From the NCBI RefSeq assembly GCF_013388255.1, contig NZ_CP058215.1, forward strand, positions 1,364,001-1,428,000: 64,000 bases of DNA. The letters are read 5' to 3'. The stretch is from Methanolobus zinderi (GTDB lineage Archaea; Halobacteriota; Methanosarcinia; Methanosarcinales; Methanosarcinaceae). Position 1 is the first letter of the stretch; the number at the start of each line of letters is the position of its first letter. Both the position numbers and the translations under genes were made by a program. The notes below the pieces were generated by a model, which was given only the letters and a program-made list of their open reading frames with translations, ran no database searches and was not told the DNA's origin. Shown piece after piece: positions 1 to 64,000 of the stretch.

Positions 1-23
1 GCTATACCCTGAATTTAAAGCGG

Positions 24-467
24 ATGGATAAGAAGATCAATATACCTTATCCGAATTTTCATTATAATCTGTTAAAAGAGAAACTCAGTTTTAAAAAGAA
101 GGCAACACCGGATGAAGTGGCATTTACTAAAATAAAGGAGAACTCCTCAGGGAACATACTGCTGTCGAAAATAATATGGGAGAAGAGCCTGCAGGGTTCC
201 ACTATCAGAGTAACTGATATATATTCTCCTTCTTATGAGGTAAAACTCGAATATGATACCTTGTTTATTGGATTTTTGATACTTTCAATGGGTAATATAT
301 CCAAAAAAAGACTCGGATCCACTATAGGCGATGAAATAGACATTACGAGATCATTATCATTACTGCTTGAGCACAAAATAATAAGGATCAAAGACGGGAT
401 TTGCTCTATAAGACCTGAAGCAATGCACCACATCGGATCTCTGGCCAGAAACAGGAGGTTGCTCTGA
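24..467 (+). CDS. hypothetical protein, possibly 5'-partial
   Basis: I do not recognise a family. The 147-residue frame stays open to the left edge of the window, so the true start may lie outside. The ATG at 24 has no clear ribosome-binding site. The second half alternates helices and a short basic strand-turn (residues 95-130), reminiscent of a winged-helix fold, but no diagnostic motif is present. Its TGA overlaps the ATG of the following MscS gene by one base, which implies translational coupling and one transcript. Confidence in coding is good; function is unknown. Confidence 0.6.
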   Translation: MDKKINIPYPNFHYNLLKEKLSFKKKATPDEVAFTKIKENSSGNILLSKIIWEKSLQGSTIRVTDIYSPSYEVKLEYDTLFIGFLILSMGNISKKRLGSTIGDEIDITRSLSLLLEHKIIRIKDGICSIRPEAMHHIGSLARNRRLL

Positions 468-1342
468 TGGCAAACCCGTCATCCAATGCTGCTGAAACAC
501 TGCTTTCTCTATTCAACATTGAAGTCATTCTGCAGATCATTTTTCTGTTGGTGTTCTCTTATGTGTTTGTAAGGATAATGATCTTCTTTATCCTGCGCCT
601 GTCTGAAAGATTTGATAAATACAGGGTACAGATACGTATGATCTCACCGATCATCAAGATTACAGTATATGTGCTTGTTCTGTACCTCATAGCTTCTTCT
701 ATACTGGCTATTTCAACCAGTCAGCTGGTGGCTTTTAGTGCTGTTGCCGGTGCGATCATCGGTTTTGGACTTAAGGACCTGTTCTCGGATCTTGTGGGAG
801 GCATAGTGATCATACTGGAACACCCCTATCATGTAGGCGACCAGATTGAGATGGGAGATTATTACGGAGAGGTGGTTGATATTGGTCTCAGGTCAACCGT
901 ACTCCAGACACCTGACGACAATATGGTTTCCGCCCCCAATAGTCTCATATTTACGGAAAGTGTGGCCAGTGGCAACTACGGAAGTGCCGAGATGATGATC
1001 GTTACTGACATGTTCATGGACCCTAAGTCCGATGCATACCTTGCCATGAGGATAGCAGAAGAAGCTGCCTTTACATCCAAGTACATTTTACTTGATGAGG
1101 ATCACCGGATAACAGTACTGTTGAACGAGTTCCCGTCTCATCTCAGGGTACGTGTAAAAGCATATGTAAACGATCTCAGATACGAGTTCAAGTTCAGGTC
1201 TGATATAACCCGACGAAGCTGGAAGGCCTTTTCAGAACATGGTATCAAAGCCCCTGAAGCCTTTTTCCCGGGTTACTATGATAGGGATTCCACAGGCGGT
1301 CGATCATCCGGTAGAAGTACTGGTGGTTCCAGTGATCGGTGA
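467..1342 (+). CDS. MscS-family small-conductance mechanosensitive channel
   Basis: Predicted membrane channel that opens under membrane tension and releases solutes after hypo-osmotic shock. Three hydrophobic segments lie at roughly residues 15-45, 65-87 and 88-115. The last has the Gly/Ala-rich pore-helix pattern of MscS TM3 (VAGAIIGFGLKDLFSD), followed by the MscS beta domain (GDQIEMGDYYGEVVDIGLRS). The length (291 residues) matches the minimal family. The C-terminus is a Ser/Gly/Arg-rich low-complexity tail after about residue 270. It overlaps the upstream gene by one base. The family call is secure; the gating threshold cannot be read from sequence. Confidence 0.93.
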   Translation: MANPSSNAAETLLSLFNIEVILQIIFLLVFSYVFVRIMIFFILRLSERFDKYRVQIRMISPIIKITVYVLVLYLIASSILAISTSQLVAFSAVAGAIIGFGLKDLFSDLVGGIVIILEHPYHVGDQIEMGDYYGEVVDIGLRSTVLQTPDDNMVSAPNSLIFTESVASGNYGSAEMMIVTDMFMDPKSDAYLAMRIAEEAAFTSKYILLDEDHRITVLLNEFPSHLRVRVKAYVNDLRYEFKFRSDITRRSWKAFSEHGIKAPEAFFPGYYDRDSTGGRSSGRSTGGSSDR

Positions 1343-1385
1343 AGCCAGAATCATTCTAAATGATTGAGAGGAAACACAATCGATC

Positions 1386-2531
1386 TTACAATTTACTGAC
1401 ATTGATCCGTATTATTCTATCATCAGTACTGACAGGATCTCCTCTTCCGTCACGGTTGCTTGTAAGCAGATAGAGGTTTCCTTCAGGTCCTGCCACAACA
1501 TCTCTTAACCTGCCGAATTCTCCGGTAAAATGGCTCTGCAGACCGACAGATACGGCTTCTGCATCTTGATCAATGGAAGCCTCATACAGACTCTCTCCCC
1601 TGAGGCCGGCAAAAAATACAGAACCGTTTAGATAGGCAGCACCCGAGGGAGCCCAGGTATCTTCACCACTATGGATTACAGGTGATACCATGTCTTCTGC
1701 AGTCTCATCTCCTATAATCTGCGGCCATCCGTAGTTATTCCCGGCTCCTATCAGGTTCAGTTCGTCATGGGCACTGGAACCATGTTCTGTGGCCCACAGT
1801 CTTCCCTGCTCATCCCATGCAAGTCCCTGGGGATTTCGATGTCCAAGGGTGTAGACAGGAGAATTCCCGAAGGGATTATCTTCCGGTACATCCCCATTAT
1901 CATTCAGTCTCAATATCTTTCCGGCAAGGGAATCCGGGTCCTGGGCAAGGGAGGACTGTCCAGCATCTCCTGTTGTGATGTAGAGCATACCATCAGGTCC
2001 GAACTTGATTCTGCCTCCGTTGTGTATTCCGCTTGCAGGTATGCCATCAATAATAAGCTGATCCTCTGTTAGCTCGTTGCTCCGATGCGTATACCTGACC
2101 ACTTTATTAGACAGAGCTCCTTCTTCACTGTAGGTATAATACAGATAGATGAAGCTGTTATTTTCATAATCAGGATGGACCGCTATCCCAAGCAGTCCAC
2201 CTTCTCCTGTAGCACTTACTTCATCTATGCTTAGCAAAGGTTCTTCAGATAGACCCTGTCCTGCATCTATCAGGCGAACATTTCCGGGTCTTTCTGTAAA
2301 AATAATACTGCCATCAGGTAAGAAATCAAGACTCCAGGGAACTTCAAGCTCTTCGGCTAACACTACGGCAACAGGCTGTTCACTACTGTTGCCGGAATCT
2401 GATGAGAGATTACCGGCTTCAGGAAGTTCCGTTTGATCCTGTGAATCAAGACACCCGGAACCCATTAAAGTTACAAGTGAAATGATTACGATCAGGAATA
2501 TGGAAAGAACGAAGCAACTGGAGTTTTTCAT
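1386..2531 (-). CDS. PQQ-dependent sugar dehydrogenase-like lipoprotein (GSDH family)
   Basis: Soluble aldose/sorbosone dehydrogenase-type six-bladed beta-propeller, probably anchored outside the membrane. The N-terminus has a signal peptide ending in a lipobox-like MGSGC, with Cys27 as the lipidation site. Family motifs are visible: PWSLDFLPDGSIIFTERPG, GLLGIAVHPDY, GIHNGGRIKFGPDGMLYITT, GHRNPQGLAWD and EHG. The catalytic His of the GIHNGG segment is present. The length of 381 is typical. Homologues occur in Methanosarcinales, whose PQQ supply is unclear, so the real cofactor and substrate are uncertain. It is convergent with the MscS gene. Confidence 0.9.
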   Translation of the reverse strand: MKNSSCFVLSIFLIVIISLVTLMGSGCLDSQDQTELPEAGNLSSDSGNSSEQPVAVVLAEELEVPWSLDFLPDGSIIFTERPGNVRLIDAGQGLSEEPLLSIDEVSATGEGGLLGIAVHPDYENNSFIYLYYTYSEEGALSNKVVRYTHRSNELTEDQLIIDGIPASGIHNGGRIKFGPDGMLYITTGDAGQSSLAQDPDSLAGKILRLNDNGDVPEDNPFGNSPVYTLGHRNPQGLAWDEQGRLWATEHGSSAHDELNLIGAGNNYGWPQIIGDETAEDMVSPVIHSGEDTWAPSGAAYLNGSVFFAGLRGESLYEASIDQDAEAVSVGLQSHFTGEFGRLRDVVAGPEGNLYLLTSNRDGRGDPVSTDDRIIRINVSKL

Positions 2532-2569
2532 ATTGATATCAGTTCCATAATAGAGAAAATAAGAGTGAA

Positions 2570-2800
2570 TTATTTATTTTTGTACAGGATCAGGCAGGAG
2601 TAACGTATTTCCTCATAGCGGGAATCATACGCACTGGAAAATTTTACATCTATAACCTTTTTATCAGTATTTTCACTAATCCACCTGTTCACATCCACTG
2701 CAGACTCGCAGAACTTTACACCTTTAACTGATGTCAAATATATCTCCCCACTTAAGATAGTAGTTCTCTTCAATATAAATCTGCTGATTTTAACCCTCAC
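2570..2800 (-). CDS. small hypothetical protein, Cse60-like pattern
   Basis: A 76-residue protein that starts with GTG. The central part, with a Trp-containing helix (VNRWISENTD), then a VIDVKFS strand and a C-terminal hydrophobic strand ending in Tyr-Lys, resembles the small Cse60/DUF2758-type proteins, although the match is only by eye. No catalytic motif is seen. It lies 38 bases upstream of the lipoprotein gene on the same strand and could share its transcript. Confidence 0.5.
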   Translation of the reverse strand: MRVKISRFILKRTTILSGEIYLTSVKGVKFCESAVDVNRWISENTDKKVIDVKFSSAYDSRYEEIRYSCLILYKNK

Positions 2801-2838
2801 TTTTCATTGTCAATATGAGAGTAAAATGTAAAAGAGCA

Positions 2839-3102
2839 TCAAAGTTCAAGAAGAAGCAATATTACTCCTGAAAGTCCCAGCACAGCGGCAATGACAATGA
2901 CCCATAAACTCTCTGTTTTTACTTCGGATGCATCAGAATGCAATGTGAAATAACCGGCGTGAAGCAGATAACCCACACCAGCAAGAGCAAATAATGCTAA
3001 ACTGATGCTAAAACCCTGTGTGAGCAAACCGTGAACACCTATTACTCCCAAACTTAAACCTAAAACCAGTGTTGATGCACGATAGAGTAATTTATGCTTC
3101 AT
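2839..3102 (-). CDS. small integral membrane protein
   Basis: An 87-residue, strongly hydrophobic protein with three likely transmembrane segments (about residues 7-27, 33-52 and 64-86) and few charged residues. No named family was recognised. It ends 38 bases before the next gene on the same strand. The upstream spacer (3103-3296) is AT-rich and must hold promoters for this gene and for the divergent flippase. Confidence 0.6.
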   Translation of the reverse strand: MKHKLLYRASTLVLGLSLGVIGVHGLLTQGFSISLALFALAGVGYLLHAGYFTLHSDASEVKTESLWVIVIAAVLGLSGVILLLLEL

Positions 3103-3296
3103 GTAATTTAAATCTGGAATAAACGAATAAATATCTATTGCTTTTAAATAAATACAAAATTATGGCTCATTAACAATAGCATTTATTATTGTAAAGTTAC
3201 ATCCTATATAGTGTAAATATCGGGTTGGTAAATAGTGGTGGGCTATAAGTACATCGTAGAACTGTTTAGTATGTAAAAACGATTTGTCAGGTATTT

Positions 3297-4619
3297 GTGG
3301 ATCGGGTCTGTCTGTTGTGTGATACATATATGAAAGAATCGTTTATTCCAGGCTTCGTGAAGGAGAAACGTAAAATCAGTATTGATCGATTATTTTTGAG
3401 TCTTAAGGACCCGCTTTATAGGAACTCCCTCTTTCTTCTGCTTGGAAGGTTACTGAATGTCGGGATGGGATTTCTATTCTGGTTGATAGCCGCCAGGCTC
3501 TATCCTACAGGGGAGGTTGGTATTGCAACTGCGCTGATCACATCCCTTGGATTAATAGTGTTTATTTCCAGTCTGGGATTCAATTTCTCTCTCATTCGTT
3601 ATATCAATATAAATGTTAAAGAGAATGTGCTGAGCACTTCTATTATAATTACTACTGTAGCAGCTGCTATTGTAGCGATAGCATATCTGGTGATCGTCAA
3701 TAACGTATTACACAGTATATCCATTCTCCAGAAAACAGGATATGCCCTGTTCTTTTTTATAACAGTGGTAGTAAATTCTGTCTTTTTTATGAGTGGAGAG
3801 GCTTTTAAGGCTCTGAGGGATACAAGGGATTTCTTCCTGCAGAACCTTGCTCTTGCTATCAGGGTCCCGCTACTCCTTCCATTTGTCTTCATGGGAAACT
3901 TTGGGATATTCGGAGCAATAGGTGTGACTTACATGATTTCAACTGTTTTTAGTTTACATCTATTGCTCAAAAGGGCCAATATAATCCCCAAAATTGACAA
4001 AGAATATCTGAAAGAATCATTCACTTTCTCTTCTGGAAACTACGTTTCAAACCTGCTGTATGAAAGTCCCGCACTAATGATGCCTACAATAATACTGAGC
4101 CTTCTCGGAGAAGAGGAAGCGGCTCTGTATTACATTGCATATTCGGTAAGTAACCTGATATGGATAGCACCCATGGCAATAAGCACCTCTCTTTTTGTGG
4201 AGGGTAGCTACGGGGAAGGGATCAAGAGGAACCTGATAAGATCAGGGGTTGTGGTTTTTATTCTGCTTATACCGAGTATATTAATAGTGTACATTTTTGG
4301 CAGCACTATATTGCAGATATTTGGAGAAGATTATGTAGAGGCTCTATCTTTGCTTCACATTCTTGTGCTGTCAAGCTTCTTTGTAGTACTGCATAATTTT
4401 TTCGTTCCTGTATTGAATATACAAATGAAGGTAAAAGAGCTGATGAAAGTAAATTTCATCCGTTTTTCACTATTGCTGGGTCTTTCATATGTACTGCTTG
4501 GAGAATATGGGGTCGTTGGCTTTGGATATGCCTGGATGCTAAGCTACATGGTACTTACACTTGTAATGCTTCGAATCTCCTGGAGAGAAGGATGGATATG
4601 CATCGGGAAAAACAAATAA
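3297..4619 (+). CDS. polysaccharide flippase-like membrane protein (Wzx/MATE-like)
   Basis: Multi-pass membrane protein of 440 residues with about 12-14 hydrophobic segments, of the polysaccharide biosynthesis/Wzx type. It would flip lipid-linked sugars across the membrane for surface-glycan or glycoprotein synthesis. The opening segment NSLFLLLGRLLNVGMGFLFW and the following AARLYPTGEVGIATAL are typical of the family. The frame opens with GTG at 3297, and an in-frame ATG at 3330 is an alternative start. No glycosyltransferase genes lie nearby, so the substrate is unknown. Confidence 0.85.
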   Translation: MDRVCLLCDTYMKESFIPGFVKEKRKISIDRLFLSLKDPLYRNSLFLLLGRLLNVGMGFLFWLIAARLYPTGEVGIATALITSLGLIVFISSLGFNFSLIRYININVKENVLSTSIIITTVAAAIVAIAYLVIVNNVLHSISILQKTGYALFFFITVVVNSVFFMSGEAFKALRDTRDFFLQNLALAIRVPLLLPFVFMGNFGIFGAIGVTYMISTVFSLHLLLKRANIIPKIDKEYLKESFTFSSGNYVSNLLYESPALMMPTIILSLLGEEEAALYYIAYSVSNLIWIAPMAISTSLFVEGSYGEGIKRNLIRSGVVVFILLIPSILIVYIFGSTILQIFGEDYVEALSLLHILVLSSFFVVLHNFFVPVLNIQMKVKELMKVNFIRFSLLLGLSYVLLGEYGVVGFGYAWMLSYMVLTLVMLRISWREGWICIGKNK

Positions 4620-4640
4620 TTGTTAATTAAAAAAGTTTAG

Positions 4641-4713
4641 TAGCCCGGCACGGATTCGAACCGAAGTTGCGGGATCCAGAGTCCTGCATGATTGACCACT
4701 ACACTACCGGGCT
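4641..4713 (-). tRNA. tRNA-Gln (anticodon CTG)
   Basis: Read on the minus strand, the gene folds into a cloverleaf. The acceptor AGCCCGG pairs with CCGGGCT, followed by discriminator A. The T loop is GGTTCGAATCC, and the anticodon loop CTCTGGA gives CTG, which decodes CAG (Gln). The anticodon stem CAGGA/TCCCG contains one A-C mismatch. CCA is not encoded. There is no intron. Confidence 0.9.
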
Positions 4714-4770
4714 TCTCTGAAAGCACTCCTACATTGCAATAGTCACATATTAAGATATCGGTCGGAATTG

Positions 4771-5172
4771 TTATAGACTCTCTGGTCCCTCATCGAGTAC
4801 TGCAGTCCACCACCATCTGGCCATGTCTATAAGGTCTTTGCTGAACTGACCTGAAAGCCTGTACTCACCGTTACGGTTGGATATCAGGCCCGCTCCAAGT
4901 AATTTATTGCGCATGGAATAGAATGACGCTCGGCCGATATCAAGCTCCTCAAGCAGTTTCTGCCATTCATTCGTTTTGATAGGATTGCCACTTTTCTGAC
5001 GCTCCTCTACCATTATCAGAAATTTCTGCCCTCTTACAGCAGTTTCTTCTTCCTGGAAAAGGCGCCGCATAAGGTTGTAGTAAGGATCCCTTGAGTGAGT
5101 GATGCGGGCATTTGCATCGGAGCGTATCACTATTGTCGTGGAAGTTCTTGGTGCGTTTTTGACTATTGACAT
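4771..5172 (-). CDS. winged-helix DNA-binding protein
   Basis: A 133-residue basic protein, probably a transcriptional regulator. Residues 50-105 form a helix-turn-helix with a wing: [20 protein letters not shown] is the recognition-helix region, followed by [18 protein letters not shown] as wing and strand. The N-terminal 25 residues are Ser/Thr/Arg-rich and look flexible. The gene follows the DUF2551 gene on the same strand with 15 bases between, so the two are probably co-transcribed. Confidence 0.65.
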
Positions 5173-5187
5173 AGTAATCTAATAAAA

Positions 5188-5517
5188 TCAGGTAGCAGGA
5201 GTCGATTCTTTTGATTCGAGAGTACTTTTAATAAGGTCAACGTATTCCTCTTTTAGAGAATAGACTATCGGAGTCTTATACGATTCCTTGTGGGACCTCA
5301 AAACACCGAGTTTAGAGTAAATGTATCCTACCATTGATGCAACCGCGCTGCGTGATATGTCATACTTCTGAGTAATGGACGTATGTAGCTCATCCACAGT
5401 GGTTTCTTTTACATCAAGGAATTTTGATAGAATATAGCTGCGAAGACCATTTACATCAAGTTCGATAAACCGTTGTAGTCTCCGTTTTATTTTTGATCGA
5501 ATTGAATCCACAGTCAC
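5188..5517 (-). CDS. DUF2551-family archaeal DNA-binding-like protein
   Basis: A 109-residue protein matching the archaeal DUF2551 pattern: a basic helix (SIRSKIKRRLQRFIELDVNG), the helix-turn-helix segment TVDELHTSITQKYDISRSAV and a C-terminal strand (PIVYSLKEEYVD). The fold suggests a small winged-helix regulator, but the family has no established function that I know of. A perfect 7-bp inverted repeat at 5523-5542 sits immediately upstream of the start and may be an autoregulatory site. Confidence 0.75.
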   Translation of the reverse strand: MTVDSIRSKIKRRLQRFIELDVNGLRSYILSKFLDVKETTVDELHTSITQKYDISRSAVASMVGYIYSKLGVLRSHKESYKTPIVYSLKEEYVDLIKSTLESKESTPAT

Positions 5518-5522
5518 ACCTC

Positions 5523-5542
5523 ATGCTATTTGCATATAGCAT
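5523..5542. promoter_or_regulatory. inverted repeat ATGCTAT-n6-ATAGCAT before the DUF2551 start
   Basis: Two 7-base arms separated by six bases lie 6-25 bases upstream of the DUF2551 ATG. A second, looser pair (TATCCTA at 5595-5601 and TAGGATA at 5611-5617) lies in the same divergent spacer. Position and symmetry suggest operators for one or both divergent genes; this is inference. Confidence 0.4.
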
Positions 5543-5656
5543 TTTTTATATGAACTTCTATCTATAAATAGGTTTTTAAATTTTTATACCATGATATCCT
5601 AAAAAACTTATAGGATATTGACATAAGACCAATTCCTCAGTTTTCCCGGTGATTCT

Positions 5657-6160
5657 ATGTCTTACACATATGATCCAAAAAACAACACGCTGTTCCATAA
5701 AAAAACGGAACTACCCCTGGACGGCCTTGAAAAGAACTTCATCGGCGCATGCAGTAAGTGTAATGCCGATGTCTTTAGCATAAGTTATCACACATATCAT
5801 GATCAGAATGCAGTTGCCGCAAAATGTACAAACTGCGGCCAGATGTATGCTATTTTATATGATGCGTTGTGGAACTGGACCGGTGAACACATGATCAGGT
5901 ATAATTGTCCCAATTCTGCTAACCCAGAGAAAGAAAGCTCACATGCTACTGAAAACGAATATTATGAGTGCACAAATGAAGAGCTAAAGACTTTACAGTC
6001 AATTCCTAAAAAGAAACTTGAAACAGTTTTCACTCCTGCAGAAATTGATACTCTGTTTGCCAAAGCAGCTGGCAAGAAACACGTCCGACAATATCTATAC
6101 AGGGCCAGAAAAAAGTTTGATGATTTCAATGAATTATTTGATATTTACCTGAAAATATAA
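5657..6160 (+). CDS. zinc-ribbon-like hypothetical protein
   Basis: A 167-residue protein not assigned to a named family. Two Cys pairs (CSKC at about 32-35 and CTNC at about 56-59) would form a zinc ribbon with the intervening Tyr/His-rich segment. The C-terminal half (IPKKKLETVFTPAEIDTLF, then a basic helix with RQYLYRARKKF) is helical. The start ATG follows a GGTGAT-type ribosome-binding site. It is the last intact gene before a long gene-poor region. Confidence 0.6.
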   Translation: MSYTYDPKNNTLFHKKTELPLDGLEKNFIGACSKCNADVFSISYHTYHDQNAVAAKCTNCGQMYAILYDALWNWTGEHMIRYNCPNSANPEKESSHATENEYYECTNEELKTLQSIPKKKLETVFTPAEIDTLFAKAAGKKHVRQYLYRARKKFDDFNELFDIYLKI

Positions 6161-7358
6161 TATATCATAGCCAGAGAACTTACAAAAAAAGCACCATAAG
6201 TAATTACTATAATAGTCTAATGTATATGTTAAACAATTGGTTGGAGTGTAACAAAAAACAGTTACAATCAATAATACTGTAATTATAATAACTAAAATAT
6301 TAAGTTAATATTATAATATAATTTAAAATAATTTTATTTGTTCGTTATCAACCAAACAAAGATGCATTTTCAGCTATGTTCAGAAAATGAGAGCTGTGTA
6401 ATAAATGCGTCATATATAATTACTATTGGTTATTACATGTGTGCTCTTACTAAAATTCTATACATCTGCGACATTTTATTAATACTATTTTTATATATAC
6501 AAACTTGGCATGCATAGTATAGCCTAAACAAACTATAAACCTATAAGTTGATATATCCCAAGAGTTAATATTATTTTACATAGTTAATTGTATTTTTTGA
6601 TCTGCCTTCCTATGATTTGGATGAAAATTATAACAGGTTTTTACTTATTCAAAAGACTATATGCATGAAATGCGATAAAACTATGAATATACGAATCTCA
6701 CTATTTTTTTGCAGATAATCACGGGGTTGAAGGTGACAACATATCAATTCTTATAGTCTTTGTAACGATCGAGTTCAGAAAAACATACCCTTTCACTTAA
6801 CTTTGTAAATTCATACTATATACTATAGGAATAAGCTATTTTTGAAATGCCGATTTTTGCCGAAAAATAGCCTATTTTTCAAAAATGAATGCAAGAAAAA
6901 CAGTTAAAATTTTATTTGTACTGGTTTCAGTCAAGATCTGAACAAAAAATAGTCATTATTACTTTAAGTTATGCTGAGCATCAATAATATTACAAAATCC
7001 CTCGTTTTGTCAGGAAAATCTAAAGATCACAGATTTTAGGTAAATTTCACATGGATTTTCCAAGGCATAACAATATAATTATTGCACTAATGTTATAATT
7101 GTATTTTTGACTCACAACCTATAGACTAAATGAACTAAAAATAATATTATAAAAATAGTCTTAATTAATACTACTTCGTAACAAAATTTCTAAATATACT
7201 TACTAAACAATTATTGATTTTACATACTTATTGAATTATTTATGTTTTTTTACAAACTATATGCAATAATTTATTATTGTTAAATCTGCAAATTTTCTAT
7301 ATACTAGAGTGTATGCTTTGATAAACTTTTGAGTGTAACGTTAATTTGTTACACTCGC
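6161..7358. other. AT-rich gene-free stretch
   Basis: About 1.2 kb with very high AT content and stops in all frames; I see no gene. A strong inverted repeat lies at 6835-6871 (GCTATTTTT pairing with AAAAATAGC), directly followed by a partial second copy of the same T-rich motif. Another perfect 9-bp hairpin at 7331-7356 (GAGTGTAAC/GTTACACTC) lies just beyond the end of a small minus-strand gene and may be its terminator. Confidence 0.6.
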
Positions 7359-7496
7359 TTATTTTGGAGACACTTTGTAATTCTCGCATTCTTCTACTCT
7401 ACCCTGAATACTTCCTAACTTATACCAGACAGAAGCATTAATAGCAGTGTTTACAACTATCCCAATGGATAAAATAGCTGTTTCAATTTCCTGCAT
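7359..7496 (-). CDS. small membrane-coiled protein, phage-like
   Basis: A 45-residue ORF starting MQEIETAILS, with an excellent ribosome-binding site (GGAGGAT) just before the ATG. One hydrophobic segment (residues 5-24) is followed by a charged amphipathic tail (GSIQGRVEECE). It overlaps the end of the upstream 59-residue ORF by 14 bases. Size, topology and overlap resemble phage lysis or accessory proteins, but no family is recognised. It is followed by a 9-bp hairpin at 7331-7356. Confidence 0.55.
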   Translation of the reverse strand: MQEIETAILSIGIVVNTAINASVWYKLGSIQGRVEECENYKVSPK

Positions 7497-7662
7497 TATC
7501 CTCCTCTCCTGTTGCGAAGTAGTAAGCTACCACTGATCCGGTAAGTGTTAGGATCTCCGATGATGGAATTTGCAGGGCAGTAAAAGCAATACTCGCACCT
7601 GTTAAGGAGATCGCTAGAGCTGCCCGAATACATTTTTTAGGTAGCTTAAAAGCATTACTCAT
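7483..7662 (-). CDS. small holin-like membrane protein
   Basis: A 59-residue ORF (start MSNAFKLPKKCIRAAL) with two hydrophobic segments (about 12-31 and 36-51), a short polar turn between them and an acidic C-terminus (GEEDNAGN). The topology is that of small holins, but this is structural resemblance only. It overlaps the next small ORF, suggesting coupled translation. The base composition is richer in G+C than the surrounding spacer, which supports real coding. Confidence 0.5.
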   Translation of the reverse strand: MSNAFKLPKKCIRAALAISLTGASIAFTALQIPSSEILTLTGSVVAYYFATGEEDNAGN

Positions 7663-7752
7663 GTGAAAATTCTCTGTGTTTTTTTAGGATAAAGAGTTAG
7701 AAAATGTTATTATACAGAAATTAAAGTTAGTTCATAACAAAAACTGAAAATA

Positions 7753-7830
7753 GCGCCCTTTCAATGGGGAGTGGGGGGTCTTTAAAACGGGGGGTTCTAA
7801 AGATTAAATAAAAGAGTTTGAAAGGGCGCT
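7753..7830. repeat. outer-stem hairpin A with G-rich interior
   Basis: The arms GCGCCCTTTCAA and TTGAAAGGGCGC form a 12-bp stem. The interior carries the G-rich run GGGGAGTGGGG and a small internal stem TCTTTA/TAAAGA. Related, diverged structures occur at 8573-8664 and 8777-8890. This could be a structured RNA or the end of a decayed element. Confidence 0.5.
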
Positions 7831-8160
7831 AAATAGTAATTTAGTTTCTTACCATAAATACGTATTTGAACTATCATATTATAATAACAGAGTTTGCCTA
7901 TATCCGCACCAGTGGAACAGGTTTTAAAGTACCTCTTTTGATCTACCAGAACATAATGATAATCTTCAAGCGCTCTGACTGCAGCTCCTAAGCCCGCTGA
8001 TAGATTCCATGTGCGATAATCATTTTGGCCAGTGAGTCTGAAGAATATAAGATAATGCGCAAGCGTTACTAAACCAATATTAAGCTGTGTTGGCATCCAG
8101 GGAACGTACCCGGTAGCTAACCTGATATGCTGTTAAAGTAGTTCAGCTCATCGATATGGT
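7797..8160 (-). pseudogene. frameshifted hypothetical gene, possible virus or plasmid remnant
   Basis: An open 99-codon frame (7797-8096) has no ribosome-binding site at its first ATG. The reading continues upstream as LATGYVPW in the same frame, and then, after a shift, as EALPDHIDELNYFNS in another frame as far as about 8160. The residue composition looks protein-like (Trp, Tyr and charged residues in sensible patterns), so I read it as a gene broken by a frameshift. The family is not recognised. It lies upstream of the two small phage-like genes on the same strand. Its last codons run into the hairpin A stem. Confidence 0.4.
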
Positions 8161-8572
8161 CAGGCAGGGCTTCTATTTACAGCTATTTATTTACGAACAA
8201 ATTCGTTACTGGCGACGCAAGATTATTCTACCACTCAATCCGCACGATCGCTCATGTGTGTGGTGAAATAAAAGTTTTCAGGAAGGAGATATTTATTCTT
8301 CTCTAAACAAATAGCAGATATTAGAGAAAAAGGGCATCGATAGGATCTATTGATGCCTTCCTGTGAGGAATGGAGAGTGGGGTTATGGGTTGGCTTATTT
8401 TAAAAATGATTGCTCACAAATATAACTTGTGTGCCACTGATATATAGCAGTATGCAGCAAAAGATATATTATGTATACCTAAAAACTAAGCCGGTTTTTT
8501 GAAAAGTAGTTTAATTTCACGATATCAGTAACAGAAAAACTAGAGTTACAGTTCTGAAAATAAAGTGTTCAT

Positions 8573-8664
8573 GGCGCCCTTTTATAAGTGGGGGAGCGGG
8601 TCTTTAAATATGATTTAAAGACTTGTTTTAAAAAAGTGCCTTAGAATTTAGGGCGCCTATTTAC
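8573..8664. repeat. outer-stem hairpin B
   Basis: The arms GGCGCCCT and AGGGCGCC enclose a G-rich stretch (GTGGGGGAGCGGG) and a perfect inner hairpin GTCTTTAAA-TATGA-TTTAAAGAC. The layout repeats hairpin A at 7753-7830 with a changed sequence, so the structure rather than the sequence is shared. Confidence 0.5.
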
Positions 8665-8776
8665 AGTAATTTACTTAAGTAGTATATATTATTACCTAAA
8701 TTACTCTAAATTATAGTGGAATATCTGATTTTAATCCAATTTTCGCCAACATAATAGAAGAGTAAATTTTTTCAAG

Positions 8777-8890
8777 GTGCCCTTGTTCCATACTTAGATA
8801 AAACAGTAGCTAGCGTCTGACTACTGGTGGATTAAACCACATTTTTATTGTTGGTTGGGTTCTTTAAGAGCTGTCATTGATAAGGGCACC
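8777..8890. repeat. outer-stem hairpin C
   Basis: The arms AGGTGCCCTT and AAGGGCACC enclose about 95 bases that contain GGTTGGGTTCTTTAAGAG, similar to the G-rich tract of hairpins A and B. It is the third member of the set and the least similar. Confidence 0.4.
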
Positions 8891-9757
8891 ATTATATTAT
8901 CTTTCACAGAATGCATATATCATTTTTGAACCTTTGTTTCCTCATATAATTACTCCTATGTATAATGAAAAATAGATCCTGAATTTTGTTTGGAATGTAT
9001 AATTTATTTCTACATATAACCTGATTCAAAAAAATATTCAGAACCTCATCCAAAACAATGGAGGAAAAGTATATTTTTTATGACTGTATATACTAAATAA
9101 TAGTATTTTTATAAAAATATTTCTTGTTGGGAACTGATAGGCTATATGCCCATAAATTATTATTATAAAAATAATCTAATATAATATACTGTACAAACTT
9201 TTTTGAGCAAGAGCCATATATACATACTTTAGTGAATACTTTAATTTTTTACTATGTCGCGCCAAATAGATACTTTGCATTATTCTATAAAATTACAGAT
9301 AGTAAATTAAATAAAGTAATGTTTCTAATTTATAAATCTTATATTAACAATGTAATATCAAACTCGATATTGAAGACATATAGTCACGTTAATCTTCTTA
9401 ATATGGTACTTTCAAATTGAAATACAGGTCAGAAATAACAGTTAAATCAATAAAGTTTACTGGATTAATTTCAATGTTAATTTATTTCATTGTTAAATAT
9501 ATACTAAAATATCTGTATACTTAAATTAACAAAGTAACAATACTATATTACTGAACAATATTATATATAGGGTCGAAAGTATAGTAAAAATATAGTTATT
9601 TGTAAAATTATTAATTATGTATAAAGATATAAATTTTTGATTATGTATGGTCAGAATCCCTCAAAAAATGAGAGATAAAAATTCATAGACCTGCTTAAAA
9701 CCACGATAAAACTATTAACTTTAGGACCATTAAAATCTAAAACAAAGGGGAGAAGAA

Positions 9758-10882
9758 ATGGACAAAAACAGGTTTTTGCTTTACTCCACCGTCTTTCTGA
9801 TAATGGGCCTATCCAATGCAGTTATTCCGGTACTGCCGGAAATTGTAGCAGGCAACCATAGTACATATGGAGCCTTTGCATCAAGCCTTTTGTTCTCAGG
9901 TTACTTTATTGGGGCACTGATCACTATGCTGCCCTTCGGTTTTTTATCTGACAGATATGACCGGCTTAAATTCGTAGTCCTGGCCATCTTCCTGACGCTA
10001 ATCTCCGGAATTACACTTTTGTTAACAGAGAACCTGTATATCCTTGTAATCGCCAGACTTGTTGAAGGAAGTGCATGCGGAGCATTTTTTCCTGTAGCCT
10101 ATGCATTGCTGTCAGAGTATGAGGCCAGGACCAGATACATCGGCGAGTTCAACTTTCTTCTGAATGCTGGCCTTGCAGTGGGAGTGGCCCTGGCAGGCTA
10201 TCTGGCAGGATGGTACATCAAAGGTGGGATTATACTATTCACCGGCATTGCATCCATACTATCTGTTGCAGGGATATCCCTGCTTGCAGGACGCAGCAGG
10301 TCCGAAAAAGTGAGAGTTAATGATACAATCAGCAAACCGGATCTGAACAGGATAGCCAGTCATTTCACAAACCTGAACTACCTTCGCATATGGATAATCA
10401 CTTTCCTTCTGCTTGGTCTGACAGGAGTTATCATTGCCTTCTATCCGGATTACAGTCAGGACTTCCTGAGTAAAACCGCATTGGGACTATCCATAGCTGC
10501 GCTTTATCTGAGTGCAATGGTAAGCAATATTGTTGTAGGACGCATGAACCTGAACTATAATTATATGATCCGGGCAGGTATATTGATTGCTGTTGCAGGT
10601 ACACTGGTAGCCATTCACCATCCGGTACTTGGTTTTACACTGATCGGCATTGGTTCCGGTACAGGCATAATAGGTCTTCCTGTGGCAGTATCACATATGA
10701 ATATCGAGAGAGGACTTGCAATGGGAATCTTCAACACCTATACATATGCAGGTCTGGGTCTGATGCCGCTGTTTGCAGGAACATTCCTTGGAATTCTGGG
10801 ATTTGAAGCAATATTCGTTGTCAGTGCAATACTCCTGTTCATGTCATTCTTCCTGCGGGATAGCCTGAAAAGTGAGGATTAG
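9758..10882 (+). CDS. MFS transporter
   Basis: A 374-residue major facilitator with about 11-12 hydrophobic segments. The loop 2-3 signature GFLSDRYDRLKFV and the motif RLVEGSACGAFFPVAYALLS in segment 4-5 are typical of drug/metabolite exporters. The start ATG follows GGGGAGAAGAA. The substrate cannot be inferred. The alkaline-phosphatase-like gene starts about 100 bases downstream on the same strand. Confidence 0.88.
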   Translation: MDKNRFLLYSTVFLIMGLSNAVIPVLPEIVAGNHSTYGAFASSLLFSGYFIGALITMLPFGFLSDRYDRLKFVVLAIFLTLISGITLLLTENLYILVIARLVEGSACGAFFPVAYALLSEYEARTRYIGEFNFLLNAGLAVGVALAGYLAGWYIKGGIILFTGIASILSVAGISLLAGRSRSEKVRVNDTISKPDLNRIASHFTNLNYLRIWIITFLLLGLTGVIIAFYPDYSQDFLSKTALGLSIAALYLSAMVSNIVVGRMNLNYNYMIRAGILIAVAGTLVAIHHPVLGFTLIGIGSGTGIIGLPVAVSHMNIERGLAMGIFNTYTYAGLGLMPLFAGTFLGILGFEAIFVVSAILLFMSFFLRDSLKSED

Positions 10883-10982
10883 ACAGGCATTAATCCCGAA
10901 AATTGATTTTGGTTCCGATTCATTTTATGGAAAATGATCTCAAATCGAAAGATTATTATGTAGATTTTGCATCTGTGAATCC

Positions 10983-12431
10983 ATGCATCTTACAAAAACG
11001 AATATTTACAGGCTCTTTTCAAACATGCTTGTATTCCTGTTTTTGTCAGGTTTTGTAATGCAACCTGCGACAGCGTACTCTGTCGTCGAAGTGAACCCTG
11101 TGGACACTCCACACGGAGCAGTTATCCTTATTGTGGATGGGCTGGGGTCATCATATGCCTACCCGGAATTCACTCCATATGCGCTTGACGGAAGCGTAAT
11201 TGGCAAAGTCAATGCATCCAACATGTCCCTTTTGTTCAATGAAAACTGCAGAGTACTTGATGTGCGTGCCCCCCAGACCTATACCGAAGCCGGACACTCT
11301 GTTCTTGTTACAGGTTATTCAAAAGCCCTTTCAGACTCGGTGCAACTGAGTGGTACGACCATCTATGATGTAGCTCATGAATATGATTACCTCACTTTCG
11401 GCATCATGCAGAAAGGTGATTTCTGGTCACTGTGCGATAAACAGGATGTAATAGTGCATGATGCATCAAACTCTGTGAACGAGCCGGAAATGGTCATCGA
11501 GACAAACATAGCTGTTGCAGACGCTAAAAGCGCATCAATCGACGTTGCAGCCCTTATGCAGGAAAATATACTGTCATTGCAGCCAGAACTGGAGAAATAC
11601 GACGAAGGATCACAGCAGCGATATGACAGCTATGATAACTGGGCAATTGAATCCGGGATCGATGTGATGGATCTGATGGAAAGTGAGTATCCGGATCAGC
11701 CCTATATTCTCACAATCAATGTCGGTGCTGTTGACACGGCCGGCCATTATAAAAAAGACAGCGGCTATATTGCCACAATAGAAGGAATCGATGCTGCCTG
11801 CATGTCCCTATACGAAAAATGCACGGAGAACAATATAGCATTCATCTTCACCGCAGACCATGGCATGGCCTTTGCAGGCACCGATGCCAGAGGAGGACAC
11901 CAGTCAGATAAATACGCACGCACCGATGAAGCTCAAAGAGTGCCTTTTGTTATATCTGCGGTTAATGTTGCACCCTCTTTAATTAAAGAGGAATACGGCC
12001 AGGAAGACATCGCACCCACAATCCTGGAAATACTTGATCTTCCCGGGGAGCTGAGATTATCCGATGGGGAAGCCATAAGACTCAAAGAGCATGCCAATAT
12101 CCGGGTTATAACTCCAGATGAGGGAACTGTTATACTGAAAAATGAAGATTCGGTACTTGCTGAACTTGATCATACCGGTGACTGTATTTTCAGAGGTCTT
12201 GAGATTGGTGATGATTATACTATCAGCTTTATTCCGGCAGACAATAATGGCCAATCACTTGAAAAAGATGTAAGTCTGATAAAAAGTGAGACCATCGATC
12301 TCGTACCTGCTGCAGATGTTCCCGAAACTGATATATCCCTTCAGAACCCACGTCATTTGATAGGGGGTGCCTTAATAGGTATAGTCAATATCACAGGGCT
12401 TGCTATTATAAGGAGAATACTGAAAGAATAG
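10983..12431 (+). CDS. secreted alkaline-phosphatase-superfamily metalloenzyme
   Basis: A 482-residue protein with an N-terminal signal segment (about 10-32) and a C-terminal hydrophobic anchor (about 455-476), so probably displayed on the outer face of the membrane. Alkaline phosphatase/phosphopentomutase-type metal-site motifs are in order: IVDGLG, TEAGHSVLVTG (candidate Thr or Ser nucleophile region), NVGAVDTAGH, FTADHG and GGHQSD. A phosphatase, phosphodiesterase, sulfatase or phosphoglycerate-mutase-like activity is possible. The next gene, a PP2A-type phosphatase, starts 9 bases downstream. Confidence 0.82.
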   Translation: MHLTKTNIYRLFSNMLVFLFLSGFVMQPATAYSVVEVNPVDTPHGAVILIVDGLGSSYAYPEFTPYALDGSVIGKVNASNMSLLFNENCRVLDVRAPQTYTEAGHSVLVTGYSKALSDSVQLSGTTIYDVAHEYDYLTFGIMQKGDFWSLCDKQDVIVHDASNSVNEPEMVIETNIAVADAKSASIDVAALMQENILSLQPELEKYDEGSQQRYDSYDNWAIESGIDVMDLMESEYPDQPYILTINVGAVDTAGHYKKDSGYIATIEGIDAACMSLYEKCTENNIAFIFTADHGMAFAGTDARGGHQSDKYARTDEAQRVPFVISAVNVAPSLIKEEYGQEDIAPTILEILDLPGELRLSDGEAIRLKEHANIRVITPDEGTVILKNEDSVLAELDHTGDCIFRGLEIGDDYTISFIPADNNGQSLEKDVSLIKSETIDLVPAADVPETDISLQNPRHLIGGALIGIVNITGLAIIRRILKE

Positions 12432-12440
12432 GGGTAGCAG

Positions 12441-13268
12441 ATGCCTGATCTCAGACGGTTCACAGAACTCCTGGATACAGCATATGAGTTATTTAACCGG
12501 GAAGAGGCAGTAGTATATCTGAATGATCCTGATGTGATGTTCATCGGAGATATTCACGGTAATCTGAAAGCACTCGATCTCCTGCTTGAATTCAAAGAAA
12601 GTTCCGGGTTCGAGACCGTTGTTCTTCTTGGAGATTATGTAGACAGGGGACGTAATTCAATCGCTGTTCTCTCAACTCTGTTTGAGCTCAAGATTGTAGA
12701 GCCTGAGAACATTGTCTTGCTGAGAGGAAACCACGAATCACAGGAGATGAATCTCAGGTACGGATTCTATCAGGAGCTTGATCTCAGTGACGAGCTTCTT
12801 GAAGCCGTAAACATCGTCTTTGAGCAATTACCGGTAGCTGCGATTGTGAATAAAAACATCTTCTGCGTCCATGGAGGAATACCGGGGACTGTAGCTATAA
12901 ATGAGATCAGTAAGAAGGATTCTTTTGAATACCTCTGGAATGATCCGTCAATGAAAGCCGGAATGTCACAATCTATCAGGGGAATCCGGCCAAGGTGTTT
13001 TGGCAGGGATATCCTTTCGGGATTTTTGCAAAAGAACGGACTTTCTCTTATGATCAGAGGCCACAGTGCCCTTAAACAAGGATACAAATGGTGGTTTGGA
13101 AAGGATCTGCTGTCTCTTTTCTCCACGCCGAAGTATTGTGGGTATCACAACAAAGGTGCATTTGCAACTTTAAGGAAAGATGAGATAGACATTCATACGT
13201 TCGGCCCTTCCACTTATAACGAGCAATACTCCCTGCTATCAAATTTGAATGAATTACCGGAATGGTAA
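12441..13268 (+). CDS. PPP-family serine/threonine protein phosphatase
   Basis: A 275-residue metallophosphatase of the PP1/PP2A type. The three signature blocks are intact: GDIHGN (about 36-41), GDYVDRG (about 65-71) and RGNHES (about 95-100). The metal-binding VHGG and RGHSALKQGY follow. It would dephosphorylate Ser/Thr proteins in the cytosol. It lies 9 bases after the phosphatase-superfamily gene, suggesting an operon. Confidence 0.93.
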   Translation: MPDLRRFTELLDTAYELFNREEAVVYLNDPDVMFIGDIHGNLKALDLLLEFKESSGFETVVLLGDYVDRGRNSIAVLSTLFELKIVEPENIVLLRGNHESQEMNLRYGFYQELDLSDELLEAVNIVFEQLPVAAIVNKNIFCVHGGIPGTVAINEISKKDSFEYLWNDPSMKAGMSQSIRGIRPRCFGRDILSGFLQKNGLSLMIRGHSALKQGYKWWFGKDLLSLFSTPKYCGYHNKGAFATLRKDEIDIHTFGPSTYNEQYSLLSNLNELPEW

Positions 13269-13420
13269 CATTATTAAATAGTGTAAGATCATAGTATTAA
13301 ACAGCAGTATTTGCAATTTATATAATATTTGTAAGTCGTTAACAACGGAACAAATGTAGCAGAAGACCGTTGTTAACGCTGTTAACCAACCGGAATGACC
13401 GGTTTTATCGGGAGGAACAT

Positions 13421-13642
13421 ATGACAGAAGTAGAAGTTGACGTTCGGGGACAGACTTGTCCTGTCCCTCTGGTAGAATGTCGCAAAGCACTGAGAAAAGC
13501 CTCACCAGGGGATGAGGTTATTGTAACGGGTACACATCCGGCCTCAAAAAAGGAAATCCCCATGGCATGTAAGTCAATGGGTCTTGAAGTGCTCGACATC
13601 GAAGACAAAGGCGATGAGTGGAAGATAAGGATTAAACGATGA
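13421..13642 (+). CDS. TusA-family sulfur-carrier protein
   Basis: A 73-residue protein with the TusA fold: strand VEVDVRGQ, then TCPVPLVECRKALRKA with the CPxP motif whose Cys carries persulfide sulfur. It would shuttle sulfur between a donor and acceptor proteins. I chose the ATG at 13421 because GGGAGGAAC precedes it; the frame is open further upstream but without a better start. Its stop overlaps the ATG of the DsrE gene by 4 bases, so it leads a sulfur-trafficking operon with DsrE, IscS-like, IscU-like and DUF2284 proteins. Confidence 0.92.
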   Translation: MTEVEVDVRGQTCPVPLVECRKALRKASPGDEVIVTGTHPASKKEIPMACKSMGLEVLDIEDKGDEWKIRIKR

Positions 13643-14073
13643 ACGGTGATCAAATGCCCGAAAAGGCAGTAATTATAGTACATAGCGGTGATCTTGACAA
13701 GATATACAGCGCTCTGATCATTGGAAACGGTGCTCTTGCCATGGGAATGGAAGCATCCATGTACTTTACGTTCTGGGGCCTGCAGCGACTGAAAAAGAAC
13801 GGACTCGATAAAGGTCCTCTGTCAAAGATGAATATGTTCGGTCTTGGCAAATGGATGATTAACAGCAGAATGAAAAAAGCCAATGTAGCCTCCCTTGATA
13901 GGCTTATGGAGGACTACAAGGAACTTGGTGGCAGAATACTGGCCTGTGAGATGACAATGGAGATCATGGGCGTTAAAAAAGAAGAGCTGCGCCAGGACTG
14001 GATCGATGAATACGGTGCGGTAGGTACGTACGTAAATGAGGCAAAAGATGCCAGTATCACGCTTTTCATATAA
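13639..14073 (+). CDS. DsrE-family sulfur-transfer protein
   Basis: A 144-residue DsrE/DsrF-like protein. The N-terminal strand AVIIVHSGDLDKIYSALIIG and the later GGRILACEMTMEIMG, with a single conserved-type Cys, fit the DsrE2/peroxiredoxin-like sulfur-relay group. The middle is hydrophobic with Met- and Phe-rich helices. It probably receives persulfide from the TusA encoded just upstream. An alternative start ATG at 13654 has the better ribosome-binding site GGTGATC. Confidence 0.88.
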   Translation: MNGDQMPEKAVIIVHSGDLDKIYSALIIGNGALAMGMEASMYFTFWGLQRLKKNGLDKGPLSKMNMFGLGKWMINSRMKKANVASLDRLMEDYKELGGRILACEMTMEIMGVKKEELRQDWIDEYGAVGTYVNEAKDASITLFI

Positions 14074-14102
14074 ATTTTTTAATATTCAACATAGGAGGTA
14101 AT

Positions 14103-15272
14103 ATGTTAGACAAGATGATTTATCTGGACAATGCAGCAAGCACACGTCTTGACGAGAAAGTGCTTGAAGCCATGAAGCCCTATTATTTTGATATATATGC
14201 AGTAGCAACTTCCGAATTCGGATACTCTATGGGAATCGATGCCAAAGAAGCCCTCCAGGAATCCAGGCAGACAATAGCTTCTTCCATCGGAGCTTCCGCC
14301 GAAGAGATAGTTTTCACATCAGGTGATACGGAATCCAGTAATATGGCCATCAAAGGTGTTGCTGCAGCACTCCTGAACAAGAAGGATAAGCATATAATTG
14401 TTTCAAAGCTCGAGGATTTTCCGGTACTCAACACCGCCAAGGCTTTCGAGAAAAACGGGTATAAAGTAGATTATATCAGTGTTGATTCCGAGGGTATCCT
14501 TGATCTTGAAGAGCTCAAAAATGCTATTACAGAGAACACGGCCCTGGTATCCATACAACATGCTAACCAGGAGATAGGCACCTTGCAAGATATTGAGGCC
14601 ATAGCAAATATCTGCAAGGAAAAAGGAGTACTTCTGCATTCGGATGCCACCCATAGTTACACAAGGGTTCCCATAGACGTCAGTAAAGTTCCTGTTGATC
14701 TTCTGACCATGTCAGCTCACACCATACACGGTCCCAGAGGGGTCGGAGCACTATATATCAGAGAGGGCACACCCATAAACAAATGGATGGATGGTGGTTT
14801 CCAGGAATCCAACCGTCGTGCGGGTCTTGAGAATATCCCGGGTGCGGTAGGTTTTGCCAAAGCGGTCGAACTTGTTACACCTGAGGAAAATGAGTTCCTG
14901 AAATCCCTCAGAGATCATATCATAAAGAGAGCCGAGGAAGAGATCCCTGATGTTACACTGAACGGCAGTCGTAGCCAGAGAGTACCGCACAATGCCAATA
15001 TAACATTCCATTACGTGGAAGGGGAATCCATGACACTCCACCTTGATATGCGTGGATTTGCTGTAAGTACCGGTTCTGCATGTTTTAGCCGCTCCCTTGA
15101 AGCAAGCCATGTGATACTCGGTATCGGAGGAGATCACGAAAGGGCACATGGATCACTGCGCTTTACCTTTGGAAGGTACAACACTAAAGAGGACGTCGAT
15201 GCGATAATCGATGCTGTCGGTGAAATCGTGGAACAGCTCAGGGCAATCAGCCCGTTATATGAAAAGAAATAA
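14103..15272 (+). CDS. IscS/NifS-like protein lacking the PLP lysine
   Basis: A 389-residue class-V aminotransferase-fold protein, overall clearly a cysteine desulfurase homologue (YLDNAAST, FTSGDTESSNMAIKG, HANQEIG, HSDATHS). The persulfide Cys is kept (C327 in STGSACFSRSLE). However, the segment that normally reads SAHK is SAHT (T207), so the lysine that forms the PLP aldimine is missing. The usual EH dipeptide near residue 104 is ED. Archaeoglobus fulgidus IscS is a known precedent: it also lacks this lysine, is not an active desulfurase and instead supplies a Cys ligand to the cluster on IscU. The gene lies directly before an IscU-like gene, matching such a complex role. Confidence 0.9.
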   Translation: MLDKMIYLDNAASTRLDEKVLEAMKPYYFDIYAVATSEFGYSMGIDAKEALQESRQTIASSIGASAEEIVFTSGDTESSNMAIKGVAAALLNKKDKHIIVSKLEDFPVLNTAKAFEKNGYKVDYISVDSEGILDLEELKNAITENTALVSIQHANQEIGTLQDIEAIANICKEKGVLLHSDATHSYTRVPIDVSKVPVDLLTMSAHTIHGPRGVGALYIREGTPINKWMDGGFQESNRRAGLENIPGAVGFAKAVELVTPEENEFLKSLRDHIIKRAEEEIPDVTLNGSRSQRVPHNANITFHYVEGESMTLHLDMRGFAVSTGSACFSRSLEASHVILGIGGDHERAHGSLRFTFGRYNTKEDVDAIIDAVGEIVEQLRAISPLYEKK

Positions 15273-15304
15273 AATTGTAATAATATAAACATCGAGATGA
15301 TAAA

Positions 15305-15940
15305 ATGAAGTTTCCATACAGCAAAAAGGTTCTTGAACATTTCCAGAATCCGAGAAACGTAGGAAAAATGGAAGATGCAGATGGAAAAGGGCTGGAAGGC
15401 AGCCCGGCCTGTGGTGACATGGTGGCAGTGTACCTGAAAGTAAATGAAGATACAAAGGTCATCGAGGATGTGAAATTCGAATCCTATGGATGTGCTTCCA
15501 ACATTGCAACCGCTTCGATAATAACAGAACTTGCCAAGGGCAAGACTCTGGAAGAAGCCAAGAACATATCATGGAAACAGGCCACAGAAGAGCTTGGTGG
15601 CCTTCCACCTGTAAAAGCCCACTGTTCAGTGCTTGCTGTCGAAGGCTTAAGGGCCGCCATAAGGGATTATGAGGAAAAGCACGGTCTTGTAAGTGCCAAG
15701 GAACCGACAACGGAAAATGTTGTCCGAAGCCGCCTCAAGCATGTTATGAACCCCATGGCCGGACTTGATATTGTCCGGACCGAACTGGTGACCAAGATCG
15801 ATGTTGAGGACGGTAATGTCCGCATCCTCCTTGATCTGCCTTCAAACCATCAGTTTGCTGCGGCCATCAAAGAGGATATCCTTGAAAAGATCGAATCACT
15901 GTGGGATGTTAAAGAAGTAAAGGTAGTCTTTACAGAGTGA
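15305..15940 (+). CDS. IscU-type Fe-S scaffold fused to a DUF59/MIP18-like domain
   Basis: A 211-residue protein. Residues 1-125 are IscU/NifU-N, with the three cluster ligands Cys36 (SPACGD), Cys63 (YGCAS) and Cys107 (AHCSVL) plus Asp38, so it should build [2Fe-2S]/[4Fe-4S] clusters. Residues 135-211 (RLKHVMNPMAGLDIVRTELV onwards) resemble the DUF59/MIP18 family used in Fe-S maturation, not the CxxC-bearing Nfu domain. The gene is 32 bases after the IscS-like gene and overlaps the DUF2284 gene. The IscU call is firm; the C-terminal assignment is by pattern. Confidence 0.9.
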   Translation: MKFPYSKKVLEHFQNPRNVGKMEDADGKGLEGSPACGDMVAVYLKVNEDTKVIEDVKFESYGCASNIATASIITELAKGKTLEEAKNISWKQATEELGGLPPVKAHCSVLAVEGLRAAIRDYEEKHGLVSAKEPTTENVVRSRLKHVMNPMAGLDIVRTELVTKIDVEDGNVRILLDLPSNHQFAAAIKEDILEKIESLWDVKEVKVVFTE

Positions 15941-16506
15941 AACAGGATATTTCCATACAGGAAGCGAAAAAGATCCGTAGTTCGCAGGAAATAATTGACA
16001 GGGCCGAAAAGCTCGGCCTTGAAACTTACATTCTGGATGCTTCTGATATCCCTGTCGAGGACAGGGGCAGACTGAAATGCGCCTACGGATGCAGGGGATA
16101 TGGCAAACGACTCAGTTGCCCTCCCCATACTATTTCTATTAATGAGTTCAGACGCATATTACAAGAATACAGCACTGCTATTTTACTGATCGAAGAATTC
16201 GATATGTCTGATGAAGAAGATATTCTCAAAGCCTGGTCAAGGCTAAGAAAACCGAGTTTCCATAAAATGCTTGAACTGGAATATGAGGCTTTCAGAAAGG
16301 GTTTCACCTATGCACAACTGCTGCGGCCTGGTGCATGCAATGAGTGTGATACCTGTGCGGATAAGTGTATAAAGCCCGAAGTCAGACGTTTTCCACCGGA
16401 GGCTGTGGGAATTAACCTGATTAAACTAACTGAAAAGCTTGGATTAGACATCAGGTTCTGTGATCCAAAACACGTCAAATGTGTGGGGATATTGCTGCTT
16501 GAATGA
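15937..16506 (+). CDS. DUF2284 cysteine-rich metal-binding protein
   Basis: A 189-residue protein with the DUF2284 layout: CAYGCRGYGKRLSCPP near the N-terminus (about residues 47-62), and a ferredoxin-like CNECDTCADKC with C-terminal KCVG. The cysteines probably bind Fe-S or another metal. It starts with GTG overlapping the preceding stop by four bases, so it belongs to the sulfur operon. The function of the family is not established. Confidence 0.85.
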   Translation: MKQDISIQEAKKIRSSQEIIDRAEKLGLETYILDASDIPVEDRGRLKCAYGCRGYGKRLSCPPHTISINEFRRILQEYSTAILLIEEFDMSDEEDILKAWSRLRKPSFHKMLELEYEAFRKGFTYAQLLRPGACNECDTCADKCIKPEVRRFPPEAVGINLIKLTEKLGLDIRFCDPKHVKCVGILLLE

Positions 16507-16554
16507 ACACATATAATCAAACAAACCTTAAGCCGGGCCTGAGCTAAGCTAATA

Positions 16555-17205
16555 TCAACGCAGTTTCTTGCCACCGTCCATCTTCTCATAGTACTGCTGA
16601 TGATACTCCCTTGCTTTATAGAATCGTGTTGCAGGAACTATCTCGGTGGCTATGCTCCGTTTGAATTTTCCCGAACTTTCCTGCTTTTTCTTTGAACTTA
16701 CAGCGAGATCCCGCTGTCTTTCATTATGGTAGAAAATAACGGACCTGTACTGACTCTGTACCTCCGGCCCCTCTTCACCGGAGACTGTGGGATTGTGTAG
16801 TACCCAGAAAAGTTCCAGGAGTTTTTCATATCTTACCTTTTGAGGATCAAACACCACCTGAACGGCTTCAACATGTCCGGTATTTCCTTCACTTACCTGC
16901 TCATACGTGGGAAACTTCACCGATCCTCCCATAAATCCTACAGCAGTGGCAATTACACCCTGCACTTTCCTGAATATTGCCTCTGCTCTCCAGAAACTGC
17001 CTGCTGCAAAGGTTGCTATTTCATATCCGCTTTCAAGCATCTTTTCTTTAATATCGGAGATATCATAAGCTGACCCATGGTGATTTCCGGTATCCCTGTC
17101 CCCGGGACGGGAGCTGTCGATGATATGACCCCCGGAATCATAACCCTCTTTGCTGATACCTGCATTGGGATGACCATCAGCAAGATCTGGCCGGTCGTAT
17201 TTCAT
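16555..17205 (-). CDS. MsrA-fold protein with no catalytic cysteine
   Basis: Homologue of peptide methionine-(S)-S-oxide reductase. MsrA sequence blocks are present: FAAGSFWRAEAIFRKVQGV, TGHVEAVQVVFDP, FWVLHNPT, QYRSVIFYHNERQ and AREYHQQYY. The invariant catalytic Cys of the GCFW motif is Ser70 (codon AGT), and there is no cysteine anywhere in the protein, so the known reductase chemistry is impossible. The N-terminus carries a roughly 55-residue His/Asp/Gly-rich extension. The ATG at 17205 was preferred; the frame extends to a TTG at 17241. Possible roles are methionine-sulfoxide binding or a relict enzyme. Confidence 0.88.
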   Translation of the reverse strand: MKYDRPDLADGHPNAGISKEGYDSGGHIIDSSRPGDRDTGNHHGSAYDISDIKEKMLESGYEIATFAAGSFWRAEAIFRKVQGVIATAVGFMGGSVKFPTYEQVSEGNTGHVEAVQVVFDPQKVRYEKLLELFWVLHNPTVSGEEGPEVQSQYRSVIFYHNERQRDLAVSSKKKQESSGKFKRSIATEIVPATRFYKAREYHQQYYEKMDGGKKLR

Positions 17206-17451
17206 GTATTTATTGTAAACTACGGATGCCCCCTTTATCAATAATCTATATTCCTTCTACTTAAACCATGCTTATGGTTCTTCGATTGGTTTCTATGGGG
17301 TTTTCTATACATGTAGTCAGGAACGACATCAATAAGCTTAAATAAATTGTCATATTCTTTCATATTCATCAGGAATAAAAATCAAGATCTGCTATTGTGG
17401 ATCAATGCAACATACTTTTCTGAATAAGTCTCTGAATAACCGGTGATCTGT

Positions 17452-17997
17452 ATGATACTTCAAAATCCAGATGAACAAGAACCAAAAATAAGTGACAGTG
17501 CATGGATATCCGAGACCGCGATAATTATCGGGGATGTGACAATAGGTGACAATGTTTACGTTGCACACAACGCGGTAATCCGGGCTGATGAACCGGGTTC
17601 ATCGATTGTGATAGAAGACAATTGCAATGTACAGGATAACGTAATAATCCATGGTCTTTCAAATTCCAGGGTCACAATAGGAAAGAATACATCCCTTGCA
17701 CATGCCTGTATCATACACGGGCCCTGTGTCATAGGGGAAAAATCATTTGTGGGTTTCGGAGCAGTGGTATTTGATTGTACTATAGGTGATAACAACCTGA
17801 TACTGCACAACTCAACCGTACGCAAGGTGAATATCCCAGAAGGAAAAGTGATACCCGATGGTGCGACTGTAACGGAGCAGGAAGAGGTAATTCAGCTTAA
17901 GGACATAGATTCGGAACAGCTTGATTTCAAAAAGTCGGTTATTAAAGCAAACCTGCATCTGGTTGATGGATACACTAAACTTTCAAAAGATAACTGA
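17452..17997 (+). CDS. gamma-class carbonic anhydrase-like hexapeptide-repeat protein
   Basis: A 181-residue left-handed beta-helix with repeated hexapeptides (ITIGDNVYVAHNAVIRADE and similar). The three zinc/iron-binding histidines of the Cam/CamH family are in place: IIHG (about 68), then LAHACIIHG. It lacks the acidic loop of Cam, so it is closer to CamH/PaaY. It may interconvert CO2 and bicarbonate, relevant to a methanogen. I chose the ATG at 17452 because GGTGATC just upstream is an SD match; a GTG at 17443 is the alternative. Confidence 0.85.
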   Translation: MILQNPDEQEPKISDSAWISETAIIIGDVTIGDNVYVAHNAVIRADEPGSSIVIEDNCNVQDNVIIHGLSNSRVTIGKNTSLAHACIIHGPCVIGEKSFVGFGAVVFDCTIGDNNLILHNSTVRKVNIPEGKVIPDGATVTEQEEVIQLKDIDSEQLDFKKSVIKANLHLVDGYTKLSKDN

Positions 17998-18019
17998 GAT
18001 TTCAGGGATGGGTAAGTAA

Positions 18020-18298
18020 TCAAAAATACTTACCATCCATTTTTTTGAGAACCTGCCTGCCGGAATCAGTTAGTACATACCTCTTCCATGTGCTTTTTTC
18101 AGGAGTAAGACATTCAAGCAGGCCTCTGCTTTCAAACTCCTTAAGCGCCCTGCTGATATTCTGTACAGACCTGTTTGTCTTCTGGGCAATATCAGAAGCC
18201 TTTGCAATCTTATTAGTCTTCAGATATTCAACTAATATAAGTCGGCGGTCCACACTTACGATCCATTTCGGTACTTCATCTATCGAATCTTCAGTCAT
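18020..18298 (-). CDS. winged-helix transcriptional regulator
   Basis: A 92-residue MarR/ArsR-type regulator. The helix-turn-helix ASDIAQKTNRSVQNISRALK is followed by FESRGLLECL and a wing ending RYVLTDSGRQVLKKM. It is encoded 52 bases after the TIR-domain gene on the same strand, so the two probably share a transcript. Confidence 0.8.
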   Translation of the reverse strand: MTEDSIDEVPKWIVSVDRRLILVEYLKTNKIAKASDIAQKTNRSVQNISRALKEFESRGLLECLTPEKSTWKRYVLTDSGRQVLKKMDGKYF

Positions 18299-18350
18299 AT
18301 TCTTTCCGTCACAGCAATGAGAGACATATTTAGATAAGTGGAATATATAA

Positions 18351-18908
18351 TTATTTTTCGGGTTTTAATGTTCTTGGATTCAGGAAGATCTTGCTTTCGC
18401 AATAACTACACATGGTTTCCAGATCAGCGTTAGCCAGTATTGCAGTATCTATCTGTTCCTGAGGTGTCATATACTGGGTCATCTCTTCTCTGCAATGAGG
18501 ACACTTTATCTTAAGCCATTCCAGTTTTGTTAATTCCCTTATAGTATAGACCATTTTTCCGATAGCATCGTCAATGTTTCCCTGCGAGAACCTGATAGGA
18601 TTCATATGACGTATAAGTACAGGCAACTCAACGCCTTCCTCAGCCAGCGGTATAAGCAGACAGTTATGTCCGGATGCAAGACCTATCTCCTGATTTACCT
18701 GCGCGGAGGATGCACCTTTTTTAGTTAGCAGAACCACCATGCAGTCACACCGGTTGATTCCGAAATGTATCTTTTGCCCGGCTGTGATATAGCCCCCTTT
18801 GTTGTAAGAGCTAAGACTTTCCAGATTCACGGCCCACAAAGTCTGTGAAATTTCACCTGCAAGAAACTCATCCTCTTCACTGTGAGATATATACAACGTA
18901 TAGATCAT
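18351..18908 (-). CDS. TIR-like domain protein with C-terminal zinc ribbon
   Basis: A 185-residue protein. Residues 1-125 fit a TIR/TIR-like domain: strand TLYISHSEEDEFLAGEI, CMVVLLTKKGASSAQVNQEI and LLIPLAEEG. Glu74 occupies the position of the NADase glutamate in active prokaryotic TIR domains. Residues 136-170 form a zinc ribbon (CPHC and CSYC). Prokaryotic TIR proteins commonly act in antiviral NAD-degrading or signalling systems. No partner STING, Argonaute or Thoeris ThsA gene lies next to it, so a defence role is only suggested. A winged-helix gene follows. Confidence 0.75.
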   Translation of the reverse strand: MIYTLYISHSEEDEFLAGEISQTLWAVNLESLSSYNKGGYITAGQKIHFGINRCDCMVVLLTKKGASSAQVNQEIGLASGHNCLLIPLAEEGVELPVLIRHMNPIRFSQGNIDDAIGKMVYTIRELTKLEWLKIKCPHCREEMTQYMTPQEQIDTAILANADLETMCSYCESKIFLNPRTLKPEK

Positions 18909-19094
18909 GACCAGTGTATTTTGAACTTCGTGCTATAATAGTTTCACGTACACATTTTTTTAAATCAACACATATTGTAAAAATAAACTTAGTTTATGAT
19001 AAGAGCTGAAATTATAATGAGACTATAATTTTCAGGCTTAGACTTAATTAAGCCGAAATTAAGTTAAATATAATGAGGTTTACATATTAATATG
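18909..19094. other. AT-rich spacer with presumptive promoter
   Basis: Gene-free region upstream of the TIR gene. It contains long A/T tracts, including TTAATTAAGCCGAAATTAAG with weak repeats. No ORF is seen. Confidence 0.5.
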
Positions 19095-19215
19095 TGGGTC
19101 GTCGGAGTGACCGCGGGTTAAAAGCAACTTAAGAGATACGGGGATATCTCGCAACAGCAAGGAGAGAGGCACCAGAAGCGTGGTGGTTTGAAAGGTGCCT
19201 CATCTTACCTTCATT
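19095..19215 (+). ncRNA. two-hairpin structured RNA, copy C
   Basis: Hairpin I is GAGATACGGGGATATCTC (19133-19150). A linker with GCAAGGAGAG follows. Hairpin II has the stem GAGGCACC/GGTGCCTC with inner AGAA/TT pairs and the nonamer loop GCGTGGTGG (19178-19186). The tail reads CATCTTACCTTC. The same architecture, linker and loop occur in the two minus-strand copies at 42659-42870, where the stem bases differ but still pair. Conserved loop plus compensatory stem changes is the classical sign of a structured RNA. Its function is unknown. Confidence 0.7.
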
Positions 19216-19248
19216 TCGGACAAATATTCTGTTTTAGAATCCATTTTT

Positions 19249-19310
19249 CGCAAGGAAAGAAACATCAAAAGCGTGGTGGTTTTGAGATGTGCATTTTCCT
19301 GTAATTGTAA
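19249..19310 (+). ncRNA. two-hairpin structured RNA, partial copy D
   Basis: Contains the conserved linker GCAAGGAAAGA and hairpin II, with a stem (ACATC/GATGT, AAAA/TTTT) different from copy C but the identical loop GCGTGGTGG at 19271-19279. Hairpin I is absent or degraded. It lies about 60 bases after copy C in the same orientation. Confidence 0.6.
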
Positions 19311-19407
19311 TTTTGAATTTGTAACAATCTTTGTATCCGTTCCTATACCCTACCTGTGCAACAATATATCAGCAACCAAAGTATAAAAGGGTATCTGATC
19401 TTTGGAT

Positions 19408-20685
19408 TCAAATGGATTTATTTAAGGTTTTGCGTGAACCTTTATTAGCTTTTGACCTGGTAGCACGACCTTTTTTCTTCCCGTTTTTCCTTTTCTGCCC
19501 CTTTTGTACCTTTGGAGCAGGCTTTGCTGAATCGCCTGTAGCGTATTTAGCTTTATCCGAATGATAATTATGGTCAGCAGCCTCAATACTTGTTCGTGTC
19601 AGTTTCTCAATGTCTCTCAGGAAATCCCTTTCGTCTGCTGCACAGAATGAATACGCTGTACCTTCAGCACCTGCTCTTGCCGTTCGACCTATTCTGTGTA
19701 CATAGCTTTCGGATTCATTGGGCAGGTCATAATTGATCACGTGAGATATATCTTCAACATCAATTCCACGTGCTGCGATATCTGTAGCAACCAGAACGCG
19801 TAGACCACCGGTCTTGAAATCCTGCAATGCCTTAGTGCGCTGGTTCTGTGATTTATTTCCGTGTATGGCACCTGCGGGGATCTTATTCTTATTGAGCATC
19901 TCAGTCACTTTGTTGGCACGGCGTTTTGTACGGGTGAACACCAGTACACATTCCAGATGCCTGCCCCTTAGCAGATTAAGTAAAAGATTATTCTTATTCT
20001 CATGGTCCACAAAGAAGACAAACTGCTCTATTAGCTCCACCGTTGTCGCCTGGGGTGTTACCTCGACATGTGCAGGACTCTTGAGCATGGTCCTTGCAAG
20101 TTTGTCTATATCCGGGGACATTGTAGCTGAAAAGAAAAGTGACTGGCGTTTCTTTGGCAGCATGGCAACGACCCTGTTGACATCATTGACAAAACCCATG
20201 TCAAGCATCCTGTCTGCTTCATCAAGGACAAAATATTCGACACCTGAAAGTTGAACATGTCCCTGGTCGATGAGGTCCAGCAGCCTGCCTGGCGTTGCCA
20301 CGAGGATATCCACGCCCTTTGAGAGAGCTTTTACCTGTGGTCTCTGGCTGACACCACCAAAAATGACTGTGTGCTTGAACCGTGTATATTTGCCATACGT
20401 GGCAAAACTATCGCCTATCTGTGCTGCCAGCTCCCTGGTTGGTGCAAGCACAAGCACACGGGGTTTTCCCGGGCGTGGGCCTTTATTGACTGCAGACATA
20501 TCCTGTAATATCGGCAATATGAATGCAGCGGTCTTGCCCGTGCCTGTCTGGGCAATACCTATCATGTCCTTTCCCTTCAAAAGATGAGGGATGGATCGTT
20601 CCTGTATCGGAGTCGGAGTGGTATACCCTTCCTCGGATAGTGCCCGCTGAAGCGGGTCTATTAAACTAAGATCATCAAATAACAC
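19408..20685 (-). CDS. DEAD-box ATP-dependent RNA helicase
   Basis: A 425-residue DEAD-box helicase. Motifs in order: Q motif (GYTTPTPIQERSIP), AQTGTGKT, PTRELA, TPGR, DEAD, SAT, then ARGIDV and HRIGRTARAG. The C-terminal tail is Lys/Arg/Gly-rich and would bind RNA. I chose the GTG at 20683-20685 (product starts LFDDLSL), because AGAGG precedes it and the upstream in-frame residues do not look like helicase sequence. It probably unwinds structured RNA, as cold-induced DeaD proteins of psychrotolerant methanogens do. A TATA box at 20808-20817 implies a leader of roughly 100 bases. Confidence 0.94.
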   Translation of the reverse strand: MLFDDLSLIDPLQRALSEEGYTTPTPIQERSIPHLLKGKDMIGIAQTGTGKTAAFILPILQDMSAVNKGPRPGKPRVLVLAPTRELAAQIGDSFATYGKYTRFKHTVIFGGVSQRPQVKALSKGVDILVATPGRLLDLIDQGHVQLSGVEYFVLDEADRMLDMGFVNDVNRVVAMLPKKRQSLFFSATMSPDIDKLARTMLKSPAHVEVTPQATTVELIEQFVFFVDHENKNNLLLNLLRGRHLECVLVFTRTKRRANKVTEMLNKNKIPAGAIHGNKSQNQRTKALQDFKTGGLRVLVATDIAARGIDVEDISHVINYDLPNESESYVHRIGRTARAGAEGTAYSFCAADERDFLRDIEKLTRTSIEAADHNYHSDKAKYATGDSAKPAPKVQKGQKRKNGKKKGRATRSKANKGSRKTLNKSI

Positions 20686-20836
20686 GTAAAACCTCTGTTG
20701 GTAAGTGGGATTTTCAAGAATCAGAATCGTAAGAAACACTTGAAACCAAGTTTTCTCTCTTAAAGTAGCAAATGCAATAAAATAGTTGTGGTAATCTGAC
20801 AATTCTTGATTTATAAAGAAAGTAAAAATAAGTAAA
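20686..20836 (-). promoter_or_regulatory. promoter and long 5' leader of the DEAD-box helicase gene
   Basis: On the minus strand, a TATA box (TTTATAAA) at 20808-20817 would start transcription near 20785, leaving a leader of about 100 bases before the GTG. The leader can pair TTTCAAG with CTTGAAA. Long leaders are known for cold-responsive deaD transcripts in Methanococcoides/Methanolobus; regulation here is inferred by analogy. Confidence 0.45.
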
Positions 20837-20908
20837 AGCTAAGACCCGGATTCGAACCGGGATAAAATCGCTCTGCAGGCGATTGCGTAGCCGTTCCGCC
20901 ATCTTAGC
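20837..20908 (-). tRNA. tRNA-Cys (anticodon GCA)
   Basis: The minus strand folds as acceptor GCTAAGA/TCTTAGC with discriminator U, anticodon stem ATCGC/GCGAT and loop CTGCAGA (anticodon GCA). The T arm CCCGGTTCGAATCCGGG is canonical. U73 is the expected Cys identity base. CCA is not encoded. Confidence 0.93.
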
Positions 20909-21050
20909 AATTTGTATTCTACTTATGCAGCCTGGCAGAGTACTAAACTCATTATTGATACTTAAATTCGGTTTTAAAGGTAAAATATGCCTGAAGTTAT
21001 AGTGTTCAGGAAAAAAGAAAATGTAATTGGACTGATACTTAAGATAAGTA

Positions 21051-22052
21051 TCAGATGTCCCTGTGAGGTGTAAGGTCACAACCCGTACATGGAAGGCACA
21101 TTGTACGTGCTCTGTCCGCCCGGAGAGAATTGCTGTCAAGCAGGTCCCTCACAGTTTTCCCTAACCGGACCAGCCTTTCGGCATCAGGACGACGGACCTC
21201 TACCTCGCCTCTTCTAAGCGGATGCGGTGATATGGGACGAAGTATCGGTATCACACCAATCCCGGTGAGCTTCCCGGCACCTTTTGCCACAACCTCATCA
21301 CTTTCTCCGAGACCAAGCATGATGTTGGAGCAGACATTGTTCCTGCCGAAGACATCCACCGCATTTTCCAGTGAATCAAGTACACCCTGCAGCGAAAGTT
21401 CGGGACAGACCTGGCTGAATATCCTCTCATCCATGGTCTCGACATTGTACTTTATTTCTGAGGCACCGGCAGCATACAGCCTTGCGGAAGAATCATCTGT
21501 GGGATATACGGAAACCCCTATGGGAACATCATATTCCCGTGTCAGCTTCTTGATAATTCCCACCATACGCTCTACCTCTGCTTCAGGAGTTTCTGAAACT
21601 CCGCTGGTGAGGGATATAGCATCAAGAGAACCGGTTGCATAGGCGTCGGACACCATCCTGCTAATCTGTTCATTGTCCTTTATTTCACCTTTGATTTTTG
21701 GAACAGGACAGAACTTACAGTCATATATGCATTTTTCAGATACGGTAATATATGCCTGTCTCGGACAGTGACACAGTGGACTTTCAAGATCTCCACTTAC
21801 AATTATCTCATGATTTTTTTTGATGACAATTGTGTCTTCATCTTCCCGTACAACGCTAAGAGGGGATCTGTCATTAATAGATAAACGTACCCTTCTATCA
21901 CCTGATCTGAAAAAGAGAGAAGAGCCACCTGCACCGGGACCTGCTGTGGCTGTAGTCTTAAGGGAATCGGAAAGGATAGAAGGATCTTCGACTTTCACAC
22001 TCCCTCTGCTTAAAAGATATGCTTTGATATCAGAACTTAACTCGGATTGCAT
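21051..22052 (-). CDS. radical SAM protein
   Basis: A 333-residue radical S-adenosylmethionine enzyme. The cluster motif CIYDCKFCPVPK (CxxxCxxC) follows a strand AYITVSEK, and the barrel continues with LTSGVSETPEAEVERM and SVYPTD. The C-terminus has three more Cys in the stretch MCLPCTGCDLTP, a possible auxiliary metal site, and another Cys pair (CHCP) precedes the main motif. The ATG at 22052 was chosen because AGGTG precedes it; the frame opens at a TTG at 22106. It resembles biotin-synthase-like archaeal proteins of unknown substrate. Confidence 0.85.
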   Translation of the reverse strand: MQSELSSDIKAYLLSRGSVKVEDPSILSDSLKTTATAGPGAGGSSLFFRSGDRRVRLSINDRSPLSVVREDEDTIVIKKNHEIIVSGDLESPLCHCPRQAYITVSEKCIYDCKFCPVPKIKGEIKDNEQISRMVSDAYATGSLDAISLTSGVSETPEAEVERMVGIIKKLTREYDVPIGVSVYPTDDSSARLYAAGASEIKYNVETMDERIFSQVCPELSLQGVLDSLENAVDVFGRNNVCSNIMLGLGESDEVVAKGAGKLTGIGVIPILRPISPHPLRRGEVEVRRPDAERLVRLGKTVRDLLDSNSLRADRARTMCLPCTGCDLTPHRDI

Positions 22053-22438
22053 AAATGCACCTGATCTGTTGATTACATGGATTTTGACCAGTAAACGGCC
22101 ATTCAAAGTTAAGCATGACCGGTTTATCTGATTCGCTGGAAGTAATATTGGAGCAAGAACCTTTCAGCACCAGATTACTTATAATGAATTTACGCGGCAA
22201 GAAATGTCAGTATTAACTCCTATTTATTGCAGAATAGAGATATTTTTCAATAATAAAATGAAAGGACATTGTGACGATTGCGAAAAATCAGAACTTTTGC
22301 TGACTTATTATTTTTATCAAGATTTCTTCTCTAAAGGTATATGCGTAACATTTTTAAACCAGGACTGCATATGTAGCAATTAGACTACATATGTGTTTTT
22401 AATAACCCATGTGTAGGCATAAACTGGAGGCAGAGAAT
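22053..22438. other. intergenic region between divergent genes
   Basis: About 385 bases with no gene visible. It must contain the promoters of the radical SAM gene and of the Met/Tyr-rich secreted protein. A strong ribosome-binding site (GGAGG) lies at its right end, just before the ATG at 22439. Confidence 0.5.
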
Positions 22439-22750
22439 ATGAAAAGAACAATAATGCTGCTGTCAATCGGGGCACTTGTCCTGCTTGTTGGTGGAATCAG
22501 TGCTGTTAGCGCACAGACGGAAGAAAGAAATGACGCATGGTACGGACAAATGTACAACTGGATGGATGAACATATGAGGGGCTACGGATACGACCATATG
22601 GGAGATTATGGTTATGGTCACATGGGAAGCTATGGGTACGGACCTGAGGCCTGCAATGAATACTACAATCAGGGCAACTATGACTCTGACAACTACCAGC
22701 CAGGTACTTACAGAGGTGGAATGGGTCACGGTATGATGTATGGATACTGA
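22439..22750 (+). CDS. secreted Gly/Tyr/Met/His-rich small protein
   Basis: A 103-residue protein with a clear signal peptide (residues 1-26, cleavage near SAVSA). The mature part consists of imperfect repeats built around YGYxHMGxYGYG and ends GMGHGMMYGY. Clusters of Met and His suggest soft-metal binding outside the cell, for example Cu, but this is inference from composition. The start ATG has the ribosome-binding site GGAGG. It heads a run of three small genes. Confidence 0.7.
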   Translation: MKRTIMLLSIGALVLLVGGISAVSAQTEERNDAWYGQMYNWMDEHMRGYGYDHMGDYGYGHMGSYGYGPEACNEYYNQGNYDSDNYQPGTYRGGMGHGMMYGY

Positions 22751-22791
22751 ACCATACATTTGAATCCTTTTTCCAGAATTGAGGTAAAACC

Positions 22792-22995
22792 ATGATGTAC
22801 GGAAGCCTAGGACTTTTCGGAGGATTTGGCATGATATTTATCATACTTCTAGTCATAGCAATAATCTGGCTTGTTTCTTCAGGTATCAATAAGAACAATA
22901 GCAGAGATGACTATGATGCACGAATTTCAAGGATTGAAAGATCCCAGGAAGAGAACAGAGAAACGCTCAACAAGATACTTCAGAAACTTGAATGA
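22792..22995 (+). CDS. small membrane protein with coiled-coil tail
   Basis: A 67-residue protein: one transmembrane helix (about residues 10-32, Gly/Ile-rich), then a short basic stretch and a charged coiled-coil (RISRIERSQEENRETLNKIL). The layout resembles PspB-like membrane adaptors. It is preceded by GAGG and follows the Met-rich gene by 41 bases. Confidence 0.6.
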   Translation: MMYGSLGLFGGFGMIFIILLVIAIIWLVSSGINKNNSRDDYDARISRIERSQEENRETLNKILQKLE

Positions 22996-23020
22996 ACATA
23001 ACAGATCAGACAGTAAAGAA

Positions 23021-23275
23021 ATGAATCATGAGGACGATCAGAAGATGTCAGAAACAATTACAATCCCGGTTCTGAACAACAGATCAGATAGTTCCAATAA
23101 TAACGATTCCGACTGCGGACAATGTGGAAAAGGTGGATGTTGCGGTGGCTTTGGAATTAAAGCCGGTTCGGAAAAAGATGTAGTGTACAGGAATATAATG
23201 CTGTATGCGGCTATGGGACTGATAATATTCACAGTCACTTACCTTATCAAGGAACTTCTGACAGCTTTGACCTGA
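23021..23275 (+). CDS. small Cys-rich membrane protein
   Basis: An 84-residue protein starting MNHEDDQKMS. The Asn/Asp/Ser-rich region leads into the Cys cluster CGQCGKGGCCGGFG, followed by a transmembrane helix (about residues 58-80). The motif CC-G-FG before a membrane helix recurs in the protein at 39656-39841. It may bind metal or Fe-S at the membrane. The ATG at 23021 was preferred over upstream codons that overlap the previous gene. Confidence 0.6.
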   Translation: MNHEDDQKMSETITIPVLNNRSDSSNNNDSDCGQCGKGGCCGGFGIKAGSEKDVVYRNIMLYAAMGLIIFTVTYLIKELLTALT

Positions 23276-23323
23276 CCTACATTCTATTCAATTATTTAAC
23301 AAGGTCTGTTTTGTAAAACATCT

Positions 23324-24286
23324 TTATTTGCTTTGCAGTATCCCCGGATTCACAACGTTCTGGACTTTTCCTTTAACAAACATCTTCACATTCTCAACAC
23401 ATATGTATGTGCATTCTTCAAGTGACTCCTCAGAAAGGAATGCAATATGCGGGGTCAACATCACATTCTCCAGTTCCATCAGCGGGCTGTCCATTGGAAG
23501 AGGTTCTTTTTCAAATACATCCAGCCCGGCTCCTCTAATTTTTCTTTCCCTGAGGGCCTCGATCAATGCATCTTCATCAACTACTTTACCTCTTGCTGTA
23601 TTTATCAGGATAGCAGACGATTTCATTTTTTCAAGTTCTGCTTCACCTATCATCTTTTCAGTTTCCGGAGTAAGAGGTACGTGAAGAGTTACAATATCAG
23701 ATTCTTTAAGCAGAGTGTCCATATCCACAAATTTAATTCCTAGCCTTGTTTCCTTTGATGAGTTCGGATGTCTTGTAACAGATAGGATATTCATGTTGAA
23801 ACCATGAGCGATCTGTATCACTCGTATACCTATGTTTCCTGTACCGAGAACTCCTATTGTTTTACCCATCAACTCGTTTCCTACATAGTCTTTCCAGTCG
23901 AACTTCCCCTCGCGTATCTTCCTGTCCGCCACATGTACTTTTCTAAGTAGACTCAAGACAAATGCAAATACTAGCTCTGCCACAGCATCAAATGCATAGC
24001 CAGGCACATTGCTTACAATCACGCCCGCCTCATTTGCGGCTTCGATATCGATGTGATCATATCCTGTTTGCCAGACAGATATCATCTTGAGATTGGAAGC
24101 TGCCTGAAAGGCTTCTTTTGGAAATCCAAATCTTCCAACGATTACAATTTCTGCATCACGTATCCTTTCTATAAATTTGTCCATTGAGTCCGGCATTGTA
24201 TCAAAGACATTTAGTTCACCGAGAGACTCCAGTTTCTTCCTGTATTCCTCAGGTAAGTATATGGAATCAGCAACAACTATCTTCAT
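23324..24286 (-). CDS. D-isomer-specific 2-hydroxyacid dehydrogenase
   Basis: A 320-residue NAD(P)-dependent oxidoreductase of the phosphoglycerate/D-lactate dehydrogenase family. The Rossmann motif GVLGTGNIGIRV is in the middle. The catalytic Arg (NTARGKVVDEDAL), Glu (LDVFEKEPLP) and His (LTPHIAF) are present. The length is that of the short family members without an ACT domain. The substrate cannot be fixed. It is encoded 12 bases after the YHS gene, likely on one transcript. Confidence 0.9.
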   Translation of the reverse strand: MKIVVADSIYLPEEYRKKLESLGELNVFDTMPDSMDKFIERIRDAEIVIVGRFGFPKEAFQAASNLKMISVWQTGYDHIDIEAANEAGVIVSNVPGYAFDAVAELVFAFVLSLLRKVHVADRKIREGKFDWKDYVGNELMGKTIGVLGTGNIGIRVIQIAHGFNMNILSVTRHPNSSKETRLGIKFVDMDTLLKESDIVTLHVPLTPETEKMIGEAELEKMKSSAILINTARGKVVDEDALIEALRERKIRGAGLDVFEKEPLPMDSPLMELENVMLTPHIAFLSEESLEECTYICVENVKMFVKGKVQNVVNPGILQSK

Positions 24287-24298
24287 ATGTCTACCTTC

Positions 24299-24478
24299 TC
24301 AAGTATAGAACTCAAGATATTTCTCCGGATTCTCGTCGAACTTTTTCTTACATGCGAGAGAACAAAAATTATATGTCTCACCTTTGTATTCACTTTTGAA
24401 GTTTACAGTACGTTCGTCAAGTTTCATGTGACATACAGGGTCTTCGACTGCCGTTGCCTTCGGATCAATAGTAACCAT
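24299..24478 (-). CDS. YHS-domain metal-binding protein
   Basis: A 59-residue protein that is essentially one YHS domain: DPVCHMKLDE and then YNFCSLACKKKFDENPEKYL, with the conserved Cys residues thought to bind transition metals. These domains accompany copper or heavy-metal handling proteins. The hydroxyacid dehydrogenase gene follows after 12 bases. Confidence 0.88.
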   Translation of the reverse strand: MVTIDPKATAVEDPVCHMKLDERTVNFKSEYKGETYNFCSLACKKKFDENPEKYLEFYT

Positions 24479-24724
24479 TAAATTACCCCCTTTTAAGTGC
24501 CCTTTTTAATGGTCTCCCATTAATAGAAATATTATTTTGTTAAAGCCCTTAAGTATTGTCCCAATTGTAGTTGAAAATAGAGTTCACAGTTGAGAACTAC
24601 TCCTTCCGCAAGGAGGATGGGAAAGGTATTGCAGCAAGTAAATGTTTTTTTGTTTTTCTTTCTCTCAAACTTGACCAATAATCAATTGAATTTTTACATC
24701 ATCCTTTGATCAATTTTTTCAATT

Positions 24725-26359
24725 CTACAAGCGTAGAATGAAATAAACTCCTGTTATGGCTCCAGCTAAAAAACCTACAATCCCTATCAGAAAAGCATTG
24801 CCATTTCCGTTCAGGATTAAATATGCAGAAACTGTTATCAGCACTATTAAAAAAAGAGACCTAAGAAGCTCTCTTGCAAGGCCGTATTTTTTCACAATAC
24901 TTGTTTTACCTTCCAGTTTCTCGATCCTGTAGCCACGAACGGTCTTTACCACATCGGCAAAGCCTTTGGGTATATCTTTCAGGATTTCCAGATATTCATC
25001 CGCTTCGAACTGGATGCCTTCAACCGCTTTACGAGGAGAGTAACGTTCCCTTAAAACTTTGCCGATTAGCTCCTCGGCTTCGGACATTATATTGTAGTCA
25101 GGATCAAGCTGCAGGCATACACCTTCTATGAGCAGGACCGCACGCTCCAGGGTTGAGAACTCAGCGGGAAGAGAGAAATCATATTTCAGGGCAAGAACCG
25201 CATAGCTGTCACTTTTCCTTCCTCCGGGTCCGTAGTGCTGGTCAGCTATGAGATCATCCATATCTTTTTCGAGACCGTGTACATCAACATCCTCTTCTTC
25301 AAGACCTGCTATCCTGAGGAACATCTCAGTCGCCATATCTGTTCTCTTCTTGTATATGGCATAGAAGAAGTTCATCATGTTCCGCTTCAGCTCTTCATTT
25401 ACCGTGCCCATGGCTCCAAGGTCGATAAAAGCGATAGTGCCGTCATTAACTATGATATTACCGCTATGAGGGTCGGCATGATAGAAACCGTCAAGATATA
25501 CCTGTTTGAGATAACTTGATGATATAAGTCTTGCATAATGAGATTTCAGGGGCTGGTCAGCCTCAGCCAGATTGCTTACAGGAACTCCTTCTATATAGTC
25601 CATTACAAGGATACTTTCGCGGCAGTAACTCATGTAGACATCAGGAATTATCACATTATCCACATCTTTGAAATTATCCCGCAGACGTTTGATATTTACA
25701 GCCTCATACCTGTAATCGAGCTCCCGGCTTAGCATTTCCCTGAATTCATGCATAAAAGCATCGATATTGAAATTTTTCCCTAGTCCAAGAAACCTGGCCA
25801 TAAGAGGTTTCATATCATCCAGGATCGAGAGGTCGGTTTCAATGGTATCTGTCAAACCTGGACGGGCTATTTTAACTGCAACATCCCTTCCGTCCAGAAC
25901 CGCTCTGTAGACCTGCCCTATGGATGCACTCGCAATTGGCCTGGTATCGAATTTATCAAAAATATCCAGTATATCATTGCAGTGATAACATGATGGATTA
26001 TGTTCGTGTTTGCATGCTGACATCTCACAGATACATTCTGTGCTGAAAGAAGCACGCATCTCATCAAAATCAAGGGCTTTGACCCTGTCCTGCAACTTCT
26101 CAAGTTCCGCCACATAAACCGGAGGGAGCAGGTCTGAGCGTTTGCTCAGTGTCTGCCCGAGTTTTATGAATGAAGGGCCGAGTTCTTCAAAAGCAAGCCT
26201 GAGCTTTGTGGCATTGTCACTACCTCTGTTATCTGTGAAGCATGTACATTTTTTATAGGAGATATAGTCCCGATGTATATCCTTGTAGATAAGGGAAAAA
26301 AGATTGTATTTCAAGAATACCCTTATTATAGTCAGATATCGTTGCAGTTTTCCAGGCAT
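24725..26359 (-). CDS. UbiB/ABC1-family atypical protein kinase
   Basis: A 544-residue ABC1-type kinase-like ATPase. Signature KxGQ (FIKLGQTLSKRSDLLPP), the Ala-rich loop ASASIGQVYRA, the catalytic Lys (DVAVKIARPG) and the metal motifs (HADPHSGNI, FIDLGAMG) are present. Two C-terminal transmembrane helices anchor it. An unusual Cys/His-rich insertion (about 107-130, ECICEMSACKHEHNPSC) could bind zinc. Family members support isoprenoid-lipid metabolism; the archaeal target is unknown. It lies 103 bases downstream of the editing-domain gene. Confidence 0.92.
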   Translation of the reverse strand: MPGKLQRYLTIIRVFLKYNLFSLIYKDIHRDYISYKKCTCFTDNRGSDNATKLRLAFEELGPSFIKLGQTLSKRSDLLPPVYVAELEKLQDRVKALDFDEMRASFSTECICEMSACKHEHNPSCYHCNDILDIFDKFDTRPIASASIGQVYRAVLDGRDVAVKIARPGLTDTIETDLSILDDMKPLMARFLGLGKNFNIDAFMHEFREMLSRELDYRYEAVNIKRLRDNFKDVDNVIIPDVYMSYCRESILVMDYIEGVPVSNLAEADQPLKSHYARLISSSYLKQVYLDGFYHADPHSGNIIVNDGTIAFIDLGAMGTVNEELKRNMMNFFYAIYKKRTDMATEMFLRIAGLEEEDVDVHGLEKDMDDLIADQHYGPGGRKSDSYAVLALKYDFSLPAEFSTLERAVLLIEGVCLQLDPDYNIMSEAEELIGKVLRERYSPRKAVEGIQFEADEYLEILKDIPKGFADVVKTVRGYRIEKLEGKTSIVKKYGLARELLRSLFLIVLITVSAYLILNGNGNAFLIGIVGFLAGAITGVYFILRL

Positions 26360-26462
26360 GTTATTATAATAATATATACTGCAATCATATAAATGTCAGT
26401 GACTCAACCTGCAACTCTTAACTATAGTTTTCAGTCTGGGTACAAATAAAAAAACTGAAAAC

Positions 26463-26873
26463 TCAGATCTCCTTGAAAACTTTTGCCAGGGATTCACCCC
26501 GCACATGGATAGAGAACTCAGAGAAATACCCGAAAGGAGTTGTATGGACTGTGATTCCCTTGTTCTCCAGCTTTTCACCAACAGCCGAGATAATATCTGC
26601 AGCGAATTCAGGTGAGGATTTACTTGAGGACAGATGGGCAAATGAGTGCAGGACTATTTTTTCCTTGTTTACTTTATTCAAATACCATTTCAGGTTTGCC
26701 ACGGCACTTTTGGCTACTTTGCGCTCCTTTTCCTCGTCTTCCTTTTCAACATGAATGAAAGCAACTGCCGTATTTTCTATTTCTTCCTCCTTTTGGATAT
26801 CATCTACATTTTCAAGGCCTTTGTCGAAAGTATCAAACCAGAAGTGCTCCGTGTCAAACATCAGCATTTTCAT
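26463..26873 (-). CDS. free-standing archaeal ThrRS editing-domain protein
   Basis: A 136-residue protein resembling the N-terminal editing domain of archaeal threonyl-tRNA synthetase (tRNA-Thr_ED), a D-aminoacyl-tRNA-deacylase fold. Matches include AVAFIHVEKEDE, IVLHSFAHLSSSKSSPEFA and TTPFGYFSEFSIHVRG. No synthetase catalytic domain follows. It could edit Ser-tRNA-Thr in trans, as split ThrRS systems do in some archaea, or have another deacylase role. The UbiB gene follows on the same strand. Confidence 0.8.
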   Translation of the reverse strand: MKMLMFDTEHFWFDTFDKGLENVDDIQKEEEIENTAVAFIHVEKEDEEKERKVAKSAVANLKWYLNKVNKEKIVLHSFAHLSSSKSSPEFAADIISAVGEKLENKGITVHTTPFGYFSEFSIHVRGESLAKVFKEI

Positions 26874-27066
26874 GTATTATATCCTCCCAAAAATTCCGGC
26901 AGTTATTATTTCATTTGAATTTGTTTCTGTGTATTTAATAGCATGCTTTGCGGTAAGAACTGCTCTCAAACATAAAAAGAAAAGATAAATTTCGTTCAAG
27001 GGATAGTAAATATTGCCTCATTGGATACTTACAATATAAACCAGATCATAGTCGTGATGATCCGAA

Positions 27067-27300
27067 ATGGGAATAATAGCAGATTTTGAACTTGATGTAA
27101 GAGGCCAGTGCTGCCCTTATCCTCTTATCAGGACGAAAGAGGCCATGGATGACATGGAATCTGAAGAGATATTGTTAGTTATAGCGAATGAGAACATGAC
27201 GCCTCAGAATATTACAACCTGGGCAAAAAAAACAGGAAACATGATGATTGCAGTTGAAGAAAACGGAGGTATCTTCAACATATACATCCGTAAAGCCTGA
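27067..27300 (+). CDS. TusA-family sulfur carrier
   Basis: A 77-residue TusA protein with the motif CCPYPLIRTKEAMDDM (CPxP intact, preceded by a second Cys), strand FELDVRGQ and a C-terminal strand FNIYIRK. It is convergent with the ThiF/MoeB-like gene, 8 bases from its end. It is the second of three TusA paralogues in the window. Confidence 0.9.
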   Translation: MGIIADFELDVRGQCCPYPLIRTKEAMDDMESEEILLVIANENMTPQNITTWAKKTGNMMIAVEENGGIFNIYIRKA

Positions 27301-27308
27301 TACACGTT

Positions 27309-28139
27309 TTATCCGATACTGCAGACTCCACCTGCTTCCTCGTAATTCTCATTCTCAATTGATACAATCGATGACTTTTCACCGCAAACAGGACATTCAG
27401 GGTTCTTGCGGATCTTGATCTCATCAAAGGACATGTTGAAAGCATCGTAGAAAATAAGTCGACCTGTCAGCAGATCACCCAGTCCCAGCAGGTATTTGAT
27501 TACTTCTGTTGCCTGTATCACACCGATTATCCCGGGCAATACTCCGATTACCCCGGCCTCCTGGCAGCTTGGGACCATGCCAGCTGGTGGTGCGTGCTCG
27601 AAAAGACACCTGTAACACGGACTCTCACCCGGAATGATGGTCGTTGCCTGTCCCTCGAACCTGAAAATACTGCCATGTGAGAGAGGAATCTTTGCAAGTA
27701 CGCAGGCATCATTTACCAGGTAGCGGGTAGCGAAGTTGTCGGAGCCGTCTACAACAATATCGTAATCACTTATGATATCCAGTATGTTCTCCGGGCCTAT
27801 CCTTTGCTCATACGTAACCACATTCACATCCGGGTTGAGTTTTTCAACAAACTGTTTTGCGGATTCTACCTTTGACATACCGACATTTCCACCGTGTATG
27901 ACCTGCCGCTGAAGGTTGCTGAGATCCACAACATCATCGTCAACAATTCCTATGGTCCCGACCCCGGCCGCTGCAAGGTACTGGATAATAGGAGAGCCAA
28001 GTCCTCCGGCACCTATACAGAGTACCCTTGAATCCAGCAGTTCCTTCTGTCCCTTTCCACCTACTTCCTGCAGTATGATATGTCTCGAATAACGCCTTAT
28101 CTGTTCTTCAGTAAAATCGCCTAACATCTTGATCTCCAT
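27309..28139 (-). CDS. ThiF/MoeB/HesA-family adenylyltransferase (E1-like)
   Basis: A 276-residue E1-like enzyme that adenylates the C-terminal Gly-Gly of a ubiquitin-like sulfur carrier. It has RYSRHIIL, the nucleotide loop IGAGGLGSP, DGSDNFATRYLVND, two zinc CxxC pairs (CYRC and CPVC) and the Cys loop PSCQEAGVIGVLPG. I chose the start at 28139 (MEIKMLGDF) because the upstream residues do not match the family. The likely partner is the MoaD-like protein at 29686. It is divergent from threonine synthase. Confidence 0.9.
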   Translation of the reverse strand: MEIKMLGDFTEEQIRRYSRHIILQEVGGKGQKELLDSRVLCIGAGGLGSPIIQYLAAAGVGTIGIVDDDVVDLSNLQRQVIHGGNVGMSKVESAKQFVEKLNPDVNVVTYEQRIGPENILDIISDYDIVVDGSDNFATRYLVNDACVLAKIPLSHGSIFRFEGQATTIIPGESPCYRCLFEHAPPAGMVPSCQEAGVIGVLPGIIGVIQATEVIKYLLGLGDLLTGRLIFYDAFNMSFDEIKIRKNPECPVCGEKSSIVSIENENYEEAGGVCSIG

Positions 28140-28412
28140 GAATATAAAAGCTGTAATTATCTGTCGTTTACAGGAAAAACAATCTCTGCGATTACCGGAT
28201 TCATTTTCCTGTCTGCATTTTGAAAAAAGTGCAATGTTTTGATAAATAGGTATAGAAAGCGGCAAATTTACACAGCAAGAATCGATGTCTGAAATGTGTT
28301 TGCTCAAATTATAAGCTGTAATACAGGCAAGTATTGCCAATAACCAATAGTAATAATATTAATACAAATTATGTAGCTTTAATAATAATTTAAGCTACAG
28401 GAAAACAGTAAT

Positions 28413-29651
28413 ATGAGTAAAGTAATTGGTTTAAAATGCAGGGAATGTGGTACAGAATATCCTGCCGGGATACAGAATACATGTTATGAATGTTTCGGAC
28501 CGCTTGAAGTGCACTACGACTGGGATAAGGTACAGGACATTGCCAGCAAGGAAAAAATCGCTTCCGGACCATCGTCTATCTGGAGGTATGCTGACCTGCT
28601 TCCGTTGGATGGTACTAACTATGTGGATCTTGGTGCAGGCTATAACAGGCTGCATCATGCAAAGAACCTCGGAAAAGAGCTGGGACTTCAGGAATTGTAT
28701 ATACTGGATGATTCTGTCAATCCGACCAACTCTTTCAAGGACAGGGTAACATCGGTTGCAGTAAGCAAGGCTCTGGAACTGGGGGCCACTGCCGTTGGCT
28801 GTGCCTCCACCGGAAATCTTGCATCGTCTGTGGGAGCTCACGCGGCAAAGGCAGGAATACCGGCTTACATATTCATCCCTTCTTCCATAGAAGCCGGAAA
28901 GATAACACAGATGCTTGCATACGACCCCAACATCATCTCAGTTGACGGAACCTATGACGATGCGAACCGTCTGGCAAGTGAGGTAGCGGACCAGAAAGAG
29001 AATTGGGCGTTTGTAAACATAAACATCCGGCCGTACTACACGGAAGGCTCCAGGACTTTGGCATTTGAGACAGCCGAACAGCTTGGGTGGAACACGCCGG
29101 ACCACATTGTAGTGCCACTCGGAAGCGGAGCATTACTGTGTGCCCTTACCAGGGGTTACAGGGAACTGGAAAACATAGGTTTCGTGGACTCCGGCAGTGA
29201 CATCAGTATATCGGGTTCACAACCGGCAGGTTGCTCTCCCATTTCAACCGCTGTCAGAAACAATACTGAAGTCGTTCCGATAAGGGAGATCGACACAATA
29301 GCTCACAGTCTTGCCATAGGTAATCCTGCTGACGGTTATTATGCAAAGGAGATCGTCCGAAGTTCAGGCGGCCATGCGGCATCCGTAACGGACGAAGAGA
29401 TACTTGAAGCCATACTCCTGCTTGCAAGGAATGAGGGCATCTTCACGGAACCCGCAGGCGGGACGACGATAGCAGGTCTTAAAAACCTTGTGGAAAGCGG
29501 CCATATTGACCCTGATGAGAGGACAGTTGTATATGTAACCGGTAATGGTTTAAAAACACAGGATACTATCGCGAAGGTGACCGGAATACCCGAACCGATA
29601 AAGCCTGTATATTCGGAATTCACAAAGAGATTTAACAATATCGCTAACTGA
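28413..29651 (+). CDS. thrC: threonine synthase
   Basis: A 412-residue PLP enzyme converting O-phosphohomoserine to threonine and phosphate. It has an N-terminal zinc-ribbon-like segment (CRECGTEYPAGIQNTCYECF), the PLP lysine in NPTNSFKDR, the phosphate loop STGNLASS and GSGALLCALTRGY. The type is the archaeal/plant-like short form. It sits between an E1-like enzyme (divergent) and a MoaD-like sulfur carrier (35 bases downstream), an unexpected company for a threonine enzyme. Confidence 0.93.
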   Translation: MSKVIGLKCRECGTEYPAGIQNTCYECFGPLEVHYDWDKVQDIASKEKIASGPSSIWRYADLLPLDGTNYVDLGAGYNRLHHAKNLGKELGLQELYILDDSVNPTNSFKDRVTSVAVSKALELGATAVGCASTGNLASSVGAHAAKAGIPAYIFIPSSIEAGKITQMLAYDPNIISVDGTYDDANRLASEVADQKENWAFVNINIRPYYTEGSRTLAFETAEQLGWNTPDHIVVPLGSGALLCALTRGYRELENIGFVDSGSDISISGSQPAGCSPISTAVRNNTEVVPIREIDTIAHSLAIGNPADGYYAKEIVRSSGGHAASVTDEEILEAILLLARNEGIFTEPAGGTTIAGLKNLVESGHIDPDERTVVYVTGNGLKTQDTIAKVTGIPEPIKPVYSEFTKRFNNIAN

Positions 29652-29685
29652 AATCAAGAATCAGTATGTAACGAGGTGAACATGA

Positions 29686-29961
29686 ATGGTATCAGTAAGA
29701 TTTTCATCGGCTTTGAACAATGTAACGGGAACAAGATCAACAAACATCGAACTGGGCGAAACTGAAGTCAAGACCCTTTTTGACAGGCTTATCGAGGAAT
29801 ACGGCGAAGAGTTCGAAAAGCGCCTTTTTCAGGACGGTCAGGTGCGAAGGTTCGTCAATGTCTATGTCAATGGTGAGGATATAAGACATCTTTCAGGTCT
29901 TGGCACCAGGATAACCGACAGTGATGAGATCTCAATATTACCTGCGGTAAGCGGAGGTTGA
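29686..29961 (+). CDS. MoaD/ThiS-like ubiquitin-fold sulfur carrier
   Basis: A 91-residue beta-grasp protein ending in ...AVSGG. The Gly-Gly tail is what an E1-like enzyme adenylates before sulfur loading or conjugation. The family strands VRFSSAL and VNVYVNGEDI and the ending DSDEISILPAV are typical of MoaD/SAMP. It lies directly after threonine synthase, and the likely activator is encoded by the ThiF-like gene at 27309. It may supply thiocarboxylate sulfur for a biosynthetic step or act as a SAMP modifier. Confidence 0.92.
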   Translation: MVSVRFSSALNNVTGTRSTNIELGETEVKTLFDRLIEEYGEEFEKRLFQDGQVRRFVNVYVNGEDIRHLSGLGTRITDSDEISILPAVSGG

Positions 29962-30040
29962 TCCTGGAACTGATGAGGAAGAGCCGGTTCCGGAAGTTGA
30001 ACACTTCAGAGAGACCGACTCTTCTTTAAAGGGTGAAAAA

Positions 30041-30946
30041 ATGAAATTAAGGATCGGACACCTTTCCACCATGTACCATACCTCATTTATTCTGATGGGG
30101 ACGGATTGGCTTGAAAAAGCGGGAATAGAGCCCGAATGGAGACTCTTCGGTGGAGGGCCTGCAATTGTCCGTGCACTTGAGAGCGGTGAACTTGATATCG
30201 GATATATAGGACTTCCTCCCACAATGATAGGAATTGACCGTGGCATGCAGATAAAATGTGTAGCAGGCGGTCATGTCGAAGGGACGGTGATGATAGCCAC
30301 CCCTGAATTCCTGACACTTGAGGAATCGAAGAACGATGCCACACTTTTTTTAAACCAGTTCAAAGGACTCAAAATTGCCTGTCCGCCGGCTGGCTCCATC
30401 CATGATGTGATCATCAGGAACTTTATCAAAGAAGCTGGATTTGAGAACGATATCGATGTCATCAACTACGAATGGGCTGACATGATACCTGAAGCGATCG
30501 CGGACGGGGAAATTAAAATCGCTGTGGGAACACCACCGCTGGCAATCGTAGCAAAGAGATGTTGTAATACGAAACTGGTCATCCAGCCTGAAAAACTATG
30601 GCCGGATAATCCAAGCTACGGGATAATTGCAACCGTGGACTTGATAGAGAATTCATCCGGCACTCTCCCGAATTTCATAAAACTGCACGCAAAAGCCTGT
30701 GACTATATTTCTGAAAACATCGAAGAAGCCTCAAGGCTGGTTGCCGATACGGTAGGAGTTGTTGACGCGGATTTCGTACGTGACGTGTATGAAGTATCAC
30801 CCAAATACTCGGCGGGTATCTCGGAGAATTATATAGCATCCACCATGCGCTTTGTGGACGTGTTGCATGAACTTGGGTACGTTTCAGGTAAACTCCGTCA
30901 GGAGGATATCTTCGACCTTTATTTTGTGAAGGAGCTGCAGCTTTAG
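30041..30946 (+). CDS. cytosolic solute-binding-like protein (SsuA/THI5-type fold)
   Basis: A 301-residue periplasmic-binding-type fold. LRIGHLSTMYHTSF, the loop GGGPAIVRALESGELDIGYIG, and the later LKIACPPAGSIHDVI and VGTPPLAIVAKR fit NMT1/SsuA-like binding proteins. There is no signal peptide or lipobox and no permease gene nearby, so it may be an intracellular enzyme or binding protein, as MqnA/MqnD and THI5 relatives are. It is transcribed with the MoaD-like gene (79 bases between). Confidence 0.78.
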   Translation: MKLRIGHLSTMYHTSFILMGTDWLEKAGIEPEWRLFGGGPAIVRALESGELDIGYIGLPPTMIGIDRGMQIKCVAGGHVEGTVMIATPEFLTLEESKNDATLFLNQFKGLKIACPPAGSIHDVIIRNFIKEAGFENDIDVINYEWADMIPEAIADGEIKIAVGTPPLAIVAKRCCNTKLVIQPEKLWPDNPSYGIIATVDLIENSSGTLPNFIKLHAKACDYISENIEEASRLVADTVGVVDADFVRDVYEVSPKYSAGISENYIASTMRFVDVLHELGYVSGKLRQEDIFDLYFVKELQL

Positions 30947-31024
30947 ATCTTTTTATCTAAAAAGGGAAAGCCTGCAGCTTTCTTATCTTCTTTCTTGATC
31001 TTACCCTGAACTTCTTTTTTCCGA

Positions 31025-32593
31025 TTATCCCAGAGCTTTTCTTATTTTCCCCATTTTAGTAATGGTCGAGCATACCAGTTGCGATACCTCTTCATCCATG
31101 TTCCCTGTCTGGAGAAGCTCAGGCTGCATCATTTCCAGCAAGATGTTATATGAAGGCTCTGGCCTTGTTTCAAGGTTCAGGATATCACACAGAATTCCGA
31201 TATCCTTACTGACTTCTTTTAGGCAGGTTCCTGAAAGGAAGCGGGATGCAACATTAAGGTTCAGATACTTTGATGCGAAATCAAGATCACTTTTTAGAGA
31301 GGGATAGTATTTTGTAAGTAAGTTTTCGCAGGCTGTTTCTCCGAGTCTCTTTCTGGTATCTTCTAGAGCAAGGCCTGTACCTATGAATTCCGGTGGCAGG
31401 CCAATGGAATAAAGGGCGCCTGTAAATTTGATAGCCCTTGGCAGGCGCAGGTCTTCAGCAGGCATGCTATTCTCAAGCTCTTTTCCAATGTCGCTGCAAC
31501 AGAGAGACGTCAAGCCAGAAATATCCGGAGCAGTTCTTGAATAACCATTTCTGCCTTTGTTCATCAAGCGATCTCGCTGCTGTGGAAGAAGTTCAGCTAT
31601 CCCGTTTATCGCTGGACCAAGTTCTTTGAGGATCCTGCTGTATCTGGCCCCGAAAATTCCCATGATATTGACCAGCTCTTCTTTCTCTTCAACTGAATAG
31701 ATATCGGGTGTTTCCGGAAGCCTGGCTTTTGCAAGCTTTACCAGGGCTTTGGCATCCCCTTTTTCATGATCGAATCTGACGGCTGACTGAAGAGTGATAG
31801 TTCCTATGCCCTTATATTCCGTAAAGAAATTTTCTGCGTTTTTCAGATCCAGGTGTCCTCTGAAAGGAAGGGACCCTGCTCCTAAGATAACGCCTGTCTT
31901 TATATCGAGCTCGGCGTTCAGCTCCGTAATTCCGTTTATAGCATATTTGCATGAAAGCGCACTTACAACATGGCCGAAAGATAAAGCTGAGTCGGATTTT
32001 CCCAGAAAGACCCTGAACTTTTCGGGAGCTATGCCAAAATGTTCTTTCCAGGAAAGGATTGTATTTTCTGCAAGTTCCTTTGCGTGCAGGAGTGCAGGAG
32101 CATCCTCTATGAGAGGAACAATGCGCGGAACATCCATTGAGAATCCGAACTCTTTTTTTGCAAGCTCACTTACGTCGACCATGTGCTGCTGAGCTTCAAT
32201 GATCTCCCTGACGGTTCCTGTCATTGGATGTACGAATTCATTGATCGCCTGAACATCCGAATATTCGAGCGCCACCTGGTTGGCCTCGGCAATGGACATC
32301 ATGACCATAAGCTGTCTGAATCGGTTTTCCTGAACTGCACTCGGTGCTCTGGGAGTGATAAAAAAGTCCTTACCCGGAACAAGATCCGTTTCTTCTATGA
32401 ATTTTGATACTATCTGGACATTCTGGTGATAAGGTGTTGCCTTCCCTTCATAATCCGGCATGTATTCATCACAGCCGAATGTAGTCGCAGCTTCCAGAGC
32501 TTCTTCGGGCTCTTCCTGCGTAGAGATATACTTTGATGCAGCGTCCGGGTGCTGAGTGCACATTACTTTTGGGTAATCGCTATTCTTGCTCAT
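31025..32593 (-). CDS. ppcA: archaeal-type phosphoenolpyruvate carboxylase
   Basis: A 522-residue archaeal PEP carboxylase (PpcA), which makes oxaloacetate from PEP and bicarbonate to feed the partial TCA pathway. N-terminal VMCTQHPDAA, FITPRAPSA, VPLIEDAPALL, the segment VFLGKSDSALSFGHV and LPFRGHLDL are typical. I took the internal ATG at 32593 (MSKNSDYPKV) as the start; the upstream eight residues are atypical. The upstream region carries repeated GTTTACAAT boxes (see 32672-32775). Confidence 0.93.
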   Translation of the reverse strand: MSKNSDYPKVMCTQHPDAASKYISTQEEPEEALEAATTFGCDEYMPDYEGKATPYHQNVQIVSKFIEETDLVPGKDFFITPRAPSAVQENRFRQLMVMMSIAEANQVALEYSDVQAINEFVHPMTGTVREIIEAQQHMVDVSELAKKEFGFSMDVPRIVPLIEDAPALLHAKELAENTILSWKEHFGIAPEKFRVFLGKSDSALSFGHVVSALSCKYAINGITELNAELDIKTGVILGAGSLPFRGHLDLKNAENFFTEYKGIGTITLQSAVRFDHEKGDAKALVKLAKARLPETPDIYSVEEKEELVNIMGIFGARYSRILKELGPAINGIAELLPQQRDRLMNKGRNGYSRTAPDISGLTSLCCSDIGKELENSMPAEDLRLPRAIKFTGALYSIGLPPEFIGTGLALEDTRKRLGETACENLLTKYYPSLKSDLDFASKYLNLNVASRFLSGTCLKEVSKDIGILCDILNLETRPEPSYNILLEMMQPELLQTGNMDEEVSQLVCSTITKMGKIRKALG

Positions 32594-32671
32594 GAAATTG
32601 AATCCTCTCCGGGGCATGGGCCACTTTTGTGAAAATTGCCAAGTTTTGATGAAAATGGTACAAGTCGCCCA

Positions 32672-32775
32672 ATTGTAAACCTTTAATGATTGTAAACTCT
32701 TGCCAAAGAATATTGTTTACAATTATTTAACCGTTCTGGTTTACAGCATCTGCTAGCAAATTTTTAGTTTACAAT
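32672..32775. promoter_or_regulatory. cluster of ATTGTAAAC / GTTTACAAT boxes upstream of ppcA
   Basis: Exact 9-base boxes occur at 32672-32680 and 32689-32697 (ATTGTAAAC), and at 32715-32723 and 32767-32775 (GTTTACAAT). A weaker one lies at about 32739-32747. The first two boxes start 17 bases apart. They fill the spacer between ppcA and the end of cysN. Several identical boxes in both orientations in front of a gene strongly suggest binding sites for a transcription regulator. Confidence 0.6.
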
Positions 32776-32879
32776 ACTTAATTTGAAATGTATGAGCAAT
32801 ACAAAAAAGAATGAGTAAATCTTTTATTTTGAAAAAGATGAAAAACCTGCCAGCTTTGACAGAAGACAGGAAATTTAAT

Positions 32880-34427
32880 TCAACTGTTCAGGTGATCAGA
32901 GCACACAACAACCGACACGCCTGATCTCGTAACGATCTTACACAGATCCTCAATTGCTTCGGAATATTGTTCGCTGTCAGCAGGGATTCCCTTACAAAGG
33001 GTTTCCTGTAGGAGATCATCATCCACGTAGATGCAATGTGTGCCGTGCATGGAAAGGCGGTCATAATCGGCCTGTGCCTCTTCCTTTTTGTCTCCAGGAT
33101 ATCTGATAACTCTTGCCTTTACAGCTTTGCATGCTTTGTCAGGGGATACCTGATGGTATTTCGAGATCATACCGGCGGCAGCAGTCTGGTTGGTGAGGGG
33201 ATCTATCACGATGAATGAACCCGTGAACTTGTTCTCGGAATAAATGTCGGGAAATATCGGTTTTTTTAGTTCGACCTTAACTTTTCCGATCTCATTCAAG
33301 CTCAAGAATTTCGAAGATCTCATGCTGATATCGTCAGGATCGAATTCATGAAGTACTTCTCCAAAGTTTCCTTTCACCATGCTGGTAGTATGCTTGATCA
33401 GATAATCTTTCCCGATCTCCATGGGGGCGCTATCCATCCATACTATATTTGCTTCAAGGCTTCCGGCAATCGCAGGAAGGTCATCAACCTTTGCGATCAG
33501 GTCACCACGGCTAATGTCAATATCATCCTCAAGGCAAAGGGTCACTGCCATGGGAGCAAAGGCATAATCGAGGTCCCCGTCATAAGTGACGATCCTTGAG
33601 ATATGACTCGTTTTCCCGGAAGGAAGAACTCTTACCTTGTCTCCTTTGTGGACCACGCCTGAAGCTATTGTGCCACAATAGCCCCTGAAATCATCGCCTC
33701 CACCCCAGTTGACATACTGGACCGGGAACCTGAAATCAGTCAGGTTGCGGCCACCGGATACATTTACATTCTCCAGGTAATCAAGTAGTGTGGATCCCTT
33801 ATACCAGGGCATATTCTCACTTCTCTCGATGACATTGTCACCTTTGAGAGCGCTTATGGGTATGTAGTAGATCGATTCTTCCGACAACTTGTCAGCAAAG
33901 GCATTGAACTCGCTCACAATATTCTCGAAAACTTCTTCTGAATAGTCTACCAGATCCATCTTGTTGACTGCAACTACAAAGTTGCGGATACCCAGCAGGG
34001 ACGAGATGAATGAATGCCTTTTTGTCTGTGTTACAACTCCGTTCCTGGCATCAATGAGGATCAGGGCGAGAGATGCATTTGATGCACCTGTAGCCATATT
34101 CTTTGTATATTGCTCATGCCCGGGGGTATCGGCGATAATAAAGCGCCTTTTCGGGGTCGAAAAGAACCTGTATGCGACATCGATTGTGATTCCCTGCTCT
34201 CTTTCCGATTTCAGACCATCGGTCACCAGGGAATAATCAATCTCCTGGTTCCTGTGGGTTTTCGAGAATGTCTTAATTGAATTCAGTTGATCCTCGAATA
34301 TTGATTTTGAATCGTAGAGTAATCTGCCGATAAGGGTTGATTTGCCATCATCCACGCTTCCTGCGGTGGCAAACCTTAACAGGTCAATATTCTGGTTCTG
34401 CTCTATTAAAGAATCAGGGCCTTTCAG
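32880..34427 (-). CDS. cysN: sulfate adenylyltransferase GTPase subunit (CysN)
   Basis: A 515-residue GTPase subunit of ATP sulfurylase, which with CysD forms adenosine-5'-phosphosulfate from sulfate and ATP. It has GTPase motifs [14 protein letters not shown] and NKMD, followed by two translation-factor-like beta-barrel domains. A roughly 60-residue C-terminal extension after about residue 455 lacks the APS-kinase P-loop. No ATG or GTG fits the start. The best start is CTG at 34427, overlapping the CysD stop as CTGA, with GGGAGGG upstream. It is the last gene of the sulfate operon. Confidence 0.93.
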
Positions 34428-35332
34428 AAGTATCCCTCCCTTTTCTTTTGTTCCATGGAACTGTCCTGATCGTGATCGATCACCCTTGTTATACGCTCGG
34501 AATGTCTGGCTACCATCATCTCCTCGATGATCTTTGGCAGGGTGTCTGCCTCCGAACGTACCGCACCTGTACAATAATGGCATCCGAGGGTTCTGAAGCG
34601 GCTCATGACCTCTTTTGTCTCTTCCTTATGCTCATCCGTATAAACAGGGATCAACTGGCCGTTCTTCTCTATGACAGGTCTTTTCTTTGCAAAATAAAGA
34701 GGCACGATCTCGATGTTCTCATGGTAGATATACGACCAGACATCAAGTTCTGTCCAGTTCGAGAGCGGGAAAACCCTGATGGATTCGCCGGGATCGATCT
34801 TTGAATTGAAAAGGTTCCACAGCTCAGGTTTCTGATCCTTGGGATTCCACTGTCCGTGCCTGTCACGGAACGAGAAGATCCTCTCCTTTGCCCTCGATTT
34901 CTCCTCATCCCTGCGGGCACCTCCGAAAGCTGCATCATAGCCGCCTTCATTCAGAGCATCAAGCAGTGCTTTTGTCTTAAGCTCGGCACAGCATTTGACC
35001 GTACCCACAGACAGTGGATTGACTCCTCTTTTGAGAGCGTCCTCATTCCTATGGACCTTCAGGTCAAGATTGTGCTTTTTTGTATAGTAGTCCCTGAATT
35101 CATACATTTCAGGGAACTTGTATCCGGTATCAACATGCAGTAGAGGGAAAGGCACTTTTTTCGGATAGAAAGCCTTGATAGCAAGATGTGCCATCACCGA
35201 TGAATCCTTTCCTACGGAATAAAGCATGACCGGGTTTTCGAATTCCGCAGCAACTTCCCTGATTATCCCTATGCTTTCGGCTTCAAGTGTCTTTAAGTTC
35301 GAAAGTCTGTAGGATTCTTCCTTTACGGCCAT
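34424..35332 (-). CDS. cysD: sulfate adenylyltransferase small subunit (CysD)
   Basis: A 302-residue adenylyl-transferring subunit of ATP sulfurylase of the PP-loop superfamily. The PP-loop [36 protein letters not shown] and the CysD-specific C-terminal [15 protein letters not shown] are intact. The start at [10 protein letters not shown] matches the usual family length; further upstream codons are spurious. It overlaps CysN by four bases and follows the APS reductase gene by 76 bases. Confidence 0.95.
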
Positions 35333-35408
35333 GTTGTCCCTCCTGCAGTTTTTCTGAAAATTGATAACATTTAATTTGTCCTTAATTTCTAGTCTTGAAT
35401 TTTGATAT

Positions 35409-36152
35409 TCATAATTCGGATCTTGCATTTCCCGAGTGCAGACCACATTCCTTCCTGGTCGCTTCTTCCCACCACCAGCGTCCTTCACGCTCGTGCTGTC
35501 CAGGCAATACTGGCCTGGTACACGGTTCGCATCCGATACTGACATATCCTTTTTCATGAAGCTCATTGTACGGGACGTCATTTTCCCTGATGTAGTCCCA
35601 AACCTGTTTCGAGGTCCAGTTTGCCAGCGGATTGAACTTTATAAGGCTGCCGTCACCGAAAGAGGGATCTACTTCTATTACGGGAATTGTTGCACGTGTA
35701 TTTGGACTCTGGTCCTTACGCTGACCTGTGATCCATGCAGCCCTTATACTGAGAGCACGTCTCAGGGGATCGATCTTTCTGACGCCACAGCATTCCTGAT
35801 GTCCGTCCCTGTAAAAGGAGAACATACCTTTCTTGCGCACAAGCTCCTCGGTCCTGTCCCTGTTGGCAAAGAAGACTTCCAGGTTAACACTATAATGGTC
35901 CCGTACTACATCGAAGAATCTATAGGTTTCAGGATGCAGTCGGCCCGTATCCAGGGAGAAGATACTAATGTCAGGCCTGATCTTTTTTGCCATATCAACC
36001 AGTACTACATCCTCGGCACCACTGAATGCAATGGCTATTTCTTCTCCAAACCTGTTAAGAGCATACTCAAGTATCTCCTGTGGAGATCTGTCCCTGTACT
36101 CCTCGGCCAACTTTTCTGTTTCTTCAATTAGTTTCTGATTCTTTTCTGGCAT
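35409..36152 (-). CDS. assimilatory adenylylsulfate reductase (CysH type, Fe-S)
   Basis: A 247-residue PP-loop reductase that converts APS to sulfite and AMP. It has [25 protein letters not shown], the Cys pair in ECCGVRK, the pair in GCEPCTRP and the C-terminal catalytic ECGLH. The two Cys pairs bind a [4Fe-4S] cluster, which marks the APS-using (not PAPS-using) type. That fits the absence of an APS-kinase gene. It lies between the sulfite reductase and CysD genes. Confidence 0.94.
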
Positions 36153-36262
36153 AGTAATGACCTGGTCATCGGTAAACTTGATCGTATGAAATAAAAAATA
36201 AGTGCCCGGAAGACATAAAGTTCCGGGTGATTGCTACTGATCTGTTTACCCGGCAACTTTAA

Positions 36263-37123
36263 TTATTCCATCACAAAGGTCTTGAAATTGTCAAGACCCA
36301 CGCGCTGAATGGTATCTCCAAAGCGCTCTCCGGAGCTTGCTTCTGTCCTGAAGAACTCCAGAGACTTATCAATTATCTTAAACGATGTAGCCTCGTCCAC
36401 AAGTTCGGTCAGCTTGACACCGAATCTGGGGTGTTTGCCTACCTTGCCACCGACATATATCGTATAACCTTCACGTGCCTTGGTCCAGGCATCTGTCGGG
36501 CATATTTCGGTACACTGGCCACAGAGATTACATTTATCCCTGTCAAAGTACAGTTCTTTGTCCTTGACCTTAATAGCCTCCACGGGACAGACTGTCTCAC
36601 AGAGACCACAATGGGTACACTTATCCTCTTCCCACGCGGGTTCAAGTCCTCCCATCACACCAAGGTCATTCTCCTGTACTTTCATACATGATGACGGACA
36701 GCCCGTGACAGCAAATTTGAACTTGCCTGGCAGCTCCATAGCAAAGTAGTTTTTATCAATCTTCTGTGCAATGTCTTCCGCATCAATCAGGCCACGCGGG
36801 CAGATAAGGTTTCCCTGACATGCCACTACCCCGCGGACCCTGGGACCACATGTACCCTGATGAACATCACTTTTTTCAAGTTCATCAAGCAACTCTTCTG
36901 TTTGCTCAAAGGGGATATACGAGATCTCCAGGCCCTGTCGTGAGGTTATGTGAACCTCGCCCCTGCCGTACTTTTCAGAAGCATAGGCAAGTGCACGAAG
37001 CTGATCGGCAGTAAGCTGGCCTCCTACAACGCGAAGACGCATTGAGAATAGGTCCTCTTTTTGTCTCTGCCGGAGGAAACCTCCCTGTTTGAGTCTGTCA
37101 TAGTTGATCGTCTTTTCACCCAT
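36263..37123 (-). CDS. small siroheme sulfite reductase with 2x[4Fe-4S] ferredoxin domain
   Basis: A 286-residue protein of the nitrite/sulfite-reductase family. The N-terminal ferredoxin-like half contains LRVVGGQLTADQLRALA and HITSRQGLEI. The siroheme-[4Fe-4S] motif Cx5C...Cx3C is visible as CQGNLIC and CPSSC. An inserted ferredoxin unit has CTHCGLCETVCP and CNLCGQCTEICP. It would reduce sulfite to sulfide. The compact single-gene form resembles Dsr-like proteins and the C-terminal half of Fsr. It heads the operon with APS reductase, CysD and CysN. Confidence 0.9.
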   Translation of the reverse strand: MGEKTINYDRLKQGGFLRQRQKEDLFSMRLRVVGGQLTADQLRALAYASEKYGRGEVHITSRQGLEISYIPFEQTEELLDELEKSDVHQGTCGPRVRGVVACQGNLICPRGLIDAEDIAQKIDKNYFAMELPGKFKFAVTGCPSSCMKVQENDLGVMGGLEPAWEEDKCTHCGLCETVCPVEAIKVKDKELYFDRDKCNLCGQCTEICPTDAWTKAREGYTIYVGGKVGKHPRFGVKLTELVDEATSFKIIDKSLEFFRTEASSGERFGDTIQRVGLDNFKTFVME

Positions 37124-37303
37124 GTATTATCATCCAGAGTTCAGCAGTTTAAGATATATAAGTGAACAAGAAGGCAAATGTTGCAACTTTTTCGGTGGTA
37201 AATTTGGCCTCATTCTCCATCACTATATAACTGCTTAACTTTCAGGTCTCGTATAATTCTCACCTGAACCGAAGAACAATATCTGATAAAGGAAACAGCA
37301 ACG
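37124..37303. promoter_or_regulatory. divergent promoter region, sulfate operon and permease
   Basis: On the minus strand, TATATAT at about 37152-37161 faces the reductase start at 37123. On the plus strand, ACTATATAA at about 37222-37230 faces the permease start at 37304. Both are placed as TATA boxes roughly 30-75 bases upstream of the starts. The shared spacer would allow joint control of sulfate uptake and reduction; no clear operator was spotted. Confidence 0.5.
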
Positions 37304-38260
37304 ATGATCATAACACTGGCTGCGATTGCATCTGCAGTCTTCATGGGAATAAACATAGGCGGAAACAATGCCGCAGCCTCCATGGGAGCAGCTTACGGTG
37401 CAAAGGCCCGTACTAAAGAGCAGGCAGTGATCCTGATAGCCGTGTTCTCGTTCCTTGGTGCGGTGCTCAGCGGTGAGGATGTGATCAATACACTGGGTGA
37501 GGGAATAATCCCCGGTAATATAATAACACTTTCAGCAGCCATTATTGCAATAAGTTCAGCTGCACTGAGCCTTTTTATAGGCAACGTACTCAGGGTTCCC
37601 ATATCAGCCAGCCAGTCAGCAGTTGGAGCAATCGTAGGCATAGGTATTTTCTATGGCGTACTTGATACAGAACTGCTCACACAGATCGCAGGCTGGTGGA
37701 TAACAACCCCGATACTTGCATTCGTACTTGCTTACCTTTCCGGCAAGTATATTCATCCCAGACTTGTGGTGTGGCTTGTTGAACATGAATCGGAGGCACA
37801 GATAAGAAGTACCATCGGAAAGCTTCTGACAGTTACAGGCTGTTATGTGGCTTTTTCCGCAGGTGCCAACAATGCGGCCAACGCCGTCGGACCTCTGGTA
37901 GGAACAGGGTTCATAGACACCTCAACCGGAGCTATTGTCGGTGGACTGACACTCGGACTGGGGGCGTTACTCATTGGAGGAAGAATACTCCAGACAGTTG
38001 GAACTGAGATCGTGGAACTCTGTACTATCCGTGCAGTCTTCATCGAGGCTATCGCTGCGATCATTGTCCACGGTGCTTCCATATCAGGCATACCAGTGGC
38101 ATTGGGCCAGATCATACCTGCGGCTGTTATCGGTATCGGCTGTGCCGAGAACACTTCTGCCACGATGAAGAACAAAACCGTGCGACGCATTGTAATCATG
38201 TGGGTAATGTCACCACTTCTGGCAGGTGCAATTGCGTATGCTGCCATGACTGTTGCCTGA
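37304..38260 (+). CDS. PiT-family anion permease, probable sulfate permease
   Basis: A 318-residue membrane protein of the inorganic phosphate transporter family (two PiT signatures: GINIGGNNAAASMGAAYG and FSAGANNAANAVGPLVG) with about 10 hydrophobic segments. In this place, divergent from sulfate reduction genes, sulfate is the more likely substrate: Bacillus subtilis CysP is a PiT-family sulfate permease. Phosphate remains possible. The ATG has GGAAA upstream. Confidence 0.88.
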   Translation: MIITLAAIASAVFMGINIGGNNAAASMGAAYGAKARTKEQAVILIAVFSFLGAVLSGEDVINTLGEGIIPGNIITLSAAIIAISSAALSLFIGNVLRVPISASQSAVGAIVGIGIFYGVLDTELLTQIAGWWITTPILAFVLAYLSGKYIHPRLVVWLVEHESEAQIRSTIGKLLTVTGCYVAFSAGANNAANAVGPLVGTGFIDTSTGAIVGGLTLGLGALLIGGRILQTVGTEIVELCTIRAVFIEAIAAIIVHGASISGIPVALGQIIPAAVIGIGCAENTSATMKNKTVRRIVIMWVMSPLLAGAIAYAAMTVA

Positions 38261-38272
38261 TAAGAGTCCGGC

Positions 38273-38335
38273 ATTATCCTGAAAGGGAAGTATAGAGATA
38301 AGAAAAGTTTTCAGAAACAAGGGAATCAGGATAAT
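38273..38335. terminator. inverted repeat between convergent genes
   Basis: ATTATCCTGA (38273-38282) pairs with TCAGGATAAT (38326-38335) across a 43-base loop; the outer CCGGC and GCCGG are not in register. It lies between the ends of the permease (+) and cupin (-) genes and may be a shared 3' structure. Confidence 0.35.
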
Positions 38336-38362
38336 ACATGGTTCCGGCTTTTAAAGCCTTTT

Positions 38363-38695
38363 TCAGAGAGTCAGGCACAGGAGTATTGCCGTGTCTTCCT
38401 CAGCCTGGAGTGAATGAGGTGCGTCCGCAGGCATGAATATGAACATGCCGGGCTTCATCTCAATGTCACGGTCAAACAGTTTAAAGGTGCCCTTTCCCTG
38501 GAGTACCTGGACAACTCCGTTCTTTGCAGATGTATGGGTGTCTATATCGGTTCCTTTTGCAAGGCACATCAGAGTATAGTTGTAGGTATCAGACTTTGCA
38601 AGTACGGTACTGAATATTCCCTCTGAAGGGAATTGCATGAGTTCATTAAGGTCCTTTGAGAATCCTTTATCTTTTAGCATTTCGATTTTGTCCAT
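38363..38695 (-). CDS. cupin-domain protein
   Basis: A 110-residue single-domain cupin. Motif 1 (GTDIDTHTSAKNGVVQVLQG) has a His-containing beta strand, and motif 2 (MKPGMFIFMPADAPHSLQA) carries the metal-binding His. It may bind a small molecule or a metal. The substrate is unknown. It is encoded 78 bases downstream of a TusA gene on the same strand. Confidence 0.85.
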   Translation of the reverse strand: MDKIEMLKDKGFSKDLNELMQFPSEGIFSTVLAKSDTYNYTLMCLAKGTDIDTHTSAKNGVVQVLQGKGTFKLFDRDIEMKPGMFIFMPADAPHSLQAEEDTAILLCLTL

Positions 38696-38773
38696 GTTTT
38701 AACATGGATTCTTATTCGGTTTAAATCAATCGTCTTTTTATGTCGTTGTGATCAAAACTTGAAATCTGGAGTA

Positions 38774-39004
38774 TCAGGCCTTTTTAATCCGAACCTTCCA
38801 TATATTGTCTTTTTGTACTATACCAAGTACTGCATGACCTTCGTTCTTAACACTTTTTGGGACATTTGACACCGCCAGAGCATGATCGAAGATGACTGTC
38901 AGGTGCTCACCACTTTCCAGCTCTTCGAGTTGTAGTTTGGTCTTTACGAAAGTATAGGGACAGACTTCCCCTCTTAGATCCAATTCAACTGATTTTTCTG
39001 TCAT
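38774..39004 (-). CDS. TusA-like protein with CPYT motif
   Basis: A 76-residue TusA-like protein: ELDLRGEVCPYTFVKTKLQLEE, where the second Pro of CPxP is Thr. The sulfur-carrying Cys is retained. Such variants often sit by sulfur-assimilation genes. It lies downstream of the sulfate cluster, transcribed toward the cupin gene, and is the third TusA in the window. Confidence 0.88.
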   Translation of the reverse strand: MTEKSVELDLRGEVCPYTFVKTKLQLEELESGEHLTVIFDHALAVSNVPKSVKNEGHAVLGIVQKDNIWKVRIKKA

Positions 39005-39125
39005 GATTTAACCTTTGATCTTTATTATAGGAACAAAAGCATCTCTACCCATGGACATATAAGAACAGAGATACAGGCAAATAAGGGCGGCATATCCAAC
39101 ACATTTATATACAATAATATCGTGT

Positions 39126-39151
39126 TCACAATTGTGATTTCACAATCGTGA
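39126..39151. promoter_or_regulatory. twin palindromic operators over a promoter
   Basis: A perfect 12-bp palindrome TCACAATTGTGA (39126-39137) and a near-perfect second one TCACAATCGTGA (39140-39151) lie side by side, about 15-40 bases after a TATA box (ATTTATATA at 39103-39111), that is, across the expected transcription start. This is the layout of a repressor site, probably for the winged-helix protein encoded downstream (autoregulation). Confidence 0.65.
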
Positions 39152-39203
39152 ACTCACATATACCTGTGAGGGTATAACTATAAATAATATACTAAAAGGA
39201 GAA

Positions 39204-39618
39204 ATGAAAATGAGGGATCGTTTTTGTTGGCGCTTATAGCAAAGAATCAGAAACAACTGAAAACAGTACAGAATTGACAGACGAAAATTTCAGAAAAGTA
39301 ATCGAAGGACTGCCACCTTCAGCCAAGCTTGTTTTTAAAGTTCTCGAGTACGGCGGTCTTCTTACACAGAAGGAAATTGCCGAAGAGAGTTATCTTCCTC
39401 CACGAACCATCCGATATGCACTTGGCAGACTAAAGGATGAGGGTTTTCTGCAGGAGAGATTTTACTTCAAGGATGCCAGGCAGAGCCTCTATGGACTGCA
39501 TAACATACCTGAGATCAGTATTGACGACAACAGGATGAATGAGATAGCAGAACTGAAGTCAGGTACCATAAAAATCTATTCTGAAAAACACGAACCAATG
39601 GAACAGACGGTAATCTGA
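39204..39618 (+). CDS. winged-helix regulator with an apparent frameshift at its start
   Basis: The open frame (39274-39618, first codon TTG, no ribosome-binding site) encodes a MarR/TrmB-type winged helix: TQKEIAEESYLPPRTIRYAL then LKDEGFLQERFYF. The strong ribosome-binding site AAGGAG is at 39196-39201, followed by ATGAAAATGAGGG in another frame, which stops at 39237. A one-base shift near 39213 would join MKMRG to IVFVGAYSKE and continue in the open frame. So the gene is either frameshifted, an assembly error, or uses the weak TTG. Twin palindromes lie upstream. Confidence 0.7.
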
Positions 39619-39655
39619 GAATAACAGAAGAAATCCATGCTATCAGGGGACTAAA

Positions 39656-39841
39656 ATGGAAGATCATGAAAAATATAGTGAAGTTAAGAAAAATTCCACT
39701 AAAACACAACACAACGATAATGCTGGCCATTGTAGCTCCAGTAGCAAATGCTGCTGCGGTGCTTTTGGCAGCAACTTCGGAATAGGTTTGTGGATACTGA
39801 TCGGAATTACAGTTGGACTCTTATGGTACCTTTCAACCTGA
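39656..39841 (+). CDS. small Cys-rich membrane protein
   Basis: A 61-residue protein. A polar His/Lys/Asn-rich N-terminus leads to the Cys run KCCCGAFGSNFG and then a transmembrane helix (about residues 42-59). It resembles the protein at 23021-23275, which has a CC-G-FG motif before a membrane helix. It lies 38 bases after the regulator gene, so it may be under its control. A metal or sulfide role is possible but unproven. Confidence 0.6.
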   Translation: MEDHEKYSEVKKNSTKTQHNDNAGHCSSSSKCCCGAFGSNFGIGLWILIGITVGLLWYLST

Positions 39842-40048
39842 TTAATAAGAGTAGTTAAAGGCTACACCAACTCCTTTTTTCCAATTTTCTGAATACTCTG
39901 AATACAAAATTAGATTAAATTAAGTTTTAATCTATATTATTGATTCGGAGTAAAAATACAGATGAATGCTGCATTAGTTATATCTAATATATAATTTTAA
40001 AATTATCACTATCATACAATGCAGTTTGATTGAATTGGGGGCATTATC

Positions 40049-40276
40049 ATTAGACGCAGTCGATTGGATATCACAATTGAGATACTGAATATAGCCATGC
40101 ATGGTGCAAAGAAGACACAAATCGTCTACGGAGCAAACATAAACAGCACAATTGCGAACGGATATATTTCCATGTTAAAAGAAAAGGAATTAATTGAACA
40201 AAGAGACAGAATTTTCAGGACAACTGACAAAGGACGGGAGTACAAGGAAATCGCCAGTGAATTGCAGCTTCGTTGA
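40049..40276 (+). CDS. HTH_45-like winged-helix regulator with an atypical start
   Basis: The frame from the TTG at 40064 encodes MDITIEILNIAMHGAKKTQI and a winged helix ending KEKELIEQRDRIFRTTDKG. The archaeal HTH_45 family typically begins (M)RRRSxLDI, and the codons just upstream read RRSR. No ATG, GTG or TTG exists there. The first sensible start would be ATT at 40049, eight bases after GGGGG, or the TTG at 40064. The total is about 70-75 residues. Confidence 0.6.
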   Translation: MRRSRLDITIEILNIAMHGAKKTQIVYGANINSTIANGYISMLKEKELIEQRDRIFRTTDKGREYKEIASELQLR

Positions 40277-40419
40277 TCTTGTTAAAAGCTAGTTACAATA
40301 GTCTGATATCTTTCCCTGTTTCTCTAATAAAAGAATGAATCACCCATCCTCAAAAGAGAATGGGAATCCTGTCAATTTTTTAACTTATTGAACACTTCAA
40401 TTCATCTTGTCAATTTGTT

Positions 40420-41673
40420 TTAATTCTTAAAATTGCCACTGCATACGATATAGGAGTTCCCGTCGCTTCCGTTGGTCAGACGGTAGTATGTGGTCTTGTA
40501 GTACAGGTTTGCATGTGTGGGATTCGTGTATACATATTCAACCCCCCCTGTTCCATTCTCAAAGGCACCGGCAACGATCTCATCCCTGAAGGCCTTGCCT
40601 GTGACATCTGTCTTTCCTTTGAAATTAGTGCCTACAAGCTGATTATTGTCTGCATGGGCGACGAGTGTCACATTCGCATTATAAACAAAGGTATAGAGGG
40701 CCGGGTTCTCACTGTCCAGATACGACGCTTCTCCGGCATTAATACGCCGGAAGGTATCGCTGGCGTTGTTCTCTATGGCAGCGGCAGTGGTATCCACCAG
40801 TGCAATAATTTCTTCATCTGTGATCGTCTGCTGCGCATGGCTTACGCCGAGATTCCGATATACGATACGCTCGTATTCGCTGACCCCCTGCTCATCCTTC
40901 TGATCACGTACTTTATCAAGAGCCTGCTGGAAGGACTGAACAACCGAGTCCGGAACGTCTTTGCTAAAAGCATAATACGTATCCTGTGTATGCAGTTCGT
41001 ACACGGCCTTGTAGCTGTCAGAGTTCCCTGTCACCTGTTCGGCGAAATATCTTCCAGAGGCTTCAGGATATGCCCAGAGATCGATCTCACCGCTGTCCAG
41101 TGCACCAATGAGTGCAGATACGTTATCTCTGGTCACGATCTGGCTCTGGTTAACACCAATGTCCCGGAGATACTGGATCGCAACATCATCGGTGATCACA
41201 CCTATTGCATAATCCTGCAGGTCTTCCGAATTCTCAATACTGATTCCCTGATCTGGTTTAGCAAACAAGACCTTGCGGTTGGTATAGATAGGTCCGGCCC
41301 ACTTGAACAGATCCTCACGCTCGGGAGTTCTTGCCATGCTGAAAAGCACTGTGGCATTCTCGTTCAGAACAGCCTGATAGCCTTCGGTCCAGGGCACAAG
41401 GTTTACTTCTTCCCGGGATACTTCAGTTCCCATCTTTTCTGTAGTTGCTTCCAGCAGGTCAACAGACAGGCCTTTCAACATTCTGTCTTCCTCATAGTTA
41501 TAAGGAGGGAGTTCTTCGGTGTAGAAGGTCAGATCACTTATTTCCATGTCACTGCCTGGATCTGCAGTTTCGGTAGCCTTTTCTCCATCGGAGAGACACC
41601 CTGCGGTTATGACCATAGCAGCTGTGAGAGCTATACAAAGTAAAAGATATGTAAATCGCAATGAGGATTTCAT
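40420..41673 (-). CDS. amino-acid binding protein (SBP_bac_3) fused to a Cache domain, lipoprotein
   Basis: A 417-residue extracytoplasmic lipoprotein (signal ending AMVITAGC). Residues about 45-285 form a family-3 solute-binding domain (LTFYTEELPPYNYEEDRMLK, VTDDVAIQYLR). Residues about 295-417 resemble a single Cache_2 ligand-binding domain (ALYTFVYNANVTLVAHADN, VGTNFKGKTD). A binding protein fused to a Cache sensor is unusual, and neither a kinase nor a permease gene adjoins. It probably captures or senses a small organic ligand outside the cell. Confidence 0.85.
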   Translation of the reverse strand: MKSSLRFTYLLLCIALTAAMVITAGCLSDGEKATETADPGSDMEISDLTFYTEELPPYNYEEDRMLKGLSVDLLEATTEKMGTEVSREEVNLVPWTEGYQAVLNENATVLFSMARTPEREDLFKWAGPIYTNRKVLFAKPDQGISIENSEDLQDYAIGVITDDVAIQYLRDIGVNQSQIVTRDNVSALIGALDSGEIDLWAYPEASGRYFAEQVTGNSDSYKAVYELHTQDTYYAFSKDVPDSVVQSFQQALDKVRDQKDEQGVSEYERIVYRNLGVSHAQQTITDEEIIALVDTTAAAIENNASDTFRRINAGEASYLDSENPALYTFVYNANVTLVAHADNNQLVGTNFKGKTDVTGKAFRDEIVAGAFENGTGGVEYVYTNPTHANLYYKTTYYRLTNGSDGNSYIVCSGNFKN

Positions 41674-41792
41674 AAATATCAGAACTAAGTAAATATATAA
41701 ATAAATATTTGACTTTTTGATATCACCAAGTCCACATAGATTAATTTTTTATTTAGCTAACAAAAAATTTAATAAGAATCAGACATATATCT

Positions 41793-41854
41793 CAGTGTAA
41801 GGGGTGTACCGGATACTATATACCTACACTGTAAAATTCTTGCATAACAGTGTA
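41793..41854. promoter_or_regulatory. CAGTGTA half-sites around a TATA box
   Basis: CAGTGTA at 41793-41799 and 41848-41854 and TACACTG at 41825-41831 form two inverted pairs. TACACTGT and ACAGTGTA (41825-41832 and 41847-41854) are 14 bases apart. A TATA-like CTATATACC lies at about 41817-41824, between the pairs. The group precedes the secreted protein at 41883. Confidence 0.5.
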
Positions 41855-41882
41855 ACTAAAAGATACTCAAAAGGAGGATACT

Positions 41883-42341
41883 ATGAAAAAGATAATCACA
41901 ATTCTAGCTTTATTCCTGATGATTTCCATGCCCATGGCAAGTGCTGATATTGTCAGTGATCTTGACAACAGGGTAGATGAATACAACGAGAACGCCGAAT
42001 ATGTACCTTCCTACCTGCAATCCCTTCTGGGAAACGAAGTGATCAAACTGGTAATTGTCACTGATGAGGGAGATGAACGATACATTAAGGCAGTTACCGA
42101 AGATTCATACATCACCACATTTGAAGAGGTCGATGAGGACACGGAATTCGATGCTAGCATGGTCGTAGGACTGAATGAAGCCACAGCAAGAACCATTCTC
42201 AGCTCTTCAGACCCATTGAATGAATTCATCGCAGCAAAAGACAACGGTGAGATCGTAATTGAACCCGTGGGCCTTATAAACACTGTCAAATACACAGTCG
42301 CAAATGTAGTGATGCAGGTTTCATCCCTGTTTGGGTTTTAA
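41883..42341 (+). CDS. secreted small hypothetical protein
   Basis: A 152-residue protein with a signal peptide (residues 1-21, cleavage after ASA). The mature domain is acidic, with alternating strands (VIKLVIVTDEG, DASMVVGLNEA). No family was recognised. The ribosome-binding site GGAGG precedes the ATG. It is followed by an eight-T run (about 42343-42350), a likely archaeal terminator. Confidence 0.65.
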   Translation: MKKIITILALFLMISMPMASADIVSDLDNRVDEYNENAEYVPSYLQSLLGNEVIKLVIVTDEGDERYIKAVTEDSYITTFEEVDEDTEFDASMVVGLNEATARTILSSSDPLNEFIAAKDNGEIVIEPVGLINTVKYTVANVVMQVSSLFGF

Positions 42342-42658
42342 TTTTTTTTCAGGAGCGGGCAATAAATGAAAGTGCATCAGATCGTTTCTGGTTTGTTGCC
42401 TGTCCTTTTCTAACTCACAAATAATAGTGAAAGAATTTCGTAGATTATCCCGTAGGGTCCCGGCGAAGCCGGCACACTTCAAAAAGAAGAACATAAACAA
42501 CCTATTTCATTATCATTTTAAACCACCATACAAACGTTGTAATCTAAGTCTCATCGTGATTAAATAACACACAAAACTTCAGTTAAAATATTGCTGCTCT
42601 GAAAAATTATTAACTTACGAGAATGGTTTATATCAGAAACGCAGTTGTAAATTAAAAG

Positions 42659-42773
42659 AAGGTAGAATGAGACACCTGATAAAACCACCACGCTTTAAGG
42701 TGCCTCTTTCCTTGTGAATCCGAGATGTTCCCCAACATCTCTTAAACCCCACTCCCCAACCCGCTGGTTGGGA
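42659..42773 (-). ncRNA. two-hairpin structured RNA, copy A
   Basis: Read on the minus strand: a leading hairpin CCAACC/GGTTGG, then GGGGAGTGGGGTTTAAGA. Hairpin I is GAGATGTTGGGGAACATCTC, followed by the linker CACAAGGAAAG. Hairpin II has the stem GAGGCACC/GGTGTCTC with TTAAA/TTTTA inside and the nonamer loop GCGTGGTGG (plus-strand 42685-42693). The tail is CATTCTACCTTC. Stems differ from the other copies but pair; loop and linker are constant. Confidence 0.72.
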
Positions 42774-42775
42774 AG

Positions 42776-42870
42776 GTAAATGAAGCACCTGATAAACCAC
42801 CACGCTTATGGTGCTTCTTTCCTTGCGTGTCCGAGATATTCCCCAATATCTCTCTTTAACTCCACTCTCA
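42776..42870 (-). ncRNA. two-hairpin structured RNA, copy B
   Basis: Tandem partner of copy A, upstream of it on the minus strand. Hairpin I is GAGATATTGGGGAATATCTC. The linker is CACGCAAGGAAAG. Hairpin II has the stem GAAGCACC/GGTGCTTC with inner ATAA/TTAT and the invariant loop GCGTGGTGG (plus-strand 42797-42805). The change from GAGGCACC to GAAGCACC is balanced by GGTGCTTC, a compensatory pair. Confidence 0.72.
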
Positions 42871-43145
42871 ATAGTTTATTGTGCACCGTTGCACAACAAA
42901 CCCTAATAGTTCTTTTTCACATATAACTAAAACGGATATTAATATTATTCATGGTATTTCCTTGTTATCAGGAATTATCTTTTAACGCCGTTAAATTTTA
43001 AGATGCCATATTAAAGAGGGAGAATATTTAGCTGTGTTATAAAAATCAGTGGATAACTATCGCCTGTTGAACGTGTTTTGAAAAAATACTTCATACTCAA
43101 TATTCATAACTAATTTAATGTATTGAAGGTGAAAAGTAAATAGAG

Positions 43146-43295
43146 ATGGATTTCAAAACCATAAGGATTTTAATTGCACTTTTAGGATGGGGTGCCCTGT
43201 ACGCAGCCGTAACTGACAATTACACTTTTGCTATAGTACTGATAGGTCTTTTCGTACTTCTTATAGTCTACTCTGTTTATCTTATTCTGAGGTGA
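43146..43295 (+). CDS. tiny two-helix membrane protein
   Basis: A 49-residue ORF, nearly all hydrophobic: helices about 6-22 and 28-47 with the turn VTDNYTF. A ribosome-binding site-like GGTGAAAAG lies 18 bases upstream. No family was recognised. Directly downstream, a 43-codon reading frame without start follows (43306-43434). Confidence 0.55.
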   Translation: MDFKTIRILIALLGWGALYAAVTDNYTFAIVLIGLFVLLIVYSVYLILR

Positions 43296-43305
43296 ATGGA
43301 TTCCC

Positions 43306-43434
43306 GAAATTACCTATCACGAAAGGGGATATCGTAAGGTTCGTGACTTTATTGCAGATGATGAATACCTGGGTGAATGTGCCTATAGGTTAAGCTCTAT
43401 AAGAGATCAAGACAACCGTGTCTATGTTGAATAA
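43306..43434 (+). pseudogene. start-less coding fragment
   Basis: The frame reads EITYHERGYRKVRDFIADDE, continues to RDQDNRVYVE and then stops. It has no usable start codon and an in-frame stop at 43288. The composition looks protein-coding, so it may be the 3' part of a lost gene, or the 49-residue ORF upstream may be its frameshifted 5' half. Confidence 0.35.
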
Positions 43435-43565
43435 CTGCTTAGTGAATACTCTCTAATTTTGAAAGATGATACGGTACCGCAAAAACTACGCGGCTTTTCC
43501 TTGTAGATCTCCAGGATCCGCCTGATAGTTTCAAGATCACGAATTTAGACGTGTGAGGTTGGCAT

Positions 43566-43700
43566 ATGAAAGAAAAACAGAAGATTTGTGAATGTGGCAA
43601 TGTTGCCAGGAATGTAAGTGAAACATTTGGTAAGAAAGTTTACAGATGTGACCTATGCTATGAAAAATATCTTGCTGTACTTGGTGTAAAACTTAGGTGA
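43566..43700 (+). CDS. tiny zinc-ribbon protein
   Basis: A 44-residue ORF with the Cys pairs CEC and CDLC spaced by about 20 residues (ICECGNVARN, YRCDLCYEKY), which would make a minimal zinc ribbon. It ends four bases before the next tiny ORF. Ribosome-binding site GAGGTTG. Confidence 0.5.
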   Translation: MKEKQKICECGNVARNVSETFGKKVYRCDLCYEKYLAVLGVKLR

Positions 43701-43704
43701 TTTA

Positions 43705-43842
43705 ATGAGTTCAATTAATCGCTTAAACTTAATGTGTTCTGAGGATCGTAAACCTTGGGATACGTTAAAACCTGCGAATGAACTTACTCTGTTTCATTTT
43801 ACCAGTGGTCAGAATAGACGTACTTCTAATAACCTTAAGTAA
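43705..43842 (+). CDS. tiny hypothetical protein
   Basis: A 45-residue ORF (starts MSSINRLNLMCSEDRKPWDT) only four bases after the zinc-ribbon ORF, so the two may be translationally coupled. GGTGATTTA before the ATG may serve as ribosome-binding site. No family is recognised; coding is uncertain. Confidence 0.35.
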   Translation: MSSINRLNLMCSEDRKPWDTLKPANELTLFHFTSGQNRRTSNNLK

Positions 43843-43985
43843 AGAAATATGTGAATCATTATAGTGAAGTAAACTTCATAGTTTTGGATTTATATCTATT
43901 GTTACATATAACGTTGTGAAAAAATTATTTATAAAAACGATTCATTTATTTATTAGTACAATGACTGCTGTTAAGGTGTAAATAA

Positions 43986-44654
43986 ATGGATTATAAGTTC
44001 CGTTCTGCATGTATCAGGAAATTGACAAAATCATTTAGTTCAGAACTTATAGATGAAATTAAAAAACACTCTTTTTCTCCATCAGATAGCAAAGATGGTT
44101 TTGTTCTTCTAGAATCTTCAAATGATGTTTTTCTTTTTCAGTACCTTAGAAAAATTAACTATACGTATGGGGATTTTCAAGGAGAGCTTATACAGAGGAA
44201 AGGAGAAACTATTAAAGACCATATTTTCGAAATTAATTTAGACAGTATGTTGTTAATTATATATGCTGGAAAATCACAAAGCGATTTTTTAGTTAGAAAA
44301 CTAGAGAATATTTGCGGTAACTCTTTCATCTCGGTTGAAATAGAATTTGCTAAAATTCTAGAAATCATGAAAAAATCTACATTTATTAGTAGAATGGAGC
44401 AAGTTGAACTTAAAAACTTTCAATGTAACAGTTCATTGGTAGGAAGATATATACCTAATGTCTATGATTACGAATTATTCAAAGATATAATTGAAAAATA
44501 TTGCAATAACTTGTTAAAAGTTACATTGTCGTTTGAAAGTTACCAGGGTGATACAATCACTCTTACTATTGGCAAAGACAGTTCTTTTTTATTTAGATCT
44601 TATTCTGAAAACAATTCTAAAATTTTAACATATGTGTTGTCTAATTTATTATGA
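43986..44654 (+). CDS. hypothetical protein, first gene of an AT-rich three-gene operon
   Basis: A 222-residue protein of unknown family, AT-rich in codon use compared with the neighbouring housekeeping genes. The middle (GDFQGELIQRKGETIKDHIF, then a strand IFEINLDSMLLIIYAG) and the order of strands and helices resemble part of the third gene (46000-46450), so the two may share a fold. It is followed by gene 2 after nine bases. The context suggests a mobile defence-type operon. Confidence 0.6.
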   Translation: MDYKFRSACIRKLTKSFSSELIDEIKKHSFSPSDSKDGFVLLESSNDVFLFQYLRKINYTYGDFQGELIQRKGETIKDHIFEINLDSMLLIIYAGKSQSDFLVRKLENICGNSFISVEIEFAKILEIMKKSTFISRMEQVELKNFQCNSSLVGRYIPNVYDYELFKDIIEKYCNNLLKVTLSFESYQGDTITLTIGKDSSFLFRSYSENNSKILTYVLSNLL

Positions 44655-44663
44655 GGTATTTTT

Positions 44664-45569
44664 ATGAATACGCCAATTATTAATTTGCGAGGACCAGAGG
44701 GCAAAAACATAACTGGAGAATTTGCAGAAGATGAAATCGAGGCATTTTTTTCAAATTTTGCTGGATGGAATTCAATTTATTATAATGTTGATATTGCAGT
44801 ACCAAAAGTCTCTGATGAAGAGAAATCTGAAAATAGAGGTTATGATTTTATATATGAACTTTTTGAACCACTTGAGAATATTAACCAAGGAGTAATTATT
44901 GAATCTAAAAAAATATCTGACATTTCAAACTTTACTCCTTCAATGTTAGCAAAACATATTGGGATACTCAAACATAAAGTGAAGCAAGTAATGAACTATC
45001 AAGAGTTATATGAGGATACGAAAATAAAAGCATGTAATGTCAAATCATTTAGGTATGCCATATTATGTTATCGGTTTTCGAGTTTTGATTATGATAAATA
45101 CCTACAAACACTTGAAATGTGTAAACTTGAGGAAACTATACGTGATATGAATTTTCCAACTATTTTTATTCTTTCAAATGACAGGCTTAAAGCTTTTGTA
45201 GAATTGAAAAATTACACCAAAGATTTGAAGTTTTATTCTCGTCAATTAAGATCAACAAACACATTACAAGAGTCAGATAAATTGCCTCTATTCCATTTAT
45301 TTTCCGACATCGTACCCTTTAAAAGCAAAGATGGAGATGGCATTCTTACTTTTGACAAGCCATCCGTTGAATCATTTCTATTTATTAAAGATTTTGAATC
45401 GTATTATAATATGAATTTGTCCACTATTATATTTGCAAACTGTAATTATAATGATGAACCGATTTACAATCAATACAAATCTGAAATAGAGGGCTTTGAA
45501 AATATCTCTCCTATATATTTGGGTTTTGACATGAATTGTAGTATTAATTTAAAAACGGTGTTTAAATGA
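44664..45569 (+). CDS. PD-(D/E)XK nuclease-like protein, second gene of the operon
   Basis: A 301-residue protein. Residues about 34-83 contain the arrangement of a PD-(D/E)XK nuclease core: GWNSIYYNVDIAVPK, then YDFIYEL and, on the next strand, GVIIESKKIS, so that an Asp is followed by E-x-K. Helices follow (LAKHIGILKHKVKQVMNY). Catalysis is inferred from pattern only. The gene has GAGG as ribosome-binding site and overlaps gene 3 by four bases (ATGA). Confidence 0.55.
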   Translation: MNTPIINLRGPEGKNITGEFAEDEIEAFFSNFAGWNSIYYNVDIAVPKVSDEEKSENRGYDFIYELFEPLENINQGVIIESKKISDISNFTPSMLAKHIGILKHKVKQVMNYQELYEDTKIKACNVKSFRYAILCYRFSSFDYDKYLQTLEMCKLEETIRDMNFPTIFILSNDRLKAFVELKNYTKDLKFYSRQLRSTNTLQESDKLPLFHLFSDIVPFKSKDGDGILTFDKPSVESFLFIKDFESYYNMNLSTIIFANCNYNDEPIYNQYKSEIEGFENISPIYLGFDMNCSINLKTVFK

Positions 45570-46601
45570 CTCTTAATAAGGAAAAAACATACAAACGTCA
45601 AGATGAATTGATGCTTTTTTTTAATGGTAATGATATTAGAGTTCATAATTTAGAAGAATATTTTAAATCGAGAGGTGTATTTCTATTTTCAAATACTAGA
45701 AGACCCTTGGCAACAGTTGTGTCCAAATTCATATATGGTGTTGATTCTCAAGAAAAAATAAAAAGGTATATTGGGACCAAAGCTTTTCCAACTGTATCGG
45801 GCTTTATTCTAGAACCTGAAACTAGTATTACTTTTGAAGAGCTAAACCGATATTTTAATGCAAATGTATTAAGGACTTTTGAAAACATAAGTGACAGTAA
45901 GCTTCTTTATGTGGGAGTAAAGCATGGTGTATTAGTTGGTGAAATTGAATACAGCACCACTTCTTCTAAGACATATTCCCTTTTTGAGGTTGTTACCCGA
46001 AATATCAGATTTGAAATTATTAATGAAGGAAATGTTTGCATTATTTTCACCTTTTTAGAACAAGCAATCGACTATAGTATTGTTTATGGGGTGATTAATG
46101 AAATTATCAATACTGATAGTAATATTCGTTTTAGGATAATTGAAGAAAATCTGCCTGTACTTGGAAATACAGATAAAATTCATGCTTTTTTTAAAGAATC
46201 TATTTCCAAAATTAATCCTCTTTTTGAAGTAATTGGAATTACAAACTTTTCAAGAAAAAAGGCAGATGACGGCAACACAAAAGATCTTTTTGAGATGAAT
46301 CTTTTAAGTGGAAACTTGGAGACAAAAATAACTGGAATAGATGCTTTAATTAGTAGTCTTAAAAATAGAAGTGCGAGACTTAATGGAGCTGGATTTGTTC
46401 TTCATGGAAGAGAAAATGGATATTTGTTTTTACTTAAATTAATTTCAAATGATGATAAAAAAAGAATTGAAATTGGTTTAAATGAAATAAAAAAAGTTCC
46501 TGATGGAAGTATGCTGGAATCTTTCTCTAAAAAGGAAGATTTCTATAAATTTGATTCCGCAAATGTATCGGATGAGGAAAAAAAGAGGCAGTGTCCCACA
46601 T
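45566..46601 (+). pseudogene. third operon gene, interrupted by an IS256-family element
   Basis: The intact part covers about 345 codons starting MTLNKEKTYKRQDELMLFF; the last codons before its stop at 46651 come from the insertion sequence. The protein has no recognised family. It contains segments with alternating strands and helices (GVLVGEIEY, LFEVVTRNIRFEIIN) similar in layout to gene 1. The displaced 3' end lies at 47823-47951. The original length would be about 385-395 residues. Confidence 0.65.
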
Positions 46602-47826
46602 TTGCTGTAAATTCCCTGTACCTCTATTTGTTCTTAGTCTTCCATAGATAAATATTTGTTTCCTGTGATCCACTCTTCATTGATGTCTATCAATATTGAG
46701 ACTGCAAGTCTCAATAGAGACTCTTCATTGGGGAATGCCCCAACAACCTTACTTCTTCTTTTGAGTTCCTTGTTGATTCTTTCTAAGATATTCGTATTTC
46801 TTATCTTTCTCCAATGTTCTTTTGGGAATGCTTGATAATTATGAATATCAAAGTAGAATCTTTCAAGTGTATCAATGGCCTTGTGAAACCTTCTTTCCTC
46901 AAGGAATTCAATCACTTCAGCTACCTGTTCTGGATCCTCTATAGACTTTTTTACTTTCTCCGCCACTTCTTTCTGGTGCTTTTTGGGTATAGTTTTCAAT
47001 ACAGCTCGGATCAAATGAACCTGACACATCTGCCAGCTTGATCCTGGAAATGAAGTTGTTACTGCTTTCTGGATTCCTTTATGACCATCTGAGATGATCA
47101 GTTCAACTCCTCTTAGTCCTCTTTCCTTAAGATCACTAAAGAGATCTTCCCAGAACATTGCATCTTCTCCATCTGCAATCCTTGCTCCCAGGATCTCTCT
47201 ATATCCATCTTTCCTCACACCAGCGACAACAAACAAAGCTTTGTTACTGTACTGGGTACTATCCCTTATCTTGAAGTAAGTAGCATCAACGAACAGGTAC
47301 TTGATCTCCTGCTCAATAGGTCTACATAGGAATTCGTTCACCTTCTCATCCAGTTCCTGGGATATCCTGGATACCTTCGATGCAGAAACGTTCTCAACTC
47401 CAAGCTCAGAGATGATGTGCTTTATTTTTCGTGTCGATACTCCCTGGAGATATGATTCAACAATCGCATTTTCCAATGCTTTCTCTGTTCTGGAGTATCT
47501 GTCAAAGACTTGTGTCGTAAACGGAACATCACGTAACTGAGGTTTCAGTAATTCCAGTTTGCCATGCCTGGTTGTAAAGGATCGCTTTTTGTAACCATTA
47601 CGCTGAGCTTTTCTGTTCTCGTTACGTTCATACTTCTCTGCGCCTGATTGCTGAAAGGCCTCAACTTCCATAACCTGGTTCAAGAACCAGGTTATAAGGG
47701 CTCTTATAGCATCTTCTCTATCGACAAAGTAATCTTCTAACAGGTCATATAGATTCATGGTCCTGTACCTTCTTAGTTGTGTTCACTAATTCTAAGAGGT
47801 ACGGGACTGTTATATTTTACAGAAAA
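46602..47826 (-). mobile_element. IS256-family insertion sequence
   Basis: A roughly 1.22-kb element with one transposase gene. Imperfect terminal inverted repeats can be aligned: left TGCTGTAAATTCCCTGTACC (from 46603) and the right end read inward as TTCTGTAAAATATAACAG, continuing TCCCGTACCTCT. I could not find a clean target-site duplication, so the outer boundaries are approximate to about 15 bases. It splits the third gene of the AT-rich operon. Confidence 0.8.
46634..47758 (-). CDS. IS256-family (mutator-type) transposase
   Basis: A 374-residue DDE transposase. The N-terminal region ends GYKKRSFTTRHGKLELLKPQ. The DDE core shows Asp in YLFVDATYFKIRD, Asp in ELIISDGHKGIQKAV and Glu in KIRNTNILERINKELKRR, with the C/H motif CQVHLIRAVL. 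The reading frame is full length with no stops, so the element may still be active. Confidence 0.95.
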   Translation of the reverse strand: MNLYDLLEDYFVDREDAIRALITWFLNQVMEVEAFQQSGAEKYERNENRKAQRNGYKKRSFTTRHGKLELLKPQLRDVPFTTQVFDRYSRTEKALENAIVESYLQGVSTRKIKHIISELGVENVSASKVSRISQELDEKVNEFLCRPIEQEIKYLFVDATYFKIRDSTQYSNKALFVVAGVRKDGYREILGARIADGEDAMFWEDLFSDLKERGLRGVELIISDGHKGIQKAVTTSFPGSSWQMCQVHLIRAVLKTIPKKHQKEVAEKVKKSIEDPEQVAEVIEFLEERRFHKAIDTLERFYFDIHNYQAFPKEHWRKIRNTNILERINKELKRRSKVVGAFPNEESLLRLAVSILIDINEEWITGNKYLSMED

Positions 47827-47951
47827 TTAGTTACGCTGCCAAAAAAGATGATTATGAAAAGCATTTGGGTATTAGTATCACTAGAATTCTACAACCTAAA
47901 AAGAGGAATTACAATAGTATAAAGCTAATCCATCCTATCGATCTGATATAA
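47823..47951 (+). pseudogene. displaced 3' end of the interrupted third operon gene
   Basis: An open 42-codon fragment (KISYAAKKDDYEKHLGIS, then LQPKKRNYNSIK) ending in TAA, directly outside the right end of the insertion sequence. Its codon use and AT content match the gene interrupted on the left side. Confidence 0.6.
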
Positions 47952-48052
47952 AGTAATTGAAGCAATGTATGTATTAAAGTGATGTGCAGAGAAAAATGTG
48001 ATTGATTATTCACTGGCATAATCCGAAATCGTCAATAAAAGAAGGGTTGAGA

Positions 48053-48238
48053 ATGAAAACAGTATCCATCTGCATTGAATGTCCTGATTGCAAAAAATTG
48101 ATGATACCAACACCAGATAAAAAATTATGGTGTCTTAAATGTAAAAAAACACATGAGGCATCGGCTGATTCATACAGGACAATGATATCACTCATGAATA
48201 TAGTTCTAAAATCCATCGAATCAAAATTTGATGAATAA
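48053..48238 (+). CDS. small zinc-ribbon protein
   Basis: A 61-residue protein: IECPDCKKLMIP and LWCLKCKKTHEA form two CxxC pairs of a zinc ribbon, followed by an amphipathic helix. The ATG at 48053 is preceded by GGGTTGAG. A longer TTG start at 48002 is possible but weaker. Similar in size and style to the tiny ribbon at 43566. Confidence 0.6.
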   Translation: MKTVSICIECPDCKKLMIPTPDKKLWCLKCKKTHEASADSYRTMISLMNIVLKSIESKFDE

Positions 48239-48521
48239 AGGAAAAACTTTGGAATAAAACTTCCGATTATGATGACTATTTGGAAAAAAAATAGAATCTT
48301 TCTATCCATACAATGAGTGGGGGCAGTAAAGCCAGTGACTGCACGACATGTTAGATGGATTTATCTAAAAACAGAACAACATCCCCTTTCTCATCCAGTA
48401 ATAGATCGGAGGGTTGTGAACTGACTGCACATCTTTTGTGTGTATAACTATTCTCTATATTTTATTTACTATATATACTAAATTTTTCATAATGCTGTTT
48501 ATCCGAAGGAGAGTAACATCA

Positions 48522-48742
48522 TGAAAGAAAAATAAGTAAAGACAGTTGTTTTTATTGGAGACTCTTTTGACATTAAGGCTCCCGGCGAGGTTGTGAAATA
48601 CGGTCCTAAAGTCAATGTAAGCAGCATCGTAGACCGTAAGGTGTAATCAAGCCGGAGATCTTCGATAACATGCTTGATGCTGTGCAAAGGATCCCGAAGC
48701 CAGGAAGGCCATTAAAGAACTTGCTGCATGGAAGCCTAACTA
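48522..48742 (+). pseudogene. decayed small gene
   Basis: A good ribosome-binding site (GGAGAG) and ATG are followed by a stop at codon 5. Then the same frame continues VKTVVFIGDSFDIKAPGEVV, stops again at 48644, and resumes with frameshifts as KPEIFDNMLDAV and PEARKAIKELAAWKPN. These pieces read like a single protein of about 65 residues that has lost function. The family is not recognised. Confidence 0.55.
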
Positions 48743-48918
48743 ACTCCACAAAGTAAGGGAGCCTCTCGTATGCCAGCTACCGTTTTTCAGATGGTACATA
48801 AAACTGTTGGCTATTTATTTTATAAGTTTCCAAGAAAAATCAATATTTCTAAATAAAATTACAATACAGCAATCTAGTTGTAAAAATTTATTATTAAAAC
48901 AGTTAGAAAATAGTAGAA

Positions 48919-48996
48919 TGGTGCTCCGACCGGGATTCGAACCCGAGTCTTCGGCTCGAAAGGCCGGAATGATTGGCCGGACTACACTATCGGAGC
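48919..48996 (-). tRNA. tRNA-Glu (anticodon TTC), CCA encoded
   Basis: On the minus strand: acceptor GCTCCGA/TCGGAGC, discriminator A and then encoded CCA (48919-48921). The D arm is GTGTAGTCCGGCCAATCAT and the anticodon loop CTTTCGA gives TTC. T arm CGGGTTCGAATCCCG. The other two tRNAs in the window lack an encoded CCA. Confidence 0.94.
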
Positions 48997-49062
48997 ACGT
49001 CGATTTCGCTTTAGACAAGCGACTCCAACATAGTAGATATCATTATTAAAGGTTTCGCCTGA

Positions 49063-49416
49063 TCACTGCATTTCAGCCGATTCCTCTTCCCCATCCCTCA
49101 GGTGCATGACCCAATAAGTGAGTTTATCGCACATCTCGGGCTGGCATGCATCCCTGCATCCTGCACACGGAGAGAAAACTTCCCCTGCCATGAGTAACTC
49201 AAAGGCGGGCTTCTCCTCTTCCTTGACCTTTAACAGGTACGTCCTGGCACCGTTGGATACCGCAGGCTCACGGGTGATCAGATCCTCATCCAGGAGCTTT
49301 GAAACGATCCTGGAGCACTTACGGCTGTCGATCTCGAGCAATTTCCAGAGCTGGTTCTGGTAGACGCCTTCTTCCTGATCACTAATAACTTTCAGAGCAG
49401 TTTCTTCAATACTCAT
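49063..49416 (-). CDS. winged-helix regulator with C-terminal Cys cluster
   Basis: A 117-residue MarR-like protein. Residues 10-70 form a winged helix (GVYQNQLWKLLEIDSRKCSR, VSKLLDEDLITREP). The C-terminal segment CAGCRDACQPEMCDKL contains four Cys that could bind Fe-S or zinc and sense redox. The LSm gene precedes it by 22 bases, so they are likely co-transcribed. Confidence 0.8.
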   Translation of the reverse strand: MSIEETALKVISDQEEGVYQNQLWKLLEIDSRKCSRIVSKLLDEDLITREPAVSNGARTYLLKVKEEEKPAFELLMAGEVFSPCAGCRDACQPEMCDKLTYWVMHLRDGEEESAEMQ

Positions 49417-49438
49417 ATCTTCCCACTACGCGTCGAAA

Positions 49439-49663
49439 TTAATCTTCCATCGGGATGACAAGAATAATATTATTTCCACGCAGGACCACAGAACCAAGTG
49501 ATCTTAACTTTTCACCGTCTGCAATCTCAACAGTATCAAGGAGATGGAGGTTCATGTAATCGTCTGCACTGTTAAGAGTTCCTTCGAGAAGGTGAAGGTC
49601 GCCTTTCATCTCAACCTGGACTTTTGATCCAATCAATTTCTGGACTTTCTTATTAGGGAACAA
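49439..49663 (-). CDS. LSm/Sm-like RNA-binding protein
   Basis: A 74-residue archaeal Sm-fold protein. Sm1 ([33 protein letters not shown]) and Sm2 ([13 protein letters not shown]) are clear, including the RGNNI motif. It would form a heptameric ring binding U-rich RNA. It lies upstream of the Cys-cluster regulator. Confidence 0.93.
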
Positions 49664-49833
49664 AATTAATCCTCACATCATTTCTAAAATCTGGATTTAA
49701 AATTCAAAGTATAGGCTCTAACAATAATACAACCTAATATTTATCACTAGCGATATAACCTTTATCCATTCCAATTTTTCATGGAAAGCAATTTTTCATC
49801 AGTCTTTGAAATACATAGGGAAAAATACAGGAT

Positions 49834-50202
49834 TTATGTATAACCCTGGAGTTCCGTGCTGTCCTGTACCGGAGTCTCGGATTCTTTTTTCGGCTTCACC
49901 GGTCTTCTGATAGGACCGAACTTGGCCTCATAATCCTTGAGGTGCTGGTTCAGCCATTTTGAGAGTTCAAGAGCGGCCAGTGGAGACAGGATAACCTCGC
50001 TTTCAAGCCTTCTCTGTATTACCTGCTCTTCCCCTGCCTTGGCAGCAGGCAAAGGCATGTCATTGTAAAAACCGATCCTGAAGTCATACGGGCTGTGACC
50101 TCCTATGGCGCCTATGGAGTATACCTGTTTGAAATCCTCAGGTTTATACAGCTCGATCCTGACTTTCCTTTTTGCCTTCTTCTCATCCGCTTGTTCACTC
50201 AT
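49834..50202 (-). CDS. DUF3467-family protein
   Basis: A 122-residue protein with Lys-rich ends around a DUF3467-like core: YSIGAIGGHSPYDFRIGFYND and then EVILSPLAALELSKWLNQHL. The function of the family is not established. It starts 78 bases downstream of the end of the helicase gene on the same strand order. Confidence 0.8.
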   Translation of the reverse strand: MSEQADEKKAKRKVRIELYKPEDFKQVYSIGAIGGHSPYDFRIGFYNDMPLPAAKAGEEQVIQRRLESEVILSPLAALELSKWLNQHLKDYEAKFGPIRRPVKPKKESETPVQDSTELQGYT

Positions 50203-50280
50203 GTTAACGTTTCCTTTGTAAACTATTTACCTAATAAGAGCAAGCATCACTTTAAAGGCTTGTGATAATTCCCGCAAAAA

Positions 50281-52758
50281 TTATCCTTCGACCTGTTTTC
50301 TCAGCCTGCGTGCCTCTGAGGCTATATCCTTTTTGGAATATGCCCTGGCAATCATCTCCACGGCCTCCAGATTACGTACAACATTGTCCAGATAACCCAG
50401 CACATCGCCAGGATAGGCAGTAACACCATAGAGATTCTCCAGTTTCCTGACAATTCCCACGGGATCATATCCTTCAGCACGTATGGATATGATCTTCTCA
50501 GAGAACTTGTGCTCAGCGCATCCGCAATAGGGAGAATCCTTGCAACTGCAGGTCAAAAAGTCCGAAGCGAACTCGAACACCTGGTCCCGTAGACTGATAT
50601 CCAGTTTCTGCATGTTCTCTCCCTCAAAGAGTATATCAAGAGATGCACCCTGGAAAACCCTGGATGGCAGGTTTATGTTCAGGGCAGCAGATATTCTGGC
50701 AGCGTATTTGAAATACACGGAATCAAAGAACTCCAGATTGGAAACGGTTGTCAGGGGACTCTGCTCCATCATCACGGCATCACGTATCAGAAACGCCTTT
50801 GAGACCGACAGGAAATGGCCTGAAGCGATCTTACCAAAACGGGTCAGCTTTATACTGTCACCTTTTCTATGAAGGAACTTTGACCTCTCAAGTCTTTTGA
50901 TCAGGAAATCCACACTATAATCGGCAAGCATGTTCGCATGTATTCTCTTCAGGTCTTTCACAGAATGCGTCACAGCAGCCGTAGCAAGGATCTCCTCTGT
51001 CTTCTCCTCTTCCCCGTAGTCCACACCTATATGCTGCATCTCTCCCTTAAGCAGCTTTATGGCAACAGCATCCTCGGTATCACCCTGGTTACTGGTATAT
51101 TTCTTATTCGGCACCGCAAGCAGCACAACCTCACCCCTGTCATGGTAATCAGGCCTGCCCGCACGTCCCAGCATCTGCAAAAACTCCTGCATATTGAGCC
51201 ATTCAATTCCCATGGCAAGGGACTCAAATATTACCTGCGAGGCAGGGAAATCCACTCCTGCTGCCAGGGCTGCCGTTGTCACTACCACCGGAAGCTTGCC
51301 CTTACCAAAACTCACCTCAACCTTCTTGCGTTCCTCACTTGTAAGACCCGCATGATACGGAGCTGCATACATTGGCAGTGCTTCGGCTATACGATGGCAA
51401 TTACGTCTTGAGTTTGTGAAAACAATGGTCTGACCCTTGTGCCCCTTTGATGAGACCTTGTTGAACTCGTCCCTGACAAGCCGGGTCATAATTTTGATCT
51501 TTGAATGTTCCGGACAGAGCACCAGATGTCTCTCTATGGGCACAGGACGGTACTCGTACTCTATAAGCTTTGCACCGAGCTGTTTTGCCATAAGCTGCGG
51601 TTTTGCAACGGTGGCTGAGAGATATATGAACTGTGCACTGGGTGCCACATACTTTAGCCTCCCGATAACACCATCCAGCCTGTGGCCACGCTCCTCATCC
51701 TCTATGGTGTGGACCTCATCCACAACGATCGTACCGACCTGACCAAGCATATCGGCACCCCCGGTCCGAAGTATATAATCTATACCTTCGTATGTACCGA
51801 TAATGATATCCGAATCAAGTGTCCTTTTTGATTTATCGTTTTTCGATGCCTTGATACGGGCACTACCAACCCTGATGGATGTCTGTATGCCAAGATTTGA
51901 GTATCTCTTTGTGAACTGGTCATATTTCTGGTTCGCAAGTGCCACAAGGGGGACCAGATAGAGCAGTTTTCCCTTATTTCTCAGGATGTTCTCGACACCT
52001 GCAAGCTCTCCGATAAGCGTCTTACCGGTTGCGGTAACGGAAGTCACAAGCTGGTTCTGTCCCTTGAGCAGGCCGCTTTCGACCGAAAGTGACTGTACCG
52101 GCAGCAGGGTATCGGACTTCTTCAGAAGAAGATCCTTGAATTTGCGGCGGATCGGGAGCTCTTTAATCCTGGTTCCGGAAATCTCCTTGCTTGCGGCTAT
52201 TGAATCAAACCGCGTGAGTTCGTGATCAAGGTCTTCGGGACTCAGCATCAGCAGGGTTCGGTCAAGATCCCGGGTTTTCAGGAGAATCGATTCCAGCCTC
52301 TCACATGCTTCGTCACTGTAGAAGGTCTGCGAGCTTGCCAGGACCCTGTATAGTTCTTCCCTTGCACAATCTTCGCATATCTTTTCCCTGTGGTATTTGA
52401 TTGACCTTCTGTTCAGGAAATTGAACATGTCTTTCAGGACACAGAACCTGCAGACATTTACGACATCTGCACTTAACTGAAAGCCCTGCAGCATAGCAAC
52501 AAGATCTGAGGTCTGCTCCTGATCCCCATCCTTTGCTATCATGATACGATTGGCCTTTCGCAGCAGGTCCGTGATCTCCGATGGCGGATGCAGCTCTTCA
52601 CCTTTATCGGTTTTTACTTTGAACTTGTGAGGCCTCGGACCACCGGAAGTGTTCCTTAGCACCACCTCTCCGACAAAAAGAGGTTTTTTCTTCTTGTCCC
52701 TTATTGCAAGGACTGTTATTTTTGATCTTTCGGCTATAAATAATATCCAGAGAGTCAT
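50281..52758 (-). CDS. archaeal DEAD/DEAH-box superfamily 2 helicase (COG1202-like)
   Basis: An 825-residue Ski2/Hel308-like helicase. The N-terminal region contains a four-Cys zinc site (CRFC and, 30 residues on, CEDC). Then come Walker A in TATGKTLIGEL, DEVH in VDEVHTIEDEERGH, SAT, VFTNSRRNC and QMLGRAGRPDYHDRG. The C-terminus has another Cys-rich stretch (CSCKDSPYCGC). It probably remodels nucleic acids in DNA repair or recombination. The first 20 residues look less conserved, so the start could be internal. Confidence 0.92.
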   Translation of the reverse strand: MTLWILFIAERSKITVLAIRDKKKKPLFVGEVVLRNTSGGPRPHKFKVKTDKGEELHPPSEITDLLRKANRIMIAKDGDQEQTSDLVAMLQGFQLSADVVNVCRFCVLKDMFNFLNRRSIKYHREKICEDCAREELYRVLASSQTFYSDEACERLESILLKTRDLDRTLLMLSPEDLDHELTRFDSIAASKEISGTRIKELPIRRKFKDLLLKKSDTLLPVQSLSVESGLLKGQNQLVTSVTATGKTLIGELAGVENILRNKGKLLYLVPLVALANQKYDQFTKRYSNLGIQTSIRVGSARIKASKNDKSKRTLDSDIIIGTYEGIDYILRTGGADMLGQVGTIVVDEVHTIEDEERGHRLDGVIGRLKYVAPSAQFIYLSATVAKPQLMAKQLGAKLIEYEYRPVPIERHLVLCPEHSKIKIMTRLVRDEFNKVSSKGHKGQTIVFTNSRRNCHRIAEALPMYAAPYHAGLTSEERKKVEVSFGKGKLPVVVTTAALAAGVDFPASQVIFESLAMGIEWLNMQEFLQMLGRAGRPDYHDRGEVVLLAVPNKKYTSNQGDTEDAVAIKLLKGEMQHIGVDYGEEEKTEEILATAAVTHSVKDLKRIHANMLADYSVDFLIKRLERSKFLHRKGDSIKLTRFGKIASGHFLSVSKAFLIRDAVMMEQSPLTTVSNLEFFDSVYFKYAARISAALNINLPSRVFQGASLDILFEGENMQKLDISLRDQVFEFASDFLTCSCKDSPYCGCAEHKFSEKIISIRAEGYDPVGIVRKLENLYGVTAYPGDVLGYLDNVVRNLEAVEMIARAYSKKDIASEARRLRKQVEG

Positions 52759-52845
52759 TGGTGTTCTTTCATTGTACAGTGGCTATAAATAGTATTGGAT
52801 TTATAAAAGCCATAAGCTAAAAATATAATTAAGTATATATTATTC

Positions 52846-53700
52846 TTGCTTATAGGGGCTTGGAATATCTTGATAAATAATTCTATCACAGCAGACACCG
52901 TCACTTCAGAAGAACAGACTGAAGAATACGGAGAAACACCGTCACTTTATGACAGCCTTAAAAAACCGGCTTCTGACGCAATATCGCAGGATGGAATGAT
53001 ACTGCTTCCATCAGGCATCAGCGTACTTGACAGAAGCCTTGGTGGAGGTTTACCCGCTGGTTCGCTGTCTTATTTCTCAGCCGATCCGAGGTCCATGTCA
53101 GAAGTGTTTCTCTATCAGTTCACCCAGTCGCGCAAGACTTTCTATTTCACCACAGGACGAAAACCGAAATATGTTCTCAATGATATCATCAATCTTGGTT
53201 TCGATCCGGGAAATATCATCTTTGTTGATATCTACAGTGAATACTACTTCAGTTCCTGCGGGGAAATGGTCGAAAGTGTGGGTAATGAGTACATGGACTC
53301 ACGAATAATAGAGTTTGCTGAATATAATCTCCAGAACATTGCAAACGACGCAGGCGATGAGATAATCAACATTATCATAGATTCGTTCTCGTTCTTCATG
53401 AACCTCCAGGTAAGTCCGGGAATTATACGCCAGCTTACAAATGTAATATACGAGATAACAAAGGAGATACAGTGTCTCACATATCTTTACGGTCAGAAGG
53501 GAAGTACTCCTGTAAAAATGGACAATGAGACCTTTGCAGCAGTTGATGTTATATTCGACTCCTCCCTTGATAAGGAATCTGATAAACTTGTGAGCAAACT
53601 CTCCATTCCGAAGATACGAGGACTCATACCAAATAATGATATCATTAAGTTCAAGATCGGAGAAGGAGTCCAGATCGACACTTCAAAGGACATAGCCTGA
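52846..53700 (+). CDS. RecA-superfamily (KaiC/RadA-like) protein without P-loop
   Basis: A 284-residue protein with the RecA/KaiC beginning LLPSGISVLDRSLGGGLPAG. The usual GxxxxGKT Walker A is replaced by FSADPRSMSE, so ATP binding is doubtful. The later IIIDSFSFFM corresponds to a Walker B-like strand. The start is uncertain: TTG at 52846 opens the frame and TTG at 52870 follows GGGG. It may be a regulatory or structural paralogue. Confidence 0.82.
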   Translation: MLIGAWNILINNSITADTVTSEEQTEEYGETPSLYDSLKKPASDAISQDGMILLPSGISVLDRSLGGGLPAGSLSYFSADPRSMSEVFLYQFTQSRKTFYFTTGRKPKYVLNDIINLGFDPGNIIFVDIYSEYYFSSCGEMVESVGNEYMDSRIIEFAEYNLQNIANDAGDEIINIIIDSFSFFMNLQVSPGIIRQLTNVIYEITKEIQCLTYLYGQKGSTPVKMDNETFAAVDVIFDSSLDKESDKLVSKLSIPKIRGLIPNNDIIKFKIGEGVQIDTSKDIA

Positions 53701-53719
53701 ATCGGTAAAATCGAAGTTT

Positions 53720-53759
53720 AAGTTTATTCAGGCTCAAACTTTTTTATTTTAATTTTTTA
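53720..53759 (+). terminator. hairpin and T-run after the RecA-like gene
   Basis: AAGTTT pairs with AAACTT across a ten-base loop and is followed by T-rich DNA to 53759. It lies between two convergent genes and probably terminates the plus-strand transcript. Confidence 0.6.
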
Positions 53760-53766
53760 ATTCCAG

Positions 53767-54564
53767 TTAGAGGCAGGCATCTATCATAGCATGCCTGCAA
53801 CTGCAGTTTCTCTTTTTCGGTATCCCTTCGATAGCCTCGATGACTATATCGAAAAGAGTTTCCTTTTTCTCCTGCAGTATATCCACGACCTCGGATGCCG
53901 TGATCTTCGTATCATCCAGTCCACAGGCGTTATTTGTGACCGTACACACAGAGGCATAGCAGAGATTCAGCTCCTTAGCAAGTACGACCTCGGGTACACC
54001 CGTCATACCCACAACATCAGCAAACTGGCTCATCATCCTTATCTCTGCCCTTGTTTCAAATCTCGGACCCTCGGTACAGGCATAGACTCCTTCCGAGAAG
54101 CCTGCGTTTTTGCTTTTCAGCACTTTTTTGATACTGTCCCTTATTTCCGGACAGTAGGGCTCGGTCACATCAACGTGCACTGTCCTGTCATCATGAAAAG
54201 TGGAAACCCTGTTCCTGGTAAAGTCAATGAAATCCTCGGCCAGGACAATGCTGCCTATGGGATGTTCTTTCATCGTACCCACGGAATTCAGGGAAATGAT
54301 CCTCTCAACCCCAAGCTGCTTGATGCCCATCACGATTGCCCTGTAATTGATCCTGTGAGGCGGAACGTGTTTTGTTCCGTCAGCATGTCTCGGGATTATC
54401 ACAACTCTTCCTTTAGCTGTGTTTAAGAAATGAACATTAATATTGCCAAAAGGTGTTTCAAGGGGGCAGCTTTCAACCTTTTCAGGCAGAAAAGCATTAA
54501 CACCTCCTATTATTGCCAGATCCGGTGATTTTCCGTGAAGAGCTCGTGCCTCAGGTATCTGCAT
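53767..54564 (-). CDS. methylthioadenosine/methylthioinosine phosphorylase-like enzyme
   Basis: A 265-residue member of the PNP/MTAP family, which splits a purine nucleoside with phosphate. It has IIPRHADGTKHVPPHRINYR, SLNSVGTMKEHPIGSIVLAED, ACTEGPRFETRAEIRMM and a GMTGVPEVVLAKEL loop. Archaeal versions may act on methylthioinosine rather than methylthioadenosine. It overlaps the upstream DUF373 gene by 14 bases, showing tight coupling. Confidence 0.9.
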   Translation of the reverse strand: MQIPEARALHGKSPDLAIIGGVNAFLPEKVESCPLETPFGNINVHFLNTAKGRVVIIPRHADGTKHVPPHRINYRAIVMGIKQLGVERIISLNSVGTMKEHPIGSIVLAEDFIDFTRNRVSTFHDDRTVHVDVTEPYCPEIRDSIKKVLKSKNAGFSEGVYACTEGPRFETRAEIRMMSQFADVVGMTGVPEVVLAKELNLCYASVCTVTNNACGLDDTKITASEVVDILQEKKETLFDIVIEAIEGIPKKRNCSCRHAMIDACL

Positions 54565-55675
54565 CGGCTGATCCCACCAGACCTTTTTTTTCTTCCATTT
54601 TGATATTCGTGGATATCTTGATCCCGAGCAATGCTATGATGATCGCAGCCACTATGGAATATACAAAGTACTGCACTCCGGCCTGAGAATCAAGGGATTC
54701 ACTGCCTATTACCGGGTTTATGGACATCAGGTAGGTACTTGCACCCCAGAATAGCAAACCCATCGAGATCGCAAAGAAGGCAGGTATGATGTACCGGAAA
54801 ACGGACCTTCCGCTTTTCTTACAATCTATTATCTTACCCAGATCAGCAAACAGAATCGATCCTGTGTAGAACCACACAGTGGAGTTTATAAATACCGTCA
54901 CCAGAGGCACTATTCCGTAATACCAGACACCTTCGCTAGTATAGAGGTTCCATACATTTACCAGACCCACAATTGTTGCAAGTGCGAATATCACACCTGC
55001 TATGGCATAAGTTACAAACGTCATCCTGCCTGAGTAAAAGGAATCGTTCATATGTCCCCAGAGTATGGATATCGAATCACCGAAACCACGGTAGAGCATG
55101 TAAAGACCTATCGCTGCAAGTATTCCTATAACAGCTCCCTGGGGATAGTCGATCATAAGGAAGAACGCATATATCAATGAAGCCAGACCCAGCGGTACAA
55201 AGAAGGTCTGGGATATCTTCGGGTCATTGAATGCGTGTTTTATGATGTAGTAAGTACTTTCGAGATTGGCACTCTGCATAACAACTATACGTCTGACAGA
55301 GTCAATCTTTATCCTGGACTGCACGATCGGTAGCAGTGTCTCATCCTCTGCACCGTCTGATATGAAAATTGCGGATTCGGCATTGAATTTCTTAAGTATG
55401 AGATCAAGTTGGTTCGCTATTTTCTGATCCGAGATTATGCCGATGTTCCGATCACCTGCAAGGGTCACAATTTCAGCATCAATACCCTTTGCAAGCATAT
55501 CGTCAAGTACCCTGATACCGCCAAATATGGTATTCGTATCAGAATCCTCGGGGTCTGCGGTACCGAGCTTTACTGCAGCCTCGATATTCGCCTCCCTGCC
55601 AATCAGAGGCCCCCTTATATCGGCTTTTTCACCCAGATCGTTATCTCTGTCTATACAAAGAATCAGTGTTTGCAT
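54551..55675 (-). CDS. DUF373-family archaeal membrane protein
   Basis: A 374-residue protein. The N-terminal half is a soluble alpha/beta domain (TLILCIDRDNDLGEKADIRG, AEIVTLAGDRN, AIFISDGAED). The C-terminal half has five or six transmembrane helices. The family is conserved in archaea but its function is not established. It is transcribed with the phosphorylase gene. Confidence 0.9.
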   Translation of the reverse strand: MQTLILCIDRDNDLGEKADIRGPLIGREANIEAAVKLGTADPEDSDTNTIFGGIRVLDDMLAKGIDAEIVTLAGDRNIGIISDQKIANQLDLILKKFNAESAIFISDGAEDETLLPIVQSRIKIDSVRRIVVMQSANLESTYYIIKHAFNDPKISQTFFVPLGLASLIYAFFLMIDYPQGAVIGILAAIGLYMLYRGFGDSISILWGHMNDSFYSGRMTFVTYAIAGVIFALATIVGLVNVWNLYTSEGVWYYGIVPLVTVFINSTVWFYTGSILFADLGKIIDCKKSGRSVFRYIIPAFFAISMGLLFWGASTYLMSINPVIGSESLDSQAGVQYFVYSIVAAIIIALLGIKISTNIKMEEKKGLVGSADADT

Positions 55676-55778
55676 ATAATTCCATTTCCTATTTAGTAGG
55701 GAAATATAAATAGATTCTCATAAAATCGTAACTCTGAAAGACTTAATAAAATAGACAGGTAATATAAAAATAAAGTTT

Positions 55779-56405
55779 TCAGAGTAAATCTCCAATCAGC
55801 TTTTTTGCCCATATCAGTTTCTTTTTCTTTATGTCAGTGACATTAACATCATCAAGATCAAAACCCAGTAGTTTTATTTCAGACGCATGGAACTCATCTG
55901 CCAGAAAAACACACCTGTCCCCGTCACTGAATCCTCCGAAATTATAGACGTTTACGAGGGGAACTGACTGGGTACTTCCTATTATGTCTTTCATCAACGG
56001 TACATATCTCTCTAATTTGTCAATATTATCCCCATGTGCATGCACCACAACAACAGACCCGCGTTTATTTGCAAGGATCTCCTTTTCCAAATCTCCGTCA
56101 AGATCGGTTACGATTATATCAGGTATTATACCTCTGTCAACAAGAACTGCAGTAGCACCGTCGGCGGCAATTATAGTTTTTCCTGAAATATCCGTGACTT
56201 CAAGCTGGTCTTTGAGGCAAGGAGCATTACCGCATACAATAACACTTTTTCCGGCTATCAGTTTTCTAAGTACGGATAGATCCGCAGTGTTATCCTTATC
56301 AAGCATCCGGGAGAGGATGATAGCTGCTTGCTCATCCTCTTCCCTGCTAAAACCCATATCCTCGAGTATATCAAGATAAATGGGTTCCCATTGCTTAAAT
56401 TCCAT
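55779..56405 (-). CDS. mptE: archaeal 6-hydroxymethyl-7,8-dihydropterin pyrophosphokinase (MptE)
   Basis: A 208-residue enzyme of the MptE type, which transfers pyrophosphate to 6-hydroxymethyl-dihydropterin in methanopterin (sarcinapterin) biosynthesis. It shows SVIVCGNAPCLKDQL, AADGATAVLVDRGIIPDIIV and TDLDGD, the archaeal ATP/metal-binding motifs. The IleRS gene ends seven bases before it, so it is co-transcribed. Confidence 0.88.
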   Translation of the reverse strand: MEFKQWEPIYLDILEDMGFSREEDEQAAIILSRMLDKDNTADLSVLRKLIAGKSVIVCGNAPCLKDQLEVTDISGKTIIAADGATAVLVDRGIIPDIIVTDLDGDLEKEILANKRGSVVVVHAHGDNIDKLERYVPLMKDIIGSTQSVPLVNVYNFGGFSDGDRCVFLADEFHASEIKLLGFDLDDVNVTDIKKKKLIWAKKLIGDLL

Positions 56406-56412
56406 TGTCTTT

Positions 56413-59400
56413 TTAATCTCCGTTGGATGGGGAGATTCCGATACTTATGGATATGCCTTCAACTTCCCAGTCCTTGGAAAGCTCACCTGCGGAGTCCACA
56501 TCAAGTCCTATGACCTGCACATCAGCCCTGATCTCTTTTGCAATGTACTGCTCAAAATCGAGTATGAGGTCCACAACCCTTTCGTCCTCTACCCTGATAT
56601 GGGCTTTGATGGGTTCATCGACCGCAAGGTCAAGTTCCTTACGCATATCCTGTACCCTGCGTATGACTTCCCTGGCAAAACCTTCGGATTCGATCTCACG
56701 TGTCAGTTTTGCATCCACATAGATTGTACCGGCATCAAATTCGGCACTGGCGGTCATTTCCGGAAGGCTCTCCTCGAAATTGACCATATCCGGTGTCACA
56801 GTTACTTTCGTACCCCCGGCAATCTCAAGTTCGAATTCCCCTGAAGTCGCCAGGGCTTTTTTCAGTGCCATCGCATCGGTCTGCTTGATGGCAGCTATGA
56901 CCTTACCTGCATCTCCCTTGAACGCAGGACCAATGGCACTCGGGTCAGGATTTGCTTCAAAACCAAGCTCATCCCATGATTCATCAACGCCTGTGATAAC
57001 GATGTCCTTGGAGTTGGTCTGATCCATGAGTACGGATTTGAGGTTCACAACCGCATCGGCAGCTGATTCCTTGTTAGGGGATACTATTATGCGGGATACA
57101 GGCCATCTGAGCTTCCTTTTGACCTTCTGGCGTGCGTTGGATGAAGATTCCACAATGGACCTTGCAAGGTCCATGTGTACTTCAAGTTCCTTGTCCACAA
57201 GGGATTCGTCAACAGTCGGCCAGTCGTTCATGTGTACTGACTCAGGTGCATCAGCATCAACATTTCTCACAAGGTTCTGGTACATCTCCTCAGCCAGGTG
57301 TGGCATGAACGGTGCAATCACCTTTGAAAGTGTGATGAATACCTCATACAGTACCCTGTATACTGCGATCTTATCAGGATCATCTGCCTCTACCCATGTC
57401 CTTGGTCTGATTAGCTGGATATACCACCTTGACAGGTCCTCGAGTACGAACTCGTTAATGGCACGGATGGCCCTGTGAAGGGTATATCTGTCCATTGCCT
57501 TATCCACGTCGCTGATAAGCGACTGTGACCTTGAGAGTATCCACCTGTCCTCTTTACGCATGTCAGCTTTGACAGATTCAAGGGATACCTTTGAGGGGTC
57601 GAACTCATCAAGTACCATATATGGTAGCGGGAAGCGATATACATTCCAGAGAATGTTCAGTGTCCTGTTGATGTTGCCAAGCTCACCGCTCACAAACTTC
57701 AGGTCTTCCCATGGGGCACTTGATGAAAGAACAAAGCTTCTCAGGGTATCGGCACCAAACTGTTCGATAACATCTCCGGGTGCCACGACGTTCCCGAGAC
57801 TCTTTGACATTTTCTTGCTCTCACTGTCAAGGGTGAAACCGTGCATTAGCACACTCTTGTAAGGCGCTTTTCCGAAGGCAACCATACTGGCACCAAGCTG
57901 CGAATAGAACCATCCGCGTGTCTGGTCCTGTCCTTCGGTGATAAAGTCAGCTGGCCACCATTTATCAAACTCTTCCTTTTGTTGCGGGAAACGCAGGGTT
58001 GCCCAGGAAGCCACGGCTGAATCGAACCAGACGTCAAATACGTCTTCCACACGCTTCATCTTGCCACCGCATTCACAGTCCAGCAGGATCTCATCCACGT
58101 ATGGCCTGTGCAGTTCAACGTCCTCTGCATTGCCAGACATCTCAAAGAGCTCTTCCTTGGTTCCGACAACATGCATCCTGTCGCAGCTATCACACTTCCA
58201 TACGGGTATCGGGATGCCCCAGTATCTCTGACGGGATACACACCAGTCACGTGCACCCTCGACCCAGTCCTTAAACCTTGCAGAACCCGCCCAGTCAGGA
58301 TACCAGTCAACCTTCTCGATCTCCGAGAGCATCTGATCCTTGAGCTCTCCAATCTTGATGAACCATTGTTCGGTTGCAAGGTAGATTATAGGTGTCTTAC
58401 AGCGCCAGCAGTGTCCGTACCTGTGAGTAATTGAATCCTCAGCGAGCAGTCTTTCACGCTCAAGCAGATCTTCCACAACCACCTTGTTAGCCTCACGGAT
58501 GTGCATTCCGGTGTACTCACCTGCAGCTTCCGTGTAGCGTCCATCCGGACCTACCGGACAGAAAATTGGAAGCCCATGCTTCTTGCCTACTTCAAAGTCA
58601 TCCATACCGTGACCAGGAGCGATGTGCACACAGCCCGTGTTCTCAGCGGTCACAAAGTCAGCCAGGTAGATGCCATGTTCCATAGCTGCCTGCTCGGGTA
58701 CCAGGTCTATGAGAGGGCTTTCATATGAAAGGGAGGTCAGGTCCTCGCCAAGCATTGTGTCAAGTACCTCATAATCTGCATATCTTCCCTTCCTGAGAAC
58801 ATCCTCCACAAGCTGGGAAGCCATAATAAGGATCTCTTCTTTTCCATCAGAGGATATAGCTTTGACCTTAGAATACTCAAAGGATGGATGTACCGCCACT
58901 GCAACATTTGAAGGAATGGTCCACGGAGTAGTGGTCCATATAACAACGGATGTATTCTCCTCACCCTTTACCTTGAATTTCACAAAGATCGAAGGGTCCG
59001 TCCGGTCCTCGTACTCCACTTCTGAGTCGGCGATTGCTGTTTCACATCTCGGACACCAGTTGACAACACGTTTACCCTGCTCAAGCAGCTTCTTTTCCTG
59101 TGCCTGCTTGAGTGTCCACCATGCAGCCTCGATATATTCATCACGGAGTGTCATGTAGGGATCCTTCCAGTCAAGCCATGCACCCAGCATGCGGAACTGG
59201 TCTGTCATATCATCCTTCTGAGTGAGGGCGAATTCCTTGCATTTCTCGATGAAATTGCCGACACCATACTTCTCGATGTCTTTCTTTGAGGTAAAACCAA
59301 GTACTCCTTCCACTTTTACCTCGATTGGCAGACCGTGCATGTCCCATCCTGCACGATCAAGTATATCGTAACCATTCATTGAACGATAACGCAGTATGGA

Positions 59401-59598
59401 ATCCTTGATGATCTTGTTCCATGCGGTACCAAGGTGAATGTGTCCTGTGGTATATGGTGGCCCGTCTACGAAAAAGAACCTTTTGCCACCTTTTCTGCGC
59501 TCGCGTACCTTTGAGTACGCATCAGTTTTTTCCCAGAGATCGTGGATCTTACTCTCCAGTTTCACCGGGTCATACTTATTGGTAATCTCCTCTATCAT
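56413..59598 (-). CDS. ileS: isoleucyl-tRNA synthetase
   Basis: A 1061-residue class-I synthetase. HIGH-like GHIHLGTAW, the editing-domain motifs [11 protein letters not shown] and GTGCVH-like [11 protein letters not shown], and KMSKSLGN are intact. The C-terminal anticodon-binding and Zn-less tail is long, as in archaeal/eukaryotic-like IleRS. It charges tRNA-Ile and edits Val. The mptE gene follows seven bases later. Confidence 0.97.
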
Positions 59599-59767
59599 TG
59601 TAAGGGTTCTCCTTGCTCAATTTCAGTCTGGATACTCCTACTGCAATATTTAATTTAAACGTATTGCATCAGGATTTTTAAGGAATGGATTTGTCTCTCC
59701 GATACCCGCTGAAAAACAGTGATATATATCAGAATAATTCAAAAAAGAAAAAGTAGGTAAAAGAAGA

Positions 59768-60628
59768 TCAGACTTCCATCACAATACGGAAACCGATCTC
59801 TTCCTTTCTGCTGCCTGGACTGATCTCATCCCTGTCTGCGGAACGGCAGTTCACATCATCGCTTGCCCAGCTTCCACCTCTGAACACACGCCTGTCCACA
59901 CCACCGGTCCATTCACTGCCATCGGTGGGAGCTTTGTTGTAGTTGCTGTGATATTCGTCCTGGACCCATTCTGCGACATTACCGTATATATCGTAAAGTC
60001 CCCAGGGACTGGGTTCCTTGAGACCTACGGCACGTGTCCTGTCCTCTGAATTCTCATCGTACCATGCATAGTCTGGCAGCTCTTCCGGGTCATCGCCGAA
60101 GAAATAGGCTGTAGTTGTCCCGGCACGGGCAGCATACTCCCATTCGGCTTCTGTTGGCAATCTGTATTTATCCGTATCCTCGATCCTGTTGAGCTCTTCT
60201 ATGAACTTGTTAGCATTGGTCCATGAGATCTTCTCGGCAGGAAGGTCGTCACCTTCGAAATAGAAGGGTTCAGAATCCATAATCGCCTTCCATTGTTCCT
60301 GTGTAACCTCATAGCTACCCATGTAGAACTCATCAGAGATGGTTACCAGATGCTGAGGTTCTTCATCACGGTCACGGTAAGCCTCATCATCAGGGGAACC
60401 CATCACAAATTCACCGGCTGGGACCTTAACAAATTCCATGCCAATAGAGTTTGTATAGGTACTGTCATCAACACTTTCAGTATCTTCGGCCTCAGTTTCT
60501 GCAGAGACTTCAGCAGGATTCTCTTGCTCCGCTTCAGGAGTTTCTTCAGTATCGGTGCATCCGGAAGACAGGACTGTAACTGTAACCAGCGTACATATCA
60601 ACATTAAGATCAGTATTTTCTTTAACAA
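59768..60628 (-). CDS. SUMF1/FGE-sulfatase-fold lipoprotein
   Basis: A 286-residue lipoprotein (signal ending SSGC, Cys24), then a Glu-rich linker and a formylglycine-generating-enzyme-type domain: FVKVPAGEFVMGSPDDE, YEVTQEQWKAI, RLPTEAEWEYAAR and the C-terminal RVFRGGSWASDD. The Cys pair needed by true FGE is not present in the C-terminal segment, so it is likely a non-FGE relative with unknown substrate, exposed outside the cell. Confidence 0.9.
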   Translation of the reverse strand: MLKKILILMLICTLVTVTVLSSGCTDTEETPEAEQENPAEVSAETEAEDTESVDDSTYTNSIGMEFVKVPAGEFVMGSPDDEAYRDRDEEPQHLVTISDEFYMGSYEVTQEQWKAIMDSEPFYFEGDDLPAEKISWTNANKFIEELNRIEDTDKYRLPTEAEWEYAARAGTTTAYFFGDDPEELPDYAWYDENSEDRTRAVGLKEPSPWGLYDIYGNVAEWVQDEYHSNYNKAPTDGSEWTGGVDRRVFRGGSWASDDVNCRSADRDEISPGSRKEEIGFRIVMEV

Positions 60629-60730
60629 ACCATCACCTTGTTATTATACAATAAAAGCAGTAAGATTCTCTATATGATAAGTTTTACCTAATTGATCCGA
60701 TATGAAATTGAAATGTTAGTTCTATCGGCT

Positions 60731-60838
60731 TTAAAAACCGTTGTAAGAAAATGTAAGCGTTCCAGCAAGTAAAAGAAGCACAAGATACAGGAATATTACA
60801 TAAAGGATCTTGGTTCCGAATCCGGAGTTATTACTCAT
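60731..60838 (-). CDS. tiny single-helix membrane protein
   Basis: A 35-residue ORF: polar start MSNNSGFGTK, one transmembrane helix (about 11-30) and a short polar end. GGTGGT upstream of the ATG may act as ribosome-binding site. No family was identified. Confidence 0.45.
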   Translation of the reverse strand: MSNNSGFGTKILYVIFLYLVLLLLAGTLTFSYNGF

Positions 60839-61122
60839 AGTGTACCACCACTAAATCTTTAAGTAGAATGTGGAAACTTTGTGGGATTTGGGACGATTTA
60901 TGTCTAAAATTATGTGGGGGGGGTGACATTGTCTGTTCCACATTCTACTTTACGCTTGTTTTAACCATACTGAAAAGTATAGTTTTTTTAACTGCAAACA
61001 AATTCATGACTATCTATAATATAAATATTTCTATACTGAAATATATCATTCTAATCATCATGATGAAATAAAATAGTTAAAAAGCAGAATACAGTAAACA
61101 AAACAGAAACAGTTTCCATTCT
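60839..61122. other. AT-rich intergenic region
   Basis: No gene is seen. The only notable tract is a G-run, GTGGGGGGGG, at about 60914. It separates the tiny membrane gene and the histidine kinase 3' end. Confidence 0.4.
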
Positions 61123-63534
61123 TCAATTATTGTTCTCTGGCTCAGTTGCATCAGGTATGGTAAAGAAGAACTTACTTCCCTTTCCAGGTTCACTTTCAAC
61201 ACTGATAGTACCGCCCTGCATCTCAACCAGTTTTTTAACAAGTGCAAGACCCAGACCCGTTCCATCGTACTTACGTGTGTAGGATGAGTCGATCTGTTTG
61301 AATGGCTGGAACAACTTGCCCATGTCTTCCTCTGAAATTCCTACGCCTGTATCCTCCACAAAAACCAGGAACATACCATCACAATTTTCTGCTCCCACAG
61401 TAATACAGCCTTCTTCAGGTGTGAACTTTATGGCATTGCTGATAAGATTGAAGAGTATCTGTCTGATCTTTCCCTTATCAGAATTGACCATTGAAGGGAC
61501 AGGGACCTCATTATTAAGAGTTATCTGCTTTTTTTGTGCCAGAGGACTTAAAATATTGAGAACATCTCCCATAGTTTCTGACAGACAGAACACTTCCGGA
61601 TCCAGTTCCATTTTGCCTGCTTCAACTTTTGAAAGATCAAGGATATCGTTTATAAGGTTAAGTAAATGCTTCCCGCTTGTGGATATATTCTGAACGTGCC
61701 TTGTCTGCCTTTCATTCAAGTTACCATAACTTTCTGCAAGCAGTATTTCCGAAAATCCTATTACTGAATTCAGGGGAGTACGCAGCTCATGGCTCATGCT
61801 GGCTAGGAATTCACTCTTTGTCCGGTTTGCTTCTTCCGCGGAATTCTTTGCATCAATGACAAGCTGTTCGGCTTTTTTCCGCTCGGTCATATCCCTTATA
61901 TGTTCGATCACAAGGGAAACATCACCATTTTCATCAAAGATCGGTATTACGCGGATCTCACGTGTCTTACCGTCGATAGGATTTGTCCTTTCAACTGTTT
62001 TGACCTCTCCTGTCCGGAATACTTCCACAGCATGACATGGCTCACACGGTTTATCGCGATGCATGAAACAATTATAACATAAGGGGTTGCTGAGCTTTTC
62101 TTCTTCACTTATGTATCCGCGATCCTTCCAGTTACTCAGCATGACACGCAGGTCTTTATCTATTACCGCAAGGAAATCTGGTATTGAATCGAACGTACTT
62201 GCAAGAAGCTTTTTTTGTTGCTGTATTTCTGAGATAATACTTTTCCGTCCAGTGATATTACGTATAACACCTGCAACAATAGGCTGATAGACATCATCAC
62301 ATACATAATGGGCACTGGTGGAAACATTTATCGTTTCACCGTCCTTTTTCAGCATATCCATCTCAAAATCATTAACATAACCATTGGCGTCGAGTATCGA
62401 ACGCAAAAAATCACGATCTTCCGGATACTTATATACAGTATCCACATGACATCCGATAAGCTCCCAGGGTTCATAACCAAGATGCCTGTATACAGAAGGA
62501 CTGGTGGTCAGTATCCTGCCCTCAAGGTCAACTTCAAAATATATGTCATGGAATTCATGGAATATCCGGCGATACTTTTCTTCACTCTGCCTTAGCTTCC
62601 AGGAAGCTCGCTTTCGCTCAATACTGTTTACAAAGATCTCACCCAACATTCCGAACAACTGCAGATATTCAAGGATCCATTTGTTTTCTTTTTTCAGGGG
62701 AGTAAAAGCTATGAAGCCCAGCAGTTTACCTTTGTTCAGCATTGGTATGGCCAGAAATGAATTGATGCCAAGCTGCTTTAGAAGTTTTCTTTCTTCTTTT
62801 CCTTCAGCCGCATCAGGGCTATCTGACAGAAAAATGGTGCTTTGCTTTTTCAGGCTGTTGATCAGCCATTCAATTTCCTTTACAGGTAATTCCTGAAATC
62901 CAAAACCCTGATGTTGCGAATTGATCTCATGCCATTCATGTGTTACAATAAAGTGCTCTCCATGTAACTCCAGCAGGCAGGCACTTTCAGCTTCAATTGC
63001 TTCTGATATGGATTGGAGAGCCATGCTTATTGTCCGGTCCATATCAACGGATTTGCTGCCTATAAAAGCTGCAGAAACATCGGCTATAAGGGATTCCATT
63101 CTAACACGATGCTCCAGGAGAAGTTCAGCCTGTTTCCGCCTGGAGATATCCTCTGCGGTACATACACAGCCTGTGATATTTCCGTTTTTATCCCTGAAGG
63201 GTTTAACTTTTATTCGCAAATAGAGCTCTTTTCCCCATATCGTCGTGTAGGGAACTTCAGCTGTCAGGTTCTTATTATTTCTGATACTATTTTCAACGAT
63301 ATCCGCTATACCTGCATCCTGAAGGGGTTTGAAAGTGAAGATATTGAAAGATTTTGTAACCTCTTCGGACCTGGAACCAAGCAATTCCAGTATTGTCCGG
63401 TTCACAAAGAGTATATCACCGTTGATATCAAGATGTATTACACCTACAGGTAGCTCATATATCATATCCCTGTAGTTTATTCCTTCCGGAGGAACTAATG
63501 AAGGATCATCTTCAGTATCAGATATTTTCAGCAT
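61123..63534 (-). CDS. multi-PAS/GAF sensor histidine kinase
   Basis: An 803-residue cytosolic-looking sensor kinase, with no obvious transmembrane helix. In order: PAS (about 25-130), GAF (about 145-310), PAS (about 320-435), a third PAS with Cys cluster (CYNCFMHRDKPCEPC, about 480-495), HisKA with phospho-acceptor SHELRTPLNSVIG (about 582-594) and HATPase with N, G1 (FVEDTGVGIS) and G2 boxes. The Cys cluster in the third PAS domain could bind a metal or heme. No response regulator gene adjoins. Confidence 0.92.
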   Translation of the reverse strand: MLKISDTEDDPSLVPPEGINYRDMIYELPVGVIHLDINGDILFVNRTILELLGSRSEEVTKSFNIFTFKPLQDAGIADIVENSIRNNKNLTAEVPYTTIWGKELYLRIKVKPFRDKNGNITGCVCTAEDISRRKQAELLLEHRVRMESLIADVSAAFIGSKSVDMDRTISMALQSISEAIEAESACLLELHGEHFIVTHEWHEINSQHQGFGFQELPVKEIEWLINSLKKQSTIFLSDSPDAAEGKEERKLLKQLGINSFLAIPMLNKGKLLGFIAFTPLKKENKWILEYLQLFGMLGEIFVNSIERKRASWKLRQSEEKYRRIFHEFHDIYFEVDLEGRILTTSPSVYRHLGYEPWELIGCHVDTVYKYPEDRDFLRSILDANGYVNDFEMDMLKKDGETINVSTSAHYVCDDVYQPIVAGVIRNITGRKSIISEIQQQKKLLASTFDSIPDFLAVIDKDLRVMLSNWKDRGYISEEEKLSNPLCYNCFMHRDKPCEPCHAVEVFRTGEVKTVERTNPIDGKTREIRVIPIFDENGDVSLVIEHIRDMTERKKAEQLVIDAKNSAEEANRTKSEFLASMSHELRTPLNSVIGFSEILLAESYGNLNERQTRHVQNISTSGKHLLNLINDILDLSKVEAGKMELDPEVFCLSETMGDVLNILSPLAQKKQITLNNEVPVPSMVNSDKGKIRQILFNLISNAIKFTPEEGCITVGAENCDGMFLVFVEDTGVGISEEDMGKLFQPFKQIDSSYTRKYDGTGLGLALVKKLVEMQGGTISVESEPGKGSKFFFTIPDATEPENNN

Positions 63535-63845
63535 TGGAACAACACTTTTTATACGAGAGTAAGATGATAATCGCAGATGGGCATAATTGTTCAGCTAATA
63601 TATATTATTGTTGCTATTTTGTGTAGGTTATTCATAACCTATATAAATTTATTATAGAATAAATTCAAAAATACCAGATATCAAGCAGGAATAAGAATAT
63701 ATACTGGAAAGACCTAGTAGAGCTGCTTAAGATAATAACTGAACTATTTTGTTAAACGTATGGCATTAGATTGTATTCATTAAGTACATTTCCTTTACCG
63801 TTATGTTTTCAAGCGCTTGGTTAGATTTTTTTAAGCTCCACTAAA
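63535..63845. promoter_or_regulatory. divergent regulatory region with palindrome
   Basis: The spacer between the kinase and TRAM genes. An 8-base-arm palindrome TAGGTTAT-TC-ATAACCTA (63624-63641) directly abuts a TATA box (TATATAAA, about 63641-63648) on the plus strand. With a start about 25 bases after the TATA box, the TRAM transcript would have a leader near 170 bases. Confidence 0.5.
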
Positions 63846-64000
63846 ATGGATGTGAAATATTTGTTTAACAGAAATGAATCTACAGCTCCGGTCGAAGCCG
63901 GTGAGAAGTACGACGTAACAATTGAAGATATCGCAAGAGAAGGCGACGGAATCGCAAGAGTAAGCGGCTTTGTCATCTTCGTACCTGAAACCCAAGTCGG
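63846..64000 (+). CDS. TRAM-domain protein (partial, runs off window)
   Basis: The first 51 residues fit a TRAM/OB-fold small RNA-binding protein: APVEAGEKYDVTIEDIAREG and GDGIARVSGFVIFVPET. In cold-adapted methanogens TRAM proteins act as RNA chaperones. The 3' end lies outside the window. The ATG has no strong ribosome-binding site but is the first Met. Confidence 0.82.
   Translation, partial: MDVKYLFNRNESTAPVEAGEKYDVTIEDIAREGDGIARVSGFVIFVPETQV

What the first reader, a model, noticed from the sequence alone, without database searches (positions are those of the whole stretch)
43986..47951. AT-rich three-gene operon with PD-(D/E)XK-like gene, a candidate new defence system, broken by an IS256 element
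The genes abut or overlap, have lower GC than the flanking chromosome, match no family I recognise, and include a nuclease-like middle gene. The first and third proteins share a similar strand-helix layout. Such compact, horizontally acquired operons often are antiviral systems. The third gene is split by an insertion sequence but its 3' end is still readable, so an intact form can be rebuilt.
Basis: partly seen in the sequence, partly recalled or inferred. Interest (0 to 1): 0.7.

Follow-up and report, generated by a model that had tools for sequence, protein, structure and literature searches.

The report
Archaeal relative of 3HP antiphage operon
A three-gene cassette in a methane-making archaeon, its last gene clipped by a jumping gene, is a distant archaeal relative of the bacterial antiphage system "3HP"; structure models suggest it pairs a DNA-cutting enzyme with two DNA-gripping proteins shaped like RdgC and the kinetochore proteins CENP-L and CENP-N.

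Summary
In detail: three tightly packed genes (43986-46586, 29% GC in a 42% window), the third cut near its 3' end by an IS256 element (46587-47840, 8-bp target duplication). Intact copies exist in Methanolobus vulcani, Methanosarcina sp. KYL-1 and two haloarchaeal plasmids. Through the haloarchaeal bridge all three proteins are homologous to PADLOC Hp1/Hp2/Hp3, almost certainly the "3HP" system of P2-like prophages, which protects E. coli against phage P1 (Rousset 2022). Hp1 (g2) keeps a D..(D/E)xK nuclease motif and matches GapS4a. AlphaFold models add something I found nowhere in the literature held: g1 (Hp3) folds like the ring-forming DNA-binding protein RdgC and CENP-L; g3 (Hp2) is a helical domain plus a domain of the same layout, best matching CENP-N/Chl4. 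Favoured mechanism: an Hp2-Hp3 DNA clamp delivers or gates the Hp1 nuclease. Family placement is strong, folds moderate to good, mechanism inferred. The window's copy lacks the native last ~26 residues of g3 and may be inactive.

The parts
43928..43937 (+). TTTATAAAAA, possible archaeal TATA-like promoter element upstream of the operon
   Evidence: Read from sequence; inference only, no expression data
43986..44654 (+). g1, 222 aa, Hp3-type protein (phrog_5850 kind); predicted RdgC/CENP-L fold
   Evidence: Orthologues 34-38% in M. vulcani/Methanosarcina; hhalign to haloarchaeal g1 2.4e-5, which matches bacterial Hp3 at 3.8e-13; AF2 pLDDT 84, pTM 0.80; Foldseek RdgC 2owl 1.9e-7, CENP-L 5.9e-4
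44664..45569 (+). g2, 301 aa, Hp1/GapS4a-type PD-(D/E)XK nuclease candidate; motif D61 ... E80-x-K82
   Evidence: NF047933 GapS4a 4.5e-9, 36 bits, below cut-off 270; hhalign to haloarchaeal g2 3.9e-10, which matches bacterial Hp1 at 5.2e-17; motif aligned in meth/halo/bacterial members
45566..46586 (+). g3, native 5' part (about 340 codons), Hp2-type protein (phrog_6531 kind); N-terminal helical domain plus RdgC/CENP-N-like domain
   Evidence: Bacterial-only profile finds it at 1.2e-5, fifth of 317 archaeal ORFs behind the four other g3s; hhalign meth vs bacterial g3 1.4e-8; AF2 of the M. vulcani orthologue pLDDT 76, pTM 0.74; Foldseek CENP-N/Chl4 3-5e-4, prob 1.00
46579..46586 (.). target-site duplication AAAAAAGA, left copy
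46587..47840 (.). IS256-family insertion sequence, 1254 bp, interrupts g3
   Evidence: Inverted ends 20/28 and 8-bp TSD; transposase family
46634..47758 (-). IS256 transposase, 374 aa
   Evidence: NF033543 1.4e-106, PF00872 2.4e-113
47841..47848 (.). target-site duplication AAAAAAGA, right copy
47842..47922 (+). g3 3' remnant (last about 26 codons and stop), separated from the rest by the IS
   Evidence: In-frame translation, resembles the C-terminus of orthologues (A10)
48919..48996 (-). tRNA-Glu at which synteny with four congeners stops; the operon side is variable

Best explanation
The operon is an archaeal member of the 3HP antiphage superfamily, carried by horizontal transfer and now damaged in its last gene. 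g2 (Hp1) is a PD-(D/E)XK nuclease. g1 (Hp3) and g3 (Hp2) are two RdgC/CENP-L/N-fold proteins that, by analogy with the RdgC ring dimer and the CENP-L-CENP-N (Iml3-Chl4) heterodimer, most likely form a heterodimeric clamp on double-stranded DNA. The clamp would recognise or be loaded on a feature of invading DNA (ends, recombination or replication intermediates) and place or switch on the nuclease, which cuts that DNA. Shown here: the operon, its homology to Hp1-3, conservation of the nuclease motif. Supported by models: the RdgC-like folds of g1 and g3. Inferred: heterodimer, DNA clamping, the trigger, the cutting, and activity of the archaeal form. The window's own copy has lost the native end of g3 and may not work.
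For: Three-gene cassette conserved in 5 archaea (order g1-g2-g3) and in 42 partly redundant bacterial/phage loci (order g2-g3-g1), tightly packed throughout. Bacterial-only profiles rank the five archaeal g1s and the five archaeal g3s first among 317 archaeal ORFs. hhalign: every same-gene link is significant directly or via haloarchaea, cross-gene pairs never below E 0.06. Bacterial members match PADLOC Hp1 5e-63, Hp2 2e-39, Hp3 4e-23 and sit in the portal/replication-gene hotspot of P2-like phages, where Rousset et al. describe a three-gene system without clear domains that protects against P1 (PMC9122126). GapS4a 4.5e-9 for g2. g1 model matches RdgC 1.9e-7 and CENP-L, and phage RdgC proteins; g3 model matches CENP-N/Chl4 first; a g1 homologue in Pseudomonas phage 54-4 is annotated 'RdgC-like exonuclease'. 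RdgC, lambda RexA and Iml3/Chl4 share this fold and bind DNA (PMC11077077; PMC4080450). g2 and g3 profiles hit the same genomes in Halobacteriota apart from one distant copy found only with the GapS4a model and one spurious hit. Relatives lie near CBASS-type E1/E2/JAB and Septu-like genes.
Against: Window proteins do not hit PADLOC models at all, so membership rests on chaining. Direct meth-to-bacterial g2 comparison is not significant. TM-scores are modest (g1 about 0.5, g3 0.2-0.3) and g3 confidence is only 76, with a weak N-terminal domain. No RdgC in the top 50 for g3. Equating PADLOC Hp1-3 with Rousset's 3HP rests on name, gene number and location. No archaeal virus data. No defence island seen in the window.
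Confidence: 0.6

Rival explanations
1. It is an archaeal GAPS4-type system: a GapS4a nuclease with a partner, g1 being an accessory.
For: g2 hits GapS4a directly (4.5e-9 and 3.6e-8 for M. vulcani) while not hitting PADLOC Hp1; Pantoea/Ewingella two-gene loci have the same g2-then-partner order.
Against: 36 bits against a cut-off of 270; the partner protein of the two-gene loci shows no significant similarity to methanogen g3 (hhalign E 0.096) and only a weak one to bacterial Hp2 (0.0097); g1 and g3 do match Hp3 and Hp2.
Confidence: 0.15
2. RexAB-like or RdgC-like recombination control: g1/g3 antagonise RecA/RadA-type recombination or alter host/invader DNA, and the nuclease motif is a relic or works in repair.
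For: RdgC inhibits RecA and lambda RexA is an RdgC-fold exclusion protein; the fold match is to RdgC first for g1.
Against: The D..(D/E)xK motif is kept in all 3HP-type members across bacteria and archaea; the operon is patchy and mobile (plasmids, prophages, filamentous phage), unlike housekeeping repair.
Confidence: 0.1
3. A toxin-antitoxin or abortive-infection module in which g2 is a nonspecific nuclease held in check by the g1/g3 pair until infection.
For: Tight gene packing and plasmid location fit; nothing here excludes self-DNA degradation as the outcome.
Against: No direct evidence; whether 3HP kills the host was not found in the paper passages read.
Confidence: 0.15

Closest known systems
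3HP (Rst_3HP; PADLOC Hp1-Hp2-Hp3), P2-hotspot antiphage system
   Same: Three genes, each homologous protein by protein through profile chaining; same sizes (about 300-335, 350-430, 225 aa); overlapping genes; mobile distribution
   Different: Gene order permuted (Hp3-Hp1-Hp2); archaeal; too divergent for PADLOC models; chromosomal beside tRNA-Glu rather than in a P2-like prophage; g3 broken by IS256
GAPS4 (GapS4a, NCBIfam NF047933)
   Same: g2 belongs to the same wider nuclease family (E 4.5e-9)
   Different: Far under the family cut-off; partner protein not demonstrably related; extra gene g1
RdgC (E. coli, 2owl/2owy)
   Same: Predicted fold of g1 (Foldseek 1.9e-7)
   Different: g1 is about 80 residues shorter; about 10% identity; encoded beside a nuclease and a second protein of similar layout
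CENP-L / CENP-N (Iml3 / Chl4) heterodimer of the inner kinetochore
   Same: g1 resembles CENP-L and g3 resembles CENP-N, i.e. look-alikes of both halves of the pair are in one operon; g3 also has an extra N-terminal helical domain
   Different: Similarity in structure models only; whether the helical domain is like the pyrin domain of CENP-N was not tested; no kinetochore role implied
lambda RexA
   Same: RdgC-fold DNA-binding protein used for phage exclusion (PMC11077077)
   Different: Partner RexB is a membrane protein (own knowledge), no nuclease; no sequence relation seen here

Membership tests
3HP | Three adjacent genes Hp1, Hp2, Hp3 | tested here: met
   g1-g2-g3 all present and adjacent in 5 archaea; order differs from bacteria
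3HP | Direct match to PADLOC Hp1/Hp2/Hp3 models | tested here: not met
   Window: none at E 10; of the archaeal proteins tried only Natronorubrum g2 hits Hp1, 3.1e-6. Probably a sensitivity limit, since bacterial-only profiles built here do find g1 and g3
3HP | Homology of each protein to Hp1-3 by profile comparison | tested here: met
   Via haloarchaeal bridge: g1 2.4e-5 then 3.8e-13; g2 3.9e-10 then 5.2e-17; g3 direct 1.4e-8
3HP | Order Hp1-Hp2-Hp3 (seen in all complete bacterial loci here) | tested here: not met
   All archaeal copies are Hp3-Hp1-Hp2; hence filed as a variant of the superfamily, not as canonical 3HP
3HP | Antiphage activity (P1 in E. coli) | not testable with these tools
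   Reported for an E. coli member in PMC9122126; no data for archaeal forms
GAPS4 | GapS4a score above NCBIfam cut-off of 270 bits | tested here: not met
   36 bits; Pantoea/Ewingella positives 291-295 bits
GAPS4 | Two-gene operon with GapS4b partner | tested here: not met
   Partner of Pantoea/Ewingella loci vs methanogen g3: E 0.096
PD-(D/E)XK nucleases | D ... (D/E)-x-K motif | tested here: met
   D61, E80, K82 aligned with D/E/K in haloarchaeal and D/D/K in bacterial members
PD-(D/E)XK nucleases | PD-(D/E)XK core fold | not tested
RdgC | RdgC fold | tested here: met
   Foldseek 1.9e-7, prob 1.00, TM about 0.5 for the g1 model
RdgC | Pfam RdgC sequence family | tested here: not met
   No RdgC Pfam hit for g1 or its relatives
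RdgC | Ring dimer encircling DNA | not testable with these tools

The most novel reading that the evidence does not exclude
3HP-type operons encode a prokaryotic CENP-L/CENP-N-like heterodimer (Hp3 = CENP-L/RdgC-like, Hp2 = CENP-N-like with an extra N-terminal helical domain) that clamps DNA for a nuclease. The archaeal versions, including this one, would then mark a route by which the eukaryotic inner-kinetochore CENP-LN pair descends from a mobile antiviral or DNA-clamp module.
Probability: 0.2. Interest if true: 0.88.

Novelty: new variant of a known kind. Interest (0 to 1): 0.58.

Why it matters
3HP was reported as three genes without clear domains. The result gives it a concrete, testable mechanism (nuclease plus RdgC/CENP-LN-like DNA clamp), extends it to methanogens and haloarchaea that PADLOC models miss, and links it to the GapS4a nuclease family. 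If the two-protein CENP-L/N resemblance holds in an experimental structure, it bears on where that inner-kinetochore pair came from.

Tried and rejected
Direct family scans of the window proteins (Pfam, PADLOC, PHROGs, NCBIfam) gave nothing but GapS4a for g2. A protein-level scan of genome contigs with g2 alone found nothing; only the three-sequence alignment reached M. vulcani and Methanosarcina KYL-1. Plasmid tblastn with the window g2 was empty; the haloarchaeal relative was needed as a bridge. The weak profile hit in G168 (L006) was rejected: no operon there and an unrelated protein. Weak Pfam hits (MC7, HIGH_NTase1, Herpes_U15, DOT1, Pro_isomerase) were treated as noise because they are not shared by orthologues. 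PDB sequence searches gave nothing convincing. Sequence similarity between g1 and g3 was tested and not found; only the models show the shared layout (1 of 5000 shuffles of element order reaches it; a crude test). A defence island in the window was looked for and not seen among the ORFs read.
Full report
OBSERVATION. Three ORFs on the + strand (43986-44654, 44664-45569, 45566-46651) are packed with gaps of +9 and -4 bp. The operon has 28.9% GC against 41.8% for the window; only 3 of 614 windows of that size are as low. The third gene is interrupted by a single-copy IS256 element, 46587-47840, with inverted ends (20 of 28 bases) and a perfect 8-bp duplication AAAAAAGA. The insertion falls near codon 338 of g3; the native end continues in frame at 47842-47922. 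The ORF as it stands reads about 20 codons into the IS.

ARCHAEAL RELATIVES. The genome is a genus-mate of Methanolobus vulcani. Of 27 genomes of the genus searched only this one and M. vulcani PL 12/M carry g2; Methanosarcina sp. KYL-1 has a third copy. All are three-gene operons in the same order, 40-47% (g2), 34-38% (g1) and 32-38% (g3) identical to the window proteins. The GapS4a model led to a further copy on a plasmid of Halobacterium sp. DL1, and a plasmid of Natronorubrum daqingense has another. In samples of Halobacteriota genomes the g2 and g3 profiles hit the same genomes, apart from the distant Halobacterium g2, which only the GapS4a model found, and one spurious g2 hit. Synteny with four congeners stops at the tRNA-Glu at 48919-48996, so the operon side is variable.

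LINK TO A KNOWN SYSTEM. The haloarchaeal g2 found bacterial plasmid loci: Aliarcobacter and Pseudomonas nitroreducens with three genes in the order g2-g3-(g1-sized gene), and Pantoea and Ewingella with two genes. The Aliarcobacter and Pseudomonas proteins match PADLOC Hp1 (5e-63, 4e-64), Hp2 (5e-30, 2e-39) and Hp3 (6e-8, 4e-23), and PHROG families 6531 (g3) and 5850 (g1) of unknown function. More copies are in P2-like prophages of E. coli and Klebsiella, a filamentous Pseudomonas phage and Vibrio prophages. The E. coli and Klebsiella copies sit between the portal and replication genes, the hotspot in which Rousset et al. [quoted passage not shown] DefenseFinder lists Rst_3HP and finds it mostly in prophages (PMC9090908). 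That PADLOC Hp1-3 are this system is my inference from name, gene number and location.

IS THE ARCHAEAL OPERON REALLY 3HP? The window proteins miss the PADLOC models altogether, so I tested homology independently. Profiles built from bacterial members only, run against all 317 ORFs of five archaeal loci, rank the five archaeal g1s first (window E 0.013; best other ORF 0.44) and the five archaeal g3s first (window 1.2e-5; best other ORF 0.38). For g2 they find the haloarchaeal ones (2e-23, 4e-22) but not the methanogen ones. Profile-profile comparison: g1 meth-halo 2.4e-5, halo-bacteria 3.8e-13; g2 meth-halo 3.9e-10, halo-bacteria 5.2e-17; g3 meth-bacteria 1.4e-8, halo-bacteria 3.4e-13. Every comparison of different genes gave E above 0.06. 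Gene order is Hp3-Hp1-Hp2 in all archaeal copies and Hp1-Hp2-Hp3 in all 42 complete bacterial/phage loci (partly redundant). So it is the same gene set, permuted.

NUCLEASE. g2 matches GapS4a (4.5e-9) but at 36 bits against a cut-off of 270, whereas the Pantoea/Ewingella proteins pass it (291-295 bits). The motif D61 ... E80-x-K82 aligns with D/E/K in haloarchaea and D/D/K in bacterial Hp1. The partner of the two-gene loci is not demonstrably Hp2 (E 0.0097-0.096), so GAPS4 and 3HP share the nuclease family but a merger is unproven.

FOLDS OF g1 AND g3. g1 (window sequence, 14-sequence alignment) models at pLDDT 84, pTM 0.80; the best solved structures are RdgC (1.9e-7, prob 1.00) followed by human CENP-L (5.9e-4) and, lower down, CENP-N. 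The best named viral matches include phage RdgC proteins. g3 (M. vulcani sequence) models at pLDDT 76, pTM 0.74 with an N-terminal helical domain and then the same order of strands and helices as g1; its best matches are human CENP-N and yeast Chl4 (3-5e-4, prob 1.00). The element order of the two models agrees better than all but 1 of 5000 shuffles, though this is a coarse test. TM-scores are modest. That Iml3/Chl4 (CENP-L/N) resemble RdgC is known (PMC4080450), as is the RdgC fold of the phage-exclusion protein RexA (PMC11077077). One g1 homologue was already annotated 'RdgC-like exonuclease' by the depositors of a Pseudomonas phage. I found no paper in the library linking 3HP to this fold; the library is incomplete. 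An unrelated archaeal/bacterial operon pairs an RdgC-like protein with a histone (PMC11390915).

MECHANISM. RdgC binds DNA as a ring dimer, and Iml3-Chl4 is a horseshoe heterodimer lying on DNA. With two such proteins beside a nuclease, the simplest reading is an Hp2-Hp3 DNA clamp that recruits or gates Hp1. The haloarchaeal Hp2 proteins carry a C-terminal helix-hairpin-helix (1.3e-5 in Halobacterium; for Natronorubrum), which also points to DNA. The trigger and whether the host survives are unknown. The IS removes the part of g3 that corresponds to the last predicted helix (residues 337-367 in the M. vulcani model), so the window's copy may be inactive.

CONTEXT. No defence genes were noticed next to the operon in the window. 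The Methanosarcina copy lies about 3 kb from genes matching CBASS-type E1, E2 and JAB models; the Aliarcobacter copy is next to a Septu-like ATPase/HNH pair; the E. coli and Klebsiella copies are in a P2 defence hotspot.

VERDICT. Placement in the 3HP superfamily about 0.9; RdgC-like fold of g1 about 0.85 and of g3 about 0.65; clamp-plus-nuclease mechanism about 0.5-0.6. The operon is a new archaeal variant of a known kind; the fold assignment is the interesting part.

Noticed in passing
L007:1650-4894 (Methanosarcina sp. KYL-1, G356 C15): E1 (ThiF), JAB and E2-like genes matching PADLOC CBASS-type models lie about 3 kb from the intact 3HP-like operon; a tail-sheath-like gene of a contractile apparatus is also near (14782-16236).
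   Followed up: partly
window 48919-48996: tRNA-Glu marks a sharp synteny break: sequence to its right is 73-82% identical in four congeners, sequence to its left is unrelated. Possible integration hotspot.
   Followed up: partly
L014:10663-11964 and L016:7001-8302: Haloarchaeal Hp2 homologues carry an extra C-terminal helix-hairpin-helix domain, not detected in the methanogen and bacterial members scanned.
   Followed up: no
L021 (Pseudomonas phage 54-4, OR621021): A filamentous (Pf-type) phage genome of 13 kb carries a full three-gene 3HP operon next to its repressor/excisionase.
   Followed up: no
L045-L047, L049-L053 (viral contigs): Hp1 and weak Hp3 homologues separated by about 1.2-1.35 kb, room for an Hp2 too divergent to be detected: perhaps a further branch of the family.
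   Followed up: no
L019:6001-8077 and L020:6001-8074: Two-gene GapS4a loci on Pantoea and Ewingella plasmids; in these the acidic residue of the (D/E)xK motif aligns with serine (VVVSAK), so their catalytic motif may be arranged differently.
   Followed up: partly
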